Assembly: GCA_947482665.1 (NCBI GenBank)
Contig: CANKJK010000011.1
Location: forward strand, 62,001 to 126,000
DNA: 64,000 nucleotides
Source: Acidobacteriota bacterium
GTDB taxonomy: Bacteria; Acidobacteriota; Vicinamibacteria; Vicinamibacterales; UBA2999
Direction: 5' to 3'
Position 1 is the first letter of the stretch; the number at the start of each line of letters is the position of its first letter. The notes below the pieces were generated by a model that had not been told where the DNA came from, did no database searches, and saw nothing but the letters and a program-made list of their open reading frames with translations. A program made the position numbers and the translations under genes. Below, piece after piece: positions 1 to 64,000 of the stretch.

Positions 1-1
1 G

Positions 2-2608
2 AACGGCCACATCCACATCGGGCACGCGCTCAACAAGATCCTCAAGGACATCGTCGTCAAGAGCCGCACGATGGCGGGCCAGGACGCGCCGTACGTGCCG
101 GGCTGGGATTGCCACGGCCTGCCCATCGAACTGAACGTCGACAAGGAACTGGGACCGAAGAAGAAGACGCTCTCGGCAGCCGACTTCCGGCGCGAATGCC
201 GCAAGTACGCGGAGAAGTTCGTCGCCATCCAGCGCGAGGAGTTCGAACGGCTCGGGGGCCTGGGCGACTGGGACACGCCGTACCTCACGATGAACTACGG
301 CTACCAGGCGGCCATCGTGCGGGCCCTGGGCAAGTTCGTCGAGCAGAAGCTCGTCTACAAGGGCAAGAAGCCGGTGCACTGGTGCATGCACTGCCGGACG
401 GCACTGGCCGAGGCGGAGGTGGAGTACGAGGACCACACGTCGCCTTCGGTCTACGTCGAGTTCCCGCTGTCGCCCGTGAGCGCCGCGCCGTTGGCTGCGG
501 AGGTGCCCGAACTGGCAGGCCGGGCGGTGTCGGTCCTCATCTGGACGACGACCCCCTGGACCCTGCCGTCCAATCTGGCCGTTGCCTTCAACCCGGACTA
601 CATTTACGGCGCCTATCCCTCGGGGGATTCGATCGTCATTCTGGCCGAAGGCCTGGCGGAGACGGTGGCGGCGGCCACGGGCAGAACGCTCGGCGAACCC
701 GTCGCGAAGTTCGCGGGCAAGGTGCTTGAAGGTACCGTGTTCCGCCACCCGCTCTACGAGCAGGATTCCGTCGGCGTCCTCGCCGACTACGTCACGCTCG
801 AGCAGGGCACCGGCGTCGTGCACACCGCGCCCGGACACGGTGTGGACGACTACCACACGGGTCTCCGCTACGGGCTCGAGATCTATGCGCCTGTCGGCCC
901 CGGCGGTCACTTTCTCGACACGGTGGAGCTGTTTGCCGGGCTGCGCGTGTTTGACGCGAACCCCGTCATCATCGAGGCGCTCCGGGAACGGGGCCGCCTC
1001 TGGAAGCACGAAAACTACGGGCACTCCTATCCACATTGCTGGCGCTGCCACCACCCGGTCATCTTCCTGGCCACGTCGCAGTGGTTCATCGCGATGGAGA
1101 AGCAGCGCCTGCGCCAGCGGGCCCTGATGGAGATCGATCAGGTCAACTGGATCCCGGCCTGGGGACGCGACCGCATCTACAACATGATCGCGTTCCGTCC
1201 CGACTGGTGCATTTCGCGCCAGCGCACCTGGGGCGTGCCCATTCCGGCCATGGCGTGCACCAGCTGCCAGACGCCGGTGCTGACCGCCGCCCTCACAGAC
1301 CGTGCGGCTGACGTCTTCGAGCGCTACGGGGCAGACGCCTGGTATGAACGGCCGATCGAGGAGTTTCAGCCGGAGGATCTCGCCTGCCCGTCCTGCGGGG
1401 GCACGTCGTTCGAGCGCGAGTCCAACATCCTCGATGTCTGGTTCGACTCGGGGTCGAGCCACGAGGCCGTGCTGCCGCCGCACGACGACCTGCAGTGGCC
1501 CGCGGATCTCTATCTCGAGGGCAGTGACCAGCATCGCGGCTGGTTCCACAGTTCGCTGCTCATCGGCATCGGGACGCGCGGCAAGGCACCCTTCCGCGAT
1601 GTACTCACCCACGGGTTCGTGGTGGATGAGAAGGGTCGCAAGATGTCCAAGTCGGTCGGCAATACGATTGCCCCGCAGGATGTGATCAGCAAGAGCGGCG
1701 CCGAGGTGCTGCGCCTGTGGGTCTCGATGGTGGACTACGGCGAAGAGGTCCGGATCGGACCTGAAGTGCTCGCGCGCACGATCGAGGCGTACCGGAAGAT
1801 CCGCAACACGATTCGGATCCTGGCGGCCAACCTCTATGACTTCGACCCGGCCCGCGACAGCGTGCCGCTGGCCGAGATGGAGGAAATCGACCGCTACATC
1901 CTGGCGCGGTTCGCGGAGACCGCGCAGAAGGTGCGGCCCGCCTACGAGCGGTATCAGTTCCAGACCATCTTCCAGGCGCTGAACCAGCTCGTCACGGTGG
2001 ACCTGAGCGCGTTCTACGTGGACGTGACCAAGGACCGGATGTACACCTCCGGTCCGGCGTCGCGGGCCAGACGATCCGGCCAGACAGCGATGTATCTGCT
2101 GCTGGACGGACTGACGCGTCTGATGGCACCCATCCTGCCGTTCACCGCGGACGAGATGTGGCGCTTCATGCCGGGCACGCGCTCGGAATCCGTGCACCTC
2201 GAGCTGTTCCCGGACGCAGACGCCTACGCCTCGAAGGAGCTTCTGGACCGCTGGACACAGCTGCTGGCCGTTCGCGACACCGTCAACGCGGCGCTGGAGG
2301 CGCAGCGCCAGGCCAAGGTGATCGGCAATGCGCTGAGCGCACGCGTCACACTGACCGCCAGCGGGCCGGTCGCGGCACTGCTCCAGCGATACTCGCGTGA
2401 ACTGCCGACACTCTTCATCGTGTCGGAGCTGACGTTGGTGACGGGAGCCACCGAGGGACCCGATTCTGTGACCGTCGTGGTGGAGAAGGCCACCGGCGTC
2501 AAGTGTGAGCGGTGCTGGCGGTTCGTGCCGGCGGTTGCCAGCGACGAGGCGCAGGCCGGTCTCTGCGAACGCTGTGTAGATGCGCTGTTCGGCCCGGCGG
2601 TCGCGTGA
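2..2608 (+). CDS. ileS: Isoleucyl-tRNA synthetase, 5'-truncated by window edge
   Basis: Charges tRNA-Ile with isoleucine in the cytoplasm. The reading frame is open from base 2, so the start lies outside the window. The class I HIGH motif is encoded at bases 14-25 and KMSKS at 1640-1654. The editing (CP1) domain lies between them, with the family's [11 protein letters not shown] segment. The C-terminus carries the Zn-finger typical of bacterial IleS, with two CxxC pairs (CERCWRF and CERC) near 2508-2580. The stop overlaps the lspA GTG start by 4 bases, so the two are probably translationally coupled. ileS-lspA adjacency is common in bacteria. Confidence 0.97.
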
Positions 2609-3126
2609 CGGCCGCGGAGAGCACGGGCATCGCCACGCGATGGCGGGGGCTGGCGGGACTCGTCGCGATCTTGGTCGCAGCGGATCAGCTGGCCAAGTGG
2701 GCGGTCCGCTCGCGGCTTGAGCTCGGCGAGAGCGTCGAGCTGATTCCGGGCTTCCTCGATTTCACCCGGGTGCACAATTCCGGTGCGGCGTTCGGACTCC
2801 TGAACGGCGTGGACGTGCCATACAAGGCCGCGGGTCTGGCCATTGTGGCGCTGGTGGCGCTGGTGGGCGTGGCGACCTATGCGACGGCGCTGCCGCTCTC
2901 CGACCGCCTGGCCAGGATCGGCCTGGTCTGCATCGTGGGCGGCGCGGCCGGCAACCTGGTGGACCGGGTGGTCCTCGGCTATGTCGTGGACTTTGTGGAT
3001 GCCTACTGGAACGGCTGGCACTTCTGGGCGTTCAATGTGGCCGATTCGGCCATCACGATCGGGGCCGCACTGATGATTCTCGACATTCTGGGAGTGGGAA
3101 AACGCCATGCATCCGGAACTCTTTAG
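2605..3126 (+). CDS. lspA: Lipoprotein signal peptidase (signal peptidase II)
   Basis: Inner-membrane aspartyl protease that cleaves prolipoprotein signal peptides after Lgt has lipidated them. I choose the GTG at 2605, which overlaps the ileS stop (GTGA); this gives 173 aa, the usual size, and removes a non-homologous N-terminal extension. Family motifs are present: [25 protein letters not shown] and FNVADSAI, the last two carrying the catalytic Asp pair. Four hydrophobic segments are visible. It overlaps lgt by 20 bases, so the two lipoprotein-processing enzymes are co-expressed. Confidence 0.96.
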
Positions 3127-3901
3127 CTTCGGCCCGGTCACGCTCTACTCCTACGGCGTACTGCTCGCCGCGTCCTACCTGCTCGGCCTGCAGCTGGCGC
3201 GCCGCCGCGCCGCCTCTCGGGGGCTGGACCCTGCGCGAATCCTTGACCTCGGGATCTACATCATCATCGCGGCCCTGGTGGGCGCCAAAGCGCTGCTGCT
3301 CGTCGTGGACTTCGATCAGTTCCGGCAGTCGCCAGCCGAACTGTTCTCGCTGCTGCGGTCCGGAGGCGTCTTCTACGGGGGCCTGGTGCTCGCCGTGGTC
3401 GTGGCGTTCTGGTACATGTGGCGCCACAACCTCCCCTTCTGGACGACGTGCGACGTGTTCGCACCAGGTATCGCGCTCGGGCATGTGACGGGCCGGCTCG
3501 GTTGTCTTGCAGCCGGTTGCTGCTATGGCAAGGCCACGACGGTCCCGTGGGCCATCATCTTCACGGACCCGAAGGCCCTCGCCAACGTCGGCACACCGCT
3601 GAACATTCCGTTGCACCCGACGCAGCTCTATGAGGCTGGCGCCGAACTGGCGATTCTCGGACTCCTCCTGTTCTCGGAACGTCGGCGCAAGGGAAGCCCG
3701 GGCCAGACGTTCTGGCTCTACCTGCTGCTCTATGCCGTGACGCGGTTCATCATCGAGTTCTACAGGGGCGATCCACGCGGCATGGTCGGGATGTTCACGA
3801 CGTCGCAGTTCATCTCACTGCTGCTGGGTCCGCTCAGCCTCGTCATGTTGTTCTGGGTCTCCCGCCGCTCTGGCGAGACGACCGGCGCGGCGACGGCGTA
3901 G
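3107..3901 (+). CDS. lgt: Prolipoprotein diacylglyceryl transferase
   Basis: Transfers diacylglycerol from phosphatidylglycerol to the lipobox Cys of prolipoproteins in the inner membrane, the step before LspA. 264 aa with about seven hydrophobic segments. The Lgt signature region is HVTGRLGCLAAGCCYG (residues 126-141), followed by the conserved HPTQLYE (170-176) and an arginine-containing C-terminal helix (RFIIEFYRGDPRG). The GGVFYGG segment (86-92) is the variant seen in many non-enteric Lgt proteins. Substrates in this window would include the lipoproteins starting at 11791 and 29717. Confidence 0.95.
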   Translation: MHPELFSFGPVTLYSYGVLLAASYLLGLQLARRRAASRGLDPARILDLGIYIIIAALVGAKALLLVVDFDQFRQSPAELFSLLRSGGVFYGGLVLAVVVAFWYMWRHNLPFWTTCDVFAPGIALGHVTGRLGCLAAGCCYGKATTVPWAIIFTDPKALANVGTPLNIPLHPTQLYEAGAELAILGLLLFSERRRKGSPGQTFWLYLLLYAVTRFIIEFYRGDPRGMVGMFTTSQFISLLLGPLSLVMLFWVSRRSGETTGAATA

Positions 3902-3905
3902 CCGG

Positions 3906-4868
3906 ATGAGCCACACGTATACCGTCCCAGAAGAGGCCGACGGCGAACGGCTTGATCGCGTACTCACGGCCCTGCTGCCGGACCGCTCGCGCGCACAGAT
4001 TCAGCGGCTGATTGAGGGCGGCCACGTCACGGTCGTGCGCAAGGCCGCGAAGTCCAACCTCGCCATGCGCGCCGGCGAGGCCATCGAAGTCGACGCCCCG
4101 CCCCCCGTGGCCACCACCGTCGAGCCCGAGGCTCTCCCGATCGATGTTCTCTTTGAGGACAGCGACATCATCGTCATCAACAAGGCGGCGGGCATGGTGG
4201 TGCATCCAGGTGCGGGACACGGCTCCGGCACGCTGGTCAACGCGCTGCTCCACCACGTCGACGATCTCAGCGGCATCGGCGGCGAGCTGCGGCCGGGCAT
4301 CGTCCACCGACTGGACCGGGGCACGTCGGGCGTCATCGTCGTGGCCAAGCACGACGCAGCCCACCAGGAACTTTCACGGCAGTTCCAGGACCGTGAGGTC
4401 GAAAAGGAATACATCGCACTGGTCTGGGGTGGTGTCGCGCCAGGGCGGCGGATCGACGCGGCCATCGGGCGTGATCCCTCCAACCGGCAGAAGATGTCCG
4501 CCAGGGCCCGCTTTGCCCGCGAAGCGGTGACACGTATCACCCGCGCATATACGTGGAAGGGCCTGTCGCTGATACACGTCGCCATTCACACGGGCCGTAC
4601 GCACCAGATCCGCGTGCACCTCAGCGCGATCGGGCATCCGGTGATCGGAGACGCGCTGTACGGAGGCGTCCATCGGCGCGTGCCGGGTGACATCCGTGCG
4701 GTCCAGCGGCTTGACCGGCCGTTTCTCCACTCGTGGCGCCTGGTAATCGCGCATCCCATCGACGGGCGCCGGTTGGAGTTCAAGGCCCCGCTCCCGGCGG
4801 AACTGCTCACGGTGCTACTGGACCTCGGTTATGAGGGTCCGATGGGAGAAGAGGCTCAGGAAGCATGA
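3906..4868 (+). CDS. rluD: RluA/RluD-family pseudouridine synthase
   Basis: Isomerises uridine to pseudouridine, most likely in 23S rRNA helix 69 (RluD type). 320 aa. An N-terminal S4 RNA-binding domain covers about residues 12-62. The catalytic domain contains HRLDRGTSG at 134-142, with Asp137 as the expected nucleophile, and the conserved GRTHQIRVH motif. It starts 4 bases after lgt and overlaps the next gene by 4 bases (ATGA). The exact target uridine cannot be read from sequence, so RluD rather than RluC is inferred from the S4 domain and length. Confidence 0.9.
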   Translation: MSHTYTVPEEADGERLDRVLTALLPDRSRAQIQRLIEGGHVTVVRKAAKSNLAMRAGEAIEVDAPPPVATTVEPEALPIDVLFEDSDIIVINKAAGMVVHPGAGHGSGTLVNALLHHVDDLSGIGGELRPGIVHRLDRGTSGVIVVAKHDAAHQELSRQFQDREVEKEYIALVWGGVAPGRRIDAAIGRDPSNRQKMSARARFAREAVTRITRAYTWKGLSLIHVAIHTGRTHQIRVHLSAIGHPVIGDALYGGVHRRVPGDIRAVQRLDRPFLHSWRLVIAHPIDGRRLEFKAPLPAELLTVLLDLGYEGPMGEEAQEA

Positions 4869-5413
4869 GCGCCCCCGTGGTGCCCCACGACATCCGACAG
4901 GTCTTCGAAGGCCGGGTCTTCCGGGTCGTCGTGGAGCGCATCACCCTGCCCAAGGGGCAGACCGTCGACATGGAGATCGTGCGGCACCCTGGCTCAGTGG
5001 TCTTGATACCTGTGATGGATGACGGGCGGCTGATGCTGGTGCGCCAGTACCGCCACGCCATCGGCAGATGGGTCTGGGAGTTGCCGGCCGGCACCCTCAA
5101 GGCGGGCGAGGAGTTCGCCACGGCTGCCGCGCGGGAATGCCAGGAAGAAATCAGCCTGATTCCTGGGAAGCTCGAACAGCTGTCCGGCCTCTACCCGACG
5201 CCAGGGTACTGCGACGAGGAGATGGTGTATTTCCTCGCGACGAACCTTCGGACACCTGGCCCGAACGACCCCGTCCTCCCGCCGGACGAGGACGAAGATA
5301 TCGAGTGTCGACCGTTCTCCCTGGACGAGATTCAGACACTCATGGACCGCGGGGAGGTCGTCGACATGAAGACGGTCGCCGGACTGACGGTGTTGGCCGC
5401 CAGCCGGCGCTGA
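4865..5413 (+). CDS. Nudix hydrolase, ADP-ribose pyrophosphatase-like
   Basis: 182 aa, ATG overlapping the rluD stop. It hydrolyses a nucleoside-diphosphate-linked substrate, probably ADP-ribose (NudF-like), judging by the layout: an N-terminal beta region, then VRQYRHAIGRWVWELPAGTL, then the Nudix box. The box reads G-x5-E-x7-REC-Q-EE-I-S-L: all metal-binding Glu residues are present, but Ser replaces the usual Gly near the end. Last gene of the forward ileS operon; it converges on lon, with only 11 bases between the stops. Confidence 0.88.
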   Translation: MSAPVVPHDIRQVFEGRVFRVVVERITLPKGQTVDMEIVRHPGSVVLIPVMDDGRLMLVRQYRHAIGRWVWELPAGTLKAGEEFATAAARECQEEISLIPGKLEQLSGLYPTPGYCDEEMVYFLATNLRTPGPNDPVLPPDEDEDIECRPFSLDEIQTLMDRGEVVDMKTVAGLTVLAASRR

Positions 5414-5424
5414 CTGGTGCCGTG

Positions 5425-7860
5425 CTATTGCACGGCAGGCTGGACGCGTCGTGACTTGCGGTCTCCGCCGGCCTTGACCGCTGGCAGGAGCGCCAGCAGC
5501 AGCACCTCTTCCACGTGCTGCACGAAATGAATCGTCATGTCCTTCCGGAGCTCCGGGCCCAGGTCCTCGTTCACGTTGCGCTCGTTCAGCTTCGGCAGGA
5601 TCACCTCGCGGATGCCCGCACGCCGCGCCGCCAGCACCTTCTCCTTGATGCCACCGACGGGCAGAACCCGGCCCGACAGCGTGATCTCGCCTGTCATCGC
5701 GAGGTCCCCCCGCACGGGACGCTTCGTCAATTCCGAGGCTAGCGCCGTCACCATCGTCACGCCGGCGGACGGTCCATCCTTGGGGATCGCACCGGACGGC
5801 ACGTGGATGTGGATCTCCGCGCCCTTGAAGAAGTCCGGGTCCGCTCCGAACGTCGCCGCATGCGCTCTGAACCATGACAAGGCCGCCCGCGCGGACTCCT
5901 TCATGACGTCGCCCAACTGCCCAGTCAGCGTCAGACTCCCCGTGCCCGGCATGCGCGAGGCCTCGATGAAGAGAACCTCGCCGCCAACTGGCGTCCAGGC
6001 CAGGCCGATCGCCACGCCGGGTTCCTTGGTTCGCTCCGCCATTTCTTCATCGATGAAGCGTGGCGCCCCGAGCAGCTCAACCACACGGATGTCGTCGACG
6101 TCCACGAAGGACTCGTCTCCCTCGGCACGACGCCTGGCAACCTTCCGGCACACGGACCCGATCTCGCGCTCGAGGCTTCGGACACCGGCCTCTCGCGTAT
6201 AGCCCCGGATCAGCTGTCGCAGGCCTGGCTCGGAAAAGCGGATCTGTTCAGCGGTCAGGCCATGGTTGGTGACCTGTCGGCTCACCAGGTGGGATACCGC
6301 GATACTCAGCTTCTCCTCTTCCGTATAGCCAGGGATCTCAAGTACTTCCATCCGGTCTCGGAGCGCAGGCGGGACAGGGTCCAGCACGTTGGCCGTGGTG
6401 ATGAAGAGCACCTCGGACAGGTCGAAAGGCACGTCGAGATAATGGTCGCGGAACGTCGCATTCTGCTCGGGGTCGAGAACCTCCAGCAGGGCTGACGCCG
6501 GGTCACCCCGAAAGTCGTTGCCGAGCTTGTCGATCTCATCAAGAATGAAGACAGGGTTCCGGGATTCGGCTCGGCGGAGCCCCTGGATGATCTGGCCTGG
6601 TAGCGCACCGATGTACGTGCGCCGGTGTCCACGGATCTCGGCTTCGTCCCGCATTCCACCCAAGGACACACGGACAAACTTCCGACCGAGGGACTGAGCC
6701 ACCGAGCGTGCGAGGGAGGTCTTGCCCACGCCTGGGGGGCCGACCAGACACAGGATTGGTCCCTTCATTCCAGGGTTGAGCTTGCGGACAGCCAGGTACT
6801 CCAGAATGCGGTCTTTGGGCTTTTCAAGCCCTGAATGGTCGGCATCCAGGATGGCCTTTGTCTTCGCCAGGTCCACCACTTCGGGGGTGCTCGCCTGCCA
6901 CGGAAGCGACACCAGCCAGTCGAGATAGGTGCGGGAAACGGTGTACTCTGCGGCCGATACAGACATCCGGGAGAGTCGATTGAGCTCGCGCAGGGCTTCC
7001 TTCTCGACTGCCTGCGGCATGGCGGCGGCCACAATGCGTTCCCCGAACTCCTCCGTATCCTTCGTCTGGTCGTCGCCCTCGCCCAGTTCCTTCTGAATCG
7101 CTTTCAACTGTTCACGCAGGAAATACTCGCGCTGGTTCTTGCCGACCTCTGACTGAACCTGGGATTGGAGCTTGGACCCGAGTTCCAGGACCTCAAGCTC
7201 CTTCACGAGAATGCGGTTCAACGCGTCAAGCCTGGCCCGAAGATCGAGGGTTTCCAGCACCTCCTGCTTCACCGCAGTGGACATCGTGCTCAAGCTGGAA
7301 GCGATGAAATCGGCCAGGCGACCGGGCTCGGCGATATTCGCGGCCAGGGTTTGGAGGTCGTCCGACAGCACCGGCGACAGGGAGACCACCTGCTGAAAGT
7401 TGCCCTTGATATTTCTCAACTGGGCATCAATCTCGAGGCGGTCCTCGTCTCGCACGAGCTCCGGAACCCGCGTGACTCGTGCGCGCAGGTAGGGCTGGGT
7501 CTCGACCAATTCCGTCAAAGTGACGCGGGCCAAACCCTGAACAATGAGCCGGAGACTGCCGTCCGGCAGCTTAAACATCTTGTGGATCTGGCTCGCGGTA
7601 CCCACTCGGTGCAGGTCCGCCTCTCCAGGCTCATCAATGGTGGGCTCACGCTGGGTGAACACCCCGATAACCCTGCCAGCCGACATCGCCTCGTCAATGA
7701 GCCGGACGGAGCTCTCGCGCGCGACGGCCAGCGGCATGAACGAATTCGGGAACAGGACGGTGTCGCGCAGCGGAAGTACCGGCAACACCTCAGGAATGTC
7801 GACGGTTGGCTCAGAAGAAGAAAGATCGTCGATCGACAGATGTTCGTCGCGGTCGCTCAT
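5425..7860 (-). CDS. lon: ATP-dependent protease Lon
   Basis: Cytoplasmic AAA+ serine protease that degrades misfolded and regulatory proteins. I take the ATG at 7860, which has a strong GGAGGT 6 bases upstream, giving 811 aa; an in-frame start 33 bases earlier lacks this. An N-terminal LON substrate domain begins at [12 protein letters not shown]. Walker A is GPPGVGKTS and Walker B is FILDEIDK. The catalytic dyad is Ser698 in DGPSAG and Lys741 in GGIKEK. Length and motif order are those of LonA. Confidence 0.97.
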
Positions 7861-7952
7861 GGCATGACCTCCCTGCGCGAGCGGAGGCCGCACGCGGTGG
7901 ACTTGCCCAAGATTACTTGATTGAAAAAGGGGGACTTGCTGGGGATGGTACT

Positions 7953-7979
7953 CGGCTGGGCCACAGGGTGGCCCAGCCG
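7953..7979 (-). terminator. Perfect 12-bp hairpin downstream of the dksA-like gene
   Basis: The arms 7953-7964 and 7968-7979 are exact reverse complements around a 3-base loop. It lies 14 bases beyond the stop of the reverse-strand dksA-like gene. A run of five T (reverse strand) appears only about 25 bases further on, so it is either a weak terminator or an mRNA 3'-end stabiliser before lon. Confidence 0.55.
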
Positions 7980-7992
7980 GTGATGCACGGTG

Positions 7993-8448
7993 CTAGTTGG
8001 CCATGTCGTAGAGCAACGCGGCCGAACCCCGCCGCTGAGCCAATAGCCGCTCACGCTGAGCTGCCGTCTCTCTCGCCTCTTCGCAGTCCTTGCAGCGAAC
8101 GGCGAACGGTAGCGCTCGCAGGCGCGGCCCGGCGATCTCCTCGCCACACTCGAAGCAGTTCCCATAGAGACCGTCCTCAAGCCGCCGAAGAGCCTGATTC
8201 ACCTTGTTGAGGGTCTCCGACTTCATCTGGATCAGCGCGAGCTCAATGTCGTCCTGAATGTCGACCTCGGAACTCTCGCCCTGATCCAGCACTTCGCGCT
8301 CACGGCCACCTTCGGCGCGAACATCCCGCATCTTGCCCTGCATCTCACTGAGCAGTTCCAAGCGGCGGGCCTCGAGCATCTTCCGGAGCTCGGCATAACG
8401 GCTCGAACGGGTCTCGGTCTTCGTGGTGGTAGTTTTCTTGGTGGCCAT
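7993..8448 (-). CDS. dksA: DksA/TraR-family zinc-finger transcription regulator
   Basis: RNA-polymerase secondary-channel factor that acts with ppGpp. 151 aa from the ATG at 8448, which has GAGGA at the right distance; a longer in-frame extension upstream has no support. The N-terminus is Thr/Lys-rich (MATKKTTTTKTETR), followed by a coiled-coil region with an acidic tip (SSEVDIQDDIEL). The C-terminal C4 zinc finger is C-x2-C-x17-C-x2-C (CFEC ... CKDC). The rsh gene nearby supports a stringent-response role. Whether it is a full DksA equivalent or another TraR-type member is uncertain. Confidence 0.85.
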   Translation of the reverse strand: MATKKTTTTKTETRSSRYAELRKMLEARRLELLSEMQGKMRDVRAEGGREREVLDQGESSEVDIQDDIELALIQMKSETLNKVNQALRRLEDGLYGNCFECGEEIAGPRLRALPFAVRCKDCEEARETAAQRERLLAQRRGSAALLYDMAN

Positions 8449-8810
8449 GATGTCCTCGTGAATTCGTGACTTCGGTTGTCTTCTACAGACTAAGCAATTC
8501 ACATGCCGACATGCACTCATTTGCTCTGTGGCTGTCTATTGGACGTCCTGAAGCTCAAAATGGCCGTTTCAGTGCACACAAATCAGGTCATCAGTCAAAA
8601 ATGCGCGACAACGCATGGCGTAATTATGGGCACAGTGTAGATATTCGCGCACTGAAATACAGGCCTATAGCCACGCGCGGAGAACTGTGCGTCGTGACAA
8701 ACCCAGCCTCCAGAGCAGGAGTTAAGACTTCTCGCGCGCCCGTCGTGCTAAAATCAGCAGTTCTTGAACGTCCACAAGCCGTGGCTGGTGGACAACAGAC
8801 GGGGGATTTC
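8449..8810. other. AT-richer intergenic region between divergent dksA and rpmB
   Basis: About 360 bases without a convincing gene. The stretch 8500-8690 is visibly richer in A+T than its surroundings. The right end holds the rpmB promoter; the left end should hold the reverse-strand dksA promoter, but I cannot fix its boxes. Short open frames across it have no recognisable product and no ribosome-binding site. Confidence 0.6.
8746..8754 (+). promoter_or_regulatory. Extended -10 promoter for rpmB-ridA
   Basis: TGCTAAAAT is a TGn extended -10 box with -10 hexamer TAAAAT at 8749-8754, about 57 bases before the rpmB start. No good -35 is visible 17 bases upstream, which is usual for extended -10 promoters. 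Confidence 0.55.
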
Positions 8811-9020
8811 GTGGCTAAGCGATGTGAAGTGTGTGGAAAAGGGCCTGTGGCTGGACGGACGGTGTCGCACGCCCACAATGTGGGACTCCGGCGCTTTGAG
8901 CCAAACCTCCAGTCGGTTCGCGCAGTCATCAACGGCGCCACGAAGCGGATGCGCGTCTGCACGCGTTGCATTCGGTCCGGCATGGTGATCAAGGCCGCGC
9001 GCGTCGCCAAGGTCGCGTGA
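8811..9020 (+). CDS. rpmB: 50S ribosomal protein L28
   Basis: Large-subunit ribosomal protein of 69 aa, the family's normal size. The GTG start at 8811 has GGGGGA 4 bases upstream; longer in-frame starts give non-homologous sequence. L28 signatures are present: [12 protein letters not shown] at the N-terminus, then the basic segment RRFEPNLQ, then a second CxxC (CTRCIRSG). The two CxxC pairs make this a zinc-binding L28. The stop overlaps the ridA GTG by 4 bases. Confidence 0.95.
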
Positions 9021-9409
9021 ACAGCCTCGCGGCTGTTGTGGCGACGGACGCCCCGGCTGCGATCGGCCCCTACTCTCAAGGTGTGCGGGCCGGTTCGTTT
9101 GTATTTCTTTCCGGGCAGATTCCGCTCGACCCAGCGACGGGCCAGTTGGTAGCCGGCGACATCACCAGCCAGACGGAACAGGTGATGACGAACCTGGCTG
9201 CGGTGCTGCGCGCCGCAGGGACGTCCCTGGATCGGGTCGTGAAGACGACAATCTACCTCACCGACCTGGCCGACTTCTCGACGGTGAATCAGGTGTACGC
9301 ACAGTTCGTCGGCACGCCACCTCCGGCCCGGGCCACCGTCCAGGTCTCCCGGCTGCCGAGAGACGCCCGCGTCGAGATCGACGCCATCGCCCTGCTCCCC
9401 GGCGCCTAA
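9017..9409 (+). CDS. ridA: RidA family enamine/imine deaminase
   Basis: Hydrolyses reactive 2-aminoacrylate and related enamines released by PLP enzymes. 130 aa from a GTG that overlaps the rpmB stop. Family motifs: [12 protein letters not shown] at the N-terminus, [13 protein letters not shown] in the middle, and a C-terminal [20 protein letters not shown] with the substrate-binding Arg (PARATV) and the conserved VEID. Translational coupling to L28 would tie its level to ribosome synthesis. It converges on rsh with a 9-base gap. Confidence 0.93.
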
Positions 9410-9418
9410 CGCCGCTCC

Positions 9419-11581
9419 CTACATCCGAACGGCGCGCTCGACGGCGATCACGCCGTCAATGCCGCGCAGCGCCCGAATCACGCGATCGAGGTGCTTCACA
9501 TCCCTGATCTGGACGGTCATGTCGATCCGGGCCCGCCCCTCATCGCTCGTCTGCGCCTCCATCCCCGAGATATTGGTATCGATCTCCGATACGCGAGCGC
9601 TGATAGCCGCCAGCATGCCTTGCCGATCTTCGACTTGCATCGTGAGTCTGACGGTGTAGGCCGCCTGTTCGGGATGTCCTGACTCCCATTCCACATCGAT
9701 CTGCCGTTCGGGGTCGACCATCAGATTCAGGACGTTCGTGCAGCTGGCCGCGTGGACCGAGACACCCTTCCCTCGGGTGATGTAACCAATAATCCGCTCG
9801 CCCCGGATGGGATTGCAGCAGCGCGCGCGGGTGACCAGCAGGTCGTCGAATCCCCGGACCTTGATGCGGTCCGGAGAGCCGGTATCGGCGCGCGGCCGGC
9901 GCGGCTGACCAGACGGATCATGCAGCCGGTCCTTCAGCAGCTCAGGCGGCGCGGACTTCTGGATGACGGTCTTGGCGGAAATCTTCCCGTACCCGATGTG
10001 CGCGAGCAGTTCGTCGGGCTTGGCCGCGCCGTACTCGGCTGCGAAGGTTGCGAAGCCAGGGCTCTCGACCAGCACCTTGGGATTGAGGTCGTACCTTCGG
10101 GCCTGCTTCTCGAAGAGCCGTCGGCCCAACTCCACGCTTCTCTCGCGCTCCTCGGCCTGCAGAACGTGTTTGATCTTGCCGCGCGCGCGCGACGTCACCG
10201 CAAAGGTCAGCCAGTCCCGACTGGGCCGGTGCCCAGGCTGGGTCAGGATCTCGACAATGTCGCCGTTGCGTAGCGGCGTTCGCAATGGAACCATCTTGCC
10301 GTTGACCCGGGCGCCGACACACTGGTGTCCCACGTCGGTATGAATCGCGTAAGCGAAGTCGACGGCTGTCGACCCGCGACGCAGCGACCGCACCTCTCCC
10401 TTGGGCGTGAAGAGGTACACCTCCTCCGGATAGAGATCGACCTTCAGGTTCTGCAGAAACTCCTGTGGGTCGCGAATCTCCTGCTGCACCTCCAATAATT
10501 GCCGCATCCACTTGAAGTAGTGCTCATCGCGGTGTTCGCCAATACGCCCTTCCTTGTATTTCCAATGCGCCGCGACACCATCCTCTGCGCGGTGGTCCAT
10601 CTCCTCCGTCCGAATCTGGACCTCGAAGGAAAATCCGCGATCGCTGATCACGGAGGTATGCAGCGATTGGTAGCCGTTTGGACGGGGCATGGCGATAAAG
10701 TCTTTGAATCGACCGGGCACGGGCGACCACGTCTGATGAATGATGCCCAAGGCCCCGTAGCAGTCCTTCTCTGAGGCGGTGATCACGCGAAGGGCCGCGA
10801 AGTCGTAGACGCGATCAAGGTCGATGTTCTGCCGGATCAGCTTCCGGTAGATGCTATACAGACGCTTGATGCGGCCCTCAATCCGGACGACCGGAACATC
10901 AGCCGCACGAAGGCGCTCGGCCAGCGCCTGCTGCAGCGTTGCCATCGCGCCCTCGACATCGCGGCGACGCGACTCGACCCGTCCCCGGAGGCTTTCGTAC
11001 GCATCAGGCTCGAGGTAATGAAAGGCCAGCTCCTCCAGTTCGTTCTTGACTGTGCTCATCCCCAGTCGGCTGGCGATCGGCGCAAAGATATCGAGCGTCT
11101 CCTGGGCAATCCGCCGGCGCCGCTCGTCTGGCAGGTGGCCGAGCGTGCGCATGTTGTGAAGCCGGTCGGCGAGCTTGACCAGGATGACGCGGATGTCATC
11201 GACCATCGCCAGGAGCATCTTGCGGAAGCTCTCGGCCTGCCGCTCCTCGCTCGACGCGAAGTGGATAGCAGAAATCTTCGTGACGCCCGCGACCACATGA
11301 GCAACCTCGGCACCAAACAGCTCTGAAACACGCTCCGATGTGACGTGGGTGTCCTCCACCACGTCGTGCAGGACGCCTGCAGCCACGGCCACGCCATCAA
11401 GGCGCATGTCTGCCAGGATGGCCGCAACGGCCACCGGGTGCATGAGATAGGGTTCGCCAGACTGGCGGACCTGTCCCTCATGCCCTTCGGCGGCAAAGGC
11501 ATAGGCACGCCGCAGCAGGTCCAGGTCGGCTGGCGACCCATACTCGCCGAGCTTGTCCAGGACGCGCTGAAACGTCACCAT
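9419..11581 (-). CDS. spoT: Bifunctional (p)ppGpp synthetase/hydrolase (Rsh)
   Basis: Makes and degrades the alarmone (p)ppGpp. 720 aa, typical long Rsh. Domains in order: an HD hydrolase domain with an intact HD pair in AAGVLHDVVEDTHVT; a RelA/SpoT synthetase domain (RVYDFAALRVI, EDGVAAHWKYKEG); a TGS domain (LYPEEVYLFTPKGEV); and a C-terminal ACT domain ending in RALRGIDGVIAVERA. The intact HD motif argues for a bifunctional enzyme rather than a RelA-type synthetase. The start is an ATG; a GGGAGGA lies about 13 bases upstream, slightly far for ideal spacing. Confidence 0.95.
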   Translation of the reverse strand: MVTFQRVLDKLGEYGSPADLDLLRRAYAFAAEGHEGQVRQSGEPYLMHPVAVAAILADMRLDGVAVAAGVLHDVVEDTHVTSERVSELFGAEVAHVVAGVTKISAIHFASSEERQAESFRKMLLAMVDDIRVILVKLADRLHNMRTLGHLPDERRRRIAQETLDIFAPIASRLGMSTVKNELEELAFHYLEPDAYESLRGRVESRRRDVEGAMATLQQALAERLRAADVPVVRIEGRIKRLYSIYRKLIRQNIDLDRVYDFAALRVITASEKDCYGALGIIHQTWSPVPGRFKDFIAMPRPNGYQSLHTSVISDRGFSFEVQIRTEEMDHRAEDGVAAHWKYKEGRIGEHRDEHYFKWMRQLLEVQQEIRDPQEFLQNLKVDLYPEEVYLFTPKGEVRSLRRGSTAVDFAYAIHTDVGHQCVGARVNGKMVPLRTPLRNGDIVEILTQPGHRPSRDWLTFAVTSRARGKIKHVLQAEERERSVELGRRLFEKQARRYDLNPKVLVESPGFATFAAEYGAAKPDELLAHIGYGKISAKTVIQKSAPPELLKDRLHDPSGQPRRPRADTGSPDRIKVRGFDDLLVTRARCCNPIRGERIIGYITRGKGVSVHAASCTNVLNLMVDPERQIDVEWESGHPEQAAYTVRLTMQVEDRQGMLAAISARVSEIDTNISGMEAQTSDEGRARIDMTVQIRDVKHLDRVIRALRGIDGVIAVERAVRM

Positions 11582-11709
11582 GAGGCTGCTGGATCCTCCC
11601 GGTTACAGAGCGGGACAGAACCCGGCTCAGTGGGAGAGAATCAGGGGATGAGCCGCCATCATAACAACTTCGGTGGGTCGCGCAACGTCCGTGGCTCGGC
11701 GGCCTGGAT

Positions 11710-11756
11710 TCGATTCGAATCGAGCCTTGACTCTCCGGAAACCGGCTTACTATACT
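11710..11756 (+). promoter_or_regulatory. Sigma-70-like promoter with abutting 14-bp palindrome
   Basis: TTGACT (11727-11732), an 18-base spacer and TATACT (11751-11756) form a good housekeeping promoter 34 bases before the TPR lipoprotein gene. Directly upstream, 11710-11723 is a perfect 14-bp palindrome (TCGATTCGAATCGA), placed where an operator or activator site could sit. Confidence 0.7.
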
Positions 11757-11790
11757 GACGCGCTTGCGGCACTACTTAAGGGGGCAGACG

Positions 11791-12762
11791 ATGCGGAAGT
11801 TTTCAGTCACAACCTGTGCGCTGACGGCCGGGTTGGGCATGTTGGTGGCCGGATGCGGCCAGATCGACATGCTGAAGTCAAAGATGGCGTTCAAGGACGC
11901 CAACGGCCTGTACCAGACGCAGGATTTTCGGGGCGCCATCGCGAAGTATAAGGAGGCCCTTCGGCTGGATTCCGCGACAACCGGGCCCGCGGGGGCCTAT
12001 TTCTTCATGGCCAATAGCGCTGACAATCTGTATCGCTCTGCCAAGAAGGGTGATGCGGCGAACGACCAGTTCCTGACCGACGCCGTCGAGGGCTACAAGA
12101 ACGCAGCGCAGACCTCAACGGATCCCAAGATCAAGAAGCTGGCGCTGGAGTATCTGGTTGCGGCCTACAACAGCCCAGACAAGCTGAATGACCCGGGCCA
12201 GGCGGAACCCATCCTGCTGCAGATGATTCAGATGGAGCCGAAGGACACGGCCAACATTTTCGCCCTTGCCAAGATCTACGAGGACAGCGGCAACTATGAG
12301 CAGGCCGAGGCGATGCTGATGAAGGCGAAGGAGAGTTCGCCGAACGAGCCTGCTGTCTACATGCAGCTTGCGGGTTACTACAACCGTCAGGGCGAGTTCG
12401 ACAAGACGATCGACGCGCTACAGCAGCGCGCAGCGAAGGAGCCGAACAACCCAGAGGCGCACTACACCATCGCCACCTACTACTGGGACAAGGCCTATCG
12501 CGACTTCCGCCTGAGCGAAGTGGACAAGAAGAAGATGGTTCAGGCCGGTGTCGATCTGGTGGACAAGGCTCTGTCCATCAAGAGCGACTACGCCGAGGCT
12601 ATGGTCTACAAGAACCTTCTGCTCCGGCTGCAGGCCAATCTCGAGAAGGACCCGGCCAAGCAGGCGGCACTCCTGAAGCAGGCAGACACGATTCGGGATA
12701 AGGCACAGGAGCTGCGCAAGGAGCAGCAGGCTGCGACCGCTGGAAAGCCGGCCGGCAAGTAG
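11791..12762 (+). CDS. TPR-repeat lipoprotein
   Basis: 323 aa from the ATG at 11791 (GGGG upstream); a TTG 27 bases earlier is in frame but less likely. Signal peptide with lipobox LVAGC at about residues 19-23, so it should be lipidated by Lgt and cut by LspA. The mature part has several tetratricopeptide-like units (for example ANIFALAKIYEDSGNYEQAE and EPAVYMQLAGYYNRQGEFD), indicating a protein-interaction scaffold at the envelope. The C-terminus is Lys/Glu/Gln-rich. It is a monocistronic unit with its own promoter and a strong terminator. The specific partner is unknown. Confidence 0.85.
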   Translation: MRKFSVTTCALTAGLGMLVAGCGQIDMLKSKMAFKDANGLYQTQDFRGAIAKYKEALRLDSATTGPAGAYFFMANSADNLYRSAKKGDAANDQFLTDAVEGYKNAAQTSTDPKIKKLALEYLVAAYNSPDKLNDPGQAEPILLQMIQMEPKDTANIFALAKIYEDSGNYEQAEAMLMKAKESSPNEPAVYMQLAGYYNRQGEFDKTIDALQQRAAKEPNNPEAHYTIATYYWDKAYRDFRLSEVDKKKMVQAGVDLVDKALSIKSDYAEAMVYKNLLLRLQANLEKDPAKQAALLKQADTIRDKAQELRKEQQAATAGKPAGK

Positions 12763-12787
12763 ACAGCCCTCGTAAGACAGGATCTCG

Positions 12788-12827
12788 AAGGGGCCGCACC
12801 CGGTATGGGTGCGGCCCCTTTTGTCTT
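12788..12827 (+). terminator. Strong rho-independent terminator after the TPR lipoprotein gene
   Basis: A perfect 12-bp GC-rich stem (12790-12801 with 12807-12818), extended by A-T pairs, a 5-base loop, then TTTT and a second T run. Confidence 0.93.
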
Positions 12828-12869
12828 TTGGGGGAAGCACCTGTTGCCCCGGCCACGGCAGTTGAGGGC

Positions 12870-12875
12870 TAGAAT
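12870..12875 (+). promoter_or_regulatory. -10 box giving a probable leaderless receiver transcript
   Basis: TAGAAT ends 7 bases before the GTG at 12883, so transcription should begin at or next to the start codon. No Shine-Dalgarno sequence precedes it. Confidence 0.45.
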
Positions 12876-12882
12876 CTATAGA

Positions 12883-13344
12883 GTGGTCGCAGAGTCTCCC
12901 ATTCCTGGTCCGCCAGCTCCCGTCGTCCTGATCGTCGACGACGAAGAGCCCATTCGTAGGATCCTGAGCCAGTGGGTCGAGCGGCTTGGCTATGCGCCAA
13001 AGACCGCTGAGTCGGCGGAAGAGGCACTCGCAGTCCTTAGGCATGAGCCCGTCGCCGTCGCGCTCTGCGACGTGCGGATGCCCGGAAAGGATGGCATCTG
13101 GCTGACCGCCCAAATTCGCCTGCTATTTCCTACTGTTTCGGTGGTCCTGGTGACTGGTATGGATGAGCTAGATCCCACCGTGACCCTCCGCCCAGGAGTG
13201 GTGGGCTATATCACCAAGCCATTTGAGCGCGAGAGTATCTCCGGAGCCGTCAGGTCTGCCCTTGAGTGGCAACTCAGGCCCGAGTCGTCACCACAGACTG
13301 AAGAATCCCTGCTCGATGCCATTGACCGCTGGGAGCCCCTCTAG
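12883..13344 (+). CDS. Stand-alone response-regulator receiver protein
   Basis: 153 aa. A single CheY-like receiver domain: the acidic pair in LIVDDEEPIRR, the phospho-acceptor Asp in ALCDVRMPGKDG, the switch Thr in VVLVTGMDE, and the conserved Lys in YITKPFE. About 30 residues follow without a DNA-binding or enzymatic domain. The GTG start is chosen because upstream in-frame sequence runs back into the preceding terminator. No histidine kinase is adjacent, so its partner is encoded elsewhere. Confidence 0.87.
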   Translation: MVAESPIPGPPAPVVLIVDDEEPIRRILSQWVERLGYAPKTAESAEEALAVLRHEPVAVALCDVRMPGKDGIWLTAQIRLLFPTVSVVLVTGMDELDPTVTLRPGVVGYITKPFERESISGAVRSALEWQLRPESSPQTEESLLDAIDRWEPL

Positions 13345-13370
13345 CAGCGTTGTGGCCCCATACAAATAGA

Positions 13371-13402
13371 AAAGGGGCCTGGCGGTAAGGCCAGACCCCT
13401 TT
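13371..13402. terminator. Bidirectional terminator between receiver and exbD
   Basis: A 13-bp stem with one mismatch (13371-13383 with 13390-13402) and a 6-base loop. It is flanked by A-rich sequence on the left and T-rich on the right, so it can serve both converging genes. Confidence 0.85.
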
Positions 13403-13435
13403 CTTGTTTCTTGCCAGCGCAGTCGCAGGCTGTCG

Positions 13436-13891
13436 CTACTTAGCAGCGCCTCGCTTCATACCCTCGGTCACAATCCCGACCTTCTCAACGCCAGCACCTT
13501 TGGCTGCGTCGATCACTTCGACAATGTCACCATACCGCAGCGTCCCCACCGCAGAGATGAACATCGTCTTGTCCTTGCGCTCCTCGAAGATGGACCTGAG
13601 TTTCTCCTGGAGGTCGGTGATGGTCACGTCCTGCTTGTTGACGGAGATCTTCTTATCCGCGCTGTATTCCAGCACGATCTGACTAAGGTCCGGAGCCTGC
13701 TGCTGCGCGGACCGCGTCTCCGCCGGCAGATTGACGTCCAGGCCCTTCTGCGACAGCGGCAGGGCCGCCATGAAGATGACGAGCAGCACGAGCAGCACGT
13801 CGATCATTGGCGTGATGTTCATCTCGGAGGTGGCGTGAACCTCCTTGGCTTTGAAGACCTTGTCTGCGCCGTGGTGCTTGTGGGCGGACAT
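13436..13891 (-). CDS. exbD: ExbD/TolR-type biopolymer transport protein (distal copy)
   Basis: 151 aa. One N-terminal transmembrane helix after the family motif SEMNITPMIDVLLVLLVIF, whose Asp is the protonatable residue of the ExbB-ExbD motor. The rest is a periplasmic domain. Last gene of the tonB-exbB-exbD-exbD cluster, 3 bases after the first exbD. It probably forms part of the proton-driven motor powering TonB-dependent outer-membrane transport. Confidence 0.92.
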   Translation of the reverse strand: MSAHKHHGADKVFKAKEVHATSEMNITPMIDVLLVLLVIFMAALPLSQKGLDVNLPAETRSAQQQAPDLSQIVLEYSADKKISVNKQDVTITDLQEKLRSIFEERKDKTMFISAVGTLRYGDIVEVIDAAKGAGVEKVGIVTEGMKRGAAK

Positions 13892-13894
13892 GGG

Positions 13895-14311
13895 CTACTT
13901 CTTCCTCTTCTCGGTAATGAGACCCATGTCCTCGACGCCGCTCGCGCGAACCTCGTCCATGGCATCCATGACCGCCCCGTAGGGGGCATCCTCATCAGCC
14001 TTGATGAGTACCAGCTTCTGTGTCTTGGTCTCGAACGTCTCTTCCATCTTGCGTCGGAGATCAGACATCTGCACAGGCACCGAGTTGACGAAGATAGACC
14101 GATCGGCCGTGACTCCGAGAACCGTCTGGTCCTGAGTCTCCGGCTTGTCGCTGCTATTGTCCGCCGTTGGCAGTTTTACGTTGACGCCCTTCTGGAGCAT
14201 CGGCGCCACGATCATCATGATGATGAGGAGCACCAGCATGACGTCTACCAGCGGGGTGACGTTGATTTCTGATTTGACGGCTCCGTCCTCGCCGCCGACT
14301 GACATACCCAT
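13895..14311 (-). CDS. exbD: ExbD/TolR-type biopolymer transport protein (proximal copy)
   Basis: 138 aa, ATG with GGAG 8 bases upstream. EINVTPLVDVMLVLLIIMM is the ExbD transmembrane segment with its conserved Asp; a periplasmic domain follows. Two different ExbD proteins beside one ExbB is a common acidobacterial and delta-proteobacterial arrangement and may form hetero-oligomers in the motor pore. Confidence 0.92.
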   Translation of the reverse strand: MGMSVGGEDGAVKSEINVTPLVDVMLVLLIIMMIVAPMLQKGVNVKLPTADNSSDKPETQDQTVLGVTADRSIFVNSVPVQMSDLRRKMEETFETKTQKLVLIKADEDAPYGAVMDAMDEVRASGVEDMGLITEKRKK

Positions 14312-14341
14312 CGTTATCGCTCCAGGGATGCACAGCTAACA

Positions 14342-14369
14342 GGCCGGAACGCAGGTGCGCGCTCCGGCC
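14342..14369 (-). other. Intercistronic hairpin between exbB and exbD
   Basis: A 7-bp GC-rich inverted repeat (14342-14348 with 14363-14369) in the 78-base gap. No T run, so it more likely affects mRNA stability or differential expression than termination. Confidence 0.35.
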
Positions 14370-14389
14370 GTCAGCATCCAGCTGTGAAA

Positions 14390-15076
14390 CTAGGCCGCCG
14401 AGTTCTTGATGAACCAGTCGACGAGCTCTGACGAGGAGTTATCCATCTCCACGTTGAAGTGCTCGATCCGGCCCGTCAGGTAGTTGTAGAACCACACGGC
14501 CGGGATGGCCACGAACAGCCCGAGGGCCGTCTCAATCAGAGCTTCAGCAATACCGGCCGACACGGCACCGATACCACCCGAGCCGGTCGACGCGATACCG
14601 ACGAAGGCGTTGATAACGCCGACGACCGTGCCGAGCAGACCCACGAACGGGGCCGTGGAGCCGATGGTGGCCAGAACGCTGACGCCCTTCTTCAGGTCAG
14701 CCGCGGTCAGAGCCGTTGCACGCTGAATGGCGCGGCGGACCGTGTCCAGAACGTCATCGCGATTGCCCGAGAGGCCCGCTTCCTTCTGATACTGGAACTC
14801 CTGGAGACCAGCGCCGACCACCTTCGCGAGGTGGCTGTAGCGATAGTCCTTCGAGCCGGCCAGAGCAATGGCTTCCTTGAGGCGGCCGTCCTTCAGGTGC
14901 TTGGCGACCTGGGGGGCGAACAGCTTCGACTGATTCCGCGCCTGGGAATAGGTGTAAATACGCTCAATTGCCACGCCAATCGACCAGAACGACATCACGA
15001 ACAGCACCAGCGCCACGGCAATGGCGGGGCCGGTCATGGACTTGGCAATATCAACCAGATTCAGTTCGCCACCCAT
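14390..15076 (-). CDS. exbB: ExbB/TolQ/MotA-family proton channel protein
   Basis: 228 aa, three transmembrane helices (about residues 15-38, 120-142 and 165-190) with a cytoplasmic loop between the first two. The MotA_ExbB signature is seen in LATIGSTAPFVGLLGTVVGVI and in AGIAEALIETALGLFVAIPA. The ATG has GGAGG 8 bases upstream. Works with the two ExbD proteins and TonB encoded next to it to couple proton flow to outer-membrane transport. Confidence 0.93.
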   Translation of the reverse strand: MGGELNLVDIAKSMTGPAIAVALVLFVMSFWSIGVAIERIYTYSQARNQSKLFAPQVAKHLKDGRLKEAIALAGSKDYRYSHLAKVVGAGLQEFQYQKEAGLSGNRDDVLDTVRRAIQRATALTAADLKKGVSVLATIGSTAPFVGLLGTVVGVINAFVGIASTGSGGIGAVSAGIAEALIETALGLFVAIPAVWFYNYLTGRIEHFNVEMDNSSSELVDWFIKNSAA

Positions 15077-15192
15077 TACAACATCCTCCGCAATCTAATT
15101 TGAGACGTTTTCCGAGCAGTTGGCCCCTTGCCTCGTCTCATCGGGCAGGGGAAGAGGCGTAAGGCCTCGGACTTAACAGTGAAGTGCGTGCG

Positions 15193-15921
15193 TTAGCTCA
15201 GCGTGAACTGCACCGTAACGGTCATGATGACCGGCACGGGCTGGCCGTTGAGAGTCGTGGGGGTGAACTCCCACTGCTTCACGGCATCGATGGCGGCCTG
15301 ATCCAGGAGCGGAATCGACCGGAGCACGCGAGTGTCCGTGACTCTTCCCGTCGGTCCAATCGTGGCCTCGATAATCACCACACCCTGCACGCGCGCAGAC
15401 TGGGCAATCGACGGATACACCGGCCGGACGTCCTTCGTCTTGGTCGGGGGCTTGATGTTCCCGCCAACCCGCACCGGAGCCGGAGGCGGCGGAGGCGGCG
15501 GAGGCGGGGGCGGGGGGGCATCAGGGATACCACCAGAAATACCGCCTACGACGCCGCCGGGAATACCGCCTTCAACGCCAGCGTGGCGATCGAAGTTGGT
15601 ATCAACAGGGGCTTCCGCCTTGATTTCATGCGGGGCCTCCGTTGGTGCGGCAGCCGGATTCGCTTCCACGACAGGCTTCGGCGCCTGCGCAGCCGCGGGT
15701 GGCGGAGGAGGTGGCGGCGGGGGCGGGGGCGGCGGCGGGGCCACGAAGGCTGCCATCGCACCAGCAGGAGTCGGCAGAATATCGGCCGCCATCAGCGGGA
15801 TGATGATCATCCCGAGGATGATGACCGTGTGCACGACAATCGACAGCGCGACCGTCGCTCCCTGATTGGAACCGACCTTAACGCTCGGGTCGACGATGTC
15901 GCCGAACATGTGACGTGGCAC
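15193..15921 (-). CDS. tonB: TonB-family energy transducer with long polyproline tracts
   Basis: 242 aa from a GTG with AGGAGG 10-11 bases upstream. An N-terminal transmembrane helix (about 23-45) precedes a tract of 14 consecutive prolines, an Ala/Pro/Glu linker, a second tract of 12 prolines, and a C-terminal TonB domain (VYPSIAQSARVQGVVIIEA ... WEFTPTTLNGQPV). The linker spans the periplasm, and the C-terminal domain contacts TonB boxes of outer-membrane receptors. First gene of its operon, with a near-consensus promoter. Confidence 0.94.
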   Translation of the reverse strand: MPRHMFGDIVDPSVKVGSNQGATVALSIVVHTVIILGMIIIPLMAADILPTPAGAMAAFVAPPPPPPPPPPPPPPAAAQAPKPVVEANPAAAPTEAPHEIKAEAPVDTNFDRHAGVEGGIPGGVVGGISGGIPDAPPPPPPPPPPPPAPVRVGGNIKPPTKTKDVRPVYPSIAQSARVQGVVIIEATIGPTGRVTDTRVLRSIPLLDQAAIDAVKQWEFTPTTLNGQPVPVIMTVTVQFTLS

Positions 15922-15947
15922 CGGGCTTACCCTCCTGAGAATCGTGA

Positions 15948-15963
15948 CTTGCCTTACGGCAAG
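15948..15963 (-). other. Small hairpin in tonB leader
   Basis: CTTGCC and GGCAAG pair perfectly around a 4-base loop (GTAA on the reverse strand, a GNRA-type tetraloop). It lies between the tonB promoter and its Shine-Dalgarno sequence. Confidence 0.4.
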
Positions 15964-15971
15964 AGCGGCCG

Positions 15972-16001
15972 ATTATATCGATCCTGAAAAAACAGTGTCA
16001 A
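15972..16001 (-). promoter_or_regulatory. Near-consensus sigma-70 promoter for tonB-exbB-exbD-exbD
   Basis: On the reverse strand TTGACA (15996-16001) and TATAAT (15972-15977), both exact consensus hexamers, are separated by 18 bases. The leader to the tonB GTG is about 45 bases. Confidence 0.88.
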
Positions 16002-16100
16002 CGTCAAGGAACGAACTTGCCGTTCCACTCATTTGCCCCTTTAGACACCGGATTCGCCAAATGGCTCCATGGTGACAGCCGGGAAAGAGCGCGCAGTATA

Positions 16101-16145
16101 GCGCGGGTCCAGAGAATTGCTCCAGCAATAAATCTGGCCCCGCGC
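16101..16145 (-). terminator. Long imperfect hairpin downstream of hppA
   Basis: Arms 16101-16113 and 16133-16145 pair with a single mismatch. An inner stem (ATTGCT/AGCAAT) closes a 2-base loop. It begins 15 bases after the hppA stop. No T run follows on the reverse strand, so termination is inferred from position only. Confidence 0.4.
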
Positions 16146-16159
16146 TGCCTCAAATTGCC

Positions 16160-18646
<2,487 letters not shown>

Positions 18647-18695
18647 CGGTATCAGTCCCTTCTCTGAAAAAACGTCCCGGTGTTTCGCCCGACGC

Positions 18696-19319
18696 TTATT
18701 GATGACGGCCCGTGCCGCTCGACACGGTGCCAGGCAACGCCATTCCCCCTGTCAACACAATCCGGATGCCGTCCTCGACGGAAATATCAGGAAACTGCGC
18801 CTCGGACCTCGGAAAGAGTGCGATATCCCCGAGGTAGAGATGATTCGTCGGGATATAGACCGCCACAAAGGGCTCCGGCCCGCGACCCCTCTCGACCAAG
18901 AATTCCTTCGTCAGGAACCCCAGCGTCAACCCCCGCTTCGGATCCTCGACCATCACCACCTGCTTGAAGCCGTACTCGTTGTCCGGAGAAAAAGCGGCCA
19001 GGAGCTGCCGGACCGGCGCATAGACGGTGCGGAACACAGGAATGCGCCCCAGGATGTCCTCAGCCCTCGAGAGCACCTTCCGCCCAAACACGTTGGTCGC
19101 CACTGCGCCCACGACGAGCACCAAGACTGCGGTGATCGCCAAGCCCAAACCCGGAACACGACGACCGATCACCCGGACGGACACGGGCGCCGTGAAGCCG
19201 TCAATGATACCGAAAACCCACACCAGGGCCGCCACGCTGACGACCAGCGGAATAAGGACGAAGAACCCGGCGATAAAACTGCGGCGCAGCCACTGCATCG
19301 GCGTTAGTGCAATGCCCAT
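18696..19319 (-). CDS. DUF502 family membrane protein
   Basis: 207 aa. Two N-terminal transmembrane helices (about 13-36 and 58-78) and a conserved DUF502 core: GRIPVFRTVYAPVRQL, then VAVYIPTNHLYLGDIAL. The function of the family is unknown. It overlaps the upstream uppP stop by 16 bases if the ATG at 19319 is used; a second in-frame ATG at 19298 avoids the overlap. Likely co-transcribed with uppP; hppA follows after 49 bases. Confidence 0.85.
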   Translation of the reverse strand: MGIALTPMQWLRRSFIAGFFVLIPLVVSVAALVWVFGIIDGFTAPVSVRVIGRRVPGLGLAITAVLVLVVGAVATNVFGRKVLSRAEDILGRIPVFRTVYAPVRQLLAAFSPDNEYGFKQVVMVEDPKRGLTLGFLTKEFLVERGRGPEPFVAVYIPTNHLYLGDIALFPRSEAQFPDISVEDGIRIVLTGGMALPGTVSSGTGRHQ

Positions 19320-20110
19320 CCTCGCCAGACGGCCAGCAGCAGCACACAGCCGGCAACGATGCGGTACCAGGCGAAGGGAGCAAACCCGACCCGGCGCACA
19401 AGGCGAAGAAAAGGTGCCACGACAAGTAGCGAGGCTACGAATGCGGAAAGGAAACCGAGGGCGATCTCGGCGGTCTGGGCTGAGAAGGGGCTCGTATGCA
19501 GACCCAGAAGGTCATTCAGGAAGGCCGCCGACAGCGTGGGCACTGCCAGAAAGAACGAAAACTCGGCGGCGGCGGTTCGGTCGAGTCCCATCACCAGGCC
19601 TCCAATGATGGTGGCACCAGAACGTGAGACGCCCGGGACCACGGCCAGAGCCTGAAACAGGCCAATGCCGAAGCCCTTCATCACCGGAGTCTGTTCAGCC
19701 GACGACACGACTGGCCGCAGCCGCAGCCGCTCGACAGCCAGCATCACCAGGCCTCCCAGGATGAATGCGGCCGCGATGGTGCCGGCACTGGCATAGAGAA
19801 CCGTCGTCACGAACGTGCGCCCCAGCGCTCCCACCAGCAGGACGGGCAGGAATCCTGCTCCGAGCGCCAAGAGAAAGCGTCTCGCGGCCGGATCGGAGGG
19901 CAGTCCCCGGACGAGCGCCAAGACGCGCTCACGGTAGAGCCAGAGAATGGCCAGGATGGACCCGAGTTGAATCATCACCTTGAACACGTCACCAGGGTCG
20001 CGAAACCCGAGTAACTGGCCTGCCACCAGCAGGTGGGCCGTGGAGGAGATCGGGAGAAACTCCGTCAGTCCTTGCAGGACCCCCAGCAACACCGCGTCAA
20101 GGTAGTTCAC
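19304..20110 (-). CDS. uppP: Undecaprenyl-diphosphatase
   Basis: Dephosphorylates undecaprenyl pyrophosphate, regenerating the lipid carrier for peptidoglycan and surface polysaccharide. 268 aa, GTG start, multiple transmembrane helices. Both BacA/UppP signatures are present: QGLTEFLPISSTAHLL near the N-terminus and VVPGVSRSGATII in the middle. Overexpression of this family gives bacitracin resistance in other bacteria. Lies 15 bases downstream of secF. Confidence 0.95.
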   Translation of the reverse strand: MNYLDAVLLGVLQGLTEFLPISSTAHLLVAGQLLGFRDPGDVFKVMIQLGSILAILWLYRERVLALVRGLPSDPAARRFLLALGAGFLPVLLVGALGRTFVTTVLYASAGTIAAAFILGGLVMLAVERLRLRPVVSSAEQTPVMKGFGIGLFQALAVVPGVSRSGATIIGGLVMGLDRTAAAEFSFFLAVPTLSAAFLNDLLGLHTSPFSAQTAEIALGFLSAFVASLLVVAPFLRLVRRVGFAPFAWYRIVAGCVLLLAVWRGWALH

Positions 20111-20125
20111 GGGAGGCGAGGCGCC

Positions 20126-21109
20126 TCAGGCGTTCGCCTTGCGAGCCTGCTTGCCGCGTCGCGCCGGTGCAGACTCCGCGGCGGTCGCCGTCGCCGGGAG
20201 CGGCGTCCGGCCCTGCCAGAGAGTCACAATCGCCGCAGCCACGAACACGCTGGAGTACGTGCCGGTGATGATGCCGACCACCATGGTGAAGGCAAATCCG
20301 CTGAGCACTTCCCCGCCAAACAGCAGCAAGGCGATGGCCGAGAGGAGCGCCGTGCCGGCCGTGATGATGGTGCGGCTCAGCGTCTGGTTGATGGAGGCGT
20401 TGACGACCTCCGCCAGCGACATCCGACGGTTCGCGCGGAGGTTCTCCCGCACGCGGTCGAAGATCACAATCGTGTCGTTGGTGGAGTACCCAGTCACCGT
20501 GAGAATTGCGGCAATCACGTTCAGGGTGATGTCGTAATGGAAGAAAGCCAGAAAGGCCATCGTCACGAGAATGTCGTGAATGGTGGCGACGACCGCACCG
20601 ACGGCGAACGAGAACTGGAAGCGGAACGCAATGTAGGCCAGGATGCCGACCAGGGAAGCGAGAAACGCGTAGATCCCCTTTTCCGTCAGCTCACGCCCCA
20701 CCGAGGGACCGACGATCTCTGTCCCGATGACCTTGAACTGGCCAAGGCCGCCCTTGTGGAGCGCGTCCTCGGTCACCTTGGCGGTTGAGCCCAGCGAGCC
20801 ACCGGCCTCAGCGCCCACCTGCGGCACCCGGACCATCACCTGGCGCTGGCCTGGATCGCCGTAGGACTGCACCATGATGTTCTGGCCGCCCCCTGGGAAG
20901 TTCTTGTCGAGCGCCGACCGGACGGCCTCGACCGAAGGGTTCTGGTCGAACTGCGCGATGATGGCCGTGCCACCCGCGAATTCAATTCCCTTCGAAAGCC
21001 CCTGCGTCGCCACGACGCCAAGGCCGGCCAGAATGACCACCCACGACAGCACGATCGCGTGCCACCGCCAGCGGAGAAAATCAATCGAGGTGTTGTGCAG
21101 AATCTGCAT
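20126..21109 (-). CDS. secF: Protein translocase subunit SecF
   Basis: 327 aa. Inner-membrane component that, with SecD, uses the proton-motive force to pull exported proteins through SecYEG. Six transmembrane helices; a periplasmic domain follows the first. SecF motifs: KGIEFAGGTAIIAQF and GYSTNDTIVIFDRVREN. The C-terminus is Ala/Lys/Arg-rich. The gene follows secD by 9 bases. Confidence 0.95.
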   Translation of the reverse strand: MQILHNTSIDFLRWRWHAIVLSWVVILAGLGVVATQGLSKGIEFAGGTAIIAQFDQNPSVEAVRSALDKNFPGGGQNIMVQSYGDPGQRQVMVRVPQVGAEAGGSLGSTAKVTEDALHKGGLGQFKVIGTEIVGPSVGRELTEKGIYAFLASLVGILAYIAFRFQFSFAVGAVVATIHDILVTMAFLAFFHYDITLNVIAAILTVTGYSTNDTIVIFDRVRENLRANRRMSLAEVVNASINQTLSRTIITAGTALLSAIALLLFGGEVLSGFAFTMVVGIITGTYSSVFVAAAIVTLWQGRTPLPATATAAESAPARRGKQARKANA

Positions 21110-21118
21110 CGGCGACCC

Positions 21119-22714
21119 TTAGATCGAGAGCGTCGTCGCCTGACGGCGGCGCGAGAGCTCGAATTCAAACAACGTCTTGGACACAAACGTTGACGTGAAC
21201 AGATTCGACAGCAGGCCGATGGAGAGCGTCACGGCGAAGCCGCGGATCGGACCCGTGCCGAACTGAAAGAGGAAGGCCGCGGCGATCAGGGCCGAGATGT
21301 GCGTGTCCAGCAGCGTGAGGAAGACACGTCCAAACCCGGCATTGATCGACGCACGCACACCGCGCTGCGCGGCCAGTTCTTCCTTGATGCGCTCGAAGAT
21401 GAGCACGTTGGAATCCACGCCGATGCCCATGGTCAGCACGAAACCGGCGATACCAGGCAGGGTCATCACGGCGCCGATGTACGCCATCAGCCCCAGCAGG
21501 ATGATCAGGTTGAACAGCAGCGCGATGACCGCGTTCACCCCGGACAGACGGTAGTAGAAGAGCATGAAGAGGACGATGAGCGCCAGGCCCACGGCCGACG
21601 CAATCACGCCTGAGCGAATCGAATCCGCGCCAAGGCTCGGCCCGATCGACCGCTCCTCGAGATAGGTCAGTGAGGCTGGGAGCGCACCGGACCGGAGCAC
21701 GAGCGACAGGTCCTGTGCCTCCTGCTGGGTGAAGCTGCCGGTGATACGGCCCTGATCAGTGATCCGGCTCTCAATCGTGGGCGCCGAAAACACCCGGCTG
21801 TCGAGCACGATGGCCAGCTGACGACCGATGTTGGACGAGGTGGCACTACCGAACTTGCGCGCGCCGTCCTGGTTCAACGTAAAGCTGACGGCTGGCTGGT
21901 TGTTCTCGTCGAGCGTGGGCCGGGCATTCCGCAGGTCTCGCCCCGTGACCGCGGCAACCTTCCGGGTCATGTAGTAGACCGTGGCGCCGGCGCTGCCCGG
22001 AGCGCTGGAGTTGCCTGGGATTACTTCCATGCCCTGGGGAGCCTGACCGCCTGGGGCCAGGTCTTCCTTGGCGGAGGCGGGCCCCTGCTCAACGATCTTC
22101 AGTTCCAACATCCCGGGAGATCCGATGATGGACTTGGCCCGTTCGACGTCGGTAACGCCTGGCAACTGCACAAGGATTTGGTCGCCGTTCTGGCCCTGCT
22201 GCGCAATGCTCGGCTCGGCCACACCCAGTTCATTGACGCGGCGTTCGATGGTCTGGCGCGCCTGCACCACAGCCTCATCCCGCAGCTGCTTCTGGATGTT
22301 CGGCTTCATGGTGAACAGGTAGGACCCACCCGAGCCGGAACTCCGGTCGAAATTGGCCTGCACGTCGTTGGCAGCCTGCTGGAAGGCCTGCGCCTGTGTC
22401 GGCTGCACGCCGTCCACCTTGAACTGCGTGGGACCCTGGGTCGCGATCACGCTGGTCGCAATCGAGGCCTTGGTCAGCGTCTCCCGGAGGCGCTCCATCT
22501 CGCCTTCGGTTTCGACGCGCAGGGCATCGTCCGTCTGCACTCGCAGGACGAGGTGCACGCCGCCCTTCAGGTCGAGCCCGAGCTTGAGCTGCAGGCGCTC
22601 GAGCGCCCCAGGCACAGGCAGTTTCAACGACGGGGCCGCGATCGGGTAGACGCCGACAACGGCGAATACCACGAGCGTGACCAGACTAATAATCAGCTTC
22701 CAGCGAAGACTCAT
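21119..22714 (-). CDS. secD: Protein translocase subunit SecD
   Basis: 531 aa, six transmembrane helices with a large periplasmic region between the first and second. Motifs: GLDLKGGVHLVLRV (P1 head), VSFTLNQDGARKF, and MGIGVDSNVLIFERIKEE in the fourth helix region, which contains the proton-relay Asp. The order yajC-secD-secF is the standard export operon. Confidence 0.96.
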   Translation of the reverse strand: MSLRWKLIISLVTLVVFAVVGVYPIAAPSLKLPVPGALERLQLKLGLDLKGGVHLVLRVQTDDALRVETEGEMERLRETLTKASIATSVIATQGPTQFKVDGVQPTQAQAFQQAANDVQANFDRSSGSGGSYLFTMKPNIQKQLRDEAVVQARQTIERRVNELGVAEPSIAQQGQNGDQILVQLPGVTDVERAKSIIGSPGMLELKIVEQGPASAKEDLAPGGQAPQGMEVIPGNSSAPGSAGATVYYMTRKVAAVTGRDLRNARPTLDENNQPAVSFTLNQDGARKFGSATSSNIGRQLAIVLDSRVFSAPTIESRITDQGRITGSFTQQEAQDLSLVLRSGALPASLTYLEERSIGPSLGADSIRSGVIASAVGLALIVLFMLFYYRLSGVNAVIALLFNLIILLGLMAYIGAVMTLPGIAGFVLTMGIGVDSNVLIFERIKEELAAQRGVRASINAGFGRVFLTLLDTHISALIAAAFLFQFGTGPIRGFAVTLSIGLLSNLFTSTFVSKTLFEFELSRRRQATTLSI

Positions 22715-22719
22715 AACGG

Positions 22720-23058
22720 CTATCCGTTGGCCCCGGGTTCCGGAACCACGCGCTCCTGTCCTTGATAACCCACGACGGCGTTGCGCGAGACATCGACCCT
22801 GACGCGCTCCGCAATCTGCAACTGCAGGCGGTCGTCCTCAATCTTAGTGATGGTGCCGAAGATGCCACCGGTTGTCACCACCCGGTCGCCGACCTTCAAC
22901 GTCGCCAGAAATTCCTGGACCTTCTTCTGCCGCCGACGCATCGGCATCAGCAACACGAAATAGAAGATGCCGAGGATCAGCGCCGCCGGCAGCAGCCCGA
23001 GCAGAGGGTTACCGCCTTGCGGGGCTGCCATCGCCAGGACAAAGTCGGAGTTCACCAT
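22720..23058 (-). CDS. yajC: Preprotein translocase subunit YajC
   Basis: Small SecDF-associated membrane protein. From the ATG at 23058 it is 112 aa: one transmembrane helix (PAALILGIFYFVLLMPMRRR) followed by the YajC core (VGDRVVTTGGIFGTITKI). In-frame starts also exist at 23067 and 23097; none has a clear ribosome-binding site, so the first residues are uncertain. It sits between tgt and secD, the usual bacterial order. Confidence 0.92.
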   Translation of the reverse strand: MVNSDFVLAMAAPQGGNPLLGLLPAALILGIFYFVLLMPMRRRQKKVQEFLATLKVGDRVVTTGGIFGTITKIEDDRLQLQIAERVRVDVSRNAVVGYQGQERVVPEPGANG

Positions 23059-23093
23059 CGATCTCATTCTGGGTATACCGGGCACGTTCCCGG

Positions 23094-24251
23094 TCACGCT
23101 TCAGACAGCGGGCCCGAAACCGACGCGAGAAACTCCTGCTTGAATTTTTCGAACGACCGAAGCGCTATAGCGTCCCTGATCCTCCGCATGGTGTCAAGGT
23201 AGAAGGTCAGGTTATGCAACGTGTTAAGGGTGCTCGCGGTCATCTCGCCATTGGTGAACAGGTGCCGCAGATAGGCCCTGGAATGGTGCCGGCACGTATA
23301 GCACCCGCACGCCGGATCCACGGGCGATTCATCGAAGGCGAATCGGGCGTTCCGGATATTGAGGCGTCCCCGGCTGGTGAACAGCTGCCCATTGCGGGCA
23401 TTCCGGGTGGGCATCACGCAGTCGAACATGTCGACGCCCCGGCCGACCGCTTCCACCAGATCTTCCGGGGTTCCGGCGCCCATCAGGTAGCGGGGCTGGT
23501 CGACGGGCAGCCGGGCTGCCGTTTCTCCGACCACGTGATACATCTCCTGGGAGGGCTCTCCGACGCTCAAGCCCCCGATCGCGTAGCCCTCGAAGCCAAT
23601 GTCCAGCGTCGAGTCCACGCTTTCCCGCCTGAGCGCGTCAAACGTGCCGCCCTGAATGATGCCGAACTGGGCCTGTCCCGGATTCACGGCCGGGCCACCC
23701 TGCTCCCGGAACTGCAGCAGCCGCTCCCGGCACCGACGCGCCCACCGGACCGAACGCCGCAGGGACTGGGCGGCACGCTCCTCGGTCGCAGGAAAGGCCA
23801 GGCACTCATCGAGCACCATGGCGATATCGGACCCGAGCCGGGCCTGCGCTTCGACCGCCCGCTCCGGCGTCAGCAGGTGAAGCGACCCGTCCAGGTGGGA
23901 GCGGAACTGCGCGCCCTCCTCCCGGACGACACAGCGATCGCCGAGACTGAATATCTGGAAGCCCCCGCTGTCGGTCAGCATCGGCCGTTGCCACCCGATG
24001 AACCGGTGCAGGCCCCCAAGGCGCTCGACGGCTTCGTCGCCGGGCCGCAGGAAGAGGTGGTAGGTGTTCCCGAGGATGATCGTGGCGCCCGCATCGATCA
24101 ATTCCTGGTGCCGGAGCGCCTTGACCGCACCGCGGGTGCCCACCGGCATGAAGACAGGCGTCTCGACCCGGCCATGGGGCGTCTCCATCCAGCCGGTGCG
24201 TGCGGCGCCGTCCTGAGCAGTAACGTGGAATGTGAACACGGCGTGAGTCAC
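23094..24251 (-). CDS. tgt: Queuine tRNA-ribosyltransferase (tRNA-guanine transglycosylase)
   Basis: Exchanges G34 for preQ1 in tRNAs with GUN anticodons. 385 aa from a GTG start. Motifs: LTDSGGFQIFSL with a catalytic Asp, CVMPTRNARNGQLFT with the nucleophile region, and the zinc site CGCYTCRHHSRAYLRHL. The three Cys plus a later His match bacterial Tgt. Divergent from ddl across 18 bases of AT-rich sequence. Confidence 0.96.
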   Translation of the reverse strand: MTHAVFTFHVTAQDGAARTGWMETPHGRVETPVFMPVGTRGAVKALRHQELIDAGATIILGNTYHLFLRPGDEAVERLGGLHRFIGWQRPMLTDSGGFQIFSLGDRCVVREEGAQFRSHLDGSLHLLTPERAVEAQARLGSDIAMVLDECLAFPATEERAAQSLRRSVRWARRCRERLLQFREQGGPAVNPGQAQFGIIQGGTFDALRRESVDSTLDIGFEGYAIGGLSVGEPSQEMYHVVGETAARLPVDQPRYLMGAGTPEDLVEAVGRGVDMFDCVMPTRNARNGQLFTSRGRLNIRNARFAFDESPVDPACGCYTCRHHSRAYLRHLFTNGEMTASTLNTLHNLTFYLDTMRRIRDAIALRSFEKFKQEFLASVSGPLSEA

Positions 24252-24269
24252 TTATATTAGTGGCCACAC

Positions 24270-25433
24270 GTGAAACGACTGCGAGTTGGCGTCATCTACG
24301 GTGGACGTTCCGGCGAACACGAGGTCTCCGTCGCCTCGGCCGCGTCCATCCTGAAGCATCTAGACCGGGAACGGTATGAACCGGTCGCGATCCGTATCGA
24401 CAAGGACGGGCGCTGGCAACTGCCTGACAGGACGCCGACGGCCGTCTCGGCCTCGGAGGTCCTGGAGCAGGCACGGACCCTGACCTCCCGCGCCGGTCGG
24501 CACGACCGCGAGACGCTCATGCTCGCGCGCCCGGGCGAGGATGTCCTCCTGACCATCGAGCACGGGACGGCGCCAGGCGGCGACGCCCCCAATGGCGCCG
24601 TGGTCCATGCGCTGGGCCTCGATGTCATGTTCCCGGTCCTGCATGGCCCGTACGGCGAAGACGGCACGGTCCAGGGCCTCCTGGAACTGGCCAACATCCC
24701 CTACGTCGGCCCAAGCGTCCTCGGCGCCGCCGTGGGCATGGACAAGGGCGTCATGAAGACGCTGTTCGCCGCGCGTGGCCTGCCGCAGGCGAAGTATCTG
24801 GTGATCCTGAAGCGCGAGTGGGAGACCTCACCGGACGTGGTGCGGGACCGCGTCGTCCAGACGCTGGGACTCCCCGTCTTCGTCAAGCCTGCCAATCTCG
24901 GATCCAGCGTCGGTATCTCCAAAGCCCACACCGAGGCGGAACTGGGACCGGCCATCGAACTGGCGGCGTCGTTTGACCGGAAGATCGTGATCGAGCAGGC
25001 CGTGCCGGAGGCGCGCGAGATCGAGTGCGCCGTCCTCGGCAACGACGACCCGATCGCCTCAGTGCCCGGCGAGATTGTGCCTGCCCACGAGTTCTATGAC
25101 TACAACGCGAAGTACCTGGACAGCAGTTCGAATCTGCTGATTCCCGCCCCGTTGACCGACGCACAGCGGGCGAAGATCCAGCACTTGTCGCTCGAGGCGT
25201 ATCGCGCCGTGGAGGGCGCCGGGATGGCGCGGGTCGACTTCCTCATGGATCGCAAGCGCGGCAAGATCTTCCTGAATGAGGTCAACACGATCCCCGGATT
25301 CACGACGGTGAGCATGTACCCCAAGCTGTGGGAAGCCACCGGACTCAGTTACCCGGCGCTGCTCGACCGGCTGATCGCACTCGCGTTGGAACGGCACGCA
25401 GAGAAACAGCAGCTGCGTACGAGCATCACGTGA
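24270..25433 (+). CDS. ddl: D-alanine--D-alanine ligase
   Basis: ATP-grasp ligase that makes D-Ala-D-Ala for peptidoglycan. 387 aa, GTG start. Motifs: GGRSGEHEVSVASA at the N-terminus, HGPYGEDGTVQGLLE, VGPSVLGAAVGMDK, KPANLGSSVGISKA, and the ATP/Mg site FLNEVNTIPGFTTVSMYP. A TATATT box lies 11 bases before the start, so the leader may be only a few bases long. The stop overlaps the next gene by 4 bases. Confidence 0.96.
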   Translation: MKRLRVGVIYGGRSGEHEVSVASAASILKHLDRERYEPVAIRIDKDGRWQLPDRTPTAVSASEVLEQARTLTSRAGRHDRETLMLARPGEDVLLTIEHGTAPGGDAPNGAVVHALGLDVMFPVLHGPYGEDGTVQGLLELANIPYVGPSVLGAAVGMDKGVMKTLFAARGLPQAKYLVILKREWETSPDVVRDRVVQTLGLPVFVKPANLGSSVGISKAHTEAELGPAIELAASFDRKIVIEQAVPEAREIECAVLGNDDPIASVPGEIVPAHEFYDYNAKYLDSSSNLLIPAPLTDAQRAKIQHLSLEAYRAVEGAGMARVDFLMDRKRGKIFLNEVNTIPGFTTVSMYPKLWEATGLSYPALLDRLIALALERHAEKQQLRTSIT

Positions 25434-26965
25434 ACAGGGGCTGCCGGCGACTCCTGGCCGGGGCCTGTGCCGTCTGGCTCGTGGTCCACGGCGTGGCGGG
25501 TGCTGCGCCGGCTAAGGGCCTGACAGGCGGGACCAAGGTCCGAGAGGCGTACGATGCCATTCTCGCCGGGCGCTTCGATGAGTGGGGCGCCATCGCCGCC
25601 GCCACCTGCCCCCCGGCTCCCGTCCAGGTGTGTCAGGCGCTGGAACTCGCCGCGCTGTGGTGGCAGATCCAGAGTGATCCGAACAACCGCGCACTCGATG
25701 CCAGGTTCCTCGAGAAGGCCAATGCGGCCGTCGGAGACATGGAGGCCTGGACTGTTCGAGAGCCAGAACGCGCGGAAGCGTGGTTCTACCGCGGGGCTGC
25801 CTACGGCGCCCGCGCCCAATGGCGAGTGCTGCGCGGCGAACGCCTCGCCGCCGCTCGTGACGGCAAGCGGATCAAGGACGCCCTCGAGCGGGCCCTGGCG
25901 ATCGACCCGGGCATGCACGATGCCTGGTTCGGCATCGGCCTGTACCACTACTACGCCGATGTCGCGCCCGCCGCAGCCAAGATGCTGCGCTTCCTGCTCT
26001 TCCTTCCCGGCGGCGACCGGAAACAGGGACTGGCCGAGATGCGGCGCGCCCGGGACAACGGGGCGTTGCTCCGAGGGGAAATCGACTACCAGCTGCACGT
26101 GCTCGACCTGTGGTACGAACACAATCCCCAGCACGCGCTGGAACTGCTCGAGGGGCTGCGGCGACAGTATCCAACCAACGCCCACTTCAGCCAGGTGATT
26201 GCGGAGGTTCAGGACACGTATCTCCACGACGCCGCGGGGAGTCTCCGCTCGTGGCGTGCCCTCGCGGAATCCGCCAGGGCCGGCCGCGTCCGCCAAGGGC
26301 CCATGGCGCTCGCCACGGCTCGCCTTGGCATGGCGGTCCAACTTGATCGACTGTTTGAGACAGATCTCGCCATCACCGAACTGCGAGGCCTGATCGCCAG
26401 CCGGCCCGACGCGCCGGCTGGCATCGTCCCGCGAGCCCGGTTGCTGCTCGCCGATGGGCTGAACCGGATGGGACTCCGCGCCGAAGCCGACGCGGAGTAC
26501 CGAGCCGTGTTGGCTGTCTCACCCGAGGGTGATCTGGCGAACCGTGCACGCGCCGGACTGAAGAATGCACCGGCCACCGATCTCGCGACGGCCTATCGCG
26601 CTTCACTCCAGGGCTGGCGCGCCCTTGAACAGGGCGACCTGCGGACGGCCGAGCCACTCATCGCGCACTCAATCGCACTTCGTCCCGCCGACCCGGTGTT
26701 CCGATACAGGGAGGCCCGGCTGCGTCTCGCCCTGCACGACGACACCGCTGCGCTGACGATTCTCTCGCGCGTGCTCGCGATGCGTCCCGACTCGGCGCCC
26801 ACCCTCTACGCGGCCGCGTGCGTCGACGCCGGCGCCATTGCGGAGCGACAAGGCGACGCGGCACGCGCGAGCGAGTTCTATCGCCGAGCGGAAGGGACCT
26901 TCGGCGCGGACACGCGCACCATCGCTGATGCGAAACGCGCGCGCGAACGTCTGCGCGTACCGTAG
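25430..26965 (+). CDS. Exported TPR-like repeat protein
   Basis: 511 aa from a GTG overlapping the ddl stop (GTGA), so probably coupled to it. Signal peptide (RRLLAGACAVWLVVHGVAGAAPA). The remainder is alpha-helical with tetratricopeptide-like units, for example ALAIDPGMHDAWFGIGLYHY and later repeats rich in Ala/Arg. No catalytic motif is recognised. Similar predicted exported TPR proteins are frequent in Acidobacteriota. The coupling to ddl hints at an envelope role, but this is inference. Confidence 0.78.
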   Translation: MNRGCRRLLAGACAVWLVVHGVAGAAPAKGLTGGTKVREAYDAILAGRFDEWGAIAAATCPPAPVQVCQALELAALWWQIQSDPNNRALDARFLEKANAAVGDMEAWTVREPERAEAWFYRGAAYGARAQWRVLRGERLAAARDGKRIKDALERALAIDPGMHDAWFGIGLYHYYADVAPAAAKMLRFLLFLPGGDRKQGLAEMRRARDNGALLRGEIDYQLHVLDLWYEHNPQHALELLEGLRRQYPTNAHFSQVIAEVQDTYLHDAAGSLRSWRALAESARAGRVRQGPMALATARLGMAVQLDRLFETDLAITELRGLIASRPDAPAGIVPRARLLLADGLNRMGLRAEADAEYRAVLAVSPEGDLANRARAGLKNAPATDLATAYRASLQGWRALEQGDLRTAEPLIAHSIALRPADPVFRYREARLRLALHDDTAALTILSRVLAMRPDSAPTLYAAACVDAGAIAERQGDAARASEFYRRAEGTFGADTRTIADAKRARERLRVP

Positions 26966-27058
26966 GAGCGCCGCGCCGCGCGCCCCGACTTGACACCCGT
27001 ATTGCGATTGGGCGTGGCGGAGTCCGCGAAGTTTTTGACAACCTGCTCGCTTTTGTGC

Positions 27059-27088
27059 TTGACAGCGCTCTGAGGTCGCCCGTAATCT
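27059..27088 (+). promoter_or_regulatory. Sigma-70-like promoter of the first Lys-rich mini-gene
   Basis: Consensus TTGACA (27059-27064), an 18-base spacer, and TAATCT (27083-27088). The predicted start of transcription is near 27095, giving a leader of about 85 bases. Confidence 0.7.
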
Positions 27089-27108
27089 ACATCTGGTATG
27101 AGGGCTGC

Positions 27109-27160
27109 TGGCTCAGCCCACCAATAGTGACAGGTCATGTGGCCTGTCAAGGCTGGGCCA
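27109..27160 (+). promoter_or_regulatory. Structured 5' leader of the first Lys-rich mini-gene
   Basis: A nested stem-loop. The outer 10-bp stem pairs 27109-27118 with 27151-27160 (one G-U pair). The inner 7-bp stem pairs 27128-27134 with 27143-27149 and closes an 8-base loop. A 9-base bulge sits on the 5' side and 1 base on the 3' side. It ends 10 bases before the GGAG ribosome-binding site (27171-27174). It could be a riboswitch-like or protein-binding leader; no known class is recognised. Confidence 0.6.
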
Positions 27161-27180
27161 CAACAACCGAGGAGAACACA

Positions 27181-27234
27181 ATGGCGAAGAAGGCTGCCAA
27201 GGGCGCCAAGAAGAAGGCCGCGAAGAAGCGGTAG
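27181..27234 (+). CDS. 17-residue Lys/Ala-rich mini-protein
   Basis: Encodes MAKKAAKGAKKKAAKKR, 9 Lys or Arg out of 17 residues. It has a promoter, a structured leader, a GGAG ribosome-binding site 6 bases before the ATG, and a strong terminator, so it is an independent transcription unit of about 190 bases. The composition resembles histone-H1-like and AlgP-type KAAK tails, which suggests nucleic-acid binding. I do not recognise a named family. It may alternatively be a small RNA with an incidental reading frame. Confidence 0.6.
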   Translation: MAKKAAKGAKKKAAKKR

Positions 27235-27250
27235 TTCTTCATGAAGCCTT

Positions 27251-27283
27251 GGGGGTGCTCACACCGAGCACCCCCTTTTTTTT
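27251..27283 (+). terminator. Strong terminator after the first mini-gene
   Basis: A perfect 10-bp stem (27251-27260 with 27266-27275), a 5-base loop and eight T residues. Confidence 0.95.
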
Positions 27284-27295
27284 AGTTCGTAACTT

Positions 27296-27316
27296 GCCCG
27301 TGACGTGGTCACGGGC
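27296..27316. other. Perfect 9-bp inverted repeat, possible operator
   Basis: GCCCGTGAC (27296-27304), a 3-base centre, GTCACGGGC (27308-27316). It lies 13 bases beyond the preceding terminator and upstream of the second mini-gene. It has no T run, so an operator or RNA hairpin is more likely than a terminator. Confidence 0.5.
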
Positions 27317-27360
27317 ACACAGACGCGAACCAGCAGGATCCACAACCGACGTGCCTCACG

Positions 27361-27405
27361 GCAGTCTGACGGACGATCACTGAGTGGACGCGCAATCCAC
27401 ACTGC
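27361..27405 (+). promoter_or_regulatory. Possible stem-loop leader of the second mini-gene
   Basis: GCAGT (27361-27365) can pair with ACTGC (27401-27405), and GTGGA (27384-27388) with TCCAC (27396-27400). The two stems stack directly on the 3' side and leave a large 5'-side bulge, the same layout as the first mini-gene leader but with shorter stems. Confidence 0.35.
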
Positions 27406-27422
27406 GAAAGGGGGGATTCCAC

Positions 27423-27503
27423 ATGGCAAAGAAGGCAGCAAAGAAGGCGGTCAAGAAGACGGCCAAGAAGAAGGCAGCCAAGAAGACGGCCAAGAAGCGG
27501 TAG
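27423..27503 (+). CDS. 26-residue Lys/Ala-rich mini-protein, paralogue of the first
   Basis: Begins MAKKAAKKAVKK and ends AKKTAKKR; Lys/Arg make up about half the residues, in AAKK/TAKK repeats. A G-rich ribosome-binding site (27410-27415) lies 7 bases before the ATG. It shares its first seven residues and its KKR ending with the 17-residue frame upstream. A terminator follows. No clear -10/-35 pair was found, so its promoter is unresolved. Function unknown; nucleic-acid binding is plausible from charge alone. Confidence 0.6.
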   Translation: MAKKAAKKAVKKTAKKKAAKKTAKKR

Positions 27504-27520
27504 TTTCTGCCGTGCCTTGT

Positions 27521-27564
27521 GGCGCGAGGGGCGCCGGTCACCCGGCCCTCTTGCGCCGCCTTTT
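27521..27564 (+). terminator. Terminator after the second mini-gene
   Basis: A GC-rich interrupted stem: an outer GGCGC/GCGCC, AGGG/CCCT, and an inner CCGG/CCGG around a 4-base loop, followed by TTTT at 27561-27564. It converges on the end of the HEAT-cyclophilin gene. Confidence 0.6.
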
Positions 27565-27575
27565 ACGTCTCCAGC

Positions 27576-29717
27576 CTAGCGGGCGTCCCGCCCATCCCAC
27601 ACGGTGACTCGACGAATGACGTCACCTTTCTGAATCTGCTCCACCAGCATCATTCCCTCGACCACCCTGGCGAACGCCGTGTAGCGGCCGTCCAGTTGCG
27701 GTTGCGGACTCATCGTCACGAAGAACTGGCTGCCAGCGGTATCCCGCCAGTCCAGCGCCATGCCGACCACGCCGCGCACGTAGGACGTCAGGTTCGGTTC
27801 GTCCCGAATGGTGTAGCCAGGTCCGCCGTCTCCGTCGCCCCGAGGATCGCCCGCCTGGACCACGAAGTTCGGCACGACGCGGTGTACCGGAACGCCGTTG
27901 AAGAACCCCTTGCGGGCCAGCGCCATGAAGTTGGCGACCGTCTGCGGCGCACTGGCCACATCCAATTCAAGTTCGATCACCCCGCGATCAAGTTCCAGGC
28001 GCGCGTGCGGCGAGTACGGCGGGGCGAGCAGCCACCGCCACTCGTCGAGCGGAATATCGCGTGAAGAAGGGGCGGGCCTGACCGGTTCCAGCCCGGCGTC
28101 TGGACTGCCGCCCGCTGGCACCTGTGCGCGCAGCAGGTCCGCAGCACGCACACGCACGGCCCAGTCGCGGTCGGCCAACGCGCTCTTCAGGGGCGCCAGC
28201 GCCGCGCGGGGATCAATGGCCACGAGGGCTTCGAGCACCGCCACCCGTGCCACGTACTGCGGGTCCCCGCGCCAGGCCTCCCACGCGCTGACCAGCGACG
28301 CCACGGCGGAGGCCGCGCGCAGCATACCCAGGGCGCGTGCAGCCTCCGTTCGCACGACCAGATCATCTGCGGTCAGCGCGGCGGTGATGACGGGCACTGC
28401 GTCCGGGCTCTTCGTGGCCCCGAGTGCCTTGATGACCCGAGCCACGACCCGCTGGTCGGAATCCTTCACCCGCGCCAGCAGCGCGGGCACGGCTCGCGCC
28501 GGCTCAATCGTGGCCAGCGCATCGGCCTGGGCGGCGCGCACGGTCCAGTTGGCATCAGTGTCGAGGCTGGCGATCGCGCTGATGAAGCTGTCTGGTTCGA
28601 GTCGCGCGAGCGCGCCAAGTGCCGCCGCGCGGACGTTCGGATCGGATTCCGACACCAGGTCGAGCAACGCATCCACGGTGCCCGGCGCAGACGGCATCCC
28701 GCCCAGCGCGTCCAGCGCCTCAAGGCGGAATCGTGGGTCCGAACGCCCGTCGCTGGCGACAGCCAGAAGGGCCGGCGCGGCCTGTCCGTCGCCGATGTGA
28801 CGCAGGGCACGCAGGCTCTCAATGGCGAGATCCCGATCTGTGGGCACCGCGGTGAGAATGCGCAGCAGGTCAGGCACAGCCTCCCTGGCTGCCAATGCGC
28901 CCAGGCCCTGAATCGCCATCGTGCGCGCATAGCGGCCAGGGGTCACGAGCATCGCGCGCAATGCCGGAATCGCCCGCGGGTCCTCGATTCGTTGCAGCGC
29001 CGACGCGAAGGGCCACCAGGAAGACACGGGCAGGCCATTCGGCCCCAACGTGACGGACGCCAGCGCCTCCCAGCTCCTGAGCCTCGCGAGCGCCACAAGT
29101 CCCAACCGGACGGCATCGACCGCCCCTTGCCCGATGTGTTCGTCGTCCGACGTCAGGTCCTTGACCGACCCTTCATCCAGGCGCGCCCGAACCATGGCGG
29201 CGACAGCAGCCGCGTCGTCCCGCTGTCCGATCCGTCCAAGCGCCTCTGCGGCGCGCCCCTGCACGATGGGCTGCGGATCCGCCAACACCGCGAGAAGCGC
29301 CGCGCGCGCGGAGGCATCGCCAAGCACACCGAGCGCGAACGCAGCCATCTGCCGGACCTCGAACTCCGGGTCCTTCAGCAGTGCCGTGAGCGGTGTGGCG
29401 GCTTCCGCCAGTCCCACACGTGCGGTGGCCAGCGCGGCCCGGCGCCGGACGCGCCCCTCCGGGTCGGTCAACAGGGCCACGATGTCTGTGGGTTCGGCAG
29501 GTCCGAGGACCTCGGGGCGGGTCGCCGTCGCGGGAGCCAGGACGGTTCGCGCAGGAGGATTGGGATCCCTGAGCAACCGTTGATCCTCGAGCCGCATCAT
29601 CCAGCCGAGCTTCTGCTCCCACGTGATCGTCGGGATCGGCACGATGGCAGGGACCGCTGGCGGTGCAGATGCACATGCCGCGGTGAACAGGAGGAAGAGA
29701 GTGACCGTGAACCGCAC
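27576..29717 (-). CDS. HEAT-repeat lipoprotein fused to a cyclophilin-type prolyl isomerase
   Basis: 713 aa from the GTG at 29717. Signal peptide with lipobox FTAAC, so it is a lipoprotein. About 500 residues of HEAT repeats follow (units such as VRRRAALATARVGL and VRQMAAFALGVLGD). The C-terminal 150 residues are a cyclophilin domain: VPVHRVVPNFVVQAGDPRGDG, GMALDWRDTAGSQFFV, then LDGRYTAFARVVEGM. Cyclophilins isomerise X-Pro bonds, here at the cell envelope, with the HEAT part as a likely client scaffold. A TATCAT box 9 bases before the start suggests a leaderless mRNA. Confidence 0.9.
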   Translation of the reverse strand: MRFTVTLFLLFTAACASAPPAVPAIVPIPTITWEQKLGWMMRLEDQRLLRDPNPPARTVLAPATATRPEVLGPAEPTDIVALLTDPEGRVRRRAALATARVGLAEAATPLTALLKDPEFEVRQMAAFALGVLGDASARAALLAVLADPQPIVQGRAAEALGRIGQRDDAAAVAAMVRARLDEGSVKDLTSDDEHIGQGAVDAVRLGLVALARLRSWEALASVTLGPNGLPVSSWWPFASALQRIEDPRAIPALRAMLVTPGRYARTMAIQGLGALAAREAVPDLLRILTAVPTDRDLAIESLRALRHIGDGQAAPALLAVASDGRSDPRFRLEALDALGGMPSAPGTVDALLDLVSESDPNVRAAALGALARLEPDSFISAIASLDTDANWTVRAAQADALATIEPARAVPALLARVKDSDQRVVARVIKALGATKSPDAVPVITAALTADDLVVRTEAARALGMLRAASAVASLVSAWEAWRGDPQYVARVAVLEALVAIDPRAALAPLKSALADRDWAVRVRAADLLRAQVPAGGSPDAGLEPVRPAPSSRDIPLDEWRWLLAPPYSPHARLELDRGVIELELDVASAPQTVANFMALARKGFFNGVPVHRVVPNFVVQAGDPRGDGDGGPGYTIRDEPNLTSYVRGVVGMALDWRDTAGSQFFVTMSPQPQLDGRYTAFARVVEGMMLVEQIQKGDVIRRVTVWDGRDAR

Positions 29718-29726
29718 GGCGCCGGG

Positions 29727-29732
29727 ATGATA
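29727..29732 (-). promoter_or_regulatory. -10 box of the HEAT-cyclophilin gene, probably leaderless
   Basis: TATCAT on the reverse strand, 9 bases before the GTG. No Shine-Dalgarno sequence between. Confidence 0.45.
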
Positions 29733-29778
29733 GCATGCGCCTCGCGCGCCTTTCGGCCGCCGCACAGCATCGCCGTCG

Positions 29779-30420
29779 ATGAATTTCCGGTACATCGCCA
29801 TTGAGGGACCGATTGGAGTCGGCAAGACGTCGCTCGCGCGACGGCTCGCGGAGCGCTTCGACGCCCGTACCGTCCTCGAGGACACAGAGAATCCCTTTCT
29901 CGATGACTTCTATGCCGGTCGCCCCGGCGCGGCGCTGCAATCGCAGCTCTTCTATCTGCTGAACCGGCACCGCCAGCAACTCGCGGAGCAGCAGTCGGAC
30001 CTGTTCGCACAGGCGACGATCTGCGACTACCTGTTCGACAAGGACAAGATCTTCGCCTACCTCAATCTGGACGACAACGAGCTGTTCATCTACCAGCGTC
30101 TCTTCGACCTGCTGGCCAAGGACGTCGTGGCACCGGATCTGGTCGTCTACCTGCAGGCGCCGACCGAAGTCCTCCTGCGCCGGCTGAAGGACCGGTTCCG
30201 CGACGAAGCCGAACCCGGAGCTGCCGAGCCTGACGCCACCTATCTGCGTGAGCTCAACGAAGCCTACCAGCACTTCTTCTTCCACTACAGTGCCACACCA
30301 CTCCTGGTCGTGGAGACCTCGCAGGTGGATCTTCGGGGCAGCGACGACGCCCTCGAGGACCTGGTGCGCCAGATCGAGAACATGCAGCGAGGCACGCGCT
30401 ACTACGTGCCGAGGGCCTGA
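29779..30420 (+). CDS. Deoxynucleoside kinase (dNK/dCK/dGK family)
   Basis: 213 aa. Phosphorylates a deoxynucleoside for the dNTP salvage pathway. P-loop [14 protein letters not shown] at residues 10-23; the substrate motif around ENPFLDDFY; and the family DRS-like region replaced by CDYLFDKDKIFA. The lid/arginine region is LLRRLKDRFRDEAEPG. Preferred substrate cannot be assigned. It diverges from the HEAT-cyclophilin gene and precedes accD by 48 bases. Confidence 0.9.
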   Translation: MNFRYIAIEGPIGVGKTSLARRLAERFDARTVLEDTENPFLDDFYAGRPGAALQSQLFYLLNRHRQQLAEQQSDLFAQATICDYLFDKDKIFAYLNLDDNELFIYQRLFDLLAKDVVAPDLVVYLQAPTEVLLRRLKDRFRDEAEPGAAEPDATYLRELNEAYQHFFFHYSATPLLVVETSQVDLRGSDDALEDLVRQIENMQRGTRYYVPRA

Positions 30421-30430
30421 TCGGGCCGGG

Positions 30431-30459
30431 GACAACGGCACCCTCCCACGCCCTATAAT
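30431..30459 (+). promoter_or_regulatory. Promoter of accD-folC-lptD with near-zero leader
   Basis: An exact TATAAT (30454-30459) stands 9 bases before the accD ATG, and GACAAC (30431-30436) is at -35 spacing (17 bases). The transcript should start 1-3 bases before the ATG, and there is no Shine-Dalgarno sequence. Confidence 0.6.
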
Positions 30460-30468
30460 CAGTTCCCT

Positions 30469-31362
30469 ATGGCCTGGTTCAAGAAGACGCGGAAACCCAT
30501 CAAGGGCGATGCGGCGCGGAGCGTACCCGAGGGCCTGTGGGTCAAGTGTCCTGGCTGCAAGCAGGTGATCTACAACAAGGACCTGGCGGCCAACCTGCAG
30601 GTGTGCCCCAAGTGCGCCCACCACTTCCGCCTCAGCGCCGCCGAGCGGCTCCGGAGCCTGTTCGATGAGGGTGCCTGGGTTGAACACGACGCGGATCTGC
30701 GGTCAAACGACCCGCTGACGTTCGCGGACACCAAGGCCTATAAAGACCGGCTGGCCGCTACGCAGAAGGCGACCGGCCTGAAGGATGCGATCATCGTCGG
30801 GTCCGGCCAGCTGGACGGACTCCCCATCGTCATCGCCGCCATGGAATACGCGTTCATCGGCGGCAGCATGGGCGTCGTCATGGGTGAGAAGCTGACGCGG
30901 GCCGCGGAGCGTGCGCTGGCCGAGCGGTGCCCGCTCATCATCGTCTCGTGTTCGGGAGGTGCCCGGATGATGGAGGGTGCGCTCTCCCTCATGCAGATGG
31001 CCAAGGTCTCGGCCGCGCTCTCCAGGCTCGACAAGGCCTGCCTGCCATTCATCTCCCTGCTGACCGATCCGACGACCGGGGGCGTGACGGCGAGCTTCGC
31101 CATGCTGGGCGATCTCAACATTGCCGAGCCCAAGGCGCTCATCGGCTTCGCGGGCCCGCGGGTCATCGAGCAGACCATCCGCCAGAAGCTGCCGGACGGC
31201 TTCCAGCGCAGCGAGTTTCTGTTGGAGCGCGGCATGATCGATCTCGTCGTGGACCGCCGACAGTTGAAGTCAACGCTGGCACAGTCACTGCGCTTCATGG
31301 GTGCAGCGCCAGCACCGGCGCCACCCGAGGCGTCGGCGGCGGCCGAACAACCCGCGCCGTAG
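30469..31362 (+). CDS. accD: Acetyl-CoA carboxylase carboxyltransferase subunit beta
   Basis: Transfers the carboxyl group from biotin to acetyl-CoA, the first step of fatty-acid synthesis, together with AccA. 297 aa. N-terminal C4 zinc ribbon with Cys27, Cys30, Cys46 and Cys49, then the carboxyltransferase core (SCSGGARMMEGALSLMQMAK; LLTDPTTGGVTASFAMLGD; GFAGPRVIEQTIRQKLPDGF). A low-complexity Ala/Pro tail ends the protein. folC follows after 9 bases, the common accD-folC pair. Confidence 0.97.
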   Translation: MAWFKKTRKPIKGDAARSVPEGLWVKCPGCKQVIYNKDLAANLQVCPKCAHHFRLSAAERLRSLFDEGAWVEHDADLRSNDPLTFADTKAYKDRLAATQKATGLKDAIIVGSGQLDGLPIVIAAMEYAFIGGSMGVVMGEKLTRAAERALAERCPLIIVSCSGGARMMEGALSLMQMAKVSAALSRLDKACLPFISLLTDPTTGGVTASFAMLGDLNIAEPKALIGFAGPRVIEQTIRQKLPDGFQRSEFLLERGMIDLVVDRRQLKSTLAQSLRFMGAAPAPAPPEASAAAEQPAP

Positions 31363-31371
31363 CGCCGGCTC

Positions 31372-32673
31372 ATGTCCGTCAGCGCGCGCCTGTCCGCGCT
31401 CGAGACCTCAGGCATCAAGCTCGGCCTGTCGAACATCACCCGCATCTGCCGGGCACTTGGCGATCCGCAGTGCGCGTACCCGACCGTGCACATTGCCGGC
31501 ACCAACGGGAAGGGTTCGGTGGTCGCCATGGTGCACACCGCGCTCAGGGCGGCAGGCTGGCGCACCGGCCGGTATACCTCGCCTCATCTCTCCTCCATCC
31601 TCGAACGCTTCGTCATTGACGACCACACCGTCGCGCCGGACGCGTTCGAGCGGACCGGCTCGGCCGTGCTCGACACGATCGACGCACTCGTCAGCGCCGG
31701 CCAGCTACCAGGACCACCGACCTACTTTGAGGCCACCACGGCCATCGCGTTCGCGCTCTTCAGGGACGCCGGCGTGCAGGTGGCGGTGATTGAAGTCGGA
31801 CTCGGCGGGCGGTTTGATTCGACCAACGTCGTCACGCCTGCCGTCACCGCCATCACCTCAATTGCGCTCGACCACGAACAGTTCCTCGGCAGCACGCGCG
31901 CCGCCATTGCGTTCGAGAAGGCCGGCATCATCAAGCCGGCAACCCCCGTCATCCTCGGGGCCCTGCCACCGGATGCCGAGGCCGTCATCCGGGCTGTCGC
32001 GGGTGCCCTGCAGGCACCGGTCATCCCGGCGTTCCAGCCAGGTGACGAGATGCTGTCGCCCGTTGCCGGGCACGCGAGACTCATCCCGGCCCACGGCGCA
32101 CTGGCCGGCCAGCCGGTGACACTGGGTCTGTCTGGCGCCCATCAAGCCGGGAATGCCCTGGTCGCCTGCCGGGTGCTTGAGGAGTTGACGCGACAGGGCA
32201 CCCGCGCCGCGTCACCCGCCGACATCCGGCACGGCCTCGAGGCCGCCTCCTGGCCAGGCCGGCTGGAGGAGGTGCCGTTCGGAGAGGGGCGCCGGCTGCT
32301 CCTGGATGCCGCCCACAACCCCGACGGCGCGCGCGCACTCGCCGCGCACCTGCGGGAGTGGTATCCAGCTCGCCCGGCCCTGGTGTTCGCGGCGATGCAG
32401 GATAAGGACATCGCCGGCATGCTGACGCACCTGCTTCCAGTGGTCGGCCCTGTGGTGTTGGCACCGCTCACGACCGCCCGCGCCGCAGCGCCAGATGACC
32501 TGGTCCGTTCTGTGCGAAATCTGGATGCCGCGCGCGAGGTCACTGTGGCGGCCAGCGTACGCGACGCGGTTGAGCAGGCGGGAAACGCGACCCCGGACGT
32601 GGCCGTGGCGGGTTCGATCGTGCTCCTGGGAGAGGTGCGGGATGCCCTGAACCCGCATGCTATCCTGCGGTGA
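31372..32673 (+). CDS. folC: Folylpolyglutamate synthase / dihydrofolate synthase
   Basis: 433 aa Mur-ligase-type enzyme that adds glutamate to dihydropteroate and folates. P-loop HIAGTNGKGSVVAM near residue 40, the omega-loop region YTSPHLSSILERFVID, the Mg-binding VIEVGLGGRFDSTN, and the C-terminal LLDAAHNPDGARALA. The stop overlaps the lptD GTG by 4 bases. Confidence 0.95.
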   Translation: MSVSARLSALETSGIKLGLSNITRICRALGDPQCAYPTVHIAGTNGKGSVVAMVHTALRAAGWRTGRYTSPHLSSILERFVIDDHTVAPDAFERTGSAVLDTIDALVSAGQLPGPPTYFEATTAIAFALFRDAGVQVAVIEVGLGGRFDSTNVVTPAVTAITSIALDHEQFLGSTRAAIAFEKAGIIKPATPVILGALPPDAEAVIRAVAGALQAPVIPAFQPGDEMLSPVAGHARLIPAHGALAGQPVTLGLSGAHQAGNALVACRVLEELTRQGTRAASPADIRHGLEAASWPGRLEEVPFGEGRRLLLDAAHNPDGARALAAHLREWYPARPALVFAAMQDKDIAGMLTHLLPVVGPVVLAPLTTARAAAPDDLVRSVRNLDAAREVTVAASVRDAVEQAGNATPDVAVAGSIVLLGEVRDALNPHAILR

Positions 32674-35024
32674 TTCCCGTGCAATTCTTCGAAAGGCCAG
32701 CCGTCCAGGCGCTTGGCGTCGCCCTGCTCCTGCTTGGCCCCCACGCCGCCCGCGCGCAGGGGCCGGCCCCGGTTCGCCCTCCCGCGCCGGTGCAGTCCAC
32801 CAGTTGCGTGCCCAACGCCACGACCGGTTTTAGCTCCAGACAGATCCAGATGGAGCGGGTCTCGGAGACCCACTGGAAGCTCTCGGGGCTCGTGGAAGTG
32901 GAATGCGAACGCGTCAAGTTCTTCGCCGACGCCATCGAGATCTTCACGGACACGGATCGCCTGGTCGCCACCGGGAATGTCGTCTTCAGCAGCCCGCTCG
33001 CCCGTGTAGCCGCTGAGTCGGCCGACTTCGACACGAAGACCCTCACGGGCGTGTTCACGGCGGCGTCCGGCATCATGACGATGGGACCGAAAGCGGACAG
33101 GTCGCTGTTCGCCGGGCAGGACCCGGACGTCTACTTCTACGGCGCAAAAGTAGAGCGCCTCTCGGACCATCAATACGCGATCACTGAAGGTGCCTTCACG
33201 ACGTGCGTCCAGCCCACGCCGCGCTGGGAACTCGTCTCGGGCCACGCGGTCATCAACATCGACGACTACGCGGTCCTGCGCAACACCGTCTTGAAGGTGA
33301 AGGGCGTCCCGCTCATGTACCTTCCCTACGCTTACTATCCGCTCAAGAACGGACAGCGTGCGACTGGCTTTCTGCTGCCAACCTACGGCACCTCTACCCT
33401 GCGCGGACAGGCGATCAGCAACGCCTTCTTTCTCGCCATGGGCCGCAGCCAGGACGCCACGATCTTCCATGACTGGTTCACGCGGGCCGGACAGGGCGTC
33501 GGCGGGGAGTACCGGTACGTAGCCGGCGCCGGGGCGGAAGGGACCGCGAGGGCCTACCTCTTCAGCCAGCAGGCGTCCCAGTTTGCGGCCACCAGCGGCG
33601 CCGCCACCACCCTGCCGGCGACACGCAGCTTCGAGGTGACCGCGCACGTCAACCAGACACTCGGCCCCCACATGCGCGTGCGTTCGCAGGTGGACTACTT
33701 CTCAAGCCTGATTACCCAGCAGCTCTACCAGCAGAATGTCTATGCAGCCTCCAGACGGCAGCGGCTCGTGGGCGGCACGTGGTCCGGCGTCTGGCGGCAG
33801 TACTCGCTGACCGGGGCGTATCAGCGAAGCGAACTGCTCGACCCGTCTGGGAGTTCACTGAGCTACGGCGGCACGCCGCGCCTCGGCGCCTCGATTTCTC
33901 CCGTCAGGCTGTGGGGACTGCCGATCTACGGGTCGTTCCAGTCCGAATTCGCGCACAGCCTCTATCAGTCGAAATCCGCCGCTGGCCGGGTGGACGACCT
34001 CGGCCTCTTCCGGTACGACGCCACGCCATCACTGCGCGTACCTGTGTCCCGCTGGCCCTTTCTGACGATCAATTCCTCGGTCACGTGGCGGAATACGTTC
34101 TACTCCGACAGCCTCGACACCAAAGGGCGCCGGTCCACGGACCCTATCAGCCGGCATTACCTGGATCTGCGGACCGACATCACCGGCCCCACACTCACGC
34201 GCATCTGGGACTTTGGAGAGGGTGAAGACGGCGGGATCCAGCGGTTGAAGCACGTCATCGAACCGTTCGGCTCACTGGGGCGCGTGACCGGCGTGGACAA
34301 CCTGACGCGCATCGTCCAGCTGTACGACACCCGGGACTACGTCGTGCAGGGCGCGACGTCGATGACCTACGGGCTCACGAACCGGCTGCTGGTGCGCCCG
34401 CGACCGAAGACCGGGCAATCCACCACGAACACGCGCGAGTTCCTGTCGGTCACGATCCAGCAGACCCACTACACGGAACCGAGAGCCAGCCAGTACGACT
34501 TCTCCTACGTCGGCTCCTCTCGCCTGTCCGGAAAGGGGCACTATTCGCCGGTCGCCCTGAGCGCGCGCGCCACCCCCTGGACCACGTTGAACGCCACGAT
34601 GCGCGCGGAGTTCGACGCCAGCACCGGCACACCCATTTCAACGGGGCTGCAAGGCTCGGTGGGACCGATACGTGGTGTGGAGGTCAACACCGACGTCAGC
34701 CGGGTCGTGCGGCAGCTGGTGACCACGGGACCCAAGGTGTTCGACACGGTCATCAGGAGCGGCGGCCGGCTCACAGCCGGCGCCATGCGTGCCAACTACT
34801 CGATTACACGCGATATGGCCCGCGGGTACAACGTGCAGCAATCCATCGGGTGGGCGTACAATGCCCAGTGCTGCGGCGTCGCGGTCGACTATCAGGCATT
34901 CAACTACCCTGAGCTGTCGAGCCTGTTTCCGGTCTCCGCGGACCGCCGGATTCACTTCTCCGTCATGCTGGCCGGGCTTGGAACCTTCCAGAACTTCTTC
35001 GGTGCCTTTGGCGGCACACGGTAA
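32670..35024 (+). CDS. lptD: LPS-assembly protein LptD
   Basis: Outer-membrane beta-barrel that inserts lipopolysaccharide into the outer leaflet. 784 aa from a GTG overlapping folC; a GTG 9 bases later is an alternative. Signal peptide (VALLLLGPHAARAQ). The N-terminal OstA/LptA-like beta-jellyroll is seen in ARVAAESADFDTKTLTGVF and the barrel in Tyr/Arg/Ser-rich alternating strands, with FLLPTYGTSTLRGQAISNAFF at the plug boundary. Four Cys residues (SCVP, ECER, TCVQ, QCC) could form disulfides. Its presence implies a diderm with LPS. Confidence 0.9.
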   Translation: MIPVQFFERPAVQALGVALLLLGPHAARAQGPAPVRPPAPVQSTSCVPNATTGFSSRQIQMERVSETHWKLSGLVEVECERVKFFADAIEIFTDTDRLVATGNVVFSSPLARVAAESADFDTKTLTGVFTAASGIMTMGPKADRSLFAGQDPDVYFYGAKVERLSDHQYAITEGAFTTCVQPTPRWELVSGHAVINIDDYAVLRNTVLKVKGVPLMYLPYAYYPLKNGQRATGFLLPTYGTSTLRGQAISNAFFLAMGRSQDATIFHDWFTRAGQGVGGEYRYVAGAGAEGTARAYLFSQQASQFAATSGAATTLPATRSFEVTAHVNQTLGPHMRVRSQVDYFSSLITQQLYQQNVYAASRRQRLVGGTWSGVWRQYSLTGAYQRSELLDPSGSSLSYGGTPRLGASISPVRLWGLPIYGSFQSEFAHSLYQSKSAAGRVDDLGLFRYDATPSLRVPVSRWPFLTINSSVTWRNTFYSDSLDTKGRRSTDPISRHYLDLRTDITGPTLTRIWDFGEGEDGGIQRLKHVIEPFGSLGRVTGVDNLTRIVQLYDTRDYVVQGATSMTYGLTNRLLVRPRPKTGQSTTNTREFLSVTIQQTHYTEPRASQYDFSYVGSSRLSGKGHYSPVALSARATPWTTLNATMRAEFDASTGTPISTGLQGSVGPIRGVEVNTDVSRVVRQLVTTGPKVFDTVIRSGGRLTAGAMRANYSITRDMARGYNVQQSIGWAYNAQCCGVAVDYQAFNYPELSSLFPVSADRRIHFSVMLAGLGTFQNFFGAFGGTR

Positions 35025-36095
35025 ATGATGAAAGGACTCATCCTCAGCGGCGGCAAGGGCACGCGCCTGCGACCGCTGACCTATACCAGCGCGAAGCAGC
35101 TGGTGCCGGTCGCCAACAAGCCGGTCCTCTTCTACGGGATCGAGGCCATTGCCGCGGCCGGCATCCAGGAGATCGGCATTGTCGTCGGCGATACGCAGGC
35201 CGAGATTCGGGCCGCCGTCGGCGACGGGTCCCGCTGGGGTGTCCGGATCACCTATATCGAACAGGATGCGCCGCGCGGCCTCGCGCACGCCGTCAAGATC
35301 AGCGAGCCGTTCCTCGGCACCTCTCCTTTCGTGATGTACCTGGGCGACAACCTGCTGAACAAGGGCATCACGCACTTCGTTCAGGAGTTCGACCGAGAAC
35401 GCCCCGCCGCGCAGATCCTGCTGACCAAAGTGCCGGATCCGCAGATGTTCGGCGTCGCGCAACTCAAGGACGGCCGGGTCGTGCGCCTCGTGGAGAAGCC
35501 AAAGGAATACATCGGCGACCTCGCCCTGGTGGGCGTCTACATGTTCGGCCCAGAGGTCTTTGAGTCCGTGCGGCGCATCCGCCCCTCTGATCGGAACGAG
35601 CTGGAGATCACCGACGCCATTCAGGACTTGATCGACCGCGGCCTCACGGTGCGGCCGCACATCGTTGACGGCTGGTGGAAGGACACGGGCAAGCTCGAGG
35701 ACATGCTCGAAGCCAACCGGCTCGTGCTCGACACGATCGAGCCGCGCAACGAGGGCACGCTCGACGCGGCCAGCCGCGTCGAGGGCAAGGTGGTGATCGA
35801 GCCTGGCGCTGTACTCGAAGGTTCGGTCGTCCGTGGCCCGGCGGTGATCGGCAAGGACGCCCGGATCATCCGTTCCTACATCGGCCCCTTCACGGCGATT
35901 GGCCCCGGCGTGGAAATCCGGGACTCCGAAGTGGAGCACAGCATCATCCTGGAAGGCGCGAGCATCAGAGACCTGGCGAACCGTGTCACCGACAGCCTGG
36001 TCGGGCGCAACGTCCGGATCTATCGCGAACCCATCAAGCCCAGCGCGTACCGGTTCATGCTCGGAGACAACTCCGAGGTCGGCATCCGCTGGTAA
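35025..36095 (+). CDS. rmlA: Glucose-1-phosphate thymidylyltransferase, long form
   Basis: Makes dTDP-glucose from glucose-1-phosphate and dTTP. 356 aa, longer than the roughly 290-aa enterobacterial RmlA because of a C-terminal left-handed beta-helix (VIEPGAVLEGSVVRGPAVIG...), the 'long' RmlA type. The nucleotidyltransferase signature is LILSGGKGTRLRPLTYTSAK, with VMYLGDNLL in the catalytic site. The ATG directly follows the lptD stop. First gene of a nucleotide-sugar cluster. Confidence 0.93.
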   Translation: MMKGLILSGGKGTRLRPLTYTSAKQLVPVANKPVLFYGIEAIAAAGIQEIGIVVGDTQAEIRAAVGDGSRWGVRITYIEQDAPRGLAHAVKISEPFLGTSPFVMYLGDNLLNKGITHFVQEFDRERPAAQILLTKVPDPQMFGVAQLKDGRVVRLVEKPKEYIGDLALVGVYMFGPEVFESVRRIRPSDRNELEITDAIQDLIDRGLTVRPHIVDGWWKDTGKLEDMLEANRLVLDTIEPRNEGTLDAASRVEGKVVIEPGAVLEGSVVRGPAVIGKDARIIRSYIGPFTAIGPGVEIRDSEVEHSIILEGASIRDLANRVTDSLVGRNVRIYREPIKPSAYRFMLGDNSEVGIRW

Positions 36096-36108
36096 GGGAG
36101 AGTCATCT

Positions 36109-36606
36109 GTGACCACACCGGCTGAGTACGTCTCACCCGCGAGCCGCGTCCGCATCCATGATGTTCGGACGAAGGCGCTGCGCCTGATTCCGGACGAACG
36201 GGGCTACCTGATGGAGATGCTCCGCGTCGACGACCAGGACTTCTTTACGAAGTTCGGCCAGGTCTACGTCTCCGCCACGTATCCCGGGGCGGTGAAGGCC
36301 TGGCACTATCACGAGAAGCAGGTCGACAACTTCGTCTGCATCGCCGGCATGGTGAAGCTCGTGCTGGTCGACACCCGGGACGACTCGCCGACGAAGGGCG
36401 CCGTCAACGAGTTCTTCCTCGGCACGCAGAATCCGACACTCGTGCAGGTACCAAATCTCGTCTACCACGGCTGGAAGTGCATCAGCCAGGAGATGGCGCT
36501 GGTCGTCAACACGACCAATGAGCCGTATCACTACGCGAAGCCGGACGAGTTCCGGCTCGCACCGCACGGCAGCCTGCCGTATGACTGGGCACGCCACGAT
36601 GGTTGA
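36109..36606 (+). CDS. rmlC: RmlC-like dTDP-4-dehydrorhamnose 3,5-epimerase
   Basis: 165 aa cupin. I choose the GTG at 36109, with GGGAGAG upstream; the longer in-frame extension overlaps rmlA. RmlC pattern: VKAWHYHEKQVDNFVCIAG, then DTRDDSPTKGAVNEF, then YHGWKCISQEMALVVN and YDWAR. The His and Asp expected for epimerisation are within these motifs. The protein is somewhat shorter than classical RmlC (about 180 aa), so it may act on a related keto-sugar. It overlaps rmlB by 8 bases. Confidence 0.85.
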   Translation: MTTPAEYVSPASRVRIHDVRTKALRLIPDERGYLMEMLRVDDQDFFTKFGQVYVSATYPGAVKAWHYHEKQVDNFVCIAGMVKLVLVDTRDDSPTKGAVNEFFLGTQNPTLVQVPNLVYHGWKCISQEMALVVNTTNEPYHYAKPDEFRLAPHGSLPYDWARHDG

Positions 36607-37615
36607 GGTCCTCGTCACCGGCGGCGCCGGGTTCATCGGCAGCAATTTCGTCCGCTTCGCGCTCCGGCAGCATCCGGACTGGCACGTCACGACACTCGAC
36701 AAGCTGACCTACGCCGGCCGGCGCGAGAACCTGCATGACGTGATGGCCGATCCCCGCCACACGTTCGTCCATGGCGACATCGCCGACGCCGCGGTCGCGG
36801 GCCCGCTCGTCGAGCGGGCGAATATCGTGGTCCACTTCGCCGCCGAGACCCACGTGGACCGCTCCATTCAGGCCGCGGGCGAGTTCATCCACACGGACGT
36901 CGTCGGGACCTTCGTCCTGCTCGAGGCCGCGCGCCGGGCGACGAGCCTGCGGCGTTTCGTGCAGATCTCTACCGACGAGGTGTACGGCAGCGTGCCCACC
37001 GGCGCGAGCCGTGAGACGGACGAACTGAAGCCGCGAAACCCCTACTCGGCCAGCAAGGCCGCCGCGGACCGTCTGGCGTACAGCTACTGGGCCACCTACG
37101 ACGTGCCGGTGATCGTGACGCGGGCGTCGAACAACTACGGCCCCTATCAGTTCCCCGAGAAGGTCATTCCGCTCTTTGCCACCAACGCCATCGACGACAT
37201 CCAAGTGCCGCTCTACGGCGACGGTCTCAATGTCCGCGACTGGCTGCATGTGGACGACCACTGCCGCGCCCTCGACCTGCTGATCGAACAGGGCACCAGC
37301 GGCGAGGTCTATAACGTCGGGGGCGGCAACGAAGTCACCAACCGCGACCTGACCACGCGGATTCTCGAAGCGCTGGGCAAGCCCCTGTCACTCATCCGAC
37401 CCGTGGCGGACCGGCCCGGGCACGACCGGCGGTACTGCCTGAGCACCGCCAAGCTTGCGGGTCTTGGCTGGCATCCCGAAGTGGCCTTCGAGGACGGCCT
37501 GCGCTCCACCGTCGCGTGGTACGCCGACAATCCGTGGTGGTGGCGCCCGATCAAGGAGCAGGACGCCGCCTTCAAGGCGTACTACCAGGCGCAGTACGCC
37601 GCACGGACATCGTGA
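36599..37615 (+). CDS. rmlB: dTDP-glucose 4,6-dehydratase
   Basis: Converts dTDP-glucose to dTDP-4-keto-6-deoxyglucose. 338 aa from the ATG at 36599. Extended SDR: NAD-binding VTGGAGFIGSNFV, the active-site STDEVYGSVP with the dehydratase Asp-Glu pair, and YSASKAAADRL with the catalytic Tyr-x3-Lys. RASNNYGPYQFPEKVIP is the RmlB signature. The stop overlaps the next gene (GTGA). Confidence 0.95.
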   Translation: MVEVLVTGGAGFIGSNFVRFALRQHPDWHVTTLDKLTYAGRRENLHDVMADPRHTFVHGDIADAAVAGPLVERANIVVHFAAETHVDRSIQAAGEFIHTDVVGTFVLLEAARRATSLRRFVQISTDEVYGSVPTGASRETDELKPRNPYSASKAAADRLAYSYWATYDVPVIVTRASNNYGPYQFPEKVIPLFATNAIDDIQVPLYGDGLNVRDWLHVDDHCRALDLLIEQGTSGEVYNVGGGNEVTNRDLTTRILEALGKPLSLIRPVADRPGHDRRYCLSTAKLAGLGWHPEVAFEDGLRSTVAWYADNPWWWRPIKEQDAAFKAYYQAQYAARTS

Positions 37616-38532
37616 TCGCGGGTCCCGTCCTCGTGACCGGTGCCCGTGGCTTCGCGGGCAGCCATCTGGTCGAGGAACTGATCCGCTCGGGCGCGGAGGT
37701 CCTCGCCTGGGACCGCGTGGACGTCGATCTCCTGGACGCACCGGCCCTCTCTGCCGCGATCGCACGGGCGAGACCCGTGGCCATCTGTCACTGCGCCGGC
37801 GCGCCGCACGTCGCCCAGTCGTGGGCTGACACCGCCGCGGTCCTCGACACCAATGTGATGGCGACAGCCCATCTGCTGGACGCCGTCCGCGACCTCGTGC
37901 CCGAATGTCGGGTGCTCAACATCGGTTCGTCCACGGTCTACCGGGAAGCGGCCGAGCCGCTCACCGAGCAGCACCCCACGGGACCGGCCAGCCCGTACGC
38001 CGTCAGCAAGCTCGCGCAGGAGATGGTCGCGACCAGCGCCCACCGGGATGACGGACTCAACGTCGTCCAGACACGGTCCTTCAACCACACGGGTCCGCGC
38101 CAGCAGCCGGCCTTTGCCGCCCCGGCCTTCGCACGACAGCTGGCACTCATCGAGGCCGGCCAACTGGACCCGGTCATCCGTGTCGGCAACCTCAGCGCCC
38201 GGCGCGACCTGTCGGATGTCCGGGATGTGGTCCGTGCCTACCGCCTCATCCTGGAACGGGGCCGCCCTGGCGCCATCTACAACGTGTGCTCCGGCACCGC
38301 GAATACCATCCGCGCCATCGTGGATGGCCTCTGCGCCCGGTCCGCGGTGAGCGTCCATATCGAAGAGGACCCTGCGCTCTATCGGCCCAACGACACACCG
38401 CTCGTCGTCGGCAGTCACGCCGCCCTGACGACGGATACGGGTTGGGAGCCCTCCATCTCGTTCGACCGGATGCTGGACGATCTGCTCGCCTACTGGCGAA
38501 CGGCGATCCTCCAGGCTGACGGGCGCGGATAA
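37612..38532 (+). CDS. NAD(P)-dependent 4-keto-6-deoxyhexose reductase, Rmd type
   Basis: 306 aa from a GTG overlapping the rmlB stop. Extended SDR: VLVTGARGFAGSHLVEE, active-site Ser in NIGSSTVYRE, and YAVSKLAQEMV. The segment TRSFNHTGPRQQPAF and VGNLSARRDLSDVRDVVRAY closely follow GDP-6-deoxy-D-mannose reductase (Rmd) rather than RmlD. As it sits with dTDP-sugar genes, it may reduce dTDP-4-keto-6-deoxyglucose or its epimer to a 6-deoxyhexose such as rhamnose, talose or fucose; the product is unknown. Confidence 0.85.
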   Translation: MIAGPVLVTGARGFAGSHLVEELIRSGAEVLAWDRVDVDLLDAPALSAAIARARPVAICHCAGAPHVAQSWADTAAVLDTNVMATAHLLDAVRDLVPECRVLNIGSSTVYREAAEPLTEQHPTGPASPYAVSKLAQEMVATSAHRDDGLNVVQTRSFNHTGPRQQPAFAAPAFARQLALIEAGQLDPVIRVGNLSARRDLSDVRDVVRAYRLILERGRPGAIYNVCSGTANTIRAIVDGLCARSAVSVHIEEDPALYRPNDTPLVVGSHAALTTDTGWEPSISFDRMLDDLLAYWRTAILQADGRG

Positions 38533-38533
38533 T
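38528..38533 (+). promoter_or_regulatory. -10 box, probable leaderless start for the Pro/Ala-rich protein
   Basis: GATAAT followed by exactly 6 bases and the ATG at 38540; no Shine-Dalgarno sequence. The same spacing recurs at 39158-39170. Confidence 0.45.
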
Positions 38534-38539
38534 ACGTCC

Positions 38540-39115
38540 ATGCCTGCTCCCCTCCGACTCGCCGCCCTGGCCTGCCTCGTGTTGACGGCCGGGCTCTCAG
38601 CCCAGACACCCCAGCCCTTTCCGCGGCCACAGGCGCCGAAGACCACGCCGCCCGCGCCGGCATCCCCGGCTCCTGCGGCCACAACGGCTCCGCCCGCGGC
38701 GGCACCCGCAGCTGCCGCCGCGTTACCAGTCATCGACCCGGATCGGCCGACGGCCGACCAGCTGGGCATCTTCATCCCGGCAGCCGCGCAGTTTGTGACC
38801 TCCTACGAGGCGGGCCGTGGACAGCGGTACTACATCTTCGGGACGCGGCAACCGTTCGCGGAAGTCGTGCTCGCGTATCGGACGGCGCTCAAGGACAAGG
38901 GCACGCTCGTCTTCGAACAGCCGCCGACGCACACCTGGGACATTGGCAAGTTCCGCGAGGAGAGCATGGGCTTCCCCCCGGGTGTCACCGTGAAGGACTA
39001 CACCACGGGCGGCTCGGCCGGATATCCGAATCCGCGGCGCGGTGAGCAGCCAGAGCGATTCACCACGCTGATCCAGATCGTCCCGCCGCCACCCGGGGCG
39101 ACCGGTCGGCGCTGA
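38540..39115 (+). CDS. Exported Pro/Ala-rich hypothetical protein
   Basis: 191 aa. Signal peptide (LRLAALACLVLTAGLSAQ) followed by a Pro/Ala-rich linker to about residue 65. A compact domain of about 100 residues follows (YYIFGTRQPFAEVVLAYRTALKD ... FTTLIQIVPP), which ends in a short Pro stretch. I do not recognise the family. The linker-plus-small-domain layout suggests a periplasmic or outer-membrane-associated protein. It lies 7 bases after the sugar cluster but has its own -10 box. Confidence 0.7.
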   Translation: MPAPLRLAALACLVLTAGLSAQTPQPFPRPQAPKTTPPAPASPAPAATTAPPAAAPAAAAALPVIDPDRPTADQLGIFIPAAAQFVTSYEAGRGQRYYIFGTRQPFAEVVLAYRTALKDKGTLVFEQPPTHTWDIGKFREESMGFPPGVTVKDYTTGGSAGYPNPRRGEQPERFTTLIQIVPPPPGATGRR

Positions 39116-39157
39116 CCGCGCCACACCAGCTTCACAGCCGCGGACCGGATCGTCCCG

Positions 39158-39163
39158 GATAAT
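39158..39163 (+). promoter_or_regulatory. -10 box, probable leaderless start
   Basis: GATAAT followed by 6 bases and the ATG at 39170; same arrangement as at 38528. Confidence 0.45.
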
Positions 39164-39169
39164 TCCGGC

Positions 39170-40018
39170 ATGGCGTTTCGATTCGCGGCCATCGCCGCCA
39201 CCGAGGGAATCGCCATCGACAACGCCAGCGCGTCGACCATGGCGACCGACCTCCCGGTCTTTGCCGGAGCCGGCTGGTTCCGCACCTCCGGCCATAAGTA
39301 CTTCGTGCCCCTGTCAGTGGCCGTCGCCGGTGCCCGCCTGCCCACCGATGACCCGCGTGCTGCGCTCGACGTCATGGGCACGGTTCGCGACGAGCAGGGC
39401 CGCACCGTCGGCCGGATCCGGGAGACGCTCCGGGTTCCACCGGTCACCGGCGGTTCACTCGCGTCGAGGCAGGTCCTCTATCAGACGGGGCTCACGCTGC
39501 CGCCCGGCCGGTTCGTGCTGAAGGTGGTCGTCCGCGAGAACACGCACGGGACCACGGGAAGCTACGAGATGCCATTGGTCGTCCCCGACCTGGCGCAGGT
39601 GCCGATGCGCCTCAGCTCCGTAGTGCTCAGCACGCAGACGCGCCCGGCCACCGGCCGCCGGCTCGCCGGGAACCCGCTGGTCAGAGACGGCACCGAACTG
39701 CTGCCCAGCCTGACGCACGTCGTCGATCACGCCCAGCGGATGTTCTTCTACTACGAGGTGTACGACCCGGCCATCGAGCCCGGTCAGTCTCCCCGCGTCA
39801 AAACGAGTCTCGCGTTCTACCGGGGTCGGACCAAGGTCTTTGAGACACCCGTCGTGGAACGGACCGCCACCGACGCCGCGGACCGGACAGCGGTGATCTT
39901 CCAGTTCGAGGTCCCGGCCGAACGCTTCGCGCCGGGGCTCTACACCTGCCAGATCAACGTGGTGGACGACGTGGCCGGCCGGTTCGTCTTCCCCAGGCTG
40001 GCGGTGTACGTGCGCTGA
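39170..40018 (+). CDS. Orphan C-terminal region of a VWFA-related acidobacterial protein
   Basis: 282 aa. It matches, by pattern, the C-terminal half of the acidobacterial VWFA-related family: LPPGRFVLKVVVRENTHGTTGSYE, then RLSSVVLSTQTRP, NPLVRDGTELLPSLTHVVDH, and FFYYEVYDPAIEPGQ. The VWA domain and signal peptide that normally precede this are absent, and no start codon exists further upstream. It is either a stand-alone domain or a relic of a larger gene. With a -10 box 6 bases before the ATG it may still be expressed. Confidence 0.7.
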   Translation: MAFRFAAIAATEGIAIDNASASTMATDLPVFAGAGWFRTSGHKYFVPLSVAVAGARLPTDDPRAALDVMGTVRDEQGRTVGRIRETLRVPPVTGGSLASRQVLYQTGLTLPPGRFVLKVVVRENTHGTTGSYEMPLVVPDLAQVPMRLSSVVLSTQTRPATGRRLAGNPLVRDGTELLPSLTHVVDHAQRMFFYYEVYDPAIEPGQSPRVKTSLAFYRGRTKVFETPVVERTATDAADRTAVIFQFEVPAERFAPGLYTCQINVVDDVAGRFVFPRLAVYVR

Positions 40019-40085
40019 TCACAGTGGTACGATGCCCGGCGACAACAAGGCGTCCGGCGAGGCCGGAGCCCGACGGGAGGCAGAC

Positions 40086-40769
40086 ATGAGCGCAACACAG
40101 CAGGGACCCGTGGCTCGGCGATCGTTTCTTTCACGTCTCACAGCCGGCCTGGGACTCGTGGGTCTCGCGGCCACGCCCGGCATCGCTCAGGCGCAGGGGC
40201 AGTCGGCCTACCGCCCGACGCGGCACAAGGAAGACGACTGGCTGGATACACTCGGCACGCAGCACCGGTTCGTCTTCGACACGACGACGACCGCGGCGTT
40301 CCTCAACGCCCTACCTTTCGCCAATAACTTCCTGACCGCGAATCAGACGGGATACGGCCTCAAGGACAGCGACTCGGGCGTGGTCATCGTGGCCCGCCAC
40401 CTCTCGACCGCCTATGGCTATAACGACGCCATGTGGGCGAAGTACGGCGCCACGCTCGCCGCCAGAGCGTCGGTGCCGGACAGCGCCGGAACAGCGCCGA
40501 CCCAGAACCCTTTCAACAACGTGGCACTGGACCTGACGACTCGCGGCATCACGGTCAAGTCACTCGCGGACCGCGGCGTGCACTTCGCCGTCTGCGGCAT
40601 GGCCACGCGGTTTCTCGCCGGCCAGATTGCGCAGGCCACCGGCGGCAATGCGGATGCTGTCAATGCGGAACTGGCCGCGAACCTGGTGACAAACGCACAC
40701 CTGATGGCCGCGGGCATCGTCGCCGTCAATCGCGCGCAGGAGCGCGGCTACACGCTGGCCACGGCCTAG
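40086..40769 (+). CDS. Tat-exported DsrE-like protein
   Basis: 227 aa from the ATG at 40086, with GGGAGG 5 bases upstream. A twin-arginine signal is visible (ARRSFLSRLTAGLGLVGLAA), implying export folded, possibly with a cofactor. The C-terminal half resembles DsrE/DsrF-type sulfur-relay proteins: HFAVCGMATRFLAGQIAQ contains the single Cys, and the protein ends with AGIVAVNRAQERGY. Function unproven. Eleven bases separate it from the next gene, so they are probably an operon. Confidence 0.75.
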   Translation: MSATQQGPVARRSFLSRLTAGLGLVGLAATPGIAQAQGQSAYRPTRHKEDDWLDTLGTQHRFVFDTTTTAAFLNALPFANNFLTANQTGYGLKDSDSGVVIVARHLSTAYGYNDAMWAKYGATLAARASVPDSAGTAPTQNPFNNVALDLTTRGITVKSLADRGVHFAVCGMATRFLAGQIAQATGGNADAVNAELAANLVTNAHLMAAGIVAVNRAQERGYTLATA

Positions 40770-40780
40770 GCAGATCAGCG

Positions 40781-41302
40781 ATGTTCCGCCTGCCCACTCT
40801 CGTTGCCCTCGTCGCCATGACCACCAGCCTCGCGGCCCAGTCCGTCATCAAGGAAAGCGTCCCCGGCATCGTCAACTTCTCGAAGGTCGACACCATCGCC
40901 TGCGCGGGTGCGACGACACCTGCCGCCCTCGCCGAGGTGAAGAAACAGGGCTACGTGTCGGTGCTGAACCTGCGGATGGCGAACGAGGCCGGAGCGGATA
41001 TCGACGCCGCCACCGCCGCCGCCAAAGCGCTCGGCCTCACCTACATCCACCTGCCGATGAACTCGGCGGCTCCGGATCCCGCCGTGGTCGACACGTTCCT
41101 GAAGGTCGTGACGGACGCGAAGAACCAGCCGGTCTTCATTCATTGCGCGAGCGCCAACCGCGCCTCGGCCCTCTGGATGGTGAAGCGGATGGTGGTGGAC
41201 AAGTGGGACGCGGAGAAGGCCGGCACAGAAGCGGCAGCCCTCGGCCTCACGAACCCCGCGCTCAAGGCGTTCGCCCTGGAGCAGGCCGCGAAGCGGAAGT
41301 AG
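40781..41302 (+). CDS. Exported tyrosine-phosphatase-like protein (DUF442 type)
   Basis: 173 aa. Signal peptide (FRLPTLVALVAMTTSLAAQ). The core follows the DUF442 / beta-lactamase-hydrolase-like phosphatase pattern: a conserved GYVSVLNLRMANEAG, and the P-loop VFIHCASANRASALW with Cys-x4-Arg. Relatives are linked to sulfide and persulfide metabolism in other bacteria. Substrate unknown. Lies between a DsrE-like and a PEBP-like gene, all three exported. Confidence 0.8.
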   Translation: MFRLPTLVALVAMTTSLAAQSVIKESVPGIVNFSKVDTIACAGATTPAALAEVKKQGYVSVLNLRMANEAGADIDAATAAAKALGLTYIHLPMNSAAPDPAVVDTFLKVVTDAKNQPVFIHCASANRASALWMVKRMVVDKWDAEKAGTEAAALGLTNPALKAFALEQAAKRK

Positions 41303-41319
41303 ATCAGCGAGGAGTGGCG

Positions 41320-41877
41320 ATGAAGCGACTGCTGGTAGGCGCGTGGATCGTGGCGGCGGCGGGGTTCTGGACCACGCTGGCCGCGCAGCAGACTCCCGGA
41401 ATGGTGTTGAGTTCCCCAGCCTTTGCCGACGGGACCGACTTCCCTCAGCACTTCACGCAGCACGACCCCGGGCACCCGATCTCGCCGACCCTCGCATGGA
41501 CCAACGTGCCAGCCGGTACGGCCAGCTTCGTGCTCATCCTGCACGACATGGAGGTCGCGCAGAACAAGACGCTGGAAGACTCGCTGCACTGGATCGTCTT
41601 CAACATCCCCGGCACGTCACGGGGCCTGCCCGAAGGGGTCCCACGTGAGGCCACGCTGGCGGACGGCACCATCCAGCCGATGAACCCCAGAGGTCACTAC
41701 GGCTACCGCGGCCCCGGTGCCGTGGTGCCGCCGCGCCACCACTACACCTTCGAGCTCTACGCGCTGGACACCAGGCTCACCCTCGGCACCGACGCCACGC
41801 GTGCCGAGATTCTGAAGGCCGTGGACGGCCACGTCCTTGGCAAGGCGATCCTGATGGGGCTCTACAACAAGAAGTAG
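41320..41877 (+). CDS. Exported YbhB/YbcL (PEBP-like) family protein
   Basis: 185 aa from the ATG at 41320 with GAGGAG upstream. Signal peptide (RLLVGAWIVAAAGFWTTLAAQ). PEBP signature: SPTLAWTNVPAGTASFVLILHD, then HWIVFNIPG, and the ligand-site GHYGYRGPGAVVPPRHHY with FELYAL. Such proteins bind phosphate-like ligands; the bacterial role is unknown. Third gene of the exported trio. Confidence 0.9.
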   Translation: MKRLLVGAWIVAAAGFWTTLAAQQTPGMVLSSPAFADGTDFPQHFTQHDPGHPISPTLAWTNVPAGTASFVLILHDMEVAQNKTLEDSLHWIVFNIPGTSRGLPEGVPREATLADGTIQPMNPRGHYGYRGPGAVVPPRHHYTFELYALDTRLTLGTDATRAEILKAVDGHVLGKAILMGLYNKK

Positions 41878-42049
41878 CGCTGATGGCACCCACGCCAGCC
41901 AGCAGCGCGTCGGTTCTGGCCGGTCGGTCACCGCATTGTTCTCTGCTCCGGGGCAGATCGACTAGCAGCGCCGAGGCCAGGGGCAATCGAGAGCCCTCTC
42001 CTGCTGAAAGTTGTAGACTGGTTTTACAGAACTCTCACGAGGCTAGACG

Positions 42050-42349
42050 ATGACCAGCAAAAGCAGTTCAAACACGGTCGCCACGTTCCTCGATACCTTC
42101 AAGACGTTGGAATCAACACGCCCGTCTCCAAACAGGGAGTGGCCAGACGTCTTCACCATCGTGACCACTCTCGCCGATTCGAATGGCGCTGCACCTCTGA
42201 GAACCGTGATGGAGCGGCTGCATCTGCCTAACGATGTATTCCTGACCGCCGTCATGTCAGGAAAGGATCGCGGCCTCTTCGAATTCGAAGAAAAACAGGA
42301 CGAGACACAGATCAAGCTCACGAAGCTCGGCAAGAATTTCGTGAAGTAG
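42050..42349 (+). CDS. Small predicted winged-helix protein of unknown function
   Basis: 99 aa, ATG with GAGG 7 bases upstream. The sequence from about residue 33 has a helix-turn-helix-like pattern (VTTLADSNGAAPLRTVMERL then VFLTAVMSGKDRGLFEF) followed by a beta wing (EKQDETQIKLTKLGKNF). No named family is recognised. Base composition is lower in G+C than that of neighbouring genes. The next gene starts 11 bases downstream, so the two form a module. Confidence 0.65.
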   Translation: MTSKSSSNTVATFLDTFKTLESTRPSPNREWPDVFTIVTTLADSNGAAPLRTVMERLHLPNDVFLTAVMSGKDRGLFEFEEKQDETQIKLTKLGKNFVK

Positions 42350-42360
42350 GCCAGAACTCT

Positions 42361-42999
42361 GTGCCAACGATAGCGTCCGTCTTCGCGGCCGGCCTCTTGG
42401 TAGGACTTGCCGAGCTGCTGTCGAGGCATCGAGACTATCCCGCCGCCGCTGCATGGTCGTGGCCCAGCGCAGCCTATCTGGCCCTCAATGGCACGCTCTC
42501 AATCATCGCGCTGTTCCTGGTCGGGCTCTCTCCACCGCAGTGGCTAATGAACGGAACCGGGCCAGACATTGTCAAAACCACCTTGTTTGTCGGATTTGGA
42601 GCGGCTGCGTTCTTTCGGTCCTCGTTCTTCAAGGTCCGAACAACGGACGGCGAGTTGTCTGTCGGTCCAGGCCTCATCATTGAAGTCTTCTTACGGGTAA
42701 TCGATGACGCTGTGGACCGCAAGCTGGGCGCCCGGAGACTGGACGACGCCTCAACCATCATGAGCGGGGTGAACTTCTCCAAAGCCGCGAAAGCTCTTCC
42801 CACCTATTGTTTTTCGGCATTAAAACGACTCTCCCCCGATGCGCAGCAACAAGCCGCGATCCAGATCAAGGCCATCGAAGACGCGACCGGAATGGATGAG
42901 AGAACCAAGGCCGTCGCGTTAGGCCAGTCCATCATGGCCCTCACCGGAAGAACCATCCTTGAAAAGGCCGTAGGCCACTTGGGCGATTCAATCAAATAG
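42361..42999 (+). CDS. Membrane protein of unknown function, partner of the small winged-helix protein
   Basis: 212 aa, GTG start. Three predicted transmembrane helices (about residues 3-20, 38-57 and 72-88), then a charged cytoplasmic domain with FFRSSFFKVRTTDGELSVG and a helical C-terminus (IKAIEDATGMDERTKAVALG). I do not recognise a named family. Lower G+C and distinct codon use suggest acquisition by transfer together with the preceding gene. Confidence 0.7.
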   Translation: MPTIASVFAAGLLVGLAELLSRHRDYPAAAAWSWPSAAYLALNGTLSIIALFLVGLSPPQWLMNGTGPDIVKTTLFVGFGAAAFFRSSFFKVRTTDGELSVGPGLIIEVFLRVIDDAVDRKLGARRLDDASTIMSGVNFSKAAKALPTYCFSALKRLSPDAQQQAAIQIKAIEDATGMDERTKAVALGQSIMALTGRTILEKAVGHLGDSIK

Positions 43000-43123
43000 C
43001 CTTCGGCCCTGGGCCACGCAACGGATGAGCGGATGTGTCCCTGAGCAACGCCGCTCCGGGTCGCCGGACTACTGCAACCGCGATCTGACGTCAGGCCGTG
43101 TGTATTTCAGTGGGAGAGCCTGG

Positions 43124-43159
43124 CCGGCCAATGCGGAGCAGACAGTTCCGATTGGCCGG
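43124..43159. other. Inverted repeat in the gene-free gap before thiC end
   Basis: CCGGCCAAT (43124-43132) and ATTGGCCGG (43151-43159) are exact reverse complements around an 18-base loop. The gap 43000-43268 holds no gene I can support. No T run follows, so the role is unclear. Confidence 0.3.
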
Positions 43160-43268
43160 GGCATTCACCGGCAGCGCGAAGGTGACTATTGCTGCGCTTT
43201 GAGAGATGGAGATGACCCCGACAGGCAACGCCACGCGCGCCGGCCGTCGTGATCATCGCGCTGAGGAG

Positions 43269-44988
<1,720 letters not shown>

Positions 44989-44997
44989 GACGGTGAA

Positions 44998-46236
44998 TTA
45001 TAGCGCCCCGGAGGCCCCGCGCTCCGCCGAGAGACGGGCCAGTTCGACGACCACGCGCACGGCCGCCTCCATGTCCTGGCGGGACGTCCACTCCAGCCGT
45101 GAGTGGATGTTGTGCTCCCCGGCGAACAGGTTCGGCGTGGGCACGCCCATGAACGAGAGCCGGGATCCGTCAGTGCCGCCACGGATGGCCCGCCGGTGCG
45201 GCGTGATCCCGGCGCGGCGATACGCCTCCGCGGCCCGTTCCACGACGTGCGGCACCGCGTCGAGGACTTCGCGCATGTTGCGGTACTGCTCGTCGACAGT
45301 GAGCTCCACACGCGCGCCCGGCACGGCCGCCACGGCCGTGCGGGCCAGGTCACGGACGAGCGCGGCCTTCACGGCGAGCTGCGCGGTGTCGAAGTCGCGC
45401 AGGATCAGGCGCACCGCGGTGCGCTCCACCGACGCGTCCACGCCGTACGGATGCAGGAATCCCTCGGACCCTTCTGTCCGCTCGGGCGACTGCTCCGCCG
45501 GCAGGCTCGCGATGAACGCCGACGCGACGCGGATGGCATTGACCATCGTGCCCTTCGCGTAACCGGGGTGGGTGTTGAAGCCGTGGAAGGTCACGGTGAT
45601 GGCGTCGGCCGAGAAGCTCTCCGCCTCAAGCTCGCCGACCGGGCCGCCGTCGAGCGTGTACGCCCAGTCGGCCCCGAATCGCTCCACGTCAAAGTGCGCC
45701 GTGCCGCGCCCGATCTCTTCGTCGGGCGTAAAGGCGACGCGGATCGCGCCGTGCGGGATCTCGGGGTGCGCCAACAGGAACTCGACGGCCGTCATGATTT
45801 CGGCGACCCCAGCCTTGTCGTCCGCGCCAAGGAGGGTGAGGCCTGAGGCCGTCACGATGTCGTGACCGACCTGCGCGGCCAGTTCCGGCTGCTCCGATGC
45901 GCGAAGGACCGCGTCCGGCGCGTCAGGCAGGACGATGTCGGCGCCCGACCAGGCCTCGTGGACGATCGGCCGCACATCGGTGCCGCTCATCTCGGGTGAG
46001 GTATCCACGTGCGCGACAAAGCCGATCGTGGAGCCTGGCGCCGTGGCCGGCACCGTCGCCATCACATATCCGTGCGCGTCACGCACCACCTCGGCCGCGC
46101 CCAGGGCGCGCAGTTCAGCGGCCAGCGCATCGAGCAGCACGAGCTGTCCAGGGGAGCTGGGTGAGGCGGGATTCGACTCGTCCGCCCTCGTGTCCAGGGT
46201 GACGTACCGCAGAAACCGTTCAAGCACAGTGGCCAT
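44998..46236 (-). CDS. pepT: Peptidase T (tripeptide aminopeptidase)
   Basis: M20-family zinc exopeptidase that removes N-terminal residues from tripeptides. 412 aa. Zinc ligands and catalytic residues: FVAHVDTSPEMSG (His and Asp), LLGADDKAGVAEIM, FTPDEEIGRGTAHFDV with the catalytic Glu, and RGGTDGSRLSFMGVPTPN with AGEHNIHSRLEW. Length and motif order are those of PepT. It ends about 10 bases before the thiC riboswitch. Confidence 0.95.
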   Translation of the reverse strand: MATVLERFLRYVTLDTRADESNPASPSSPGQLVLLDALAAELRALGAAEVVRDAHGYVMATVPATAPGSTIGFVAHVDTSPEMSGTDVRPIVHEAWSGADIVLPDAPDAVLRASEQPELAAQVGHDIVTASGLTLLGADDKAGVAEIMTAVEFLLAHPEIPHGAIRVAFTPDEEIGRGTAHFDVERFGADWAYTLDGGPVGELEAESFSADAITVTFHGFNTHPGYAKGTMVNAIRVASAFIASLPAEQSPERTEGSEGFLHPYGVDASVERTAVRLILRDFDTAQLAVKAALVRDLARTAVAAVPGARVELTVDEQYRNMREVLDAVPHVVERAAEAYRRAGITPHRRAIRGGTDGSRLSFMGVPTPNLFAGEHNIHSRLEWTSRQDMEAAVRVVVELARLSAERGASGAL

Positions 46237-46265
46237 GCGGGCATTCTACGGAAGCGGGGCGGATC

Positions 46266-46271
46266 TACACT
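46266..46271 (+). promoter_or_regulatory. -10 box, probable leaderless start
   Basis: TACACT followed by 6 bases and the ATG at 46278; no Shine-Dalgarno sequence. Confidence 0.4.
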
Positions 46272-46277
46272 GACGGT

Positions 46278-47174
46278 ATGCGGACCTTCGTCCTCCTCGG
46301 CGCGCTCGCCTTCGCCGTTCCGGCCCTGAGCCAGACGGCTCCGGCCCCATCGGCACCGAAACCCGCACCCAGTCCTGCTCCGGCGACGCCGGCGCCCCAG
46401 GCGCCCGGTGCCAAGCCCGCGCCCACGGCTCCGCCACCGGCCGGCAGCACGCCCGCCACGCCGGTTCCGCCAAAGCCCGCGGCAGCACCGGCGCCGCCAG
46501 CCGCCAAGTCGAACATCGTCATTGAGGTCACCAATCCCCGCGGGCTCGGCCTGAGCGGCGTCCACGTCGAACTCTCGGGGCCGGTGCCGCGCGAAGGCAC
46601 GACCGACGCCAGCGGATTCGTCCGCTTCCTGGGTCTCAAGGCCGGCACCTACCGGGTCCGTTTCTCGGGCTCCGACGTCCTGACCCTTGAGAAGGAAGTC
46701 ACGGTCGCGGCCTCCCGCACGACTGACACCGAGGCCACGCTCACGCCGGCCCCACCCAAGCCGGAAGCCCCGCCGCCCCCACCACCCGCCGCACCGGCGC
46801 CGCCGCCCGCCCCGGCCGCACCGCTTGTCGGACCAGCAGGCAAACCGCACGCGGTGGACCTGCTGTCGCGCGAGAAGCCCGGCAAGGCACTCACGCGCCT
46901 CGAGACACTGCTGGCCTGCAGCGGCAACACCCGCAGCACGCTGCTGCAACTGGCACAGGACCAGCCGCAGCGGCTCTATGAGAGTGCCGAGGTGGTGCTG
47001 TACGTGCTGACCGGCGAGGCCGGGATCACGATGGGTAATGTTGAGGGCGTGATCGCACAGGGCGGTTTTGTCTCCATCCCGCGATCCACGCCATTCACCC
47101 TGAAGCGCCGCGGCGCCAAGACGCTTGAGGCACTGGTGGTACTGGCGGGCGAACCGTGCGAGGAGGCGCGATAA
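46278..47174 (+). CDS. Exported Pro-rich protein with carboxypeptidase-regulatory-like and cupin-like domains
   Basis: 298 aa. Signal peptide (RTFVLLGALAFAVPALSQ), a Pro/Ala linker to about residue 76, a PEGA/carboxypeptidase-regulatory-like beta-sandwich (NIVIEVTNPRGLGLSGVHVE ... GTYRVRFSG), a second polyproline linker (about 155-180), and a C-terminal cupin-like barrel (VVLYVLTGEAGITMG ... GGFVSIPRSTPF). No metal-binding His cluster is evident in the cupin part. Function unknown; the architecture suggests an envelope-anchored ligand-binding protein. Starts 41 bases from the divergent pepT. Confidence 0.75.
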   Translation: MRTFVLLGALAFAVPALSQTAPAPSAPKPAPSPAPATPAPQAPGAKPAPTAPPPAGSTPATPVPPKPAAAPAPPAAKSNIVIEVTNPRGLGLSGVHVELSGPVPREGTTDASGFVRFLGLKAGTYRVRFSGSDVLTLEKEVTVAASRTTDTEATLTPAPPKPEAPPPPPPAAPAPPPAPAAPLVGPAGKPHAVDLLSREKPGKALTRLETLLACSGNTRSTLLQLAQDQPQRLYESAEVVLYVLTGEAGITMGNVEGVIAQGGFVSIPRSTPFTLKRRGAKTLEALVVLAGEPCEEAR

Positions 47175-47178
47175 CACC

Positions 47179-47649
47179 GTGAGCACGCTGCACATGGATA
47201 CCCGGGGCATCCGCCGCTCGTGCCCGTCCTGTGGGACGGTGAACCGGCTCGTATACGGGGCGCTGCATCAGACGTCGCGGTGCGGCAGTTGCGGCACCAC
47301 ACTCGCACCACCCGACGGCCCCGTCGAAACGCCGTCGCCCGAGGTGTTCGAGGCGGCGCGCGCCGCTTCGTCGCTCCCGATCCTGGTCGACTTCTGGGCG
47401 CCATGGTGCGGCCCATGCCGAGCGGTTGCCCCCGAGCTCGAAAAGGTCGCGGCGCGGCATGCAGGGGAGTGGCTGGTGGTCAAGGTCAACACGGAGGCCC
47501 ACGGAGAAATCGGCCAGCAGTTTCGGATTCAATCGATCCCGACCATGGCGGTGTTCTCCGCCGGACACGAGGTGGCCCGTTCCTCCGGCGCGAGACCGGC
47601 CGAGGCCATTGAGACCTTCGCGCACTCGGCGCTCACGGGCACCAACTGA
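47179..47649 (+). CDS. trxC: Thioredoxin with N-terminal zinc ribbon (TrxC type)
   Basis: 156 aa from a GTG (an ATG 15 bases later is an alternative). A zinc ribbon with two CxxC pairs (CPSCGTVNRL and CGSCG) precedes a thioredoxin fold with the active site WAPWCGPCR and the cis-Pro segment SIPTMAVF. This is the thioredoxin-2 layout: a cytoplasmic disulfide reductase often linked to oxidative stress. 4 bases after the previous gene. Confidence 0.92.
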   Translation: MSTLHMDTRGIRRSCPSCGTVNRLVYGALHQTSRCGSCGTTLAPPDGPVETPSPEVFEAARAASSLPILVDFWAPWCGPCRAVAPELEKVAARHAGEWLVVKVNTEAHGEIGQQFRIQSIPTMAVFSAGHEVARSSGARPAEAIETFAHSALTGTN

Positions 47650-47650
47650 C

Positions 47651-47875
47651 ATGGCAGCCCCACAGCGCAATCCTGGCATCGCCGCCGTCCTGAGCCTCGT
47701 GCTGCCTGGGACCGGCCAGGTCTACAACGGCGACTTCCTCCGGGCCATCTTCTGGTTCATCATCACGCCCGGACTCTGGATCGGCACCGGTGGGATGCTC
47801 GGCTGGGTCTGCCATGTCATCGCGGCGTTCACGGCCTATCAGCGCGCCTCCGATAAGAATCGCGGGTTCTGCTGA
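47651..47875 (+). CDS. Small TM2-like membrane protein
   Basis: 74 aa, ATG 1 base after the trxC stop. Two hydrophobic helices separated by a short turn (AAVLSLVLPGTGQVYNGDF and GGMLGWVCHVIAAF); the PGTGQVYNGD segment is typical of small membrane proteins near TM2/DUF5683-type families. Function unknown. Confidence 0.7.
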   Translation: MAAPQRNPGIAAVLSLVLPGTGQVYNGDFLRAIFWFIITPGLWIGTGGMLGWVCHVIAAFTAYQRASDKNRGFC

Positions 47876-47879
47876 CCGC

Positions 47880-48641
47880 GTGACGCCCCCGACAGACCCT
47901 GTCACCCGCTGGATGGCCGCGCTCGAGGCGCGCCACCTCTCGGATCTGCGCTTCCCGGAAGTCTCGCGCGCGCTCCGGGCGCTCTCCTCCGCTTACGTCG
48001 AACGACGGCATGCGCTCAGCCGCGGCGCGGCCCTGGACGGCCGGGGGAAGCGTGCGGCCTTTGCGATGTTCTATGGGCCGCTCCACTTCCTGACTGTGGC
48101 CCACGTCGTCCGCGCACTGGATGCGCACCCACCCGCCGGCGGACCGATTGTGGACATCGGGTGCGGCACGGGCGTCTGCTCCGCGGCCTGGGCACTGGAG
48201 CAGCCGGTGCCGCCGCGGCTCGTCGGCTTCGACACGAATGACTACGCGGTCCAGGAAGCGCGGTGGACGTGGACGCAACTGGGACTCACCGGCTCGGCGC
48301 GCAAGGGTGACGCGACCGCGCTGCCACCGCCCACCCAACGGCGCGCACTGGTTGCCGGCTGGGTCCTCAACGAACTTTCCGAGGAGACGCGCGCCTGGAC
48401 CTGGGCATCGCTGCAACGGTCGGCGGAGGCGGGCGACGCCGTCCTCATCGTCGAACCCATTTCACGGACGGTCAGCCCGTGGTGGGACGACGTGGCCTCA
48501 GCCACCATCCGTCTGGGCGGGCGGGCGGACGAGTGGCGCTTCCCCGCGGATCTACCGCCGCTGGTCGCCAAGCTCGATCACGCCGCGGGTCTGTCCCACC
48601 GGGAGCTGACGGCACGAACGTGTTACATCCCGCCCAAGTGA
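47880..48641 (+). CDS. Class I SAM-dependent methyltransferase of unknown target
   Basis: 253 aa from a GTG 4 bases after the small membrane-protein gene. SAM-binding motif I IVDIGCGTGVCSAAW at about residue 90, motif II VGFDTNDYAV, and VLIVEPISR later. The N-terminal helical part (about 80 residues) and overall shape recall Rsm22-like enzymes, but Cys clusters are absent. Target unknown. Confidence 0.8.
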   Translation: MTPPTDPVTRWMAALEARHLSDLRFPEVSRALRALSSAYVERRHALSRGAALDGRGKRAAFAMFYGPLHFLTVAHVVRALDAHPPAGGPIVDIGCGTGVCSAAWALEQPVPPRLVGFDTNDYAVQEARWTWTQLGLTGSARKGDATALPPPTQRRALVAGWVLNELSEETRAWTWASLQRSAEAGDAVLIVEPISRTVSPWWDDVASATIRLGGRADEWRFPADLPPLVAKLDHAAGLSHRELTARTCYIPPK

Positions 48642-48684
48642 CCGACGGAATTGTCCGGCGAGGCGGTGCTATGCTCGAACCTGC

Positions 48685-50568
48685 ATGTCCGCTGGGCCAG
48701 ATAAATCCCGCTCCATCAGTTCACTGCTGCCTCTGACCCTTGGTGCCGTCGGTGTCGTCTACGGCGACATCGGCACGAGCCCGCTCTACACCATCCGCGA
48801 GTGCTTCACCGGCAGCCACGCCGTGGCGCCGACGCACGAAAACGTGCTCGGCGTGCTCTCGATGATCATCTACGCGCTGATCGTCGTCATCTCGGTGAAG
48901 TACATCGCCGTGGTGATGCGCGCGGACAACCATGGCGAGGGCGGCATTCTGGCGCTCACGGCCCTGATTCCCGCCGGCGTGGCCAAGAGCACCAAGCCGG
49001 TGCTGATCGGCCTCGGCATCTTCGGCGCCGCGCTGCTGTACGGGGACGGCATGATCACGCCGGCCATCACGGTCCTCGGCGCCATCGAAGGCCTGAACGT
49101 GGTGACGCCGCTGTTTCAGCCCTACGTGGTCCCGCTCACCGTCGTCATTCTGGTCGGTGTTTTCTTCATTCAACAGTTCGGCACGCACCGCGTGGGCACG
49201 CTCTTCGGCCCGATCATGGTGGTCTGGTTCCTGGTGATCGCCGCGCTCGGCATCAGCTGGATCGTGCGGTATCCCTCGGTGCTCCTGGCGGTGGATCCGC
49301 GCCACGCCGTGCATTACTTCCGTGAGCACGGCCTGCGCGGCATCACGGTGCTGGGCGCAGTCTTCCTGGCCGTCACCGGAGGCGAGGCGCTCTACGCAGA
49401 CATGGGCCACTTCGGCAAGCGCCCGATCCGCTTCGCCTGGTTCTCACTGGTGCTCCCCGCTCTCGTGCTGAACTACTTCGGCCAGGGCGCGCTGCTGCTC
49501 ATCAACGCCGAGGCCACCGAACAGCCGTTCTTCCTGATGGCGCCCAGCTGGGCGCTCCTGCCGATGGTCGTGCTGGCCACCTTCGCCGCCATCATCGCGT
49601 CCCAGGCACTGATTTCAGGAGCCTTCTCGCTCACGCGTCAGGCCATCCAGCTCGGCTACGCGCCACGACTCGACATCGCGCACACCTCGTCGGATGAAAT
49701 TGGCCAGGTCTACGTGCCGCAGGTGAACTGGGCGCTGATGGTGGCCACGATCCTGATCGTGCTCGGCTTCAAGACCTCGAGCTCACTGGCCGCGGCCTAC
49801 GGCATCGCCGTCACGATGACGATGATCATCACGGTCCTGCTCCTGGCGAAGGTCGCGATCGAGCGCTGGCACTGGCCCTTCTGGGTCGTGGCCAGCGGCG
49901 CGACAGTCTTCCTCGTGATCGACGGATTGTTCTTCGGCGCCAACCTCGTCAAGGTCGCGCAGGGTGGATGGCTCCCGATTCTCATCGGCATCGTGCTCTT
50001 CACGGTGATGACGACCTGGAAGACCGGACGCCGCATCCTCTTCGAACGCCTGACCGAACGCTCGGTGCCGCTCGATCGGTTCATGAACATCGTCGCCGAG
50101 CAGCGCCCGGCCCGCGTCCCCGGGACGTCGGTCTTCATGACCGCACAGGCCCAGGGCACCCCGCCGGCGCTGGTCCACAACCTCCGGCACAACAAGGTGC
50201 TGCACAACAAGGTCGTGGTGCTGACCGTGCTGACCACGCAGGTGCCGCACGTCCCGGCGAACGAGCAGGTCGAGATTCGCGACCTGGGCGCCGGCGTCTC
50301 GAACGTGCTGGTCCGCTACGGCTTCATGCAGAACCCGGATGTCCCGGAAGCCCTGCGACTCGCACAGACTCTGGGTCTGCAGATCGACGAGGAGGACATC
50401 ACGTTCTTCCTGGGCCGCGAAACCATTCTGGTCAGCGACCGTCCCGGCATGGCGAAGTGGCGCGAGAGCCTCTTCGTGCTCATGTCCAAGAACGCCGTGC
50501 GCGCCACGGCCTTCTTCCGCCTGCCGCCCGACCGCGTCGTCGAGCTGGGCGTCCAGGTCGAGATCTAG
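48685..50568 (+). CDS. kup: Low-affinity potassium transporter Kup
   Basis: Proton-coupled K+ uptake at the inner membrane. 627 aa, twelve transmembrane helices, then a cytoplasmic C-terminal domain. Kup signature at the start (GAVGVVYGDIGTSPLYTIRE), then GEGGILALTALIP and YGDGMITPAITVLGA. A TATGCT box 9 bases before the ATG suggests a leaderless transcript. The stop abuts the amidase stop on the other strand. Confidence 0.96.
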   Translation: MSAGPDKSRSISSLLPLTLGAVGVVYGDIGTSPLYTIRECFTGSHAVAPTHENVLGVLSMIIYALIVVISVKYIAVVMRADNHGEGGILALTALIPAGVAKSTKPVLIGLGIFGAALLYGDGMITPAITVLGAIEGLNVVTPLFQPYVVPLTVVILVGVFFIQQFGTHRVGTLFGPIMVVWFLVIAALGISWIVRYPSVLLAVDPRHAVHYFREHGLRGITVLGAVFLAVTGGEALYADMGHFGKRPIRFAWFSLVLPALVLNYFGQGALLLINAEATEQPFFLMAPSWALLPMVVLATFAAIIASQALISGAFSLTRQAIQLGYAPRLDIAHTSSDEIGQVYVPQVNWALMVATILIVLGFKTSSSLAAAYGIAVTMTMIITVLLLAKVAIERWHWPFWVVASGATVFLVIDGLFFGANLVKVAQGGWLPILIGIVLFTVMTTWKTGRRILFERLTERSVPLDRFMNIVAEQRPARVPGTSVFMTAQAQGTPPALVHNLRHNKVLHNKVVVLTVLTTQVPHVPANEQVEIRDLGAGVSNVLVRYGFMQNPDVPEALRLAQTLGLQIDEEDITFFLGRETILVSDRPGMAKWRESLFVLMSKNAVRATAFFRLPPDRVVELGVQVEI

Positions 50569-52260
50569 TCAGTTCCCCGAGGGGAGCGAGGGCGGGCGGC
50601 GCGCGTGCGTCGCCTGCTCGAACGCATAGGCGAGCCCAAGCAGCGTCGGCTCACTGCATGCCGTGCCCGTGAAGCTGAACCCCATCGGCACGTCCGCCGG
50701 GTGAAACCCGGGCGGGAACGGCACACGAGGATCGGCCACATCATCCGACTCCGCCCACGGCACAAAAGCCATTGGCACGATCACGGTGGGATAGCCCGCC
50801 CGTGCCGCCAGGTCCGCCCCCCGCGCGCCAGGAAACACCAGCGCCGTCAGGCGATGCGCCGCCAGGGCCGCATCGATCCCCCGCGTCCGCGTCAGTTCCA
50901 AGTCCCGGGCACGGTCTGCCTCGTACCTGGCGCGGTCACGAGTGGTGTCCATCTCATCTGAGATATCGAGTTCTGCCTGTCCGAAACGCGCGGCGCCACC
51001 GTCCGCGTACTCCCGGTTCCATCGGCGAAGGGCACTGAGGCTGGCAATGGGCGCGCGCGGCCCCAGTGACGCGAGCCACGCCGTGAAGTCGCGCTGCATG
51101 CCGTACTTGAGCACCACGGAACAGTGGGCGTCCCGGCCTCGACCACGACCCGCTCCGGCGCAGATCGGCCAACTCAGCAGATTCCGCTCAGGGTCTGGGT
51201 CCACGACACTCGGGATGTCCACCGGATCGATGACCTCGGCCCCAAGGCGGCGGAGCGTCGCCAGCGCGGATGCGACGGCGGCATCCGCCACCGGACCCGC
51301 GGGGGCAAAGTAGGGATGGCGCGGCACGCCGATGCGCGCCCCCCGGAGGGCGTCCCTTCTGAGGGCGCGCGTGTAGTCATGTGCCGGAAGCGCCGCGCAT
51401 CGGGCGCTGGCCGGATCGGCCAGGTCTGGCGCACGGCCCTCGAGTGCGCCGAGCAGCAGCGCCGCGTCCATCACCGTGCGGGCCATGGGTCCTGGCGTGT
51501 CCTGGTCAGCGGTGATGGGGATGACGCCATGGCGGCTGATGCGGCCGACGGTGGGCTTGATACCCACGAGCGCGGTCTGCGTGGAGGGCGACAGGATGGA
51601 GCCCGACGTTTCGGTGCCAACGCTGGCCGCCCACAGGGATGCGGCGGTGCCGACGCCGGAACTCGATCCGCCAACATCCAGCAGGGCGAACCCCGTGCGC
51701 CCGGGACGTGGGTCCGTGCGGGGGTCATAGGGGTTCAGGCTGAAGCCGCCCACGGCGCTGTAGCCATTCGGCATGTCCTCGGCGACCCAGTTGGCGAGTT
51801 CCGTCAGGGTCGTCTTGGCCAGAATCACGGCGCCCGCCGCGCGCAGGTTGGCGACCAGGGTGGCGTCAGCCGGCGCCGGCCAGCCGGCGAAGGCGAGCGC
51901 GCCGCCGGTCATCGGCATACCGCTGACCTGGATGTTGTCCTTGATGGCCACCGGGATCCCGTGGAGAGGGCTGCGAACCCGGCCCCGCGCGCGTTCGCGG
52001 TCGAGGCGCGCGGCCTCGGCCCGGGCCTCCGGGTTGATGGCCATGGCCGCCTTCAGCACCGGGTTGAACCGCGCAATGCGGGCCAGGTAGGCGTCCACGA
52101 GGGCGACGGAGGTCGTCCGCCGGGCCGCCAGGGCGCGAGAAAGGGCTGGAATCCCAGCCTCGACGACGTCCACTGGTGCCAGCGCCCGGCCGGCCGTCGG
52201 CACCCCGGCCAGCCAGAGGCTGGCCACCGCCAGCCCGGCGACGGTCGTCCAGCGCCTCAC
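50569..52260 (-). CDS. Exported amidase-signature family enzyme
   Basis: 563 aa from the GTG at 52260; a TTG at 52287 is less likely. Signal peptide ([21 protein letters not shown]). Amidase signature: catalytic Lys in [11 protein letters not shown], cis-Ser in [14 protein letters not shown], and nucleophile Ser in [12 protein letters not shown]. Hydrolyses a C-N amide bond; the substrate is unknown and the enzyme appears to act outside the cytoplasm. Not GatA: no GatB/C neighbours, and it is exported. Confidence 0.9.
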
Positions 52261-52397
52261 GCCGGGCAGTCTACTCCGCGCCCACAAGCCGCGAGCCCTC
52301 AGGCCCCGACGCGCTATCTCTGCTATGAGACGCGTCCGGCATGGATTAGACTGTGGTGTTTTTCAGTAACCTCCCATTTCTCAGGAGTATCCGCACG

Positions 52398-54482
52398 ATG
52401 ACTACGAAAGGACGCGTTTCCGCCGTCGTAGGAACCGGCTTTGCCGTGTTTCTCGCCGCGTCGCTCAGTGGCGGCGTCAGCGCTCGCCAGGGCGGCTCTT
52501 CGGCCGTCGCCATTGACGCCGATGACATTGGTGGCGTTGTCACCAGCTCGAAGGGCCCTGAAGCGGGCGTGTGGGTGATCGCCCAGACGAGCGACCTGCC
52601 GACCAAGTTCATCAAGATTGCCGTCACCGACGACAAGGGCCGCTATGTCATCCCCGACCTCCCGACGGCCGGCTATGACGTGTGGGTCCGCGGCTACGGC
52701 CTGATCGACTCGCAGAAGATGCGGGCCACGCCCGGCAAGCGGCTGAACCTCACGGCCGTGCTCGCGCCCAATGCGAAGGCCGCTGCCGAGTACTACCCGG
52801 CGAATTACTGGTACGCACTGCTCCAGCCGCCCCCGACCACCGACTTCCCCGGCAAGGGCACGCGTGGCGCGGGTGCCAACGGCATCCCGGAAGCCCTCAA
52901 GAACCAGGGCGCCTGGCTCGGCAACATCAAGCAGACCAACGCCTGCACCCAGTGCCACCAGATGGGCAACAAGGTGACGCGTGAGCTCGGTCCGCACCTC
53001 GCCCAGTACAAGACCTCGGTCGAAGCGTGGGACGCGAAGGTGCAGATCGGCATCTCCGGCGCGTTCATGAACAGCACGATGGCCCCGCTCGGCCGCGACC
53101 GCGCCCTGAAGATCTTCGCCGACTGGTCAGACCGGATCGCTAAGGGCGAGCTGCCGCAGGTGCCGCCCCGCCCGACCGGCGTGGAGCGCAACATCGTTGT
53201 GTCGGAGTGGGAGTGGAACGCGAGCCACCTCTTCACGCACGACGAGATCTCGACCAGCCGCCTCAAGCCGACCATGAACGCCAACGGCCCCGTCTACGGC
53301 GTGACCGAGCTCTCGGGCGACTACATCACGGTCCTCGACCCGGTGAAGCACCAGGACCGCAAGATCCCAATCCCTGACGAGATGCCGCCCAACGCACCCT
53401 ACTCCTGGGTGCAGGAAGTGCCGAACCCGTCGCCCTACTGGGGTGACGAGTTGATCTGGAAGGGCAAGATCGGCCCGCACAACCCGTGGATGGACAGCAA
53501 GGGCCGCGTCTGGATCACCGCCCGCAACGGCTGCCGCATGTATGAGCCGAAGACGGACAAGATCACCCGCGTGCCGGAGTGCCAGATCGGCCACCACCTG
53601 CAGATCGACGAGAACGACGTGATCTGGGGCGACGGCGGCGGCGCCAACAGCTTCGACATCAAGAAGTGGGAAGCCGGCGACGCCAAGGGCGCGATGAAGC
53701 GCTGGACGGTGGTGCTCGACACCAACGGCAACGGCAAGCTCGACGAAGGCTATGTCGACGCGAAGTCGCCGGTCGACCCGACCAAGGACAAGGCGGCCGC
53801 CTTCGGCCAGGCCTACACGTCGGTCTTCAGCCCGGCAGACGGCTCCATCTGGACGTCCTACTCGGTCATCCCCGGCGGCGTGGCGCGCCTCGACCCGAAG
53901 ACGGGACTCTACGAGTACTACGAGATCCCCTACATGGACAGCCGCGTGAAGACCGAGGGCTACCTCCCGCACGGCGTCGACGTGGACCGCTCCACGGGCG
54001 TCATCTGGATGGCGCTCAACAGCGGCCACTTCGCGGAGTTCGACCGCCGCAAGTGCGGCAGCCTGAAGCAGCCTGACGCCAGCGGCCGTCACTGCCCCGA
54101 GGGCTGGACGCTGCACGTGATGCCCGGCCCGAACTTCAAGGGCGTGGAGCAGAGCGGCACGTCGGACTCCTACTACCTGAACTGGACGGACTGGTTCAAC
54201 ACGACCGGCTTCGGCGAGAACACGCCGATGGCGAACGGCAGCGGTTCGGACGCCCTCTACGCCTTCGTGAAGGGCAAGTACGTCACGTTGCGCGTGCCGT
54301 ATCCGATGGGCTTCACCACCCGCGGCATGGACGGCCGTATCGACGACCCGAACGCCGGCTGGAAGGGCAAGGGCCTCTGGTCCACGCACGCCGGGCAGGC
54401 GGGCTGGCACCAGGAGGGCGGCAAGAGCGAGCGCCCGAAGGTGCTGAAGTTCCAGCTGCGCAATTCGCCGCTCGACAAGTAA
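52398..54482 (+). CDS. Exported mono-haem beta-propeller protein, paralogue A
   Basis: 694 aa from the ATG at 52398 with AGGAG 10 bases upstream. Domains: signal peptide (GFAVFLAASLSGGVSARQ); carboxypeptidase-regulatory-like beta-sandwich (AIDADDIGGVVTSSKGPEAG ... KGRYVIPDLPTAGYDVWVRG); a haem-c site ACTQCHQMG at about residue 190; then a Vgb/SMP-30-like beta-propeller (GYLPHGVDVDRSTGVIWMAL). Two later Cys (RRKCGSL, RHCPEGW) could form a disulfide. Family function is unknown; electron transfer or lyase/oxidase chemistry is inferred. It has its own terminator. Confidence 0.8.
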   Translation: MTTKGRVSAVVGTGFAVFLAASLSGGVSARQGGSSAVAIDADDIGGVVTSSKGPEAGVWVIAQTSDLPTKFIKIAVTDDKGRYVIPDLPTAGYDVWVRGYGLIDSQKMRATPGKRLNLTAVLAPNAKAAAEYYPANYWYALLQPPPTTDFPGKGTRGAGANGIPEALKNQGAWLGNIKQTNACTQCHQMGNKVTRELGPHLAQYKTSVEAWDAKVQIGISGAFMNSTMAPLGRDRALKIFADWSDRIAKGELPQVPPRPTGVERNIVVSEWEWNASHLFTHDEISTSRLKPTMNANGPVYGVTELSGDYITVLDPVKHQDRKIPIPDEMPPNAPYSWVQEVPNPSPYWGDELIWKGKIGPHNPWMDSKGRVWITARNGCRMYEPKTDKITRVPECQIGHHLQIDENDVIWGDGGGANSFDIKKWEAGDAKGAMKRWTVVLDTNGNGKLDEGYVDAKSPVDPTKDKAAAFGQAYTSVFSPADGSIWTSYSVIPGGVARLDPKTGLYEYYEIPYMDSRVKTEGYLPHGVDVDRSTGVIWMALNSGHFAEFDRRKCGSLKQPDASGRHCPEGWTLHVMPGPNFKGVEQSGTSDSYYLNWTDWFNTTGFGENTPMANGSGSDALYAFVKGKYVTLRVPYPMGFTTRGMDGRIDDPNAGWKGKGLWSTHAGQAGWHQEGGKSERPKVLKFQLRNSPLDK

Positions 54483-54516
54483 GACCGCTGCGGCTTCGGC
54501 CGCCGGGCACGACCAG

Positions 54517-54548
54517 GGGCGGGTCCTTCGGGACCCGCCCCTTTTTTG
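54517..54548 (+). terminator. Terminator with UUCG tetraloop after paralogue A
   Basis: A perfect 11-bp GC-rich stem (54517-54527 with 54532-54542), a TTCG loop and six T. It separates paralogue A from B and C. Confidence 0.95.
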
Positions 54549-54630
54549 TTGGCCGCTGTGCTATTCCTATGGGGCCTTTCCCGCGGCCCAACGCCCCGGG
54601 GAGCGGTCCTTCCCCATGAGGAGCACAGTT

Positions 54631-56709
54631 ATGGTCAGGTTCTCGCGTCTTACACGCCGTTCGGCCGTCGCCGCCTCCGCGCTGTTGCTGGCGGCCGTCG
54701 CCGGTCTCAGCGCCCGTCAGAGCGCCCCCGCAACGGTGGCCATCGACGCCGACGACATCGGCGGCGTGGTCACGGGTGCGAAGGGCCCAGAGGCGGGTGT
54801 CTGGGTCATCGCGCAAACGAGCGACCTGCCGACGAAGTTCATCCGCATCGTCGTCACCGACGACAAGGGCCGCTACGTCCTGCCCGACCTCCCGAAGGCC
54901 GGCTACGACGTGTGGGTGCGCGGCTACGGCCTCGTCGACTCGCCGAAGGTCAAGGGACAGCCCGGCAAGATGCTCAACCTCAAGGCCATCGCGGCGCCGA
55001 CGGCGAAGGCCGCCGCCGACTACTACCCTGCGAACTATTGGTACGCCCTGCTGGAGCCGCCGCCCAAGAGCGACTTCCCGGGCACGGGCCGGACTGGTAA
55101 CGGCATCCCCGAGCAGAACCAGACGCAGGGCTCCTGGCTCGGCAACGCCAAGATGACCAACGCCTGCACGCAGTGCCACCAGATGGGCACCAAGGCCACG
55201 CGCGAACTCACGGCGGATCAGAAGGCGAAGTTCAAGAACTCCGTCGACGCGTGGGACTACCGGCTCGTCATTGGTATCAGCGGCACGTTCATGAACTCCA
55301 CGCTGGCCCCGCTGGGCCGGCAGCGCGCGCTCAAGGTCTTCGCGAACTGGAGCGATCGCATTGCCAAGGGTGAGATTCCCCCGGTGGCGCCGCCGCGTCC
55401 CGCGGGCGTGGAGCGCAACCTCGTCGTCACCGAGTGGGAATGGGCCAACTCGAAGCGCTTCGTGCACGACGAGATCACGACCGACCGCCGGAATCCCACG
55501 CTCAATGGCTACGGCCCGGTCGTCGGCACCGAGGAACTGAGCGGCGACTTCATCGCCGTGCTCGATCCCGTGAAGCACACCGACAAGGAAATTCCGGTTC
55601 CCGCCAACGACCCGAACGCCAAGGCGACCTGGTCCGACTCCATCCCGAACACCTCCGAGTACTGGGGTGACGAGCTCATCTGGCAGGCCAAGGTGGCGCC
55701 GCACAATCCCATGTTCGACAGCAAGGGCCGCGTCTGGATCACCGCGCGCGGCGGGTGCCGCGTGTTCGACCCCAAGACCGACAAGGTGCTGCAGCTGAAG
55801 GACTGCCCGGTGGGCCATCACCTGCAGTTCGACGATAACGATGTGCTCTGGGGTGACGGCGGCGGCGGCGCCTGGTTCGACTCGCGGCTGTGGGACAAGA
55901 CCGGCGACGAGAAGAAGGCCGGCGGCCACATCGTGCGCGTGATGGATGCCAACGGCAACGGCAAGCTGGACGCGGGCTGGGTCTCGGCCAAGGACAAGCT
56001 GGATCCGACCAAGGACAAGGAACTCGATCCCGGCCAGGCCTACTCCGTGATTCCGAATCCGGTGGATGGCTCGGTCTGGATCTCCTACTCGGTGATCCCG
56101 GGCGGCATCATGCGGTACGACCCGAAGACGAAGCTCTCCGAGTGGTACGAGCCGCCGTACATGAACAAGAACGCGAAGACTCAGGGCTACCTGCCGCACG
56201 GCATCGACGTGGACCGGAAGACAGGCGTCATCTGGACCGGCCTCAACAGCGGCCACTACGCCGAGTTCGACCGCCGCAAGTGCAAGGTCACCAATGGCCC
56301 GTCCGCCACGGGCCAGCACTGCCCCGAGGGCTGGACGCTCCACCAGGCGCCGGGTCCCAACTTCAAGACAGTCGAGGAGTCCGGCACGGCCGACTCCTAT
56401 TACCTGAACTGGGTGGACTGGCACAATACGTCCGGCCTGGGCGACAACACGCCGTTCCTCGTCGGCAGCACGTCGGACTCGCTCATGGGGCTGGTGAACA
56501 ACAAGTGGGTGGTGCTGCGCGTGCCCTACCCGCTGGGCTTCCACCCGCGTGGCATGGACGGCCGCATCGACGACGCGAAGGCCGGCTGGAAGGGTCGCGG
56601 ACTCTGGTCGACGCACGCGGCACAGGCGTCGTGGCATCAGGAGGGTGGCAAGAGCGAACGCCCCAAGGCGATCCACTTCCAGCTCCGGCCGGATCCGCTC
56701 GCAAAGTAA
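54631..56709 (+). CDS. Exported mono-haem beta-propeller protein, paralogue B
   Basis: 692 aa from the ATG at 54631 with GGAG upstream; an ATG at 54616 is an alternative. Same order as paralogue A: signal peptide, carboxypeptidase-regulatory-like domain (DDIGGVVTGAKGPEAGVW), haem site ACTQCHQMGTKATRE, then the propeller with KDKLDPTKDKELDPGQ and GYLPHGIDVDRKTGVIWTGL. Closely similar to C at both protein and DNA level. 28 bases before C, so B and C are an operon. Confidence 0.8.
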   Translation: MVRFSRLTRRSAVAASALLLAAVAGLSARQSAPATVAIDADDIGGVVTGAKGPEAGVWVIAQTSDLPTKFIRIVVTDDKGRYVLPDLPKAGYDVWVRGYGLVDSPKVKGQPGKMLNLKAIAAPTAKAAADYYPANYWYALLEPPPKSDFPGTGRTGNGIPEQNQTQGSWLGNAKMTNACTQCHQMGTKATRELTADQKAKFKNSVDAWDYRLVIGISGTFMNSTLAPLGRQRALKVFANWSDRIAKGEIPPVAPPRPAGVERNLVVTEWEWANSKRFVHDEITTDRRNPTLNGYGPVVGTEELSGDFIAVLDPVKHTDKEIPVPANDPNAKATWSDSIPNTSEYWGDELIWQAKVAPHNPMFDSKGRVWITARGGCRVFDPKTDKVLQLKDCPVGHHLQFDDNDVLWGDGGGGAWFDSRLWDKTGDEKKAGGHIVRVMDANGNGKLDAGWVSAKDKLDPTKDKELDPGQAYSVIPNPVDGSVWISYSVIPGGIMRYDPKTKLSEWYEPPYMNKNAKTQGYLPHGIDVDRKTGVIWTGLNSGHYAEFDRRKCKVTNGPSATGQHCPEGWTLHQAPGPNFKTVEESGTADSYYLNWVDWHNTSGLGDNTPFLVGSTSDSLMGLVNNKWVVLRVPYPLGFHPRGMDGRIDDAKAGWKGRGLWSTHAAQASWHQEGGKSERPKAIHFQLRPDPLAK

Positions 56710-56737
56710 GCGTCACGTCAGCACAAGGAGTTTAGAG

Positions 56738-58801
56738 ATGGGCAGTCTTTCGCGCTTCACGCGCATCATTACGGGCGTCTCGGCCGCGGTCGTCCTCCTC
56801 GCCGTCGCGAGCCTGGGCGCCAGGCAGGCCGGGCCGGCGGTGGCCATCGACAAGGACGACATCGGCGGCGTCGTCACCGGATCAAAGGGTCCCGAAGCCG
56901 GCGTGTGGGTCATCGCGGAGACACGCGACCTGCCGACGAAGTTCATCCGCATCGTCGTCACCGACGACAAGGGCCGCTACGTGATTCCGGACCTGCCGGC
57001 GGCGACCTACGACGTGTGGGTGCGCGGCTATGGCCTCGTGGACTCGCCCAAGGTGAAGTCGGGCCCGGGCAAGACGCTCGACCTCAAGGCCGTCACGGCA
57101 CCGTCGGCGAAGGCCGCGGCCGAGTACTACCCCGCCAACTACTGGTATTCCCTGCTCGAACCACCGCCAGCTACCGAGTTCCCGGGCACGGGCCGCAAAG
57201 GCAACGGCATCCCCGAGACCGTGAAGACGCAGGGCGAGTGGATCGGCAACGTCAAGATGAATCTCGCCTGCACGCAGTGCCATCAGATGGGCACGAAGGT
57301 GACCCGCGAACTCTCGCCCGACCTCAAGAGCAACTTCAAGACCTCCGTCGAGGCCTGGGACTACCGCATCCAGATCGGGATCAGCGGCGCGTACATGAAC
57401 AGCTCCTTCGGTCCGATCGGCCGCGGCGCACTGAAGTACATGGCCTCCTGGTCCGACCGTATCGCCGCCGGCGAACTGCCGCAGGCGCCGCCGCGCCCCC
57501 AGGGGCTCGAGCGCAATCTCGTCGTCACCCAGTGGGAGTGGTCGACCGCCAAGACATTCGTGCACGACGCCATTTCGACGGACCGTCGCAACCCCACGGT
57601 CAACGCCTACGGCCCGCTCGTCGGCGTCGAGGAACTGAGCGGCGACTGGATCACGGTGCTGGACCCGGTGAAGAACACCGAGCATCGCGTGCCCGTGCCG
57701 GTGCACGACGAGTCACTTCCCTACGCGTGGGCGCAGGAGATTCCGCAGCCGTCGCCCTATTGGGGTGAAGAGGTTATCTGGAAGGGCAAGCTGGCGCCGC
57801 ACAATCCGATGTTCGACGGCCAGGGCCGCACTTGGGTGACGGCGCGCGGTGGCTGCCGCGTCTTCTATCCGAAGACCGACAAGGTGGTGCACCTCCCCGA
57901 CTGTCCGACCAATGGCGGCCACCTGCAGCTCGCCGACGACGACAAGATGTGGTTCGGCGGCGCGTACTTCGACATCAAGAAGTGGGACGCCACGGGCGAC
58001 GCCAAGGCGTCCGCGATGCGGTTTACGGACACGGTGATCGACACGAATGGCAACGGCAAGGCGGACCTGCCTGGCGTCTCGGCCAAGGAGCCGATGGATC
58101 CGACCAAGGACTGGCAGCGTGCACCAGGTGGCTACGGCCTGATTCCGAACCCGATCGACGGCTCGGTCTGGTACTCCATCCTGGGCATTCCGGGCGCCAT
58201 CACGCGGCTCGACCCCAAGACACACCTGATGGAGGTGTACGAGCCGCCCTACAACAACCCGAAGGCCAAGGTCTCCGGGTACCTCCCGCACGGCATCGAT
58301 ATCGACCACAGCACGGGCGTCATCTGGGTTGGCCTCAACAGCGGCCACTACGCCGAGTTTGACCGTCGCAAGTGCAAGGTGCTCAACGGCCCGACGGCCA
58401 CCGGCCAGCACTGCCCCGAGGGATGGACCCTGCACCAGGCGCCAGGCCCGAACTTCAAGACGGTCGAGTGGTCCGGCAGCGCCGACTCCTACTATCTGAA
58501 CTGGGTGGACTGGCACAACTCCGGCGGCTTCGGCGACAACACGCCGATGCTGGTCGGCTCCGGGTCCGACTCCCTCATGGCCTTCACGGGTGGGAAGTGG
58601 GTCGTGATGCGGGTGCCCTATCCGATGGGCTTCCATCCGCGCGGCATGGACGGGCGCATCGACGATCCGAAGGCCGGATGGAAGGGCCGCGGACTGTGGT
58701 CCACCCACTCCGAGCAGCCGACCTGGCACCAGGAAGGCGGCAAGAGCGAACGGCCCAAGGCCATCCATATCCAGCTCAGACCGAACCCGCTGGCCAAGTA
58801 A
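56738..58801 (+). CDS. Exported mono-haem beta-propeller protein, paralogue C
   Basis: 687 aa from the ATG at 56738 with AAGGAG upstream. Same architecture; haem site ACTQCHQMGTKVTRE. The propeller lacks a few residues found in A and B near the GDGGG loop (its version reads MWFGGAYFDIKKW). A cytochrome c gene follows 172 bases later and is a natural electron partner. Substrate unknown. Confidence 0.8.
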   Translation: MGSLSRFTRIITGVSAAVVLLAVASLGARQAGPAVAIDKDDIGGVVTGSKGPEAGVWVIAETRDLPTKFIRIVVTDDKGRYVIPDLPAATYDVWVRGYGLVDSPKVKSGPGKTLDLKAVTAPSAKAAAEYYPANYWYSLLEPPPATEFPGTGRKGNGIPETVKTQGEWIGNVKMNLACTQCHQMGTKVTRELSPDLKSNFKTSVEAWDYRIQIGISGAYMNSSFGPIGRGALKYMASWSDRIAAGELPQAPPRPQGLERNLVVTQWEWSTAKTFVHDAISTDRRNPTVNAYGPLVGVEELSGDWITVLDPVKNTEHRVPVPVHDESLPYAWAQEIPQPSPYWGEEVIWKGKLAPHNPMFDGQGRTWVTARGGCRVFYPKTDKVVHLPDCPTNGGHLQLADDDKMWFGGAYFDIKKWDATGDAKASAMRFTDTVIDTNGNGKADLPGVSAKEPMDPTKDWQRAPGGYGLIPNPIDGSVWYSILGIPGAITRLDPKTHLMEVYEPPYNNPKAKVSGYLPHGIDIDHSTGVIWVGLNSGHYAEFDRRKCKVLNGPTATGQHCPEGWTLHQAPGPNFKTVEWSGSADSYYLNWVDWHNSGGFGDNTPMLVGSGSDSLMAFTGGKWVVMRVPYPMGFHPRGMDGRIDDPKAGWKGRGLWSTHSEQPTWHQEGGKSERPKAIHIQLRPNPLAK

Positions 58802-58973
58802 GAAGGCACCGGTGGCCCGAACCCACCGGCCGGCGTCGGGCTGAACAGGCCCGATGCCGGAAAGCCGTTCTGGCGTTGAAATTGCTGAATGCCTACCCAA
58901 GCGGACGCGGGTGTTCTAGGATGGAAACTGCCACGGCCCGTTCAGGGCTCGTGACTATCGACGGAGACACGGT

Positions 58974-59381
58974 ATGCGCGCAGTTGTGAAGGGTGTGTTC
59001 GTGGTGCTGATGGCTGCCTTCCTGGCGGTCGCGATCACCGCGCAGGAAAAGCCAGGTGGCAACGCCGAAGCTGCCAAGGTCAAGAACCCAGTGGCCATGT
59101 CACCGGATTCCATCGCAGCGGGCGAAGCGATCTACATGAAGCGCTGCCGTGGCTGCCACGGGCGCGAGGCGACGGGTGGACCGCCCAAGGAAGCCGGCGA
59201 TCACGAAGCGTCGAATCTGGTGGACGACAAGTGGGACCATGGCTCCACCGACGGCGAGATCTTCTATGTGATCCGCAACGGTGTGCCGCCTGAACTCGTG
59301 ATGGAACCCTGGGACGACCGCCTCAGCGAGACGGACACCTGGAACATCGTGAACTGGCTGCGCTCCAAGGCCAAGAAGTAG
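58974..59381 (+). CDS. Small class I cytochrome c
   Basis: 135 aa, ATG with GGAG 8 bases upstream. Signal peptide (VFVVLMAAFLAVAITAQ). Haem-attachment CRGCHG near residue 59, and a downstream axial Met candidate in PELVMEPWDDRLSETD, before WNIVNWLRSK. A typical periplasmic electron carrier. Position suggests it receives electrons from the haem-propeller paralogues. Confidence 0.9.
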   Translation: MRAVVKGVFVVLMAAFLAVAITAQEKPGGNAEAAKVKNPVAMSPDSIAAGEAIYMKRCRGCHGREATGGPPKEAGDHEASNLVDDKWDHGSTDGEIFYVIRNGVPPELVMEPWDDRLSETDTWNIVNWLRSKAKK

Positions 59382-59398
59382 GACGCGGATCGACGGCC

Positions 59399-59695
59399 GT
59401 GGCCGCCTATATCCTCATCAACATCACGATCACGGACCCGGAGCGCTACGCGGACTACGCGAAGCTGGCTCCGGGCACCGTGGCCCAGTACGGCGGCCGA
59501 TACCTCGCCAGGGGCGGCCGCGCGGAAACCCTGGAGGGCTCAACGCCCGCCGGGCGCGTGGTCGTCATCGAGTTCCCGTCGTCAGACCAGGCCAAGGCCT
59601 GGCTCAATTCCCCCGAATACGCCGGACCCAAAGCCATCCGGCACAGCGCCTCCACGAGCCAGATGTTCGTCGTGGACGGTCTGCCTCCCTCGTAA
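59399..59695 (+). CDS. DUF1330 family protein
   Basis: 98 aa, GTG start. Dimeric alpha/beta-barrel-like fold: AAYILINITITDPERYADY, GGRYLARGGRAETLEG, VVIEFPSSDQAKAWLNSPEY. The family is common and its biochemical role unknown. 17 bases after the cytochrome gene. Converges on dinB. Confidence 0.9.
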   Translation: MAAYILINITITDPERYADYAKLAPGTVAQYGGRYLARGGRAETLEGSTPAGRVVVIEFPSSDQAKAWLNSPEYAGPKAIRHSASTSQMFVVDGLPPS

Positions 59696-59702
59696 GACCC
59701 CT

Positions 59703-60206
59703 CTACGGCATCACCTCGGACGCGAGTCCGGGGAAGCCCACCGCTCCACTCGACGAGGTCTCGCCCGTCAGTACCCGGCGCAGGTAGCCGGCCTGGCCGA
59801 TGTGAAACGACAGGTGCGTGGCGAGGTGCAGCAGGAAGAGCCCCGTTGGCAGCCGCATGCCGTTCGGCACAAAGAGACACACCTCCTCCAGCCGCGACTC
59901 GGGCAGGGCCGCAAGCGCGCTGACCACGCCTTCGCGCGTGCGCGCGATCTCGGCCGTGAGTTCGGCGCGTGAGATGCCTCTGGCCGCGAACTCGTGGTCG
60001 CGATTCCTGGTGTAGTCGATGCCGCCCAGCTTGAAACCGATGCAGTGCCGCAGATTGCCGCAGAGGTGCAGCGTGATCGTGCCCACGGAGTTCGTGACGC
60101 CAGGCGCGGTGGCCCAGATCTGGGATTCATCCGCGAACAGATCCAGTTCCTTCACCAGATCGTCCAACTCCCGCGTCATCAGCAGAGACAGCCACCGTAC
60201 GGTCAC
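59703..60206 (-). CDS. DinB-like family protein
   Basis: 167 aa from a GTG at 60206 preceded by GAGGAGGT; a longer open frame upstream has no homology. Four-helix bundle of the DinB/YfiT metalloprotein superfamily: NSVGTITLHLCGNLRHCIG and LFLLHLATHLSFHIGQAGYLRR carry the conserved His residues of a metal site. These proteins act as thiol transferases or nucleic-acid-damage response proteins of unknown chemistry. Confidence 0.85.
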   Translation of the reverse strand: MTVRWLSLLMTRELDDLVKELDLFADESQIWATAPGVTNSVGTITLHLCGNLRHCIGFKLGGIDYTRNRDHEFAARGISRAELTAEIARTREGVVSALAALPESRLEEVCLFVPNGMRLPTGLFLLHLATHLSFHIGQAGYLRRVLTGETSSSGAVGFPGLASEVMP

Positions 60207-60303
60207 CAGGCACCTCCTCGCGGTCGCGTCATCGCGGCCGCCACAACACTGACAGGATAGGCGGGATCGGCGTTCCGCCGAGAGCCCTGCCGCACCTGAG
60301 TGG

Positions 60304-62652
60304 TCATCGCGCGGACCTGGTGACACGGAGCAGATCGTCAGCCGCTTCACGCACGAGCCGCTGCTGGTACGGCGAGAGAGGCGCGTGCCCGAGCACCCGC
60401 TCGACAACCACGGCGGCCTCGCGGCTGGAGTGCCCCTGGAGTACGGCGTGAGCCCAACGCCTCGGCAGGAAGATGTCGCCCGAGGCCTGCACGGCTGGCA
60501 GCAGCGCCAGGCACGGTTCGATGAGCCCGACGGCGTGCACCTGCCGCAGCGGGTGATGGATCCGCGCTACGGCGTCCAGCGCCCACACTTCGGGCCGCCT
60601 CGCCTCTGGCGCGGCGAGCCGGCGCACCATCGCCTCACGAACCTCCGGCTCGGGAGACAGGGCGTCCGCCAGATAGGCCAGCAGAGCACGTGCCTCCGGG
60701 TTCACGGTCCGGGTCATCTGCTCGCGAAGGATCTCCGTCTCGCGTTCAGGGCTCAGTACGCACAGGGTCTCAGCGAGCGCCATCTCATCGGGCTCGACCA
60801 GACGCGCACCAGCCACCGCCCCGATACGCCACAGCTCGTGCAGTCTGGCCACACCCTCCGCGCTTGATGTCACCGCACAGAGCACGCGCAGCCACTCCCG
60901 CACGTCGGCGTGGCTGTCCGCGCCTTCACACGCATGCCGGCACGTCTCTTCCACGGCTGGTGCCAGCGCGCCGCGAACGGCCCCTGGCAACCACTGCCAG
61001 AAGGCCCGGCGCAGCGACGTGAGCAGATATGAGCGGACGAGCGGCTCTTCCTCCAGCGGGAGCGCGGCCAGCAGCGTCCGGACATAGCGCTCGGGCGCGA
61101 GGGCGCCGTCGGCCACGGCCTCCCAGAGCGCCACCCACGAGGCCGCACGCTCCTCGCCATCGGTGATGCGAGACATTCTGGCGCCGAGGCGGTCCAGCTC
61201 GGCGCCGGTCAGCCCGACGTGTCCGTACGCCGGTGACGGCCACGTGCCGTTCACCGTCGGAACTTCAGGCCGGCCGGCGGTCTCGATCCACCGTTGCGAC
61301 CACTCGCGGAGCGGCTCTCCAAGCGCTCGCTCGCACGACGCCAGCAGGTCAGGCCAGTCCGCCACGCCCCATGCATGCGTCCGCAGGTACTCGCGGACGG
61401 CCTCGCGGAAGCGTGCGTCCCCAAGACAGCGTTCGAGGTCGCGCAACGCAATCGGGCTCTTCTGATACGCGATGGGCCCGTAGAGCTCGCTGGCGCTGGC
61501 GAGGTTGTCGAGCTCCTGCCGGATGGCCGTCGCGCCTCCCGTGCGGTCCACGTCGTAGGCCACCGGGTAGTGCGCGAGGTAGAACCGCACGTCGGCTGCG
61601 TCATCGGGTTCGCCCGCGGCCAGGATCTTCTCGGCCATCAGGTTCGCGAAGACCTCCTTCAGCCACACATCGTCGAACCACGGCATCGTCACCAGATCGC
61701 CAAACCACAGGTGCGCCGTTTCATGAGCGATGAGATGCGCGCGGTTCCGCAGTTCCCCGGACGTCGCGGACTCGGGCAGCAGGAGCGATGCCTGCTGGTA
61801 GAACACCGCACCCGGGTGCTCCATGCCGCCAAACTGAAAGGCCGGCACGAGGAGCATGTCGACCTTCTCGAACGGACACGCGATTCCCGTGTACGCCTCC
61901 AGCCACGCGAGCGCTCGCGCATGCAGTGCGCCGATGGCGGCGAGGTTCCGCGCGACCCGGGCCTGGTCCGTCCCGACATGGAAGACGCGGAATGTGCGTC
62001 CGTCTGCCTTCGCGGTTGCCACCTGCAGGGAGCCCGCGGCCCACGCCATCAGGTAGGTCGAGATCGGCGGGGTCTCGCTGAAGCGAATCAGCTCGCGCCC
62101 TGCACCGCCTTCACCGGCCATCGCGGCTCGCTCCACCTCCGCGCCATTGGCCACGGCGTTCCAGCCAGCCGGCACCTCAAGCTCCAGCGTGACGCGGGCC
62201 TTGAGGTCCGGCTGGTCGAAGCAGGGCACGCAGGTGTGCGCCCGTGCCGGCACGAAGAGCGTGTAGAACACGCCCTCGCGTCGATGGATCGCATCCTGGC
62301 CCGCGGAGAAGGAGCACGTCACCACGTTGCGACCGGCGCGGGTCTCGCCCGCGGCAATCACGACGTGGTTGGCGACGACCTCGACGGGCACAGGCCGCCC
62401 GTCGCAGGACACGGCATGGAGCCTGGTTGTGGCCTCGGCGAAATCGAGCACCAGCCGCGTGGGCGCGGCCAGCACGCAGCCGATCTGGATCTCGCCGGTG
62501 ATGGCCTGGTCTGCGCCGTCCGGAAGGCGGAGGCGGAGGGCGTAGGTGAGGTCGCGAATGGCGGCCGTGCGTTCCCGCGCCAGCGCGCGGCTGATGCCGG
62601 GCGCGAGCGGCCCGTCCGCGCCCGCGCTCAGTGCGTCTTGCGGTAGGCCCAC
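60304..62652 (-). CDS. pepN: M1-family metallo-aminopeptidase
   Basis: Zinc aminopeptidase removing N-terminal residues from peptides. 782 aa if the GTG at 62652 is used, overlapping the SDR gene by 25 bases; frame extensions further upstream have no homology. Motifs: FGGMEHPGAVFYQ (exopeptidase GAMEN equivalent), then HETAH (310-314) with the third zinc ligand Glu333. The C-terminal region is helical and HEAT-like. The start is uncertain because no ribosome-binding site is seen. Confidence 0.9.
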   Translation of the reverse strand: MGLPQDALSAGADGPLAPGISRALARERTAAIRDLTYALRLRLPDGADQAITGEIQIGCVLAAPTRLVLDFAEATTRLHAVSCDGRPVPVEVVANHVVIAAGETRAGRNVVTCSFSAGQDAIHRREGVFYTLFVPARAHTCVPCFDQPDLKARVTLELEVPAGWNAVANGAEVERAAMAGEGGAGRELIRFSETPPISTYLMAWAAGSLQVATAKADGRTFRVFHVGTDQARVARNLAAIGALHARALAWLEAYTGIACPFEKVDMLLVPAFQFGGMEHPGAVFYQQASLLLPESATSGELRNRAHLIAHETAHLWFGDLVTMPWFDDVWLKEVFANLMAEKILAAGEPDDAADVRFYLAHYPVAYDVDRTGGATAIRQELDNLASASELYGPIAYQKSPIALRDLERCLGDARFREAVREYLRTHAWGVADWPDLLASCERALGEPLREWSQRWIETAGRPEVPTVNGTWPSPAYGHVGLTGAELDRLGARMSRITDGEERAASWVALWEAVADGALAPERYVRTLLAALPLEEEPLVRSYLLTSLRRAFWQWLPGAVRGALAPAVEETCRHACEGADSHADVREWLRVLCAVTSSAEGVARLHELWRIGAVAGARLVEPDEMALAETLCVLSPERETEILREQMTRTVNPEARALLAYLADALSPEPEVREAMVRRLAAPEARRPEVWALDAVARIHHPLRQVHAVGLIEPCLALLPAVQASGDIFLPRRWAHAVLQGHSSREAAVVVERVLGHAPLSPYQQRLVREAADDLLRVTRSAR

Positions 62653-63425
62653 GAGAACCGCCGCTGCACCTGCATGAGCACCCACGGTGCGTGACGCGCC
62701 ACGAAGGCCATCACGCGATTGACGCGGCCCGGCACGTAGACGGCGATGCCGGCCATCACGGCGTCGTAGCCGGCGCGGGCCACCGTGTCGGCGTCCTGCC
62801 ACATGAAGCCCGGGAGCTTGCTGACCGACGCGCGGGTGCCGGTCACGTCGTGAAACTCCGAGAGCGTAAAGCCCGGGCAGAGCCCCGTCACCTGAACGCC
62901 CGTGCCGCGCACTTCCTCCGAGAGCGCCTCCGAGAAGCGCATCACGAAGCTCTTCGAGGCCGGGTAGATCGTGTGACCGGCGGGTGCGGGAATCAGCCCC
63001 GCGAGCGAGGCGATATTCAGGATGCGGCCGTAGCCGCGCGCCTGCATCCCCGGCAGCAGACGGTACGCCAACTCGACGACCGCGACGATGAGCACCTGGA
63101 GCGCGTCGCGCTGCTGCTCCCATGCCGGTGTGGTCAGCAGGCCCGGCACGCCATACCCGGCGTTGTTCACCAGCGCATCCACTGTGAGGCCACGCGCCTC
63201 AAGCTCCCCGCAGAGCCGGGCCACGCTGCCAGGCTCGGCCAGGTCCGCCGTCAGCACGTGCACCGCGCAGCCGTGCCGTGCTGTCAGTGAGGAGGCCAGC
63301 GCCTCCAGCCGATCACGACGGCGCGCCGTGAGGATGAGGTCGAACCCGTGCGCCGCGAACACTTCGGCAAAGGCCGCGCCGATGCCGGCCGACGCACCCG
63401 TGATGAGACAGGTCCGCTTCGCCAC
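62628..63425 (-). CDS. Short-chain dehydrogenase/reductase
   Basis: 265 aa, GTG start. Classical SDR: Rossmann motif LITGASAGIGAAFAE, NNAGYG, catalytic Ser in LNIASLAGL and Tyr-x3-Lys in YPASKSFVMRFSE. Oxidises or reduces an alcohol/ketone with NAD(P); the substrate is unknown. Ends with a Lys/His tail (YRKTH). Sits between the methyltransferase and pepN, all reverse strand. Confidence 0.92.
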   Translation of the reverse strand: MAKRTCLITGASAGIGAAFAEVFAAHGFDLILTARRRDRLEALASSLTARHGCAVHVLTADLAEPGSVARLCGELEARGLTVDALVNNAGYGVPGLLTTPAWEQQRDALQVLIVAVVELAYRLLPGMQARGYGRILNIASLAGLIPAPAGHTIYPASKSFVMRFSEALSEEVRGTGVQVTGLCPGFTLSEFHDVTGTRASVSKLPGFMWQDADTVARAGYDAVMAGIAVYVPGRVNRVMAFVARHAPWVLMQVQRRFSWAYRKTH

Positions 63426-63437
63426 CTCAGTGACCCA

Positions 63438-64000
63438 CTAGTCCAGCCGGCGCAGGATGAAGCACTTCAGGTAATAGGTTTCCGGCACGCCGAGCAGCAC
63501 CGGGTGATCACGGCCCTGCATCCGCTTCTCCACGATGCTCACCGGCACCTGGCTGTCAGCCGAGGCCTCGTGCAGCACGGCCTCGAACATCGGCTCCGTC
63601 ACGTTGTAGGAGCAGCTGCAGGTGATGAGCGTCCCGCCCGGCGTCAGCAGGCGCATCGCGCGGAGATTGATCTCCTTGTAGCCCGCCAGGGCGTTCGGCA
63701 CCGATGTCTTGTTCTTGGCGAAGGCTGGCGGGTCCAGCACGATCGTGTCGAAGCGCTCACCGGCCTTGCCGAGGCTGCGCAGTTCGTCGAACAGATTCGC
63801 CTCGACCGCCTGGAGGTGGGCGATCTTGTTGCGGGCGGCGTTGGCCGCCGTGCGCGCCACCGCGTCGGCCGAGATGTCGACGGCGATGACCTGATCGCAC
63901 GCGGATGCCAGCCGGAGCGAGAAGCCGCCGTTGTAGCTGCATCCATCGAGCAGGCGCCCCTTGGCATAGCGCAGCGCCGCCTCGCGGTTCTCACGCTGGT
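63438..64000 (-). CDS. rlmI: RlmI-type 23S rRNA methyltransferase, N-terminus beyond window edge
   Basis: 187 residues visible and still open at the right edge; the N-terminal PUA-like part lies outside. SAM-dependent core: QRENREAALRYAKG, LLDGCSYNGGFSLRLA, then VIAVDISADAV, IVLDPPAFAKNKTS and TCSCSYNVTEP. The catalytic Cys and DPP motif fit the RlmI/RlmK class of m5C rRNA methyltransferases. The name rests on pattern, not alignment. Confidence 0.85.
   Translation of the reverse strand, partial: QRENREAALRYAKGRLLDGCSYNGGFSLRLASACDQVIAVDISADAVARTAANAARNKIAHLQAVEANLFDELRSLGKAGERFDTIVLDPPAFAKNKTSVPNALAGYKEINLRAMRLLTPGGTLITCSCSYNVTEPMFEAVLHEASADSQVPVSIVEKRMQGRDHPVLLGVPETYYLKCFILRRLD

Follow-up and report, generated by a model that had tools for sequence, protein, structure and literature searches.

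A conserved lysine-rich micropeptide gene with structured leaders in Vicinamibacterales

Described systems closest to the locus

AlgP is an H1-like protein rich in lysine, alanine and proline whose tail peptides bind DNA and which localises to polyphosphate granules, the tail being required for granule spacing (PMC9239181). Hc2 of Chlamydia varies in length through Lys-rich elements (PMC2848022), and DNA binding is reported for known H1-like proteins (PMC9239181, PMC2848022). Acido-1 and Acido-Lenti-1 (RF01686, RF01687) are structured RNAs from Acidobacteria, and the table of the article on them gives no accession for the Solibacter-1 motif (PMC2864571).

The window, by which we mean the whole stretch of 64,000 nucleotides of acidobacterial DNA that was analysed, carries a locus whose peptides share a Lys/Ala-rich, low-complexity and length-variable character with the H1-like proteins (Hc2, PF07382; NF038053 of Burkholderiales; the AlgP and PhaF tails of Pseudomonas), but they are micropeptides of 14-60 residues with no second domain and no KPAA repeats, and they stay below the family cut-offs. 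When four peptides were compared with Pfam and NCBIfam, no model reached its cut-off: HC2 (PF07382) scored 13.7 of 40 bits and NF038053 12.6 of 80 bits with the 60-residue form, and frame 2 of the window was unmatched. The 60-residue form also had no match among PDB sequences. The genome of the window also encodes a SWIB-domain protein with a Lys/Ala-rich N-terminal tail in the style of the micropeptide, but its tail is attached to the folded SWIB domain, whereas the micropeptide is the tail alone:

L003:1174-1539 (G000:C14), minus strand: SWIB-domain protein, N-terminal tail beginning MAKKATKKKAAKKSAKKAVK

Acido-1 and Acido-Lenti-1 are likewise structured RNAs of Acidobacteria, but the window has no match to either. 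Amino-acid attenuators of the his, trp and leu type consist of a short frame biased to one amino acid and then a terminator; the locus resembles them in both respects, but no biosynthetic gene follows, and downstream of the first frame a second one is missing at 12 loci or more. Lys-rich disordered tails are known in kind, and what is new is a free-standing, syntenic and often two-frame gene with structured leaders. Frames so short are easily overlooked, and no curated family library that we searched covers the gene. The string MAKKAAK had no match in open-licence literature, and we found no description of the gene among open-licence titles and abstract starts on small frames of Acidobacteriota, structured RNAs and Lys-rich H1 or AlgP proteins.

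Layout, conservation and neighbourhood of the locus

A preliminary description of this DNA proposed a complete miniature unit that annotation would miss, made up of a promoter (TTGACA-18-TAATCT), nested stems of 10 and 7 pairs, a ribosome site, a frame of 17 codons and a terminator ending in eight T. Every one of these elements was recovered in place, and the miniature gene is real and conserved in Vicinamibacterales; the unit, however, is half of a two-frame locus, the other half being a second Lys-rich frame with its own structured leader (27423-27503) that had been overlooked. The features of the locus in the window are as follows:

27032-27040, plus strand: upstream TTTTTGACA, whose own TTGACA starts 24 nt before the -35 element
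27059-27064, plus strand: -35 element TTGACA, preceded by conserved TTTGTGC
27075-27102, plus strand: imperfect 28-bp dyad centred after the -10 element, consensus CTCATnCAnnATnTAnATnnTGnATGAG, left half decayed in the window
27083-27088, plus strand: -10 element TAATCT, separated from the -35 element by an 18-nt spacer and followed by conserved ACATCTGGTATGA
27103-27122, plus strand: 5' hairpin S1, 5 bp (27103-27107 with 27118-27122), placed by homology
27109-27160, plus strand: long stem S2 (27109-27118 with 27151-27160; 10 pairs, one of them G-U), enclosing the hairpin 27128-27136/27141-27149, in which the 7-pair stem is 27128-27134/27143-27149
27170-27174, plus strand: Shine-Dalgarno AGGAG of frame 1, read from the sequence
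27181 (ATG) to 27234 (TAG), plus strand: frame 1, MAKKAAKGAKKKAAKKR, 17 residues, 9 of 17 Lys or Arg
27251-27283, plus strand: intrinsic terminator of frame 1, 10-bp stem (27251-27275) and T8 (27276-27283)
27346-27372, plus strand: frame-2 leader hairpin, window variant GUGCC-UCAC-GGCAG, with a covarying outer helix
27406-27417, plus strand: Shine-Dalgarno element of frame 2, GAAAGGGGGGAT; GGGGGG in 68 of 77 frame-2-type leaders
27423-27503, plus strand: frame 2, MAKKAAKKAVKKTAKKKAAKKTAKKR, 26 residues, paralogue of frame 1
27521-27564, plus strand: terminator-like stem and T4 after frame 2, seen by eye and absent from the terminator scan output

The -10 element agrees with TATAAT at 3 of 6 letters, a poor textbook match, and TTGACA-18-TAATCT is absent from the output of a generic promoter scan of the window; the frame-1 RNA would be expected to start near 27095, as placed from the promoter sequence. 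Upstream TTTTTGACA recurs in many members of the window's family, and the -35 TTGACA does not vary among 57 aligned members, which were chosen by a pattern requiring it. The dyad over the -10 element ranks first among 160 centres, with 8.2 of 14 matches where the mean is 3.5 (sd 1.1), and may be a candidate operator, a reading that we treat as a lead only because the runner-up centre reaches 7.0 of 14. AGGAG or GGAGG is present in 71 of 74 frame-1-type leaders. Between the frame-1 terminator and the frame-2 leader, a perfect 10-bp hairpin with a 3-nt loop (27295-27317, plus strand) was seen by eye; relatives often have a different hairpin there.

A 251-base region of the locus matched 54 of 59 genomes, the window's own included, at E <= 0.01, many of the weak matches reflecting Lys codons only. 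Thirty oriented loci, 29 of which were aligned, have in common the promoter block, the leader and a frame of the form MAKK...KKR or KKK. Promoter loci were searched for with the exact pattern TTGACA-N16-19-TAATCTACATNTNGTRTGA, which found 90 stretches in the GTDB genome collection; 73 of the 80 matches listed are titled Acidobacteriota or a subgroup, the rarer record names among them being presumably groups within Acidobacteriota. In a phylum sample the same pattern matched 29 of 396 genomes, all in the window's order, and a reversed-pattern control gave 0 among the matches listed for those 396 genomes. Two pattern matches in Solobacterium records (L063, L083) have no Lys frame and were dropped, reducing 97 loci to 95, and at all 95 distinct promoter loci that were kept a Lys-rich MAK frame of 14-60 residues follows, starting 87-252 nt past the first base of the -10 element. 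Two frames are present at 56 of the 95 loci and one at the other 39, some of which are cut by the record end. The frame rule was an ATGGCNAAR start and more than 30% Lys/Arg; this rule itself accounts for part of the high Lys share, whereas nothing in it excludes acidic residues, which are absent all the same. Five records titled Cyanobacteria, Woeseiaceae, Acidimicrobiia (two) and Bifidobacterium breve (L042, L044, L062, L065, L072) carry this order's locus and flanks, so their titles or bins are probably wrong.

R1, a covariance model of the promoter and 5' hairpin built on 57 sequences, matched 134 of 193 genomes of the class, 133 in the order plus G453 from a sister order, and gave no match in the other 59, which lie inside and outside the order. 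Under Infernal's stricter filters, R1 was also run on a phylum sample of 392 genomes, where it matched 41 of the 42 that belong to the order (the window's own among them), 0 of the 4 other genomes of the class and 0 of 346 genomes outside the class. Each matching genome has a single match, except for four genomes of genus g48. Three near-complete genomes of the order (G053, G517 and G519, family f8) gave no R1 match and have no Lys-rich frame within about 1.5 kb or about 6 kb beside the cyclophilin gene; in these the gene appears to have been lost or relocated, and because they lack the frame there, it is not needed everywhere. Judged by sequence comparison, Vicinamibacterales (Acidobacteriota) have a conserved gene at this locus, and chance structure is ruled out by this conservation, which is the decisive test.

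The neighbourhood is conserved as well, and the frame is present in relatives that keep the flanking genes. The cyclophilin part was located at 86 of the 95 loci, downstream and convergent in 85 and in an inverted block in one (L027); a D-Ala-D-Ala ligase gene lies upstream in 65, a TPR gene occurs in 57 (upstream in 56) and tgt in 48, counts taken over loci many of which are too short to show all genes. Farther out lie dNK, accD, folC and lptD. The flanking families of the window were checked with Pfam; ddl, accD and folC are names read from families, folC from a match to the Mur ligase C-terminal domain only.

The order consists mostly of uncultured soil and aquatic bacteria, and members of the gene family occur in sister orders of the class too. 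Beside the same HEAT-cyclophilin gene lie MAAKKKAKKAAKKKK in G255, MAAKKAAKKAAKKKK in G411, MPAKKKAAKKATKKKK in G367 and MAKKKAAAKKKATKVTKKKAAKKK in G453, and in G120 the frame MPAKKKASKKATKKKK is found on the locus's ddl-TPR side, with the HEAT-cyclophilin gene of that genome about 3 kb away. In these five genomes the frame is kept at the same locus and the promoter and leader have diverged; the GAAAGGGGGGAT ribosome site is present in G255, G411, G367 and G120, but not in G453. The sole occurrence found outside the class, in G153, shares the GAAAGGGGGGAT ribosome site, and a cyclophilin match in a different orientation lies about 0.4 kb from the frame (within 0.5 kb):

L231, G153:C113 about 12008-12043, minus strand: frame MAAKKKAAKKKATKKKK, in an AT-rich stretch

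With a strict pattern, G153 alone matched among 41 genomes of its class, the 40 others giving nothing. Phylum pattern searches for the GGGGGGAT ribosome site matched 13 of 392 and 6 of 392 genomes and were too strict, missing known members, so that they carry no weight as evidence of absence; two of the 13 matches (L229, L230) are ordinary longer frames.

Coding constraint and leader structure

Across 151 frames the peptides consist of Lys, Ala and Gly with a few Arg, Thr and Val, are of low complexity (49.5% Lys, 27.9% Ala), carry a net charge of +8 to +28 and lack D, E, F, W, Y, I, L and C; 148 start with MAKK and 137 end with KKR. The absence of F, W, Y, I, L and C from all 151 is not what a small hydrophobic type I toxin peptide would show, and the Lys/Ala-rich composition agrees with the histone-tail-like peptide suggested in the preliminary description. 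Frame length varies in whole codons. Among 28 distinct 16-residue frames, compared in sequence pairs that are not independent, 453, 693 and 1985 differences fall at codon positions 1, 2 and 3 (1985 of 3131 at the third), with 1557 synonymous against 693 non-synonymous codon changes. The bias is weaker among 35 distinct 17-residue frames (1433, 2002 and 3839), where the third position still leads without a synonymous excess (2286 synonymous, 2363 not). On these comparisons, the frame is under protein-level selection.

Frame 1 and frame 2 of the same locus have a similarity of 0.886, compared with 0.735 for random pairings (sd 0.014), and are identical at 16 of 56 two-frame loci; this excess of resemblance suggests that the frames are kept similar by gene conversion or selected jointly. 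First frames of two-frame loci have 14-29 residues. Twelve single-frame loci of the short-leader type have 700 nt or more of downstream sequence, and their frames run to 29-60 residues, except L108 with 16. The peptide of such single-frame loci (L039, L047-L049, L066, L070, L096, L103, L105, L119 and L153) is thus roughly double in length, at 29-60 residues, as though the locus kept its total output of charge constant.

Among the 95 loci, 74 leaders are short (frame start less than 135 nt from the -10 element) and 21 are long. The fold of 27095-27285 reaches -88 kcal/mol (z -5.9), a value that none of 200 shuffles equalled, and the leader alone has z -2.6 (2 of 200 shuffles as good). The leader is structured, as the preliminary description had it, and it is also conserved in the order; the nested stem of 10 and 7 bp is only part of the conserved fold. 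For S1, 84.2% of cells are paired, whereas slid registers give 28-60%. Only 1 of 500 shuffles matched its covariation score, but 265 of 500 equalled its count of pairs with double changes, which is therefore not unusual. The window's own S1 is degenerate, with 2 of 5 pairs broken, and an alternative hairpin, GGGCUG (27102-27107) with CAGCCC (27114-27119), competes with S2. In an alignment-free comparison of the 74 short leaders, the arms of S1 and of S2 fit each other better when both come from one sequence than when they are swapped between sequences (0 of 2000 swaps reached the observed pairing for either stem); the swap shuffles ignore relatedness, and the counts rise to 6 and 1 of 2000 among 25 less similar leaders and to 242 and 115 of 2000 among 9 dissimilar ones, where the signal is lost. 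S1 is supported in the 21 long leaders (2 of 2000 swaps), and S2 was rejected for long single-frame leaders (1364 of 2000 swaps as good). Covariation in the stems, proposed earlier as a check, is thus found to a modest extent for S1 and S2 and disappears in the smallest dissimilar set. Because the 5' arm of S2 is the loop of S1, the two together would make an H-type pseudoknot with an inserted hairpin, which we infer could form.

In frame-2-type leaders GUGCC-AGGC-GGCA is identical in 46 of 77, and the outer helix of this hairpin pairs better within sequences (0 of 2000 swaps; 14 of 2000 for 15 dissimilar leaders). A sequestering stem AUCCC/GGGAU at the frame-2 ribosome site was discarded by eye, its left arm varying with no compensation. 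The hairpin GUGCCAGGCGGCAG was likewise rejected as a genome-wide element: its 20 matches fall in 16 of 25 genomes, 12 of them at the locus and 8 outside it, against 6 for the reversed pattern in the 25 genomes.

Rfam has no family at the locus at gathering score. Under relaxed thresholds, six sub-threshold matches, all below gathering score, were judged to be chance: P34 (19.6 of 44 bits), suhB (17.9 of 41) and mir-3956 (18.2 of 100) in 26950-27650 at E <= 5, and STnc320 (32.7 of 50, L015), suhB (24.4 of 41, L015) and MH_s15 (19.6 of 123) in 12 relatives at E <= 1. The window's only match at gathering score is a TPP riboswitch distant from the locus (44882-44994, minus strand; 56 bits against a gathering score of 54.3).

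A cassette copy before ftsZ and the proposed function

In all four two-copy genomes, those of genus g48 (G308, G508, G510 and G511; L195, L253-L256), ftsZ follows directly after the second R1 match, which in G308 (L195) itself comes after ftsA. By eye, the ftsZ-side leader resembles the leader of the same-genus micropeptide gene almost to the ribosome site. These copies are the only places found with the cassette but without the Lys frame, and another coding gene is led there. The ftsZ-side copy is apparently a duplicated expression cassette, and because the cassette there serves another coding gene, the promoter-leader is best read as, and looks like, a cis-acting element.

The reading that we favour, and consider probable, is that a conserved microprotein is encoded here by a gene equipped with an expression cassette of its own; the product, a disordered polycation, is most likely a free-standing H1-like tail that binds DNA or RNA electrostatically, the leader setting its dosage in cis. 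The gene, its conservation and synteny, the coding constraint and the cassette copy at ftsZ come from direct comparison; from these we infer expression, translation level, nucleic-acid binding and regulation, with conservation behind the steps from transcription to translation, and composition and the analogy to H1-like tails behind binding. A sigma-70-like promoter, with an unusually constrained -35 element, -10 element and initial transcribed sequence, would yield a short RNA whose leader would fold into the S1 hairpin and, in frame-1-type leaders, also into the long stem S2, perhaps completing the pseudoknot. From a strong ribosome site, a disordered polycation of 14-60 residues would be translated and would bind DNA or RNA electrostatically, in nucleoid or RNA compaction or as a counter-ion, and the leader would set its dosage in cis. 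In many genomes, the window's included, the first terminator is followed by a tandem paralogue that has a second structured leader. Because the gene sits at the same spot with its own promoter and leader in most order genomes searched, its function is probably a basic one, for example neutralising nucleic acids or condensing them.

Could the RNA itself be the product, as a small regulatory RNA acting in trans, alone or in the dual-function form proposed in the preliminary description, with the peptide secondary? The transcript would be short, strongly structured and terminated, and leader letters are highly conserved inside the order. The frame, however, is kept with third-position change and whole-codon length variation, and together with its ribosome site it persists in sister orders and G153 where the promoter-leader diverges; conservation of the RNA independently of the coding frame was not found, Rfam offers weak sub-threshold matches only, and in one genus the cassette is copied before ftsZ. 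We consider this proposal distinctly unlikely and prefer a cis-acting leader to it. Less credit still goes to frame 1 as the leader peptide of a lysine-sensing attenuator, in which a shortage of Lys-tRNA would stall the ribosome and allow read-through into frame 2. A Lys-rich frame, a terminator directly after it and then another gene would suit such a device, but 39 of 95 loci (some cut by the record end) have one frame only, the frame rule finds no second frame at 12 short-leader loci where 700 nt or more of downstream sequence is available, the next gene is usually the convergent cyclophilin gene, and the downstream product is itself a Lys-rich peptide and no lysine-synthesis gene.

The remaining alternatives concern the partner of the peptide. 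Thx-type ribosomal proteins are comparable to it in size and charge, and a small basic protein associated with the ribosome or rRNA would fit its wide presence and the conservation of its promoter and ribosome site; this alternative and the H1-like tail that we prefer both involve electrostatic binding of RNA. A low-complexity peptide varying from 14 to 60 residues is, however, unlike a residue-by-residue fit to rRNA, and the 60-residue form had no PDB sequence match, so that we regard a ribosomal role as unlikely. A counter-ion peptide of polyphosphate or storage granules, like the KPAA tail of AlgP with its part in granule spacing (PMC9239181), seems improbable: no polyphosphate gene is among the ten flanking genes compared, and the peptide is without the N-terminal domain of AlgP. 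Composition alone cannot name the target because the peptides are of low complexity, and polyphosphate, membranes and ribosomes are other polyanionic partners that the H1-like tail may have.

If the peptide is a nucleic-acid counter-ion, it would be a minimal bacterial counterpart of the H1 tail, and the role of lone disordered lysine tails would be directly testable with a 17-residue synthetic peptide. A further proposal, which we offer tentatively and think rather doubtful, is that the operator-like dyad over the -10 element and the pseudoknotted leader form a new cis-regulatory class coupling the supply of a nucleoid-condensing polycation to growth, captured by ftsZ in one genus so that condensation and division share control, with the peptide perhaps acting back on the leader of the RNA that encodes it. 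The ftsZ copies are a natural test of what the cassette senses.
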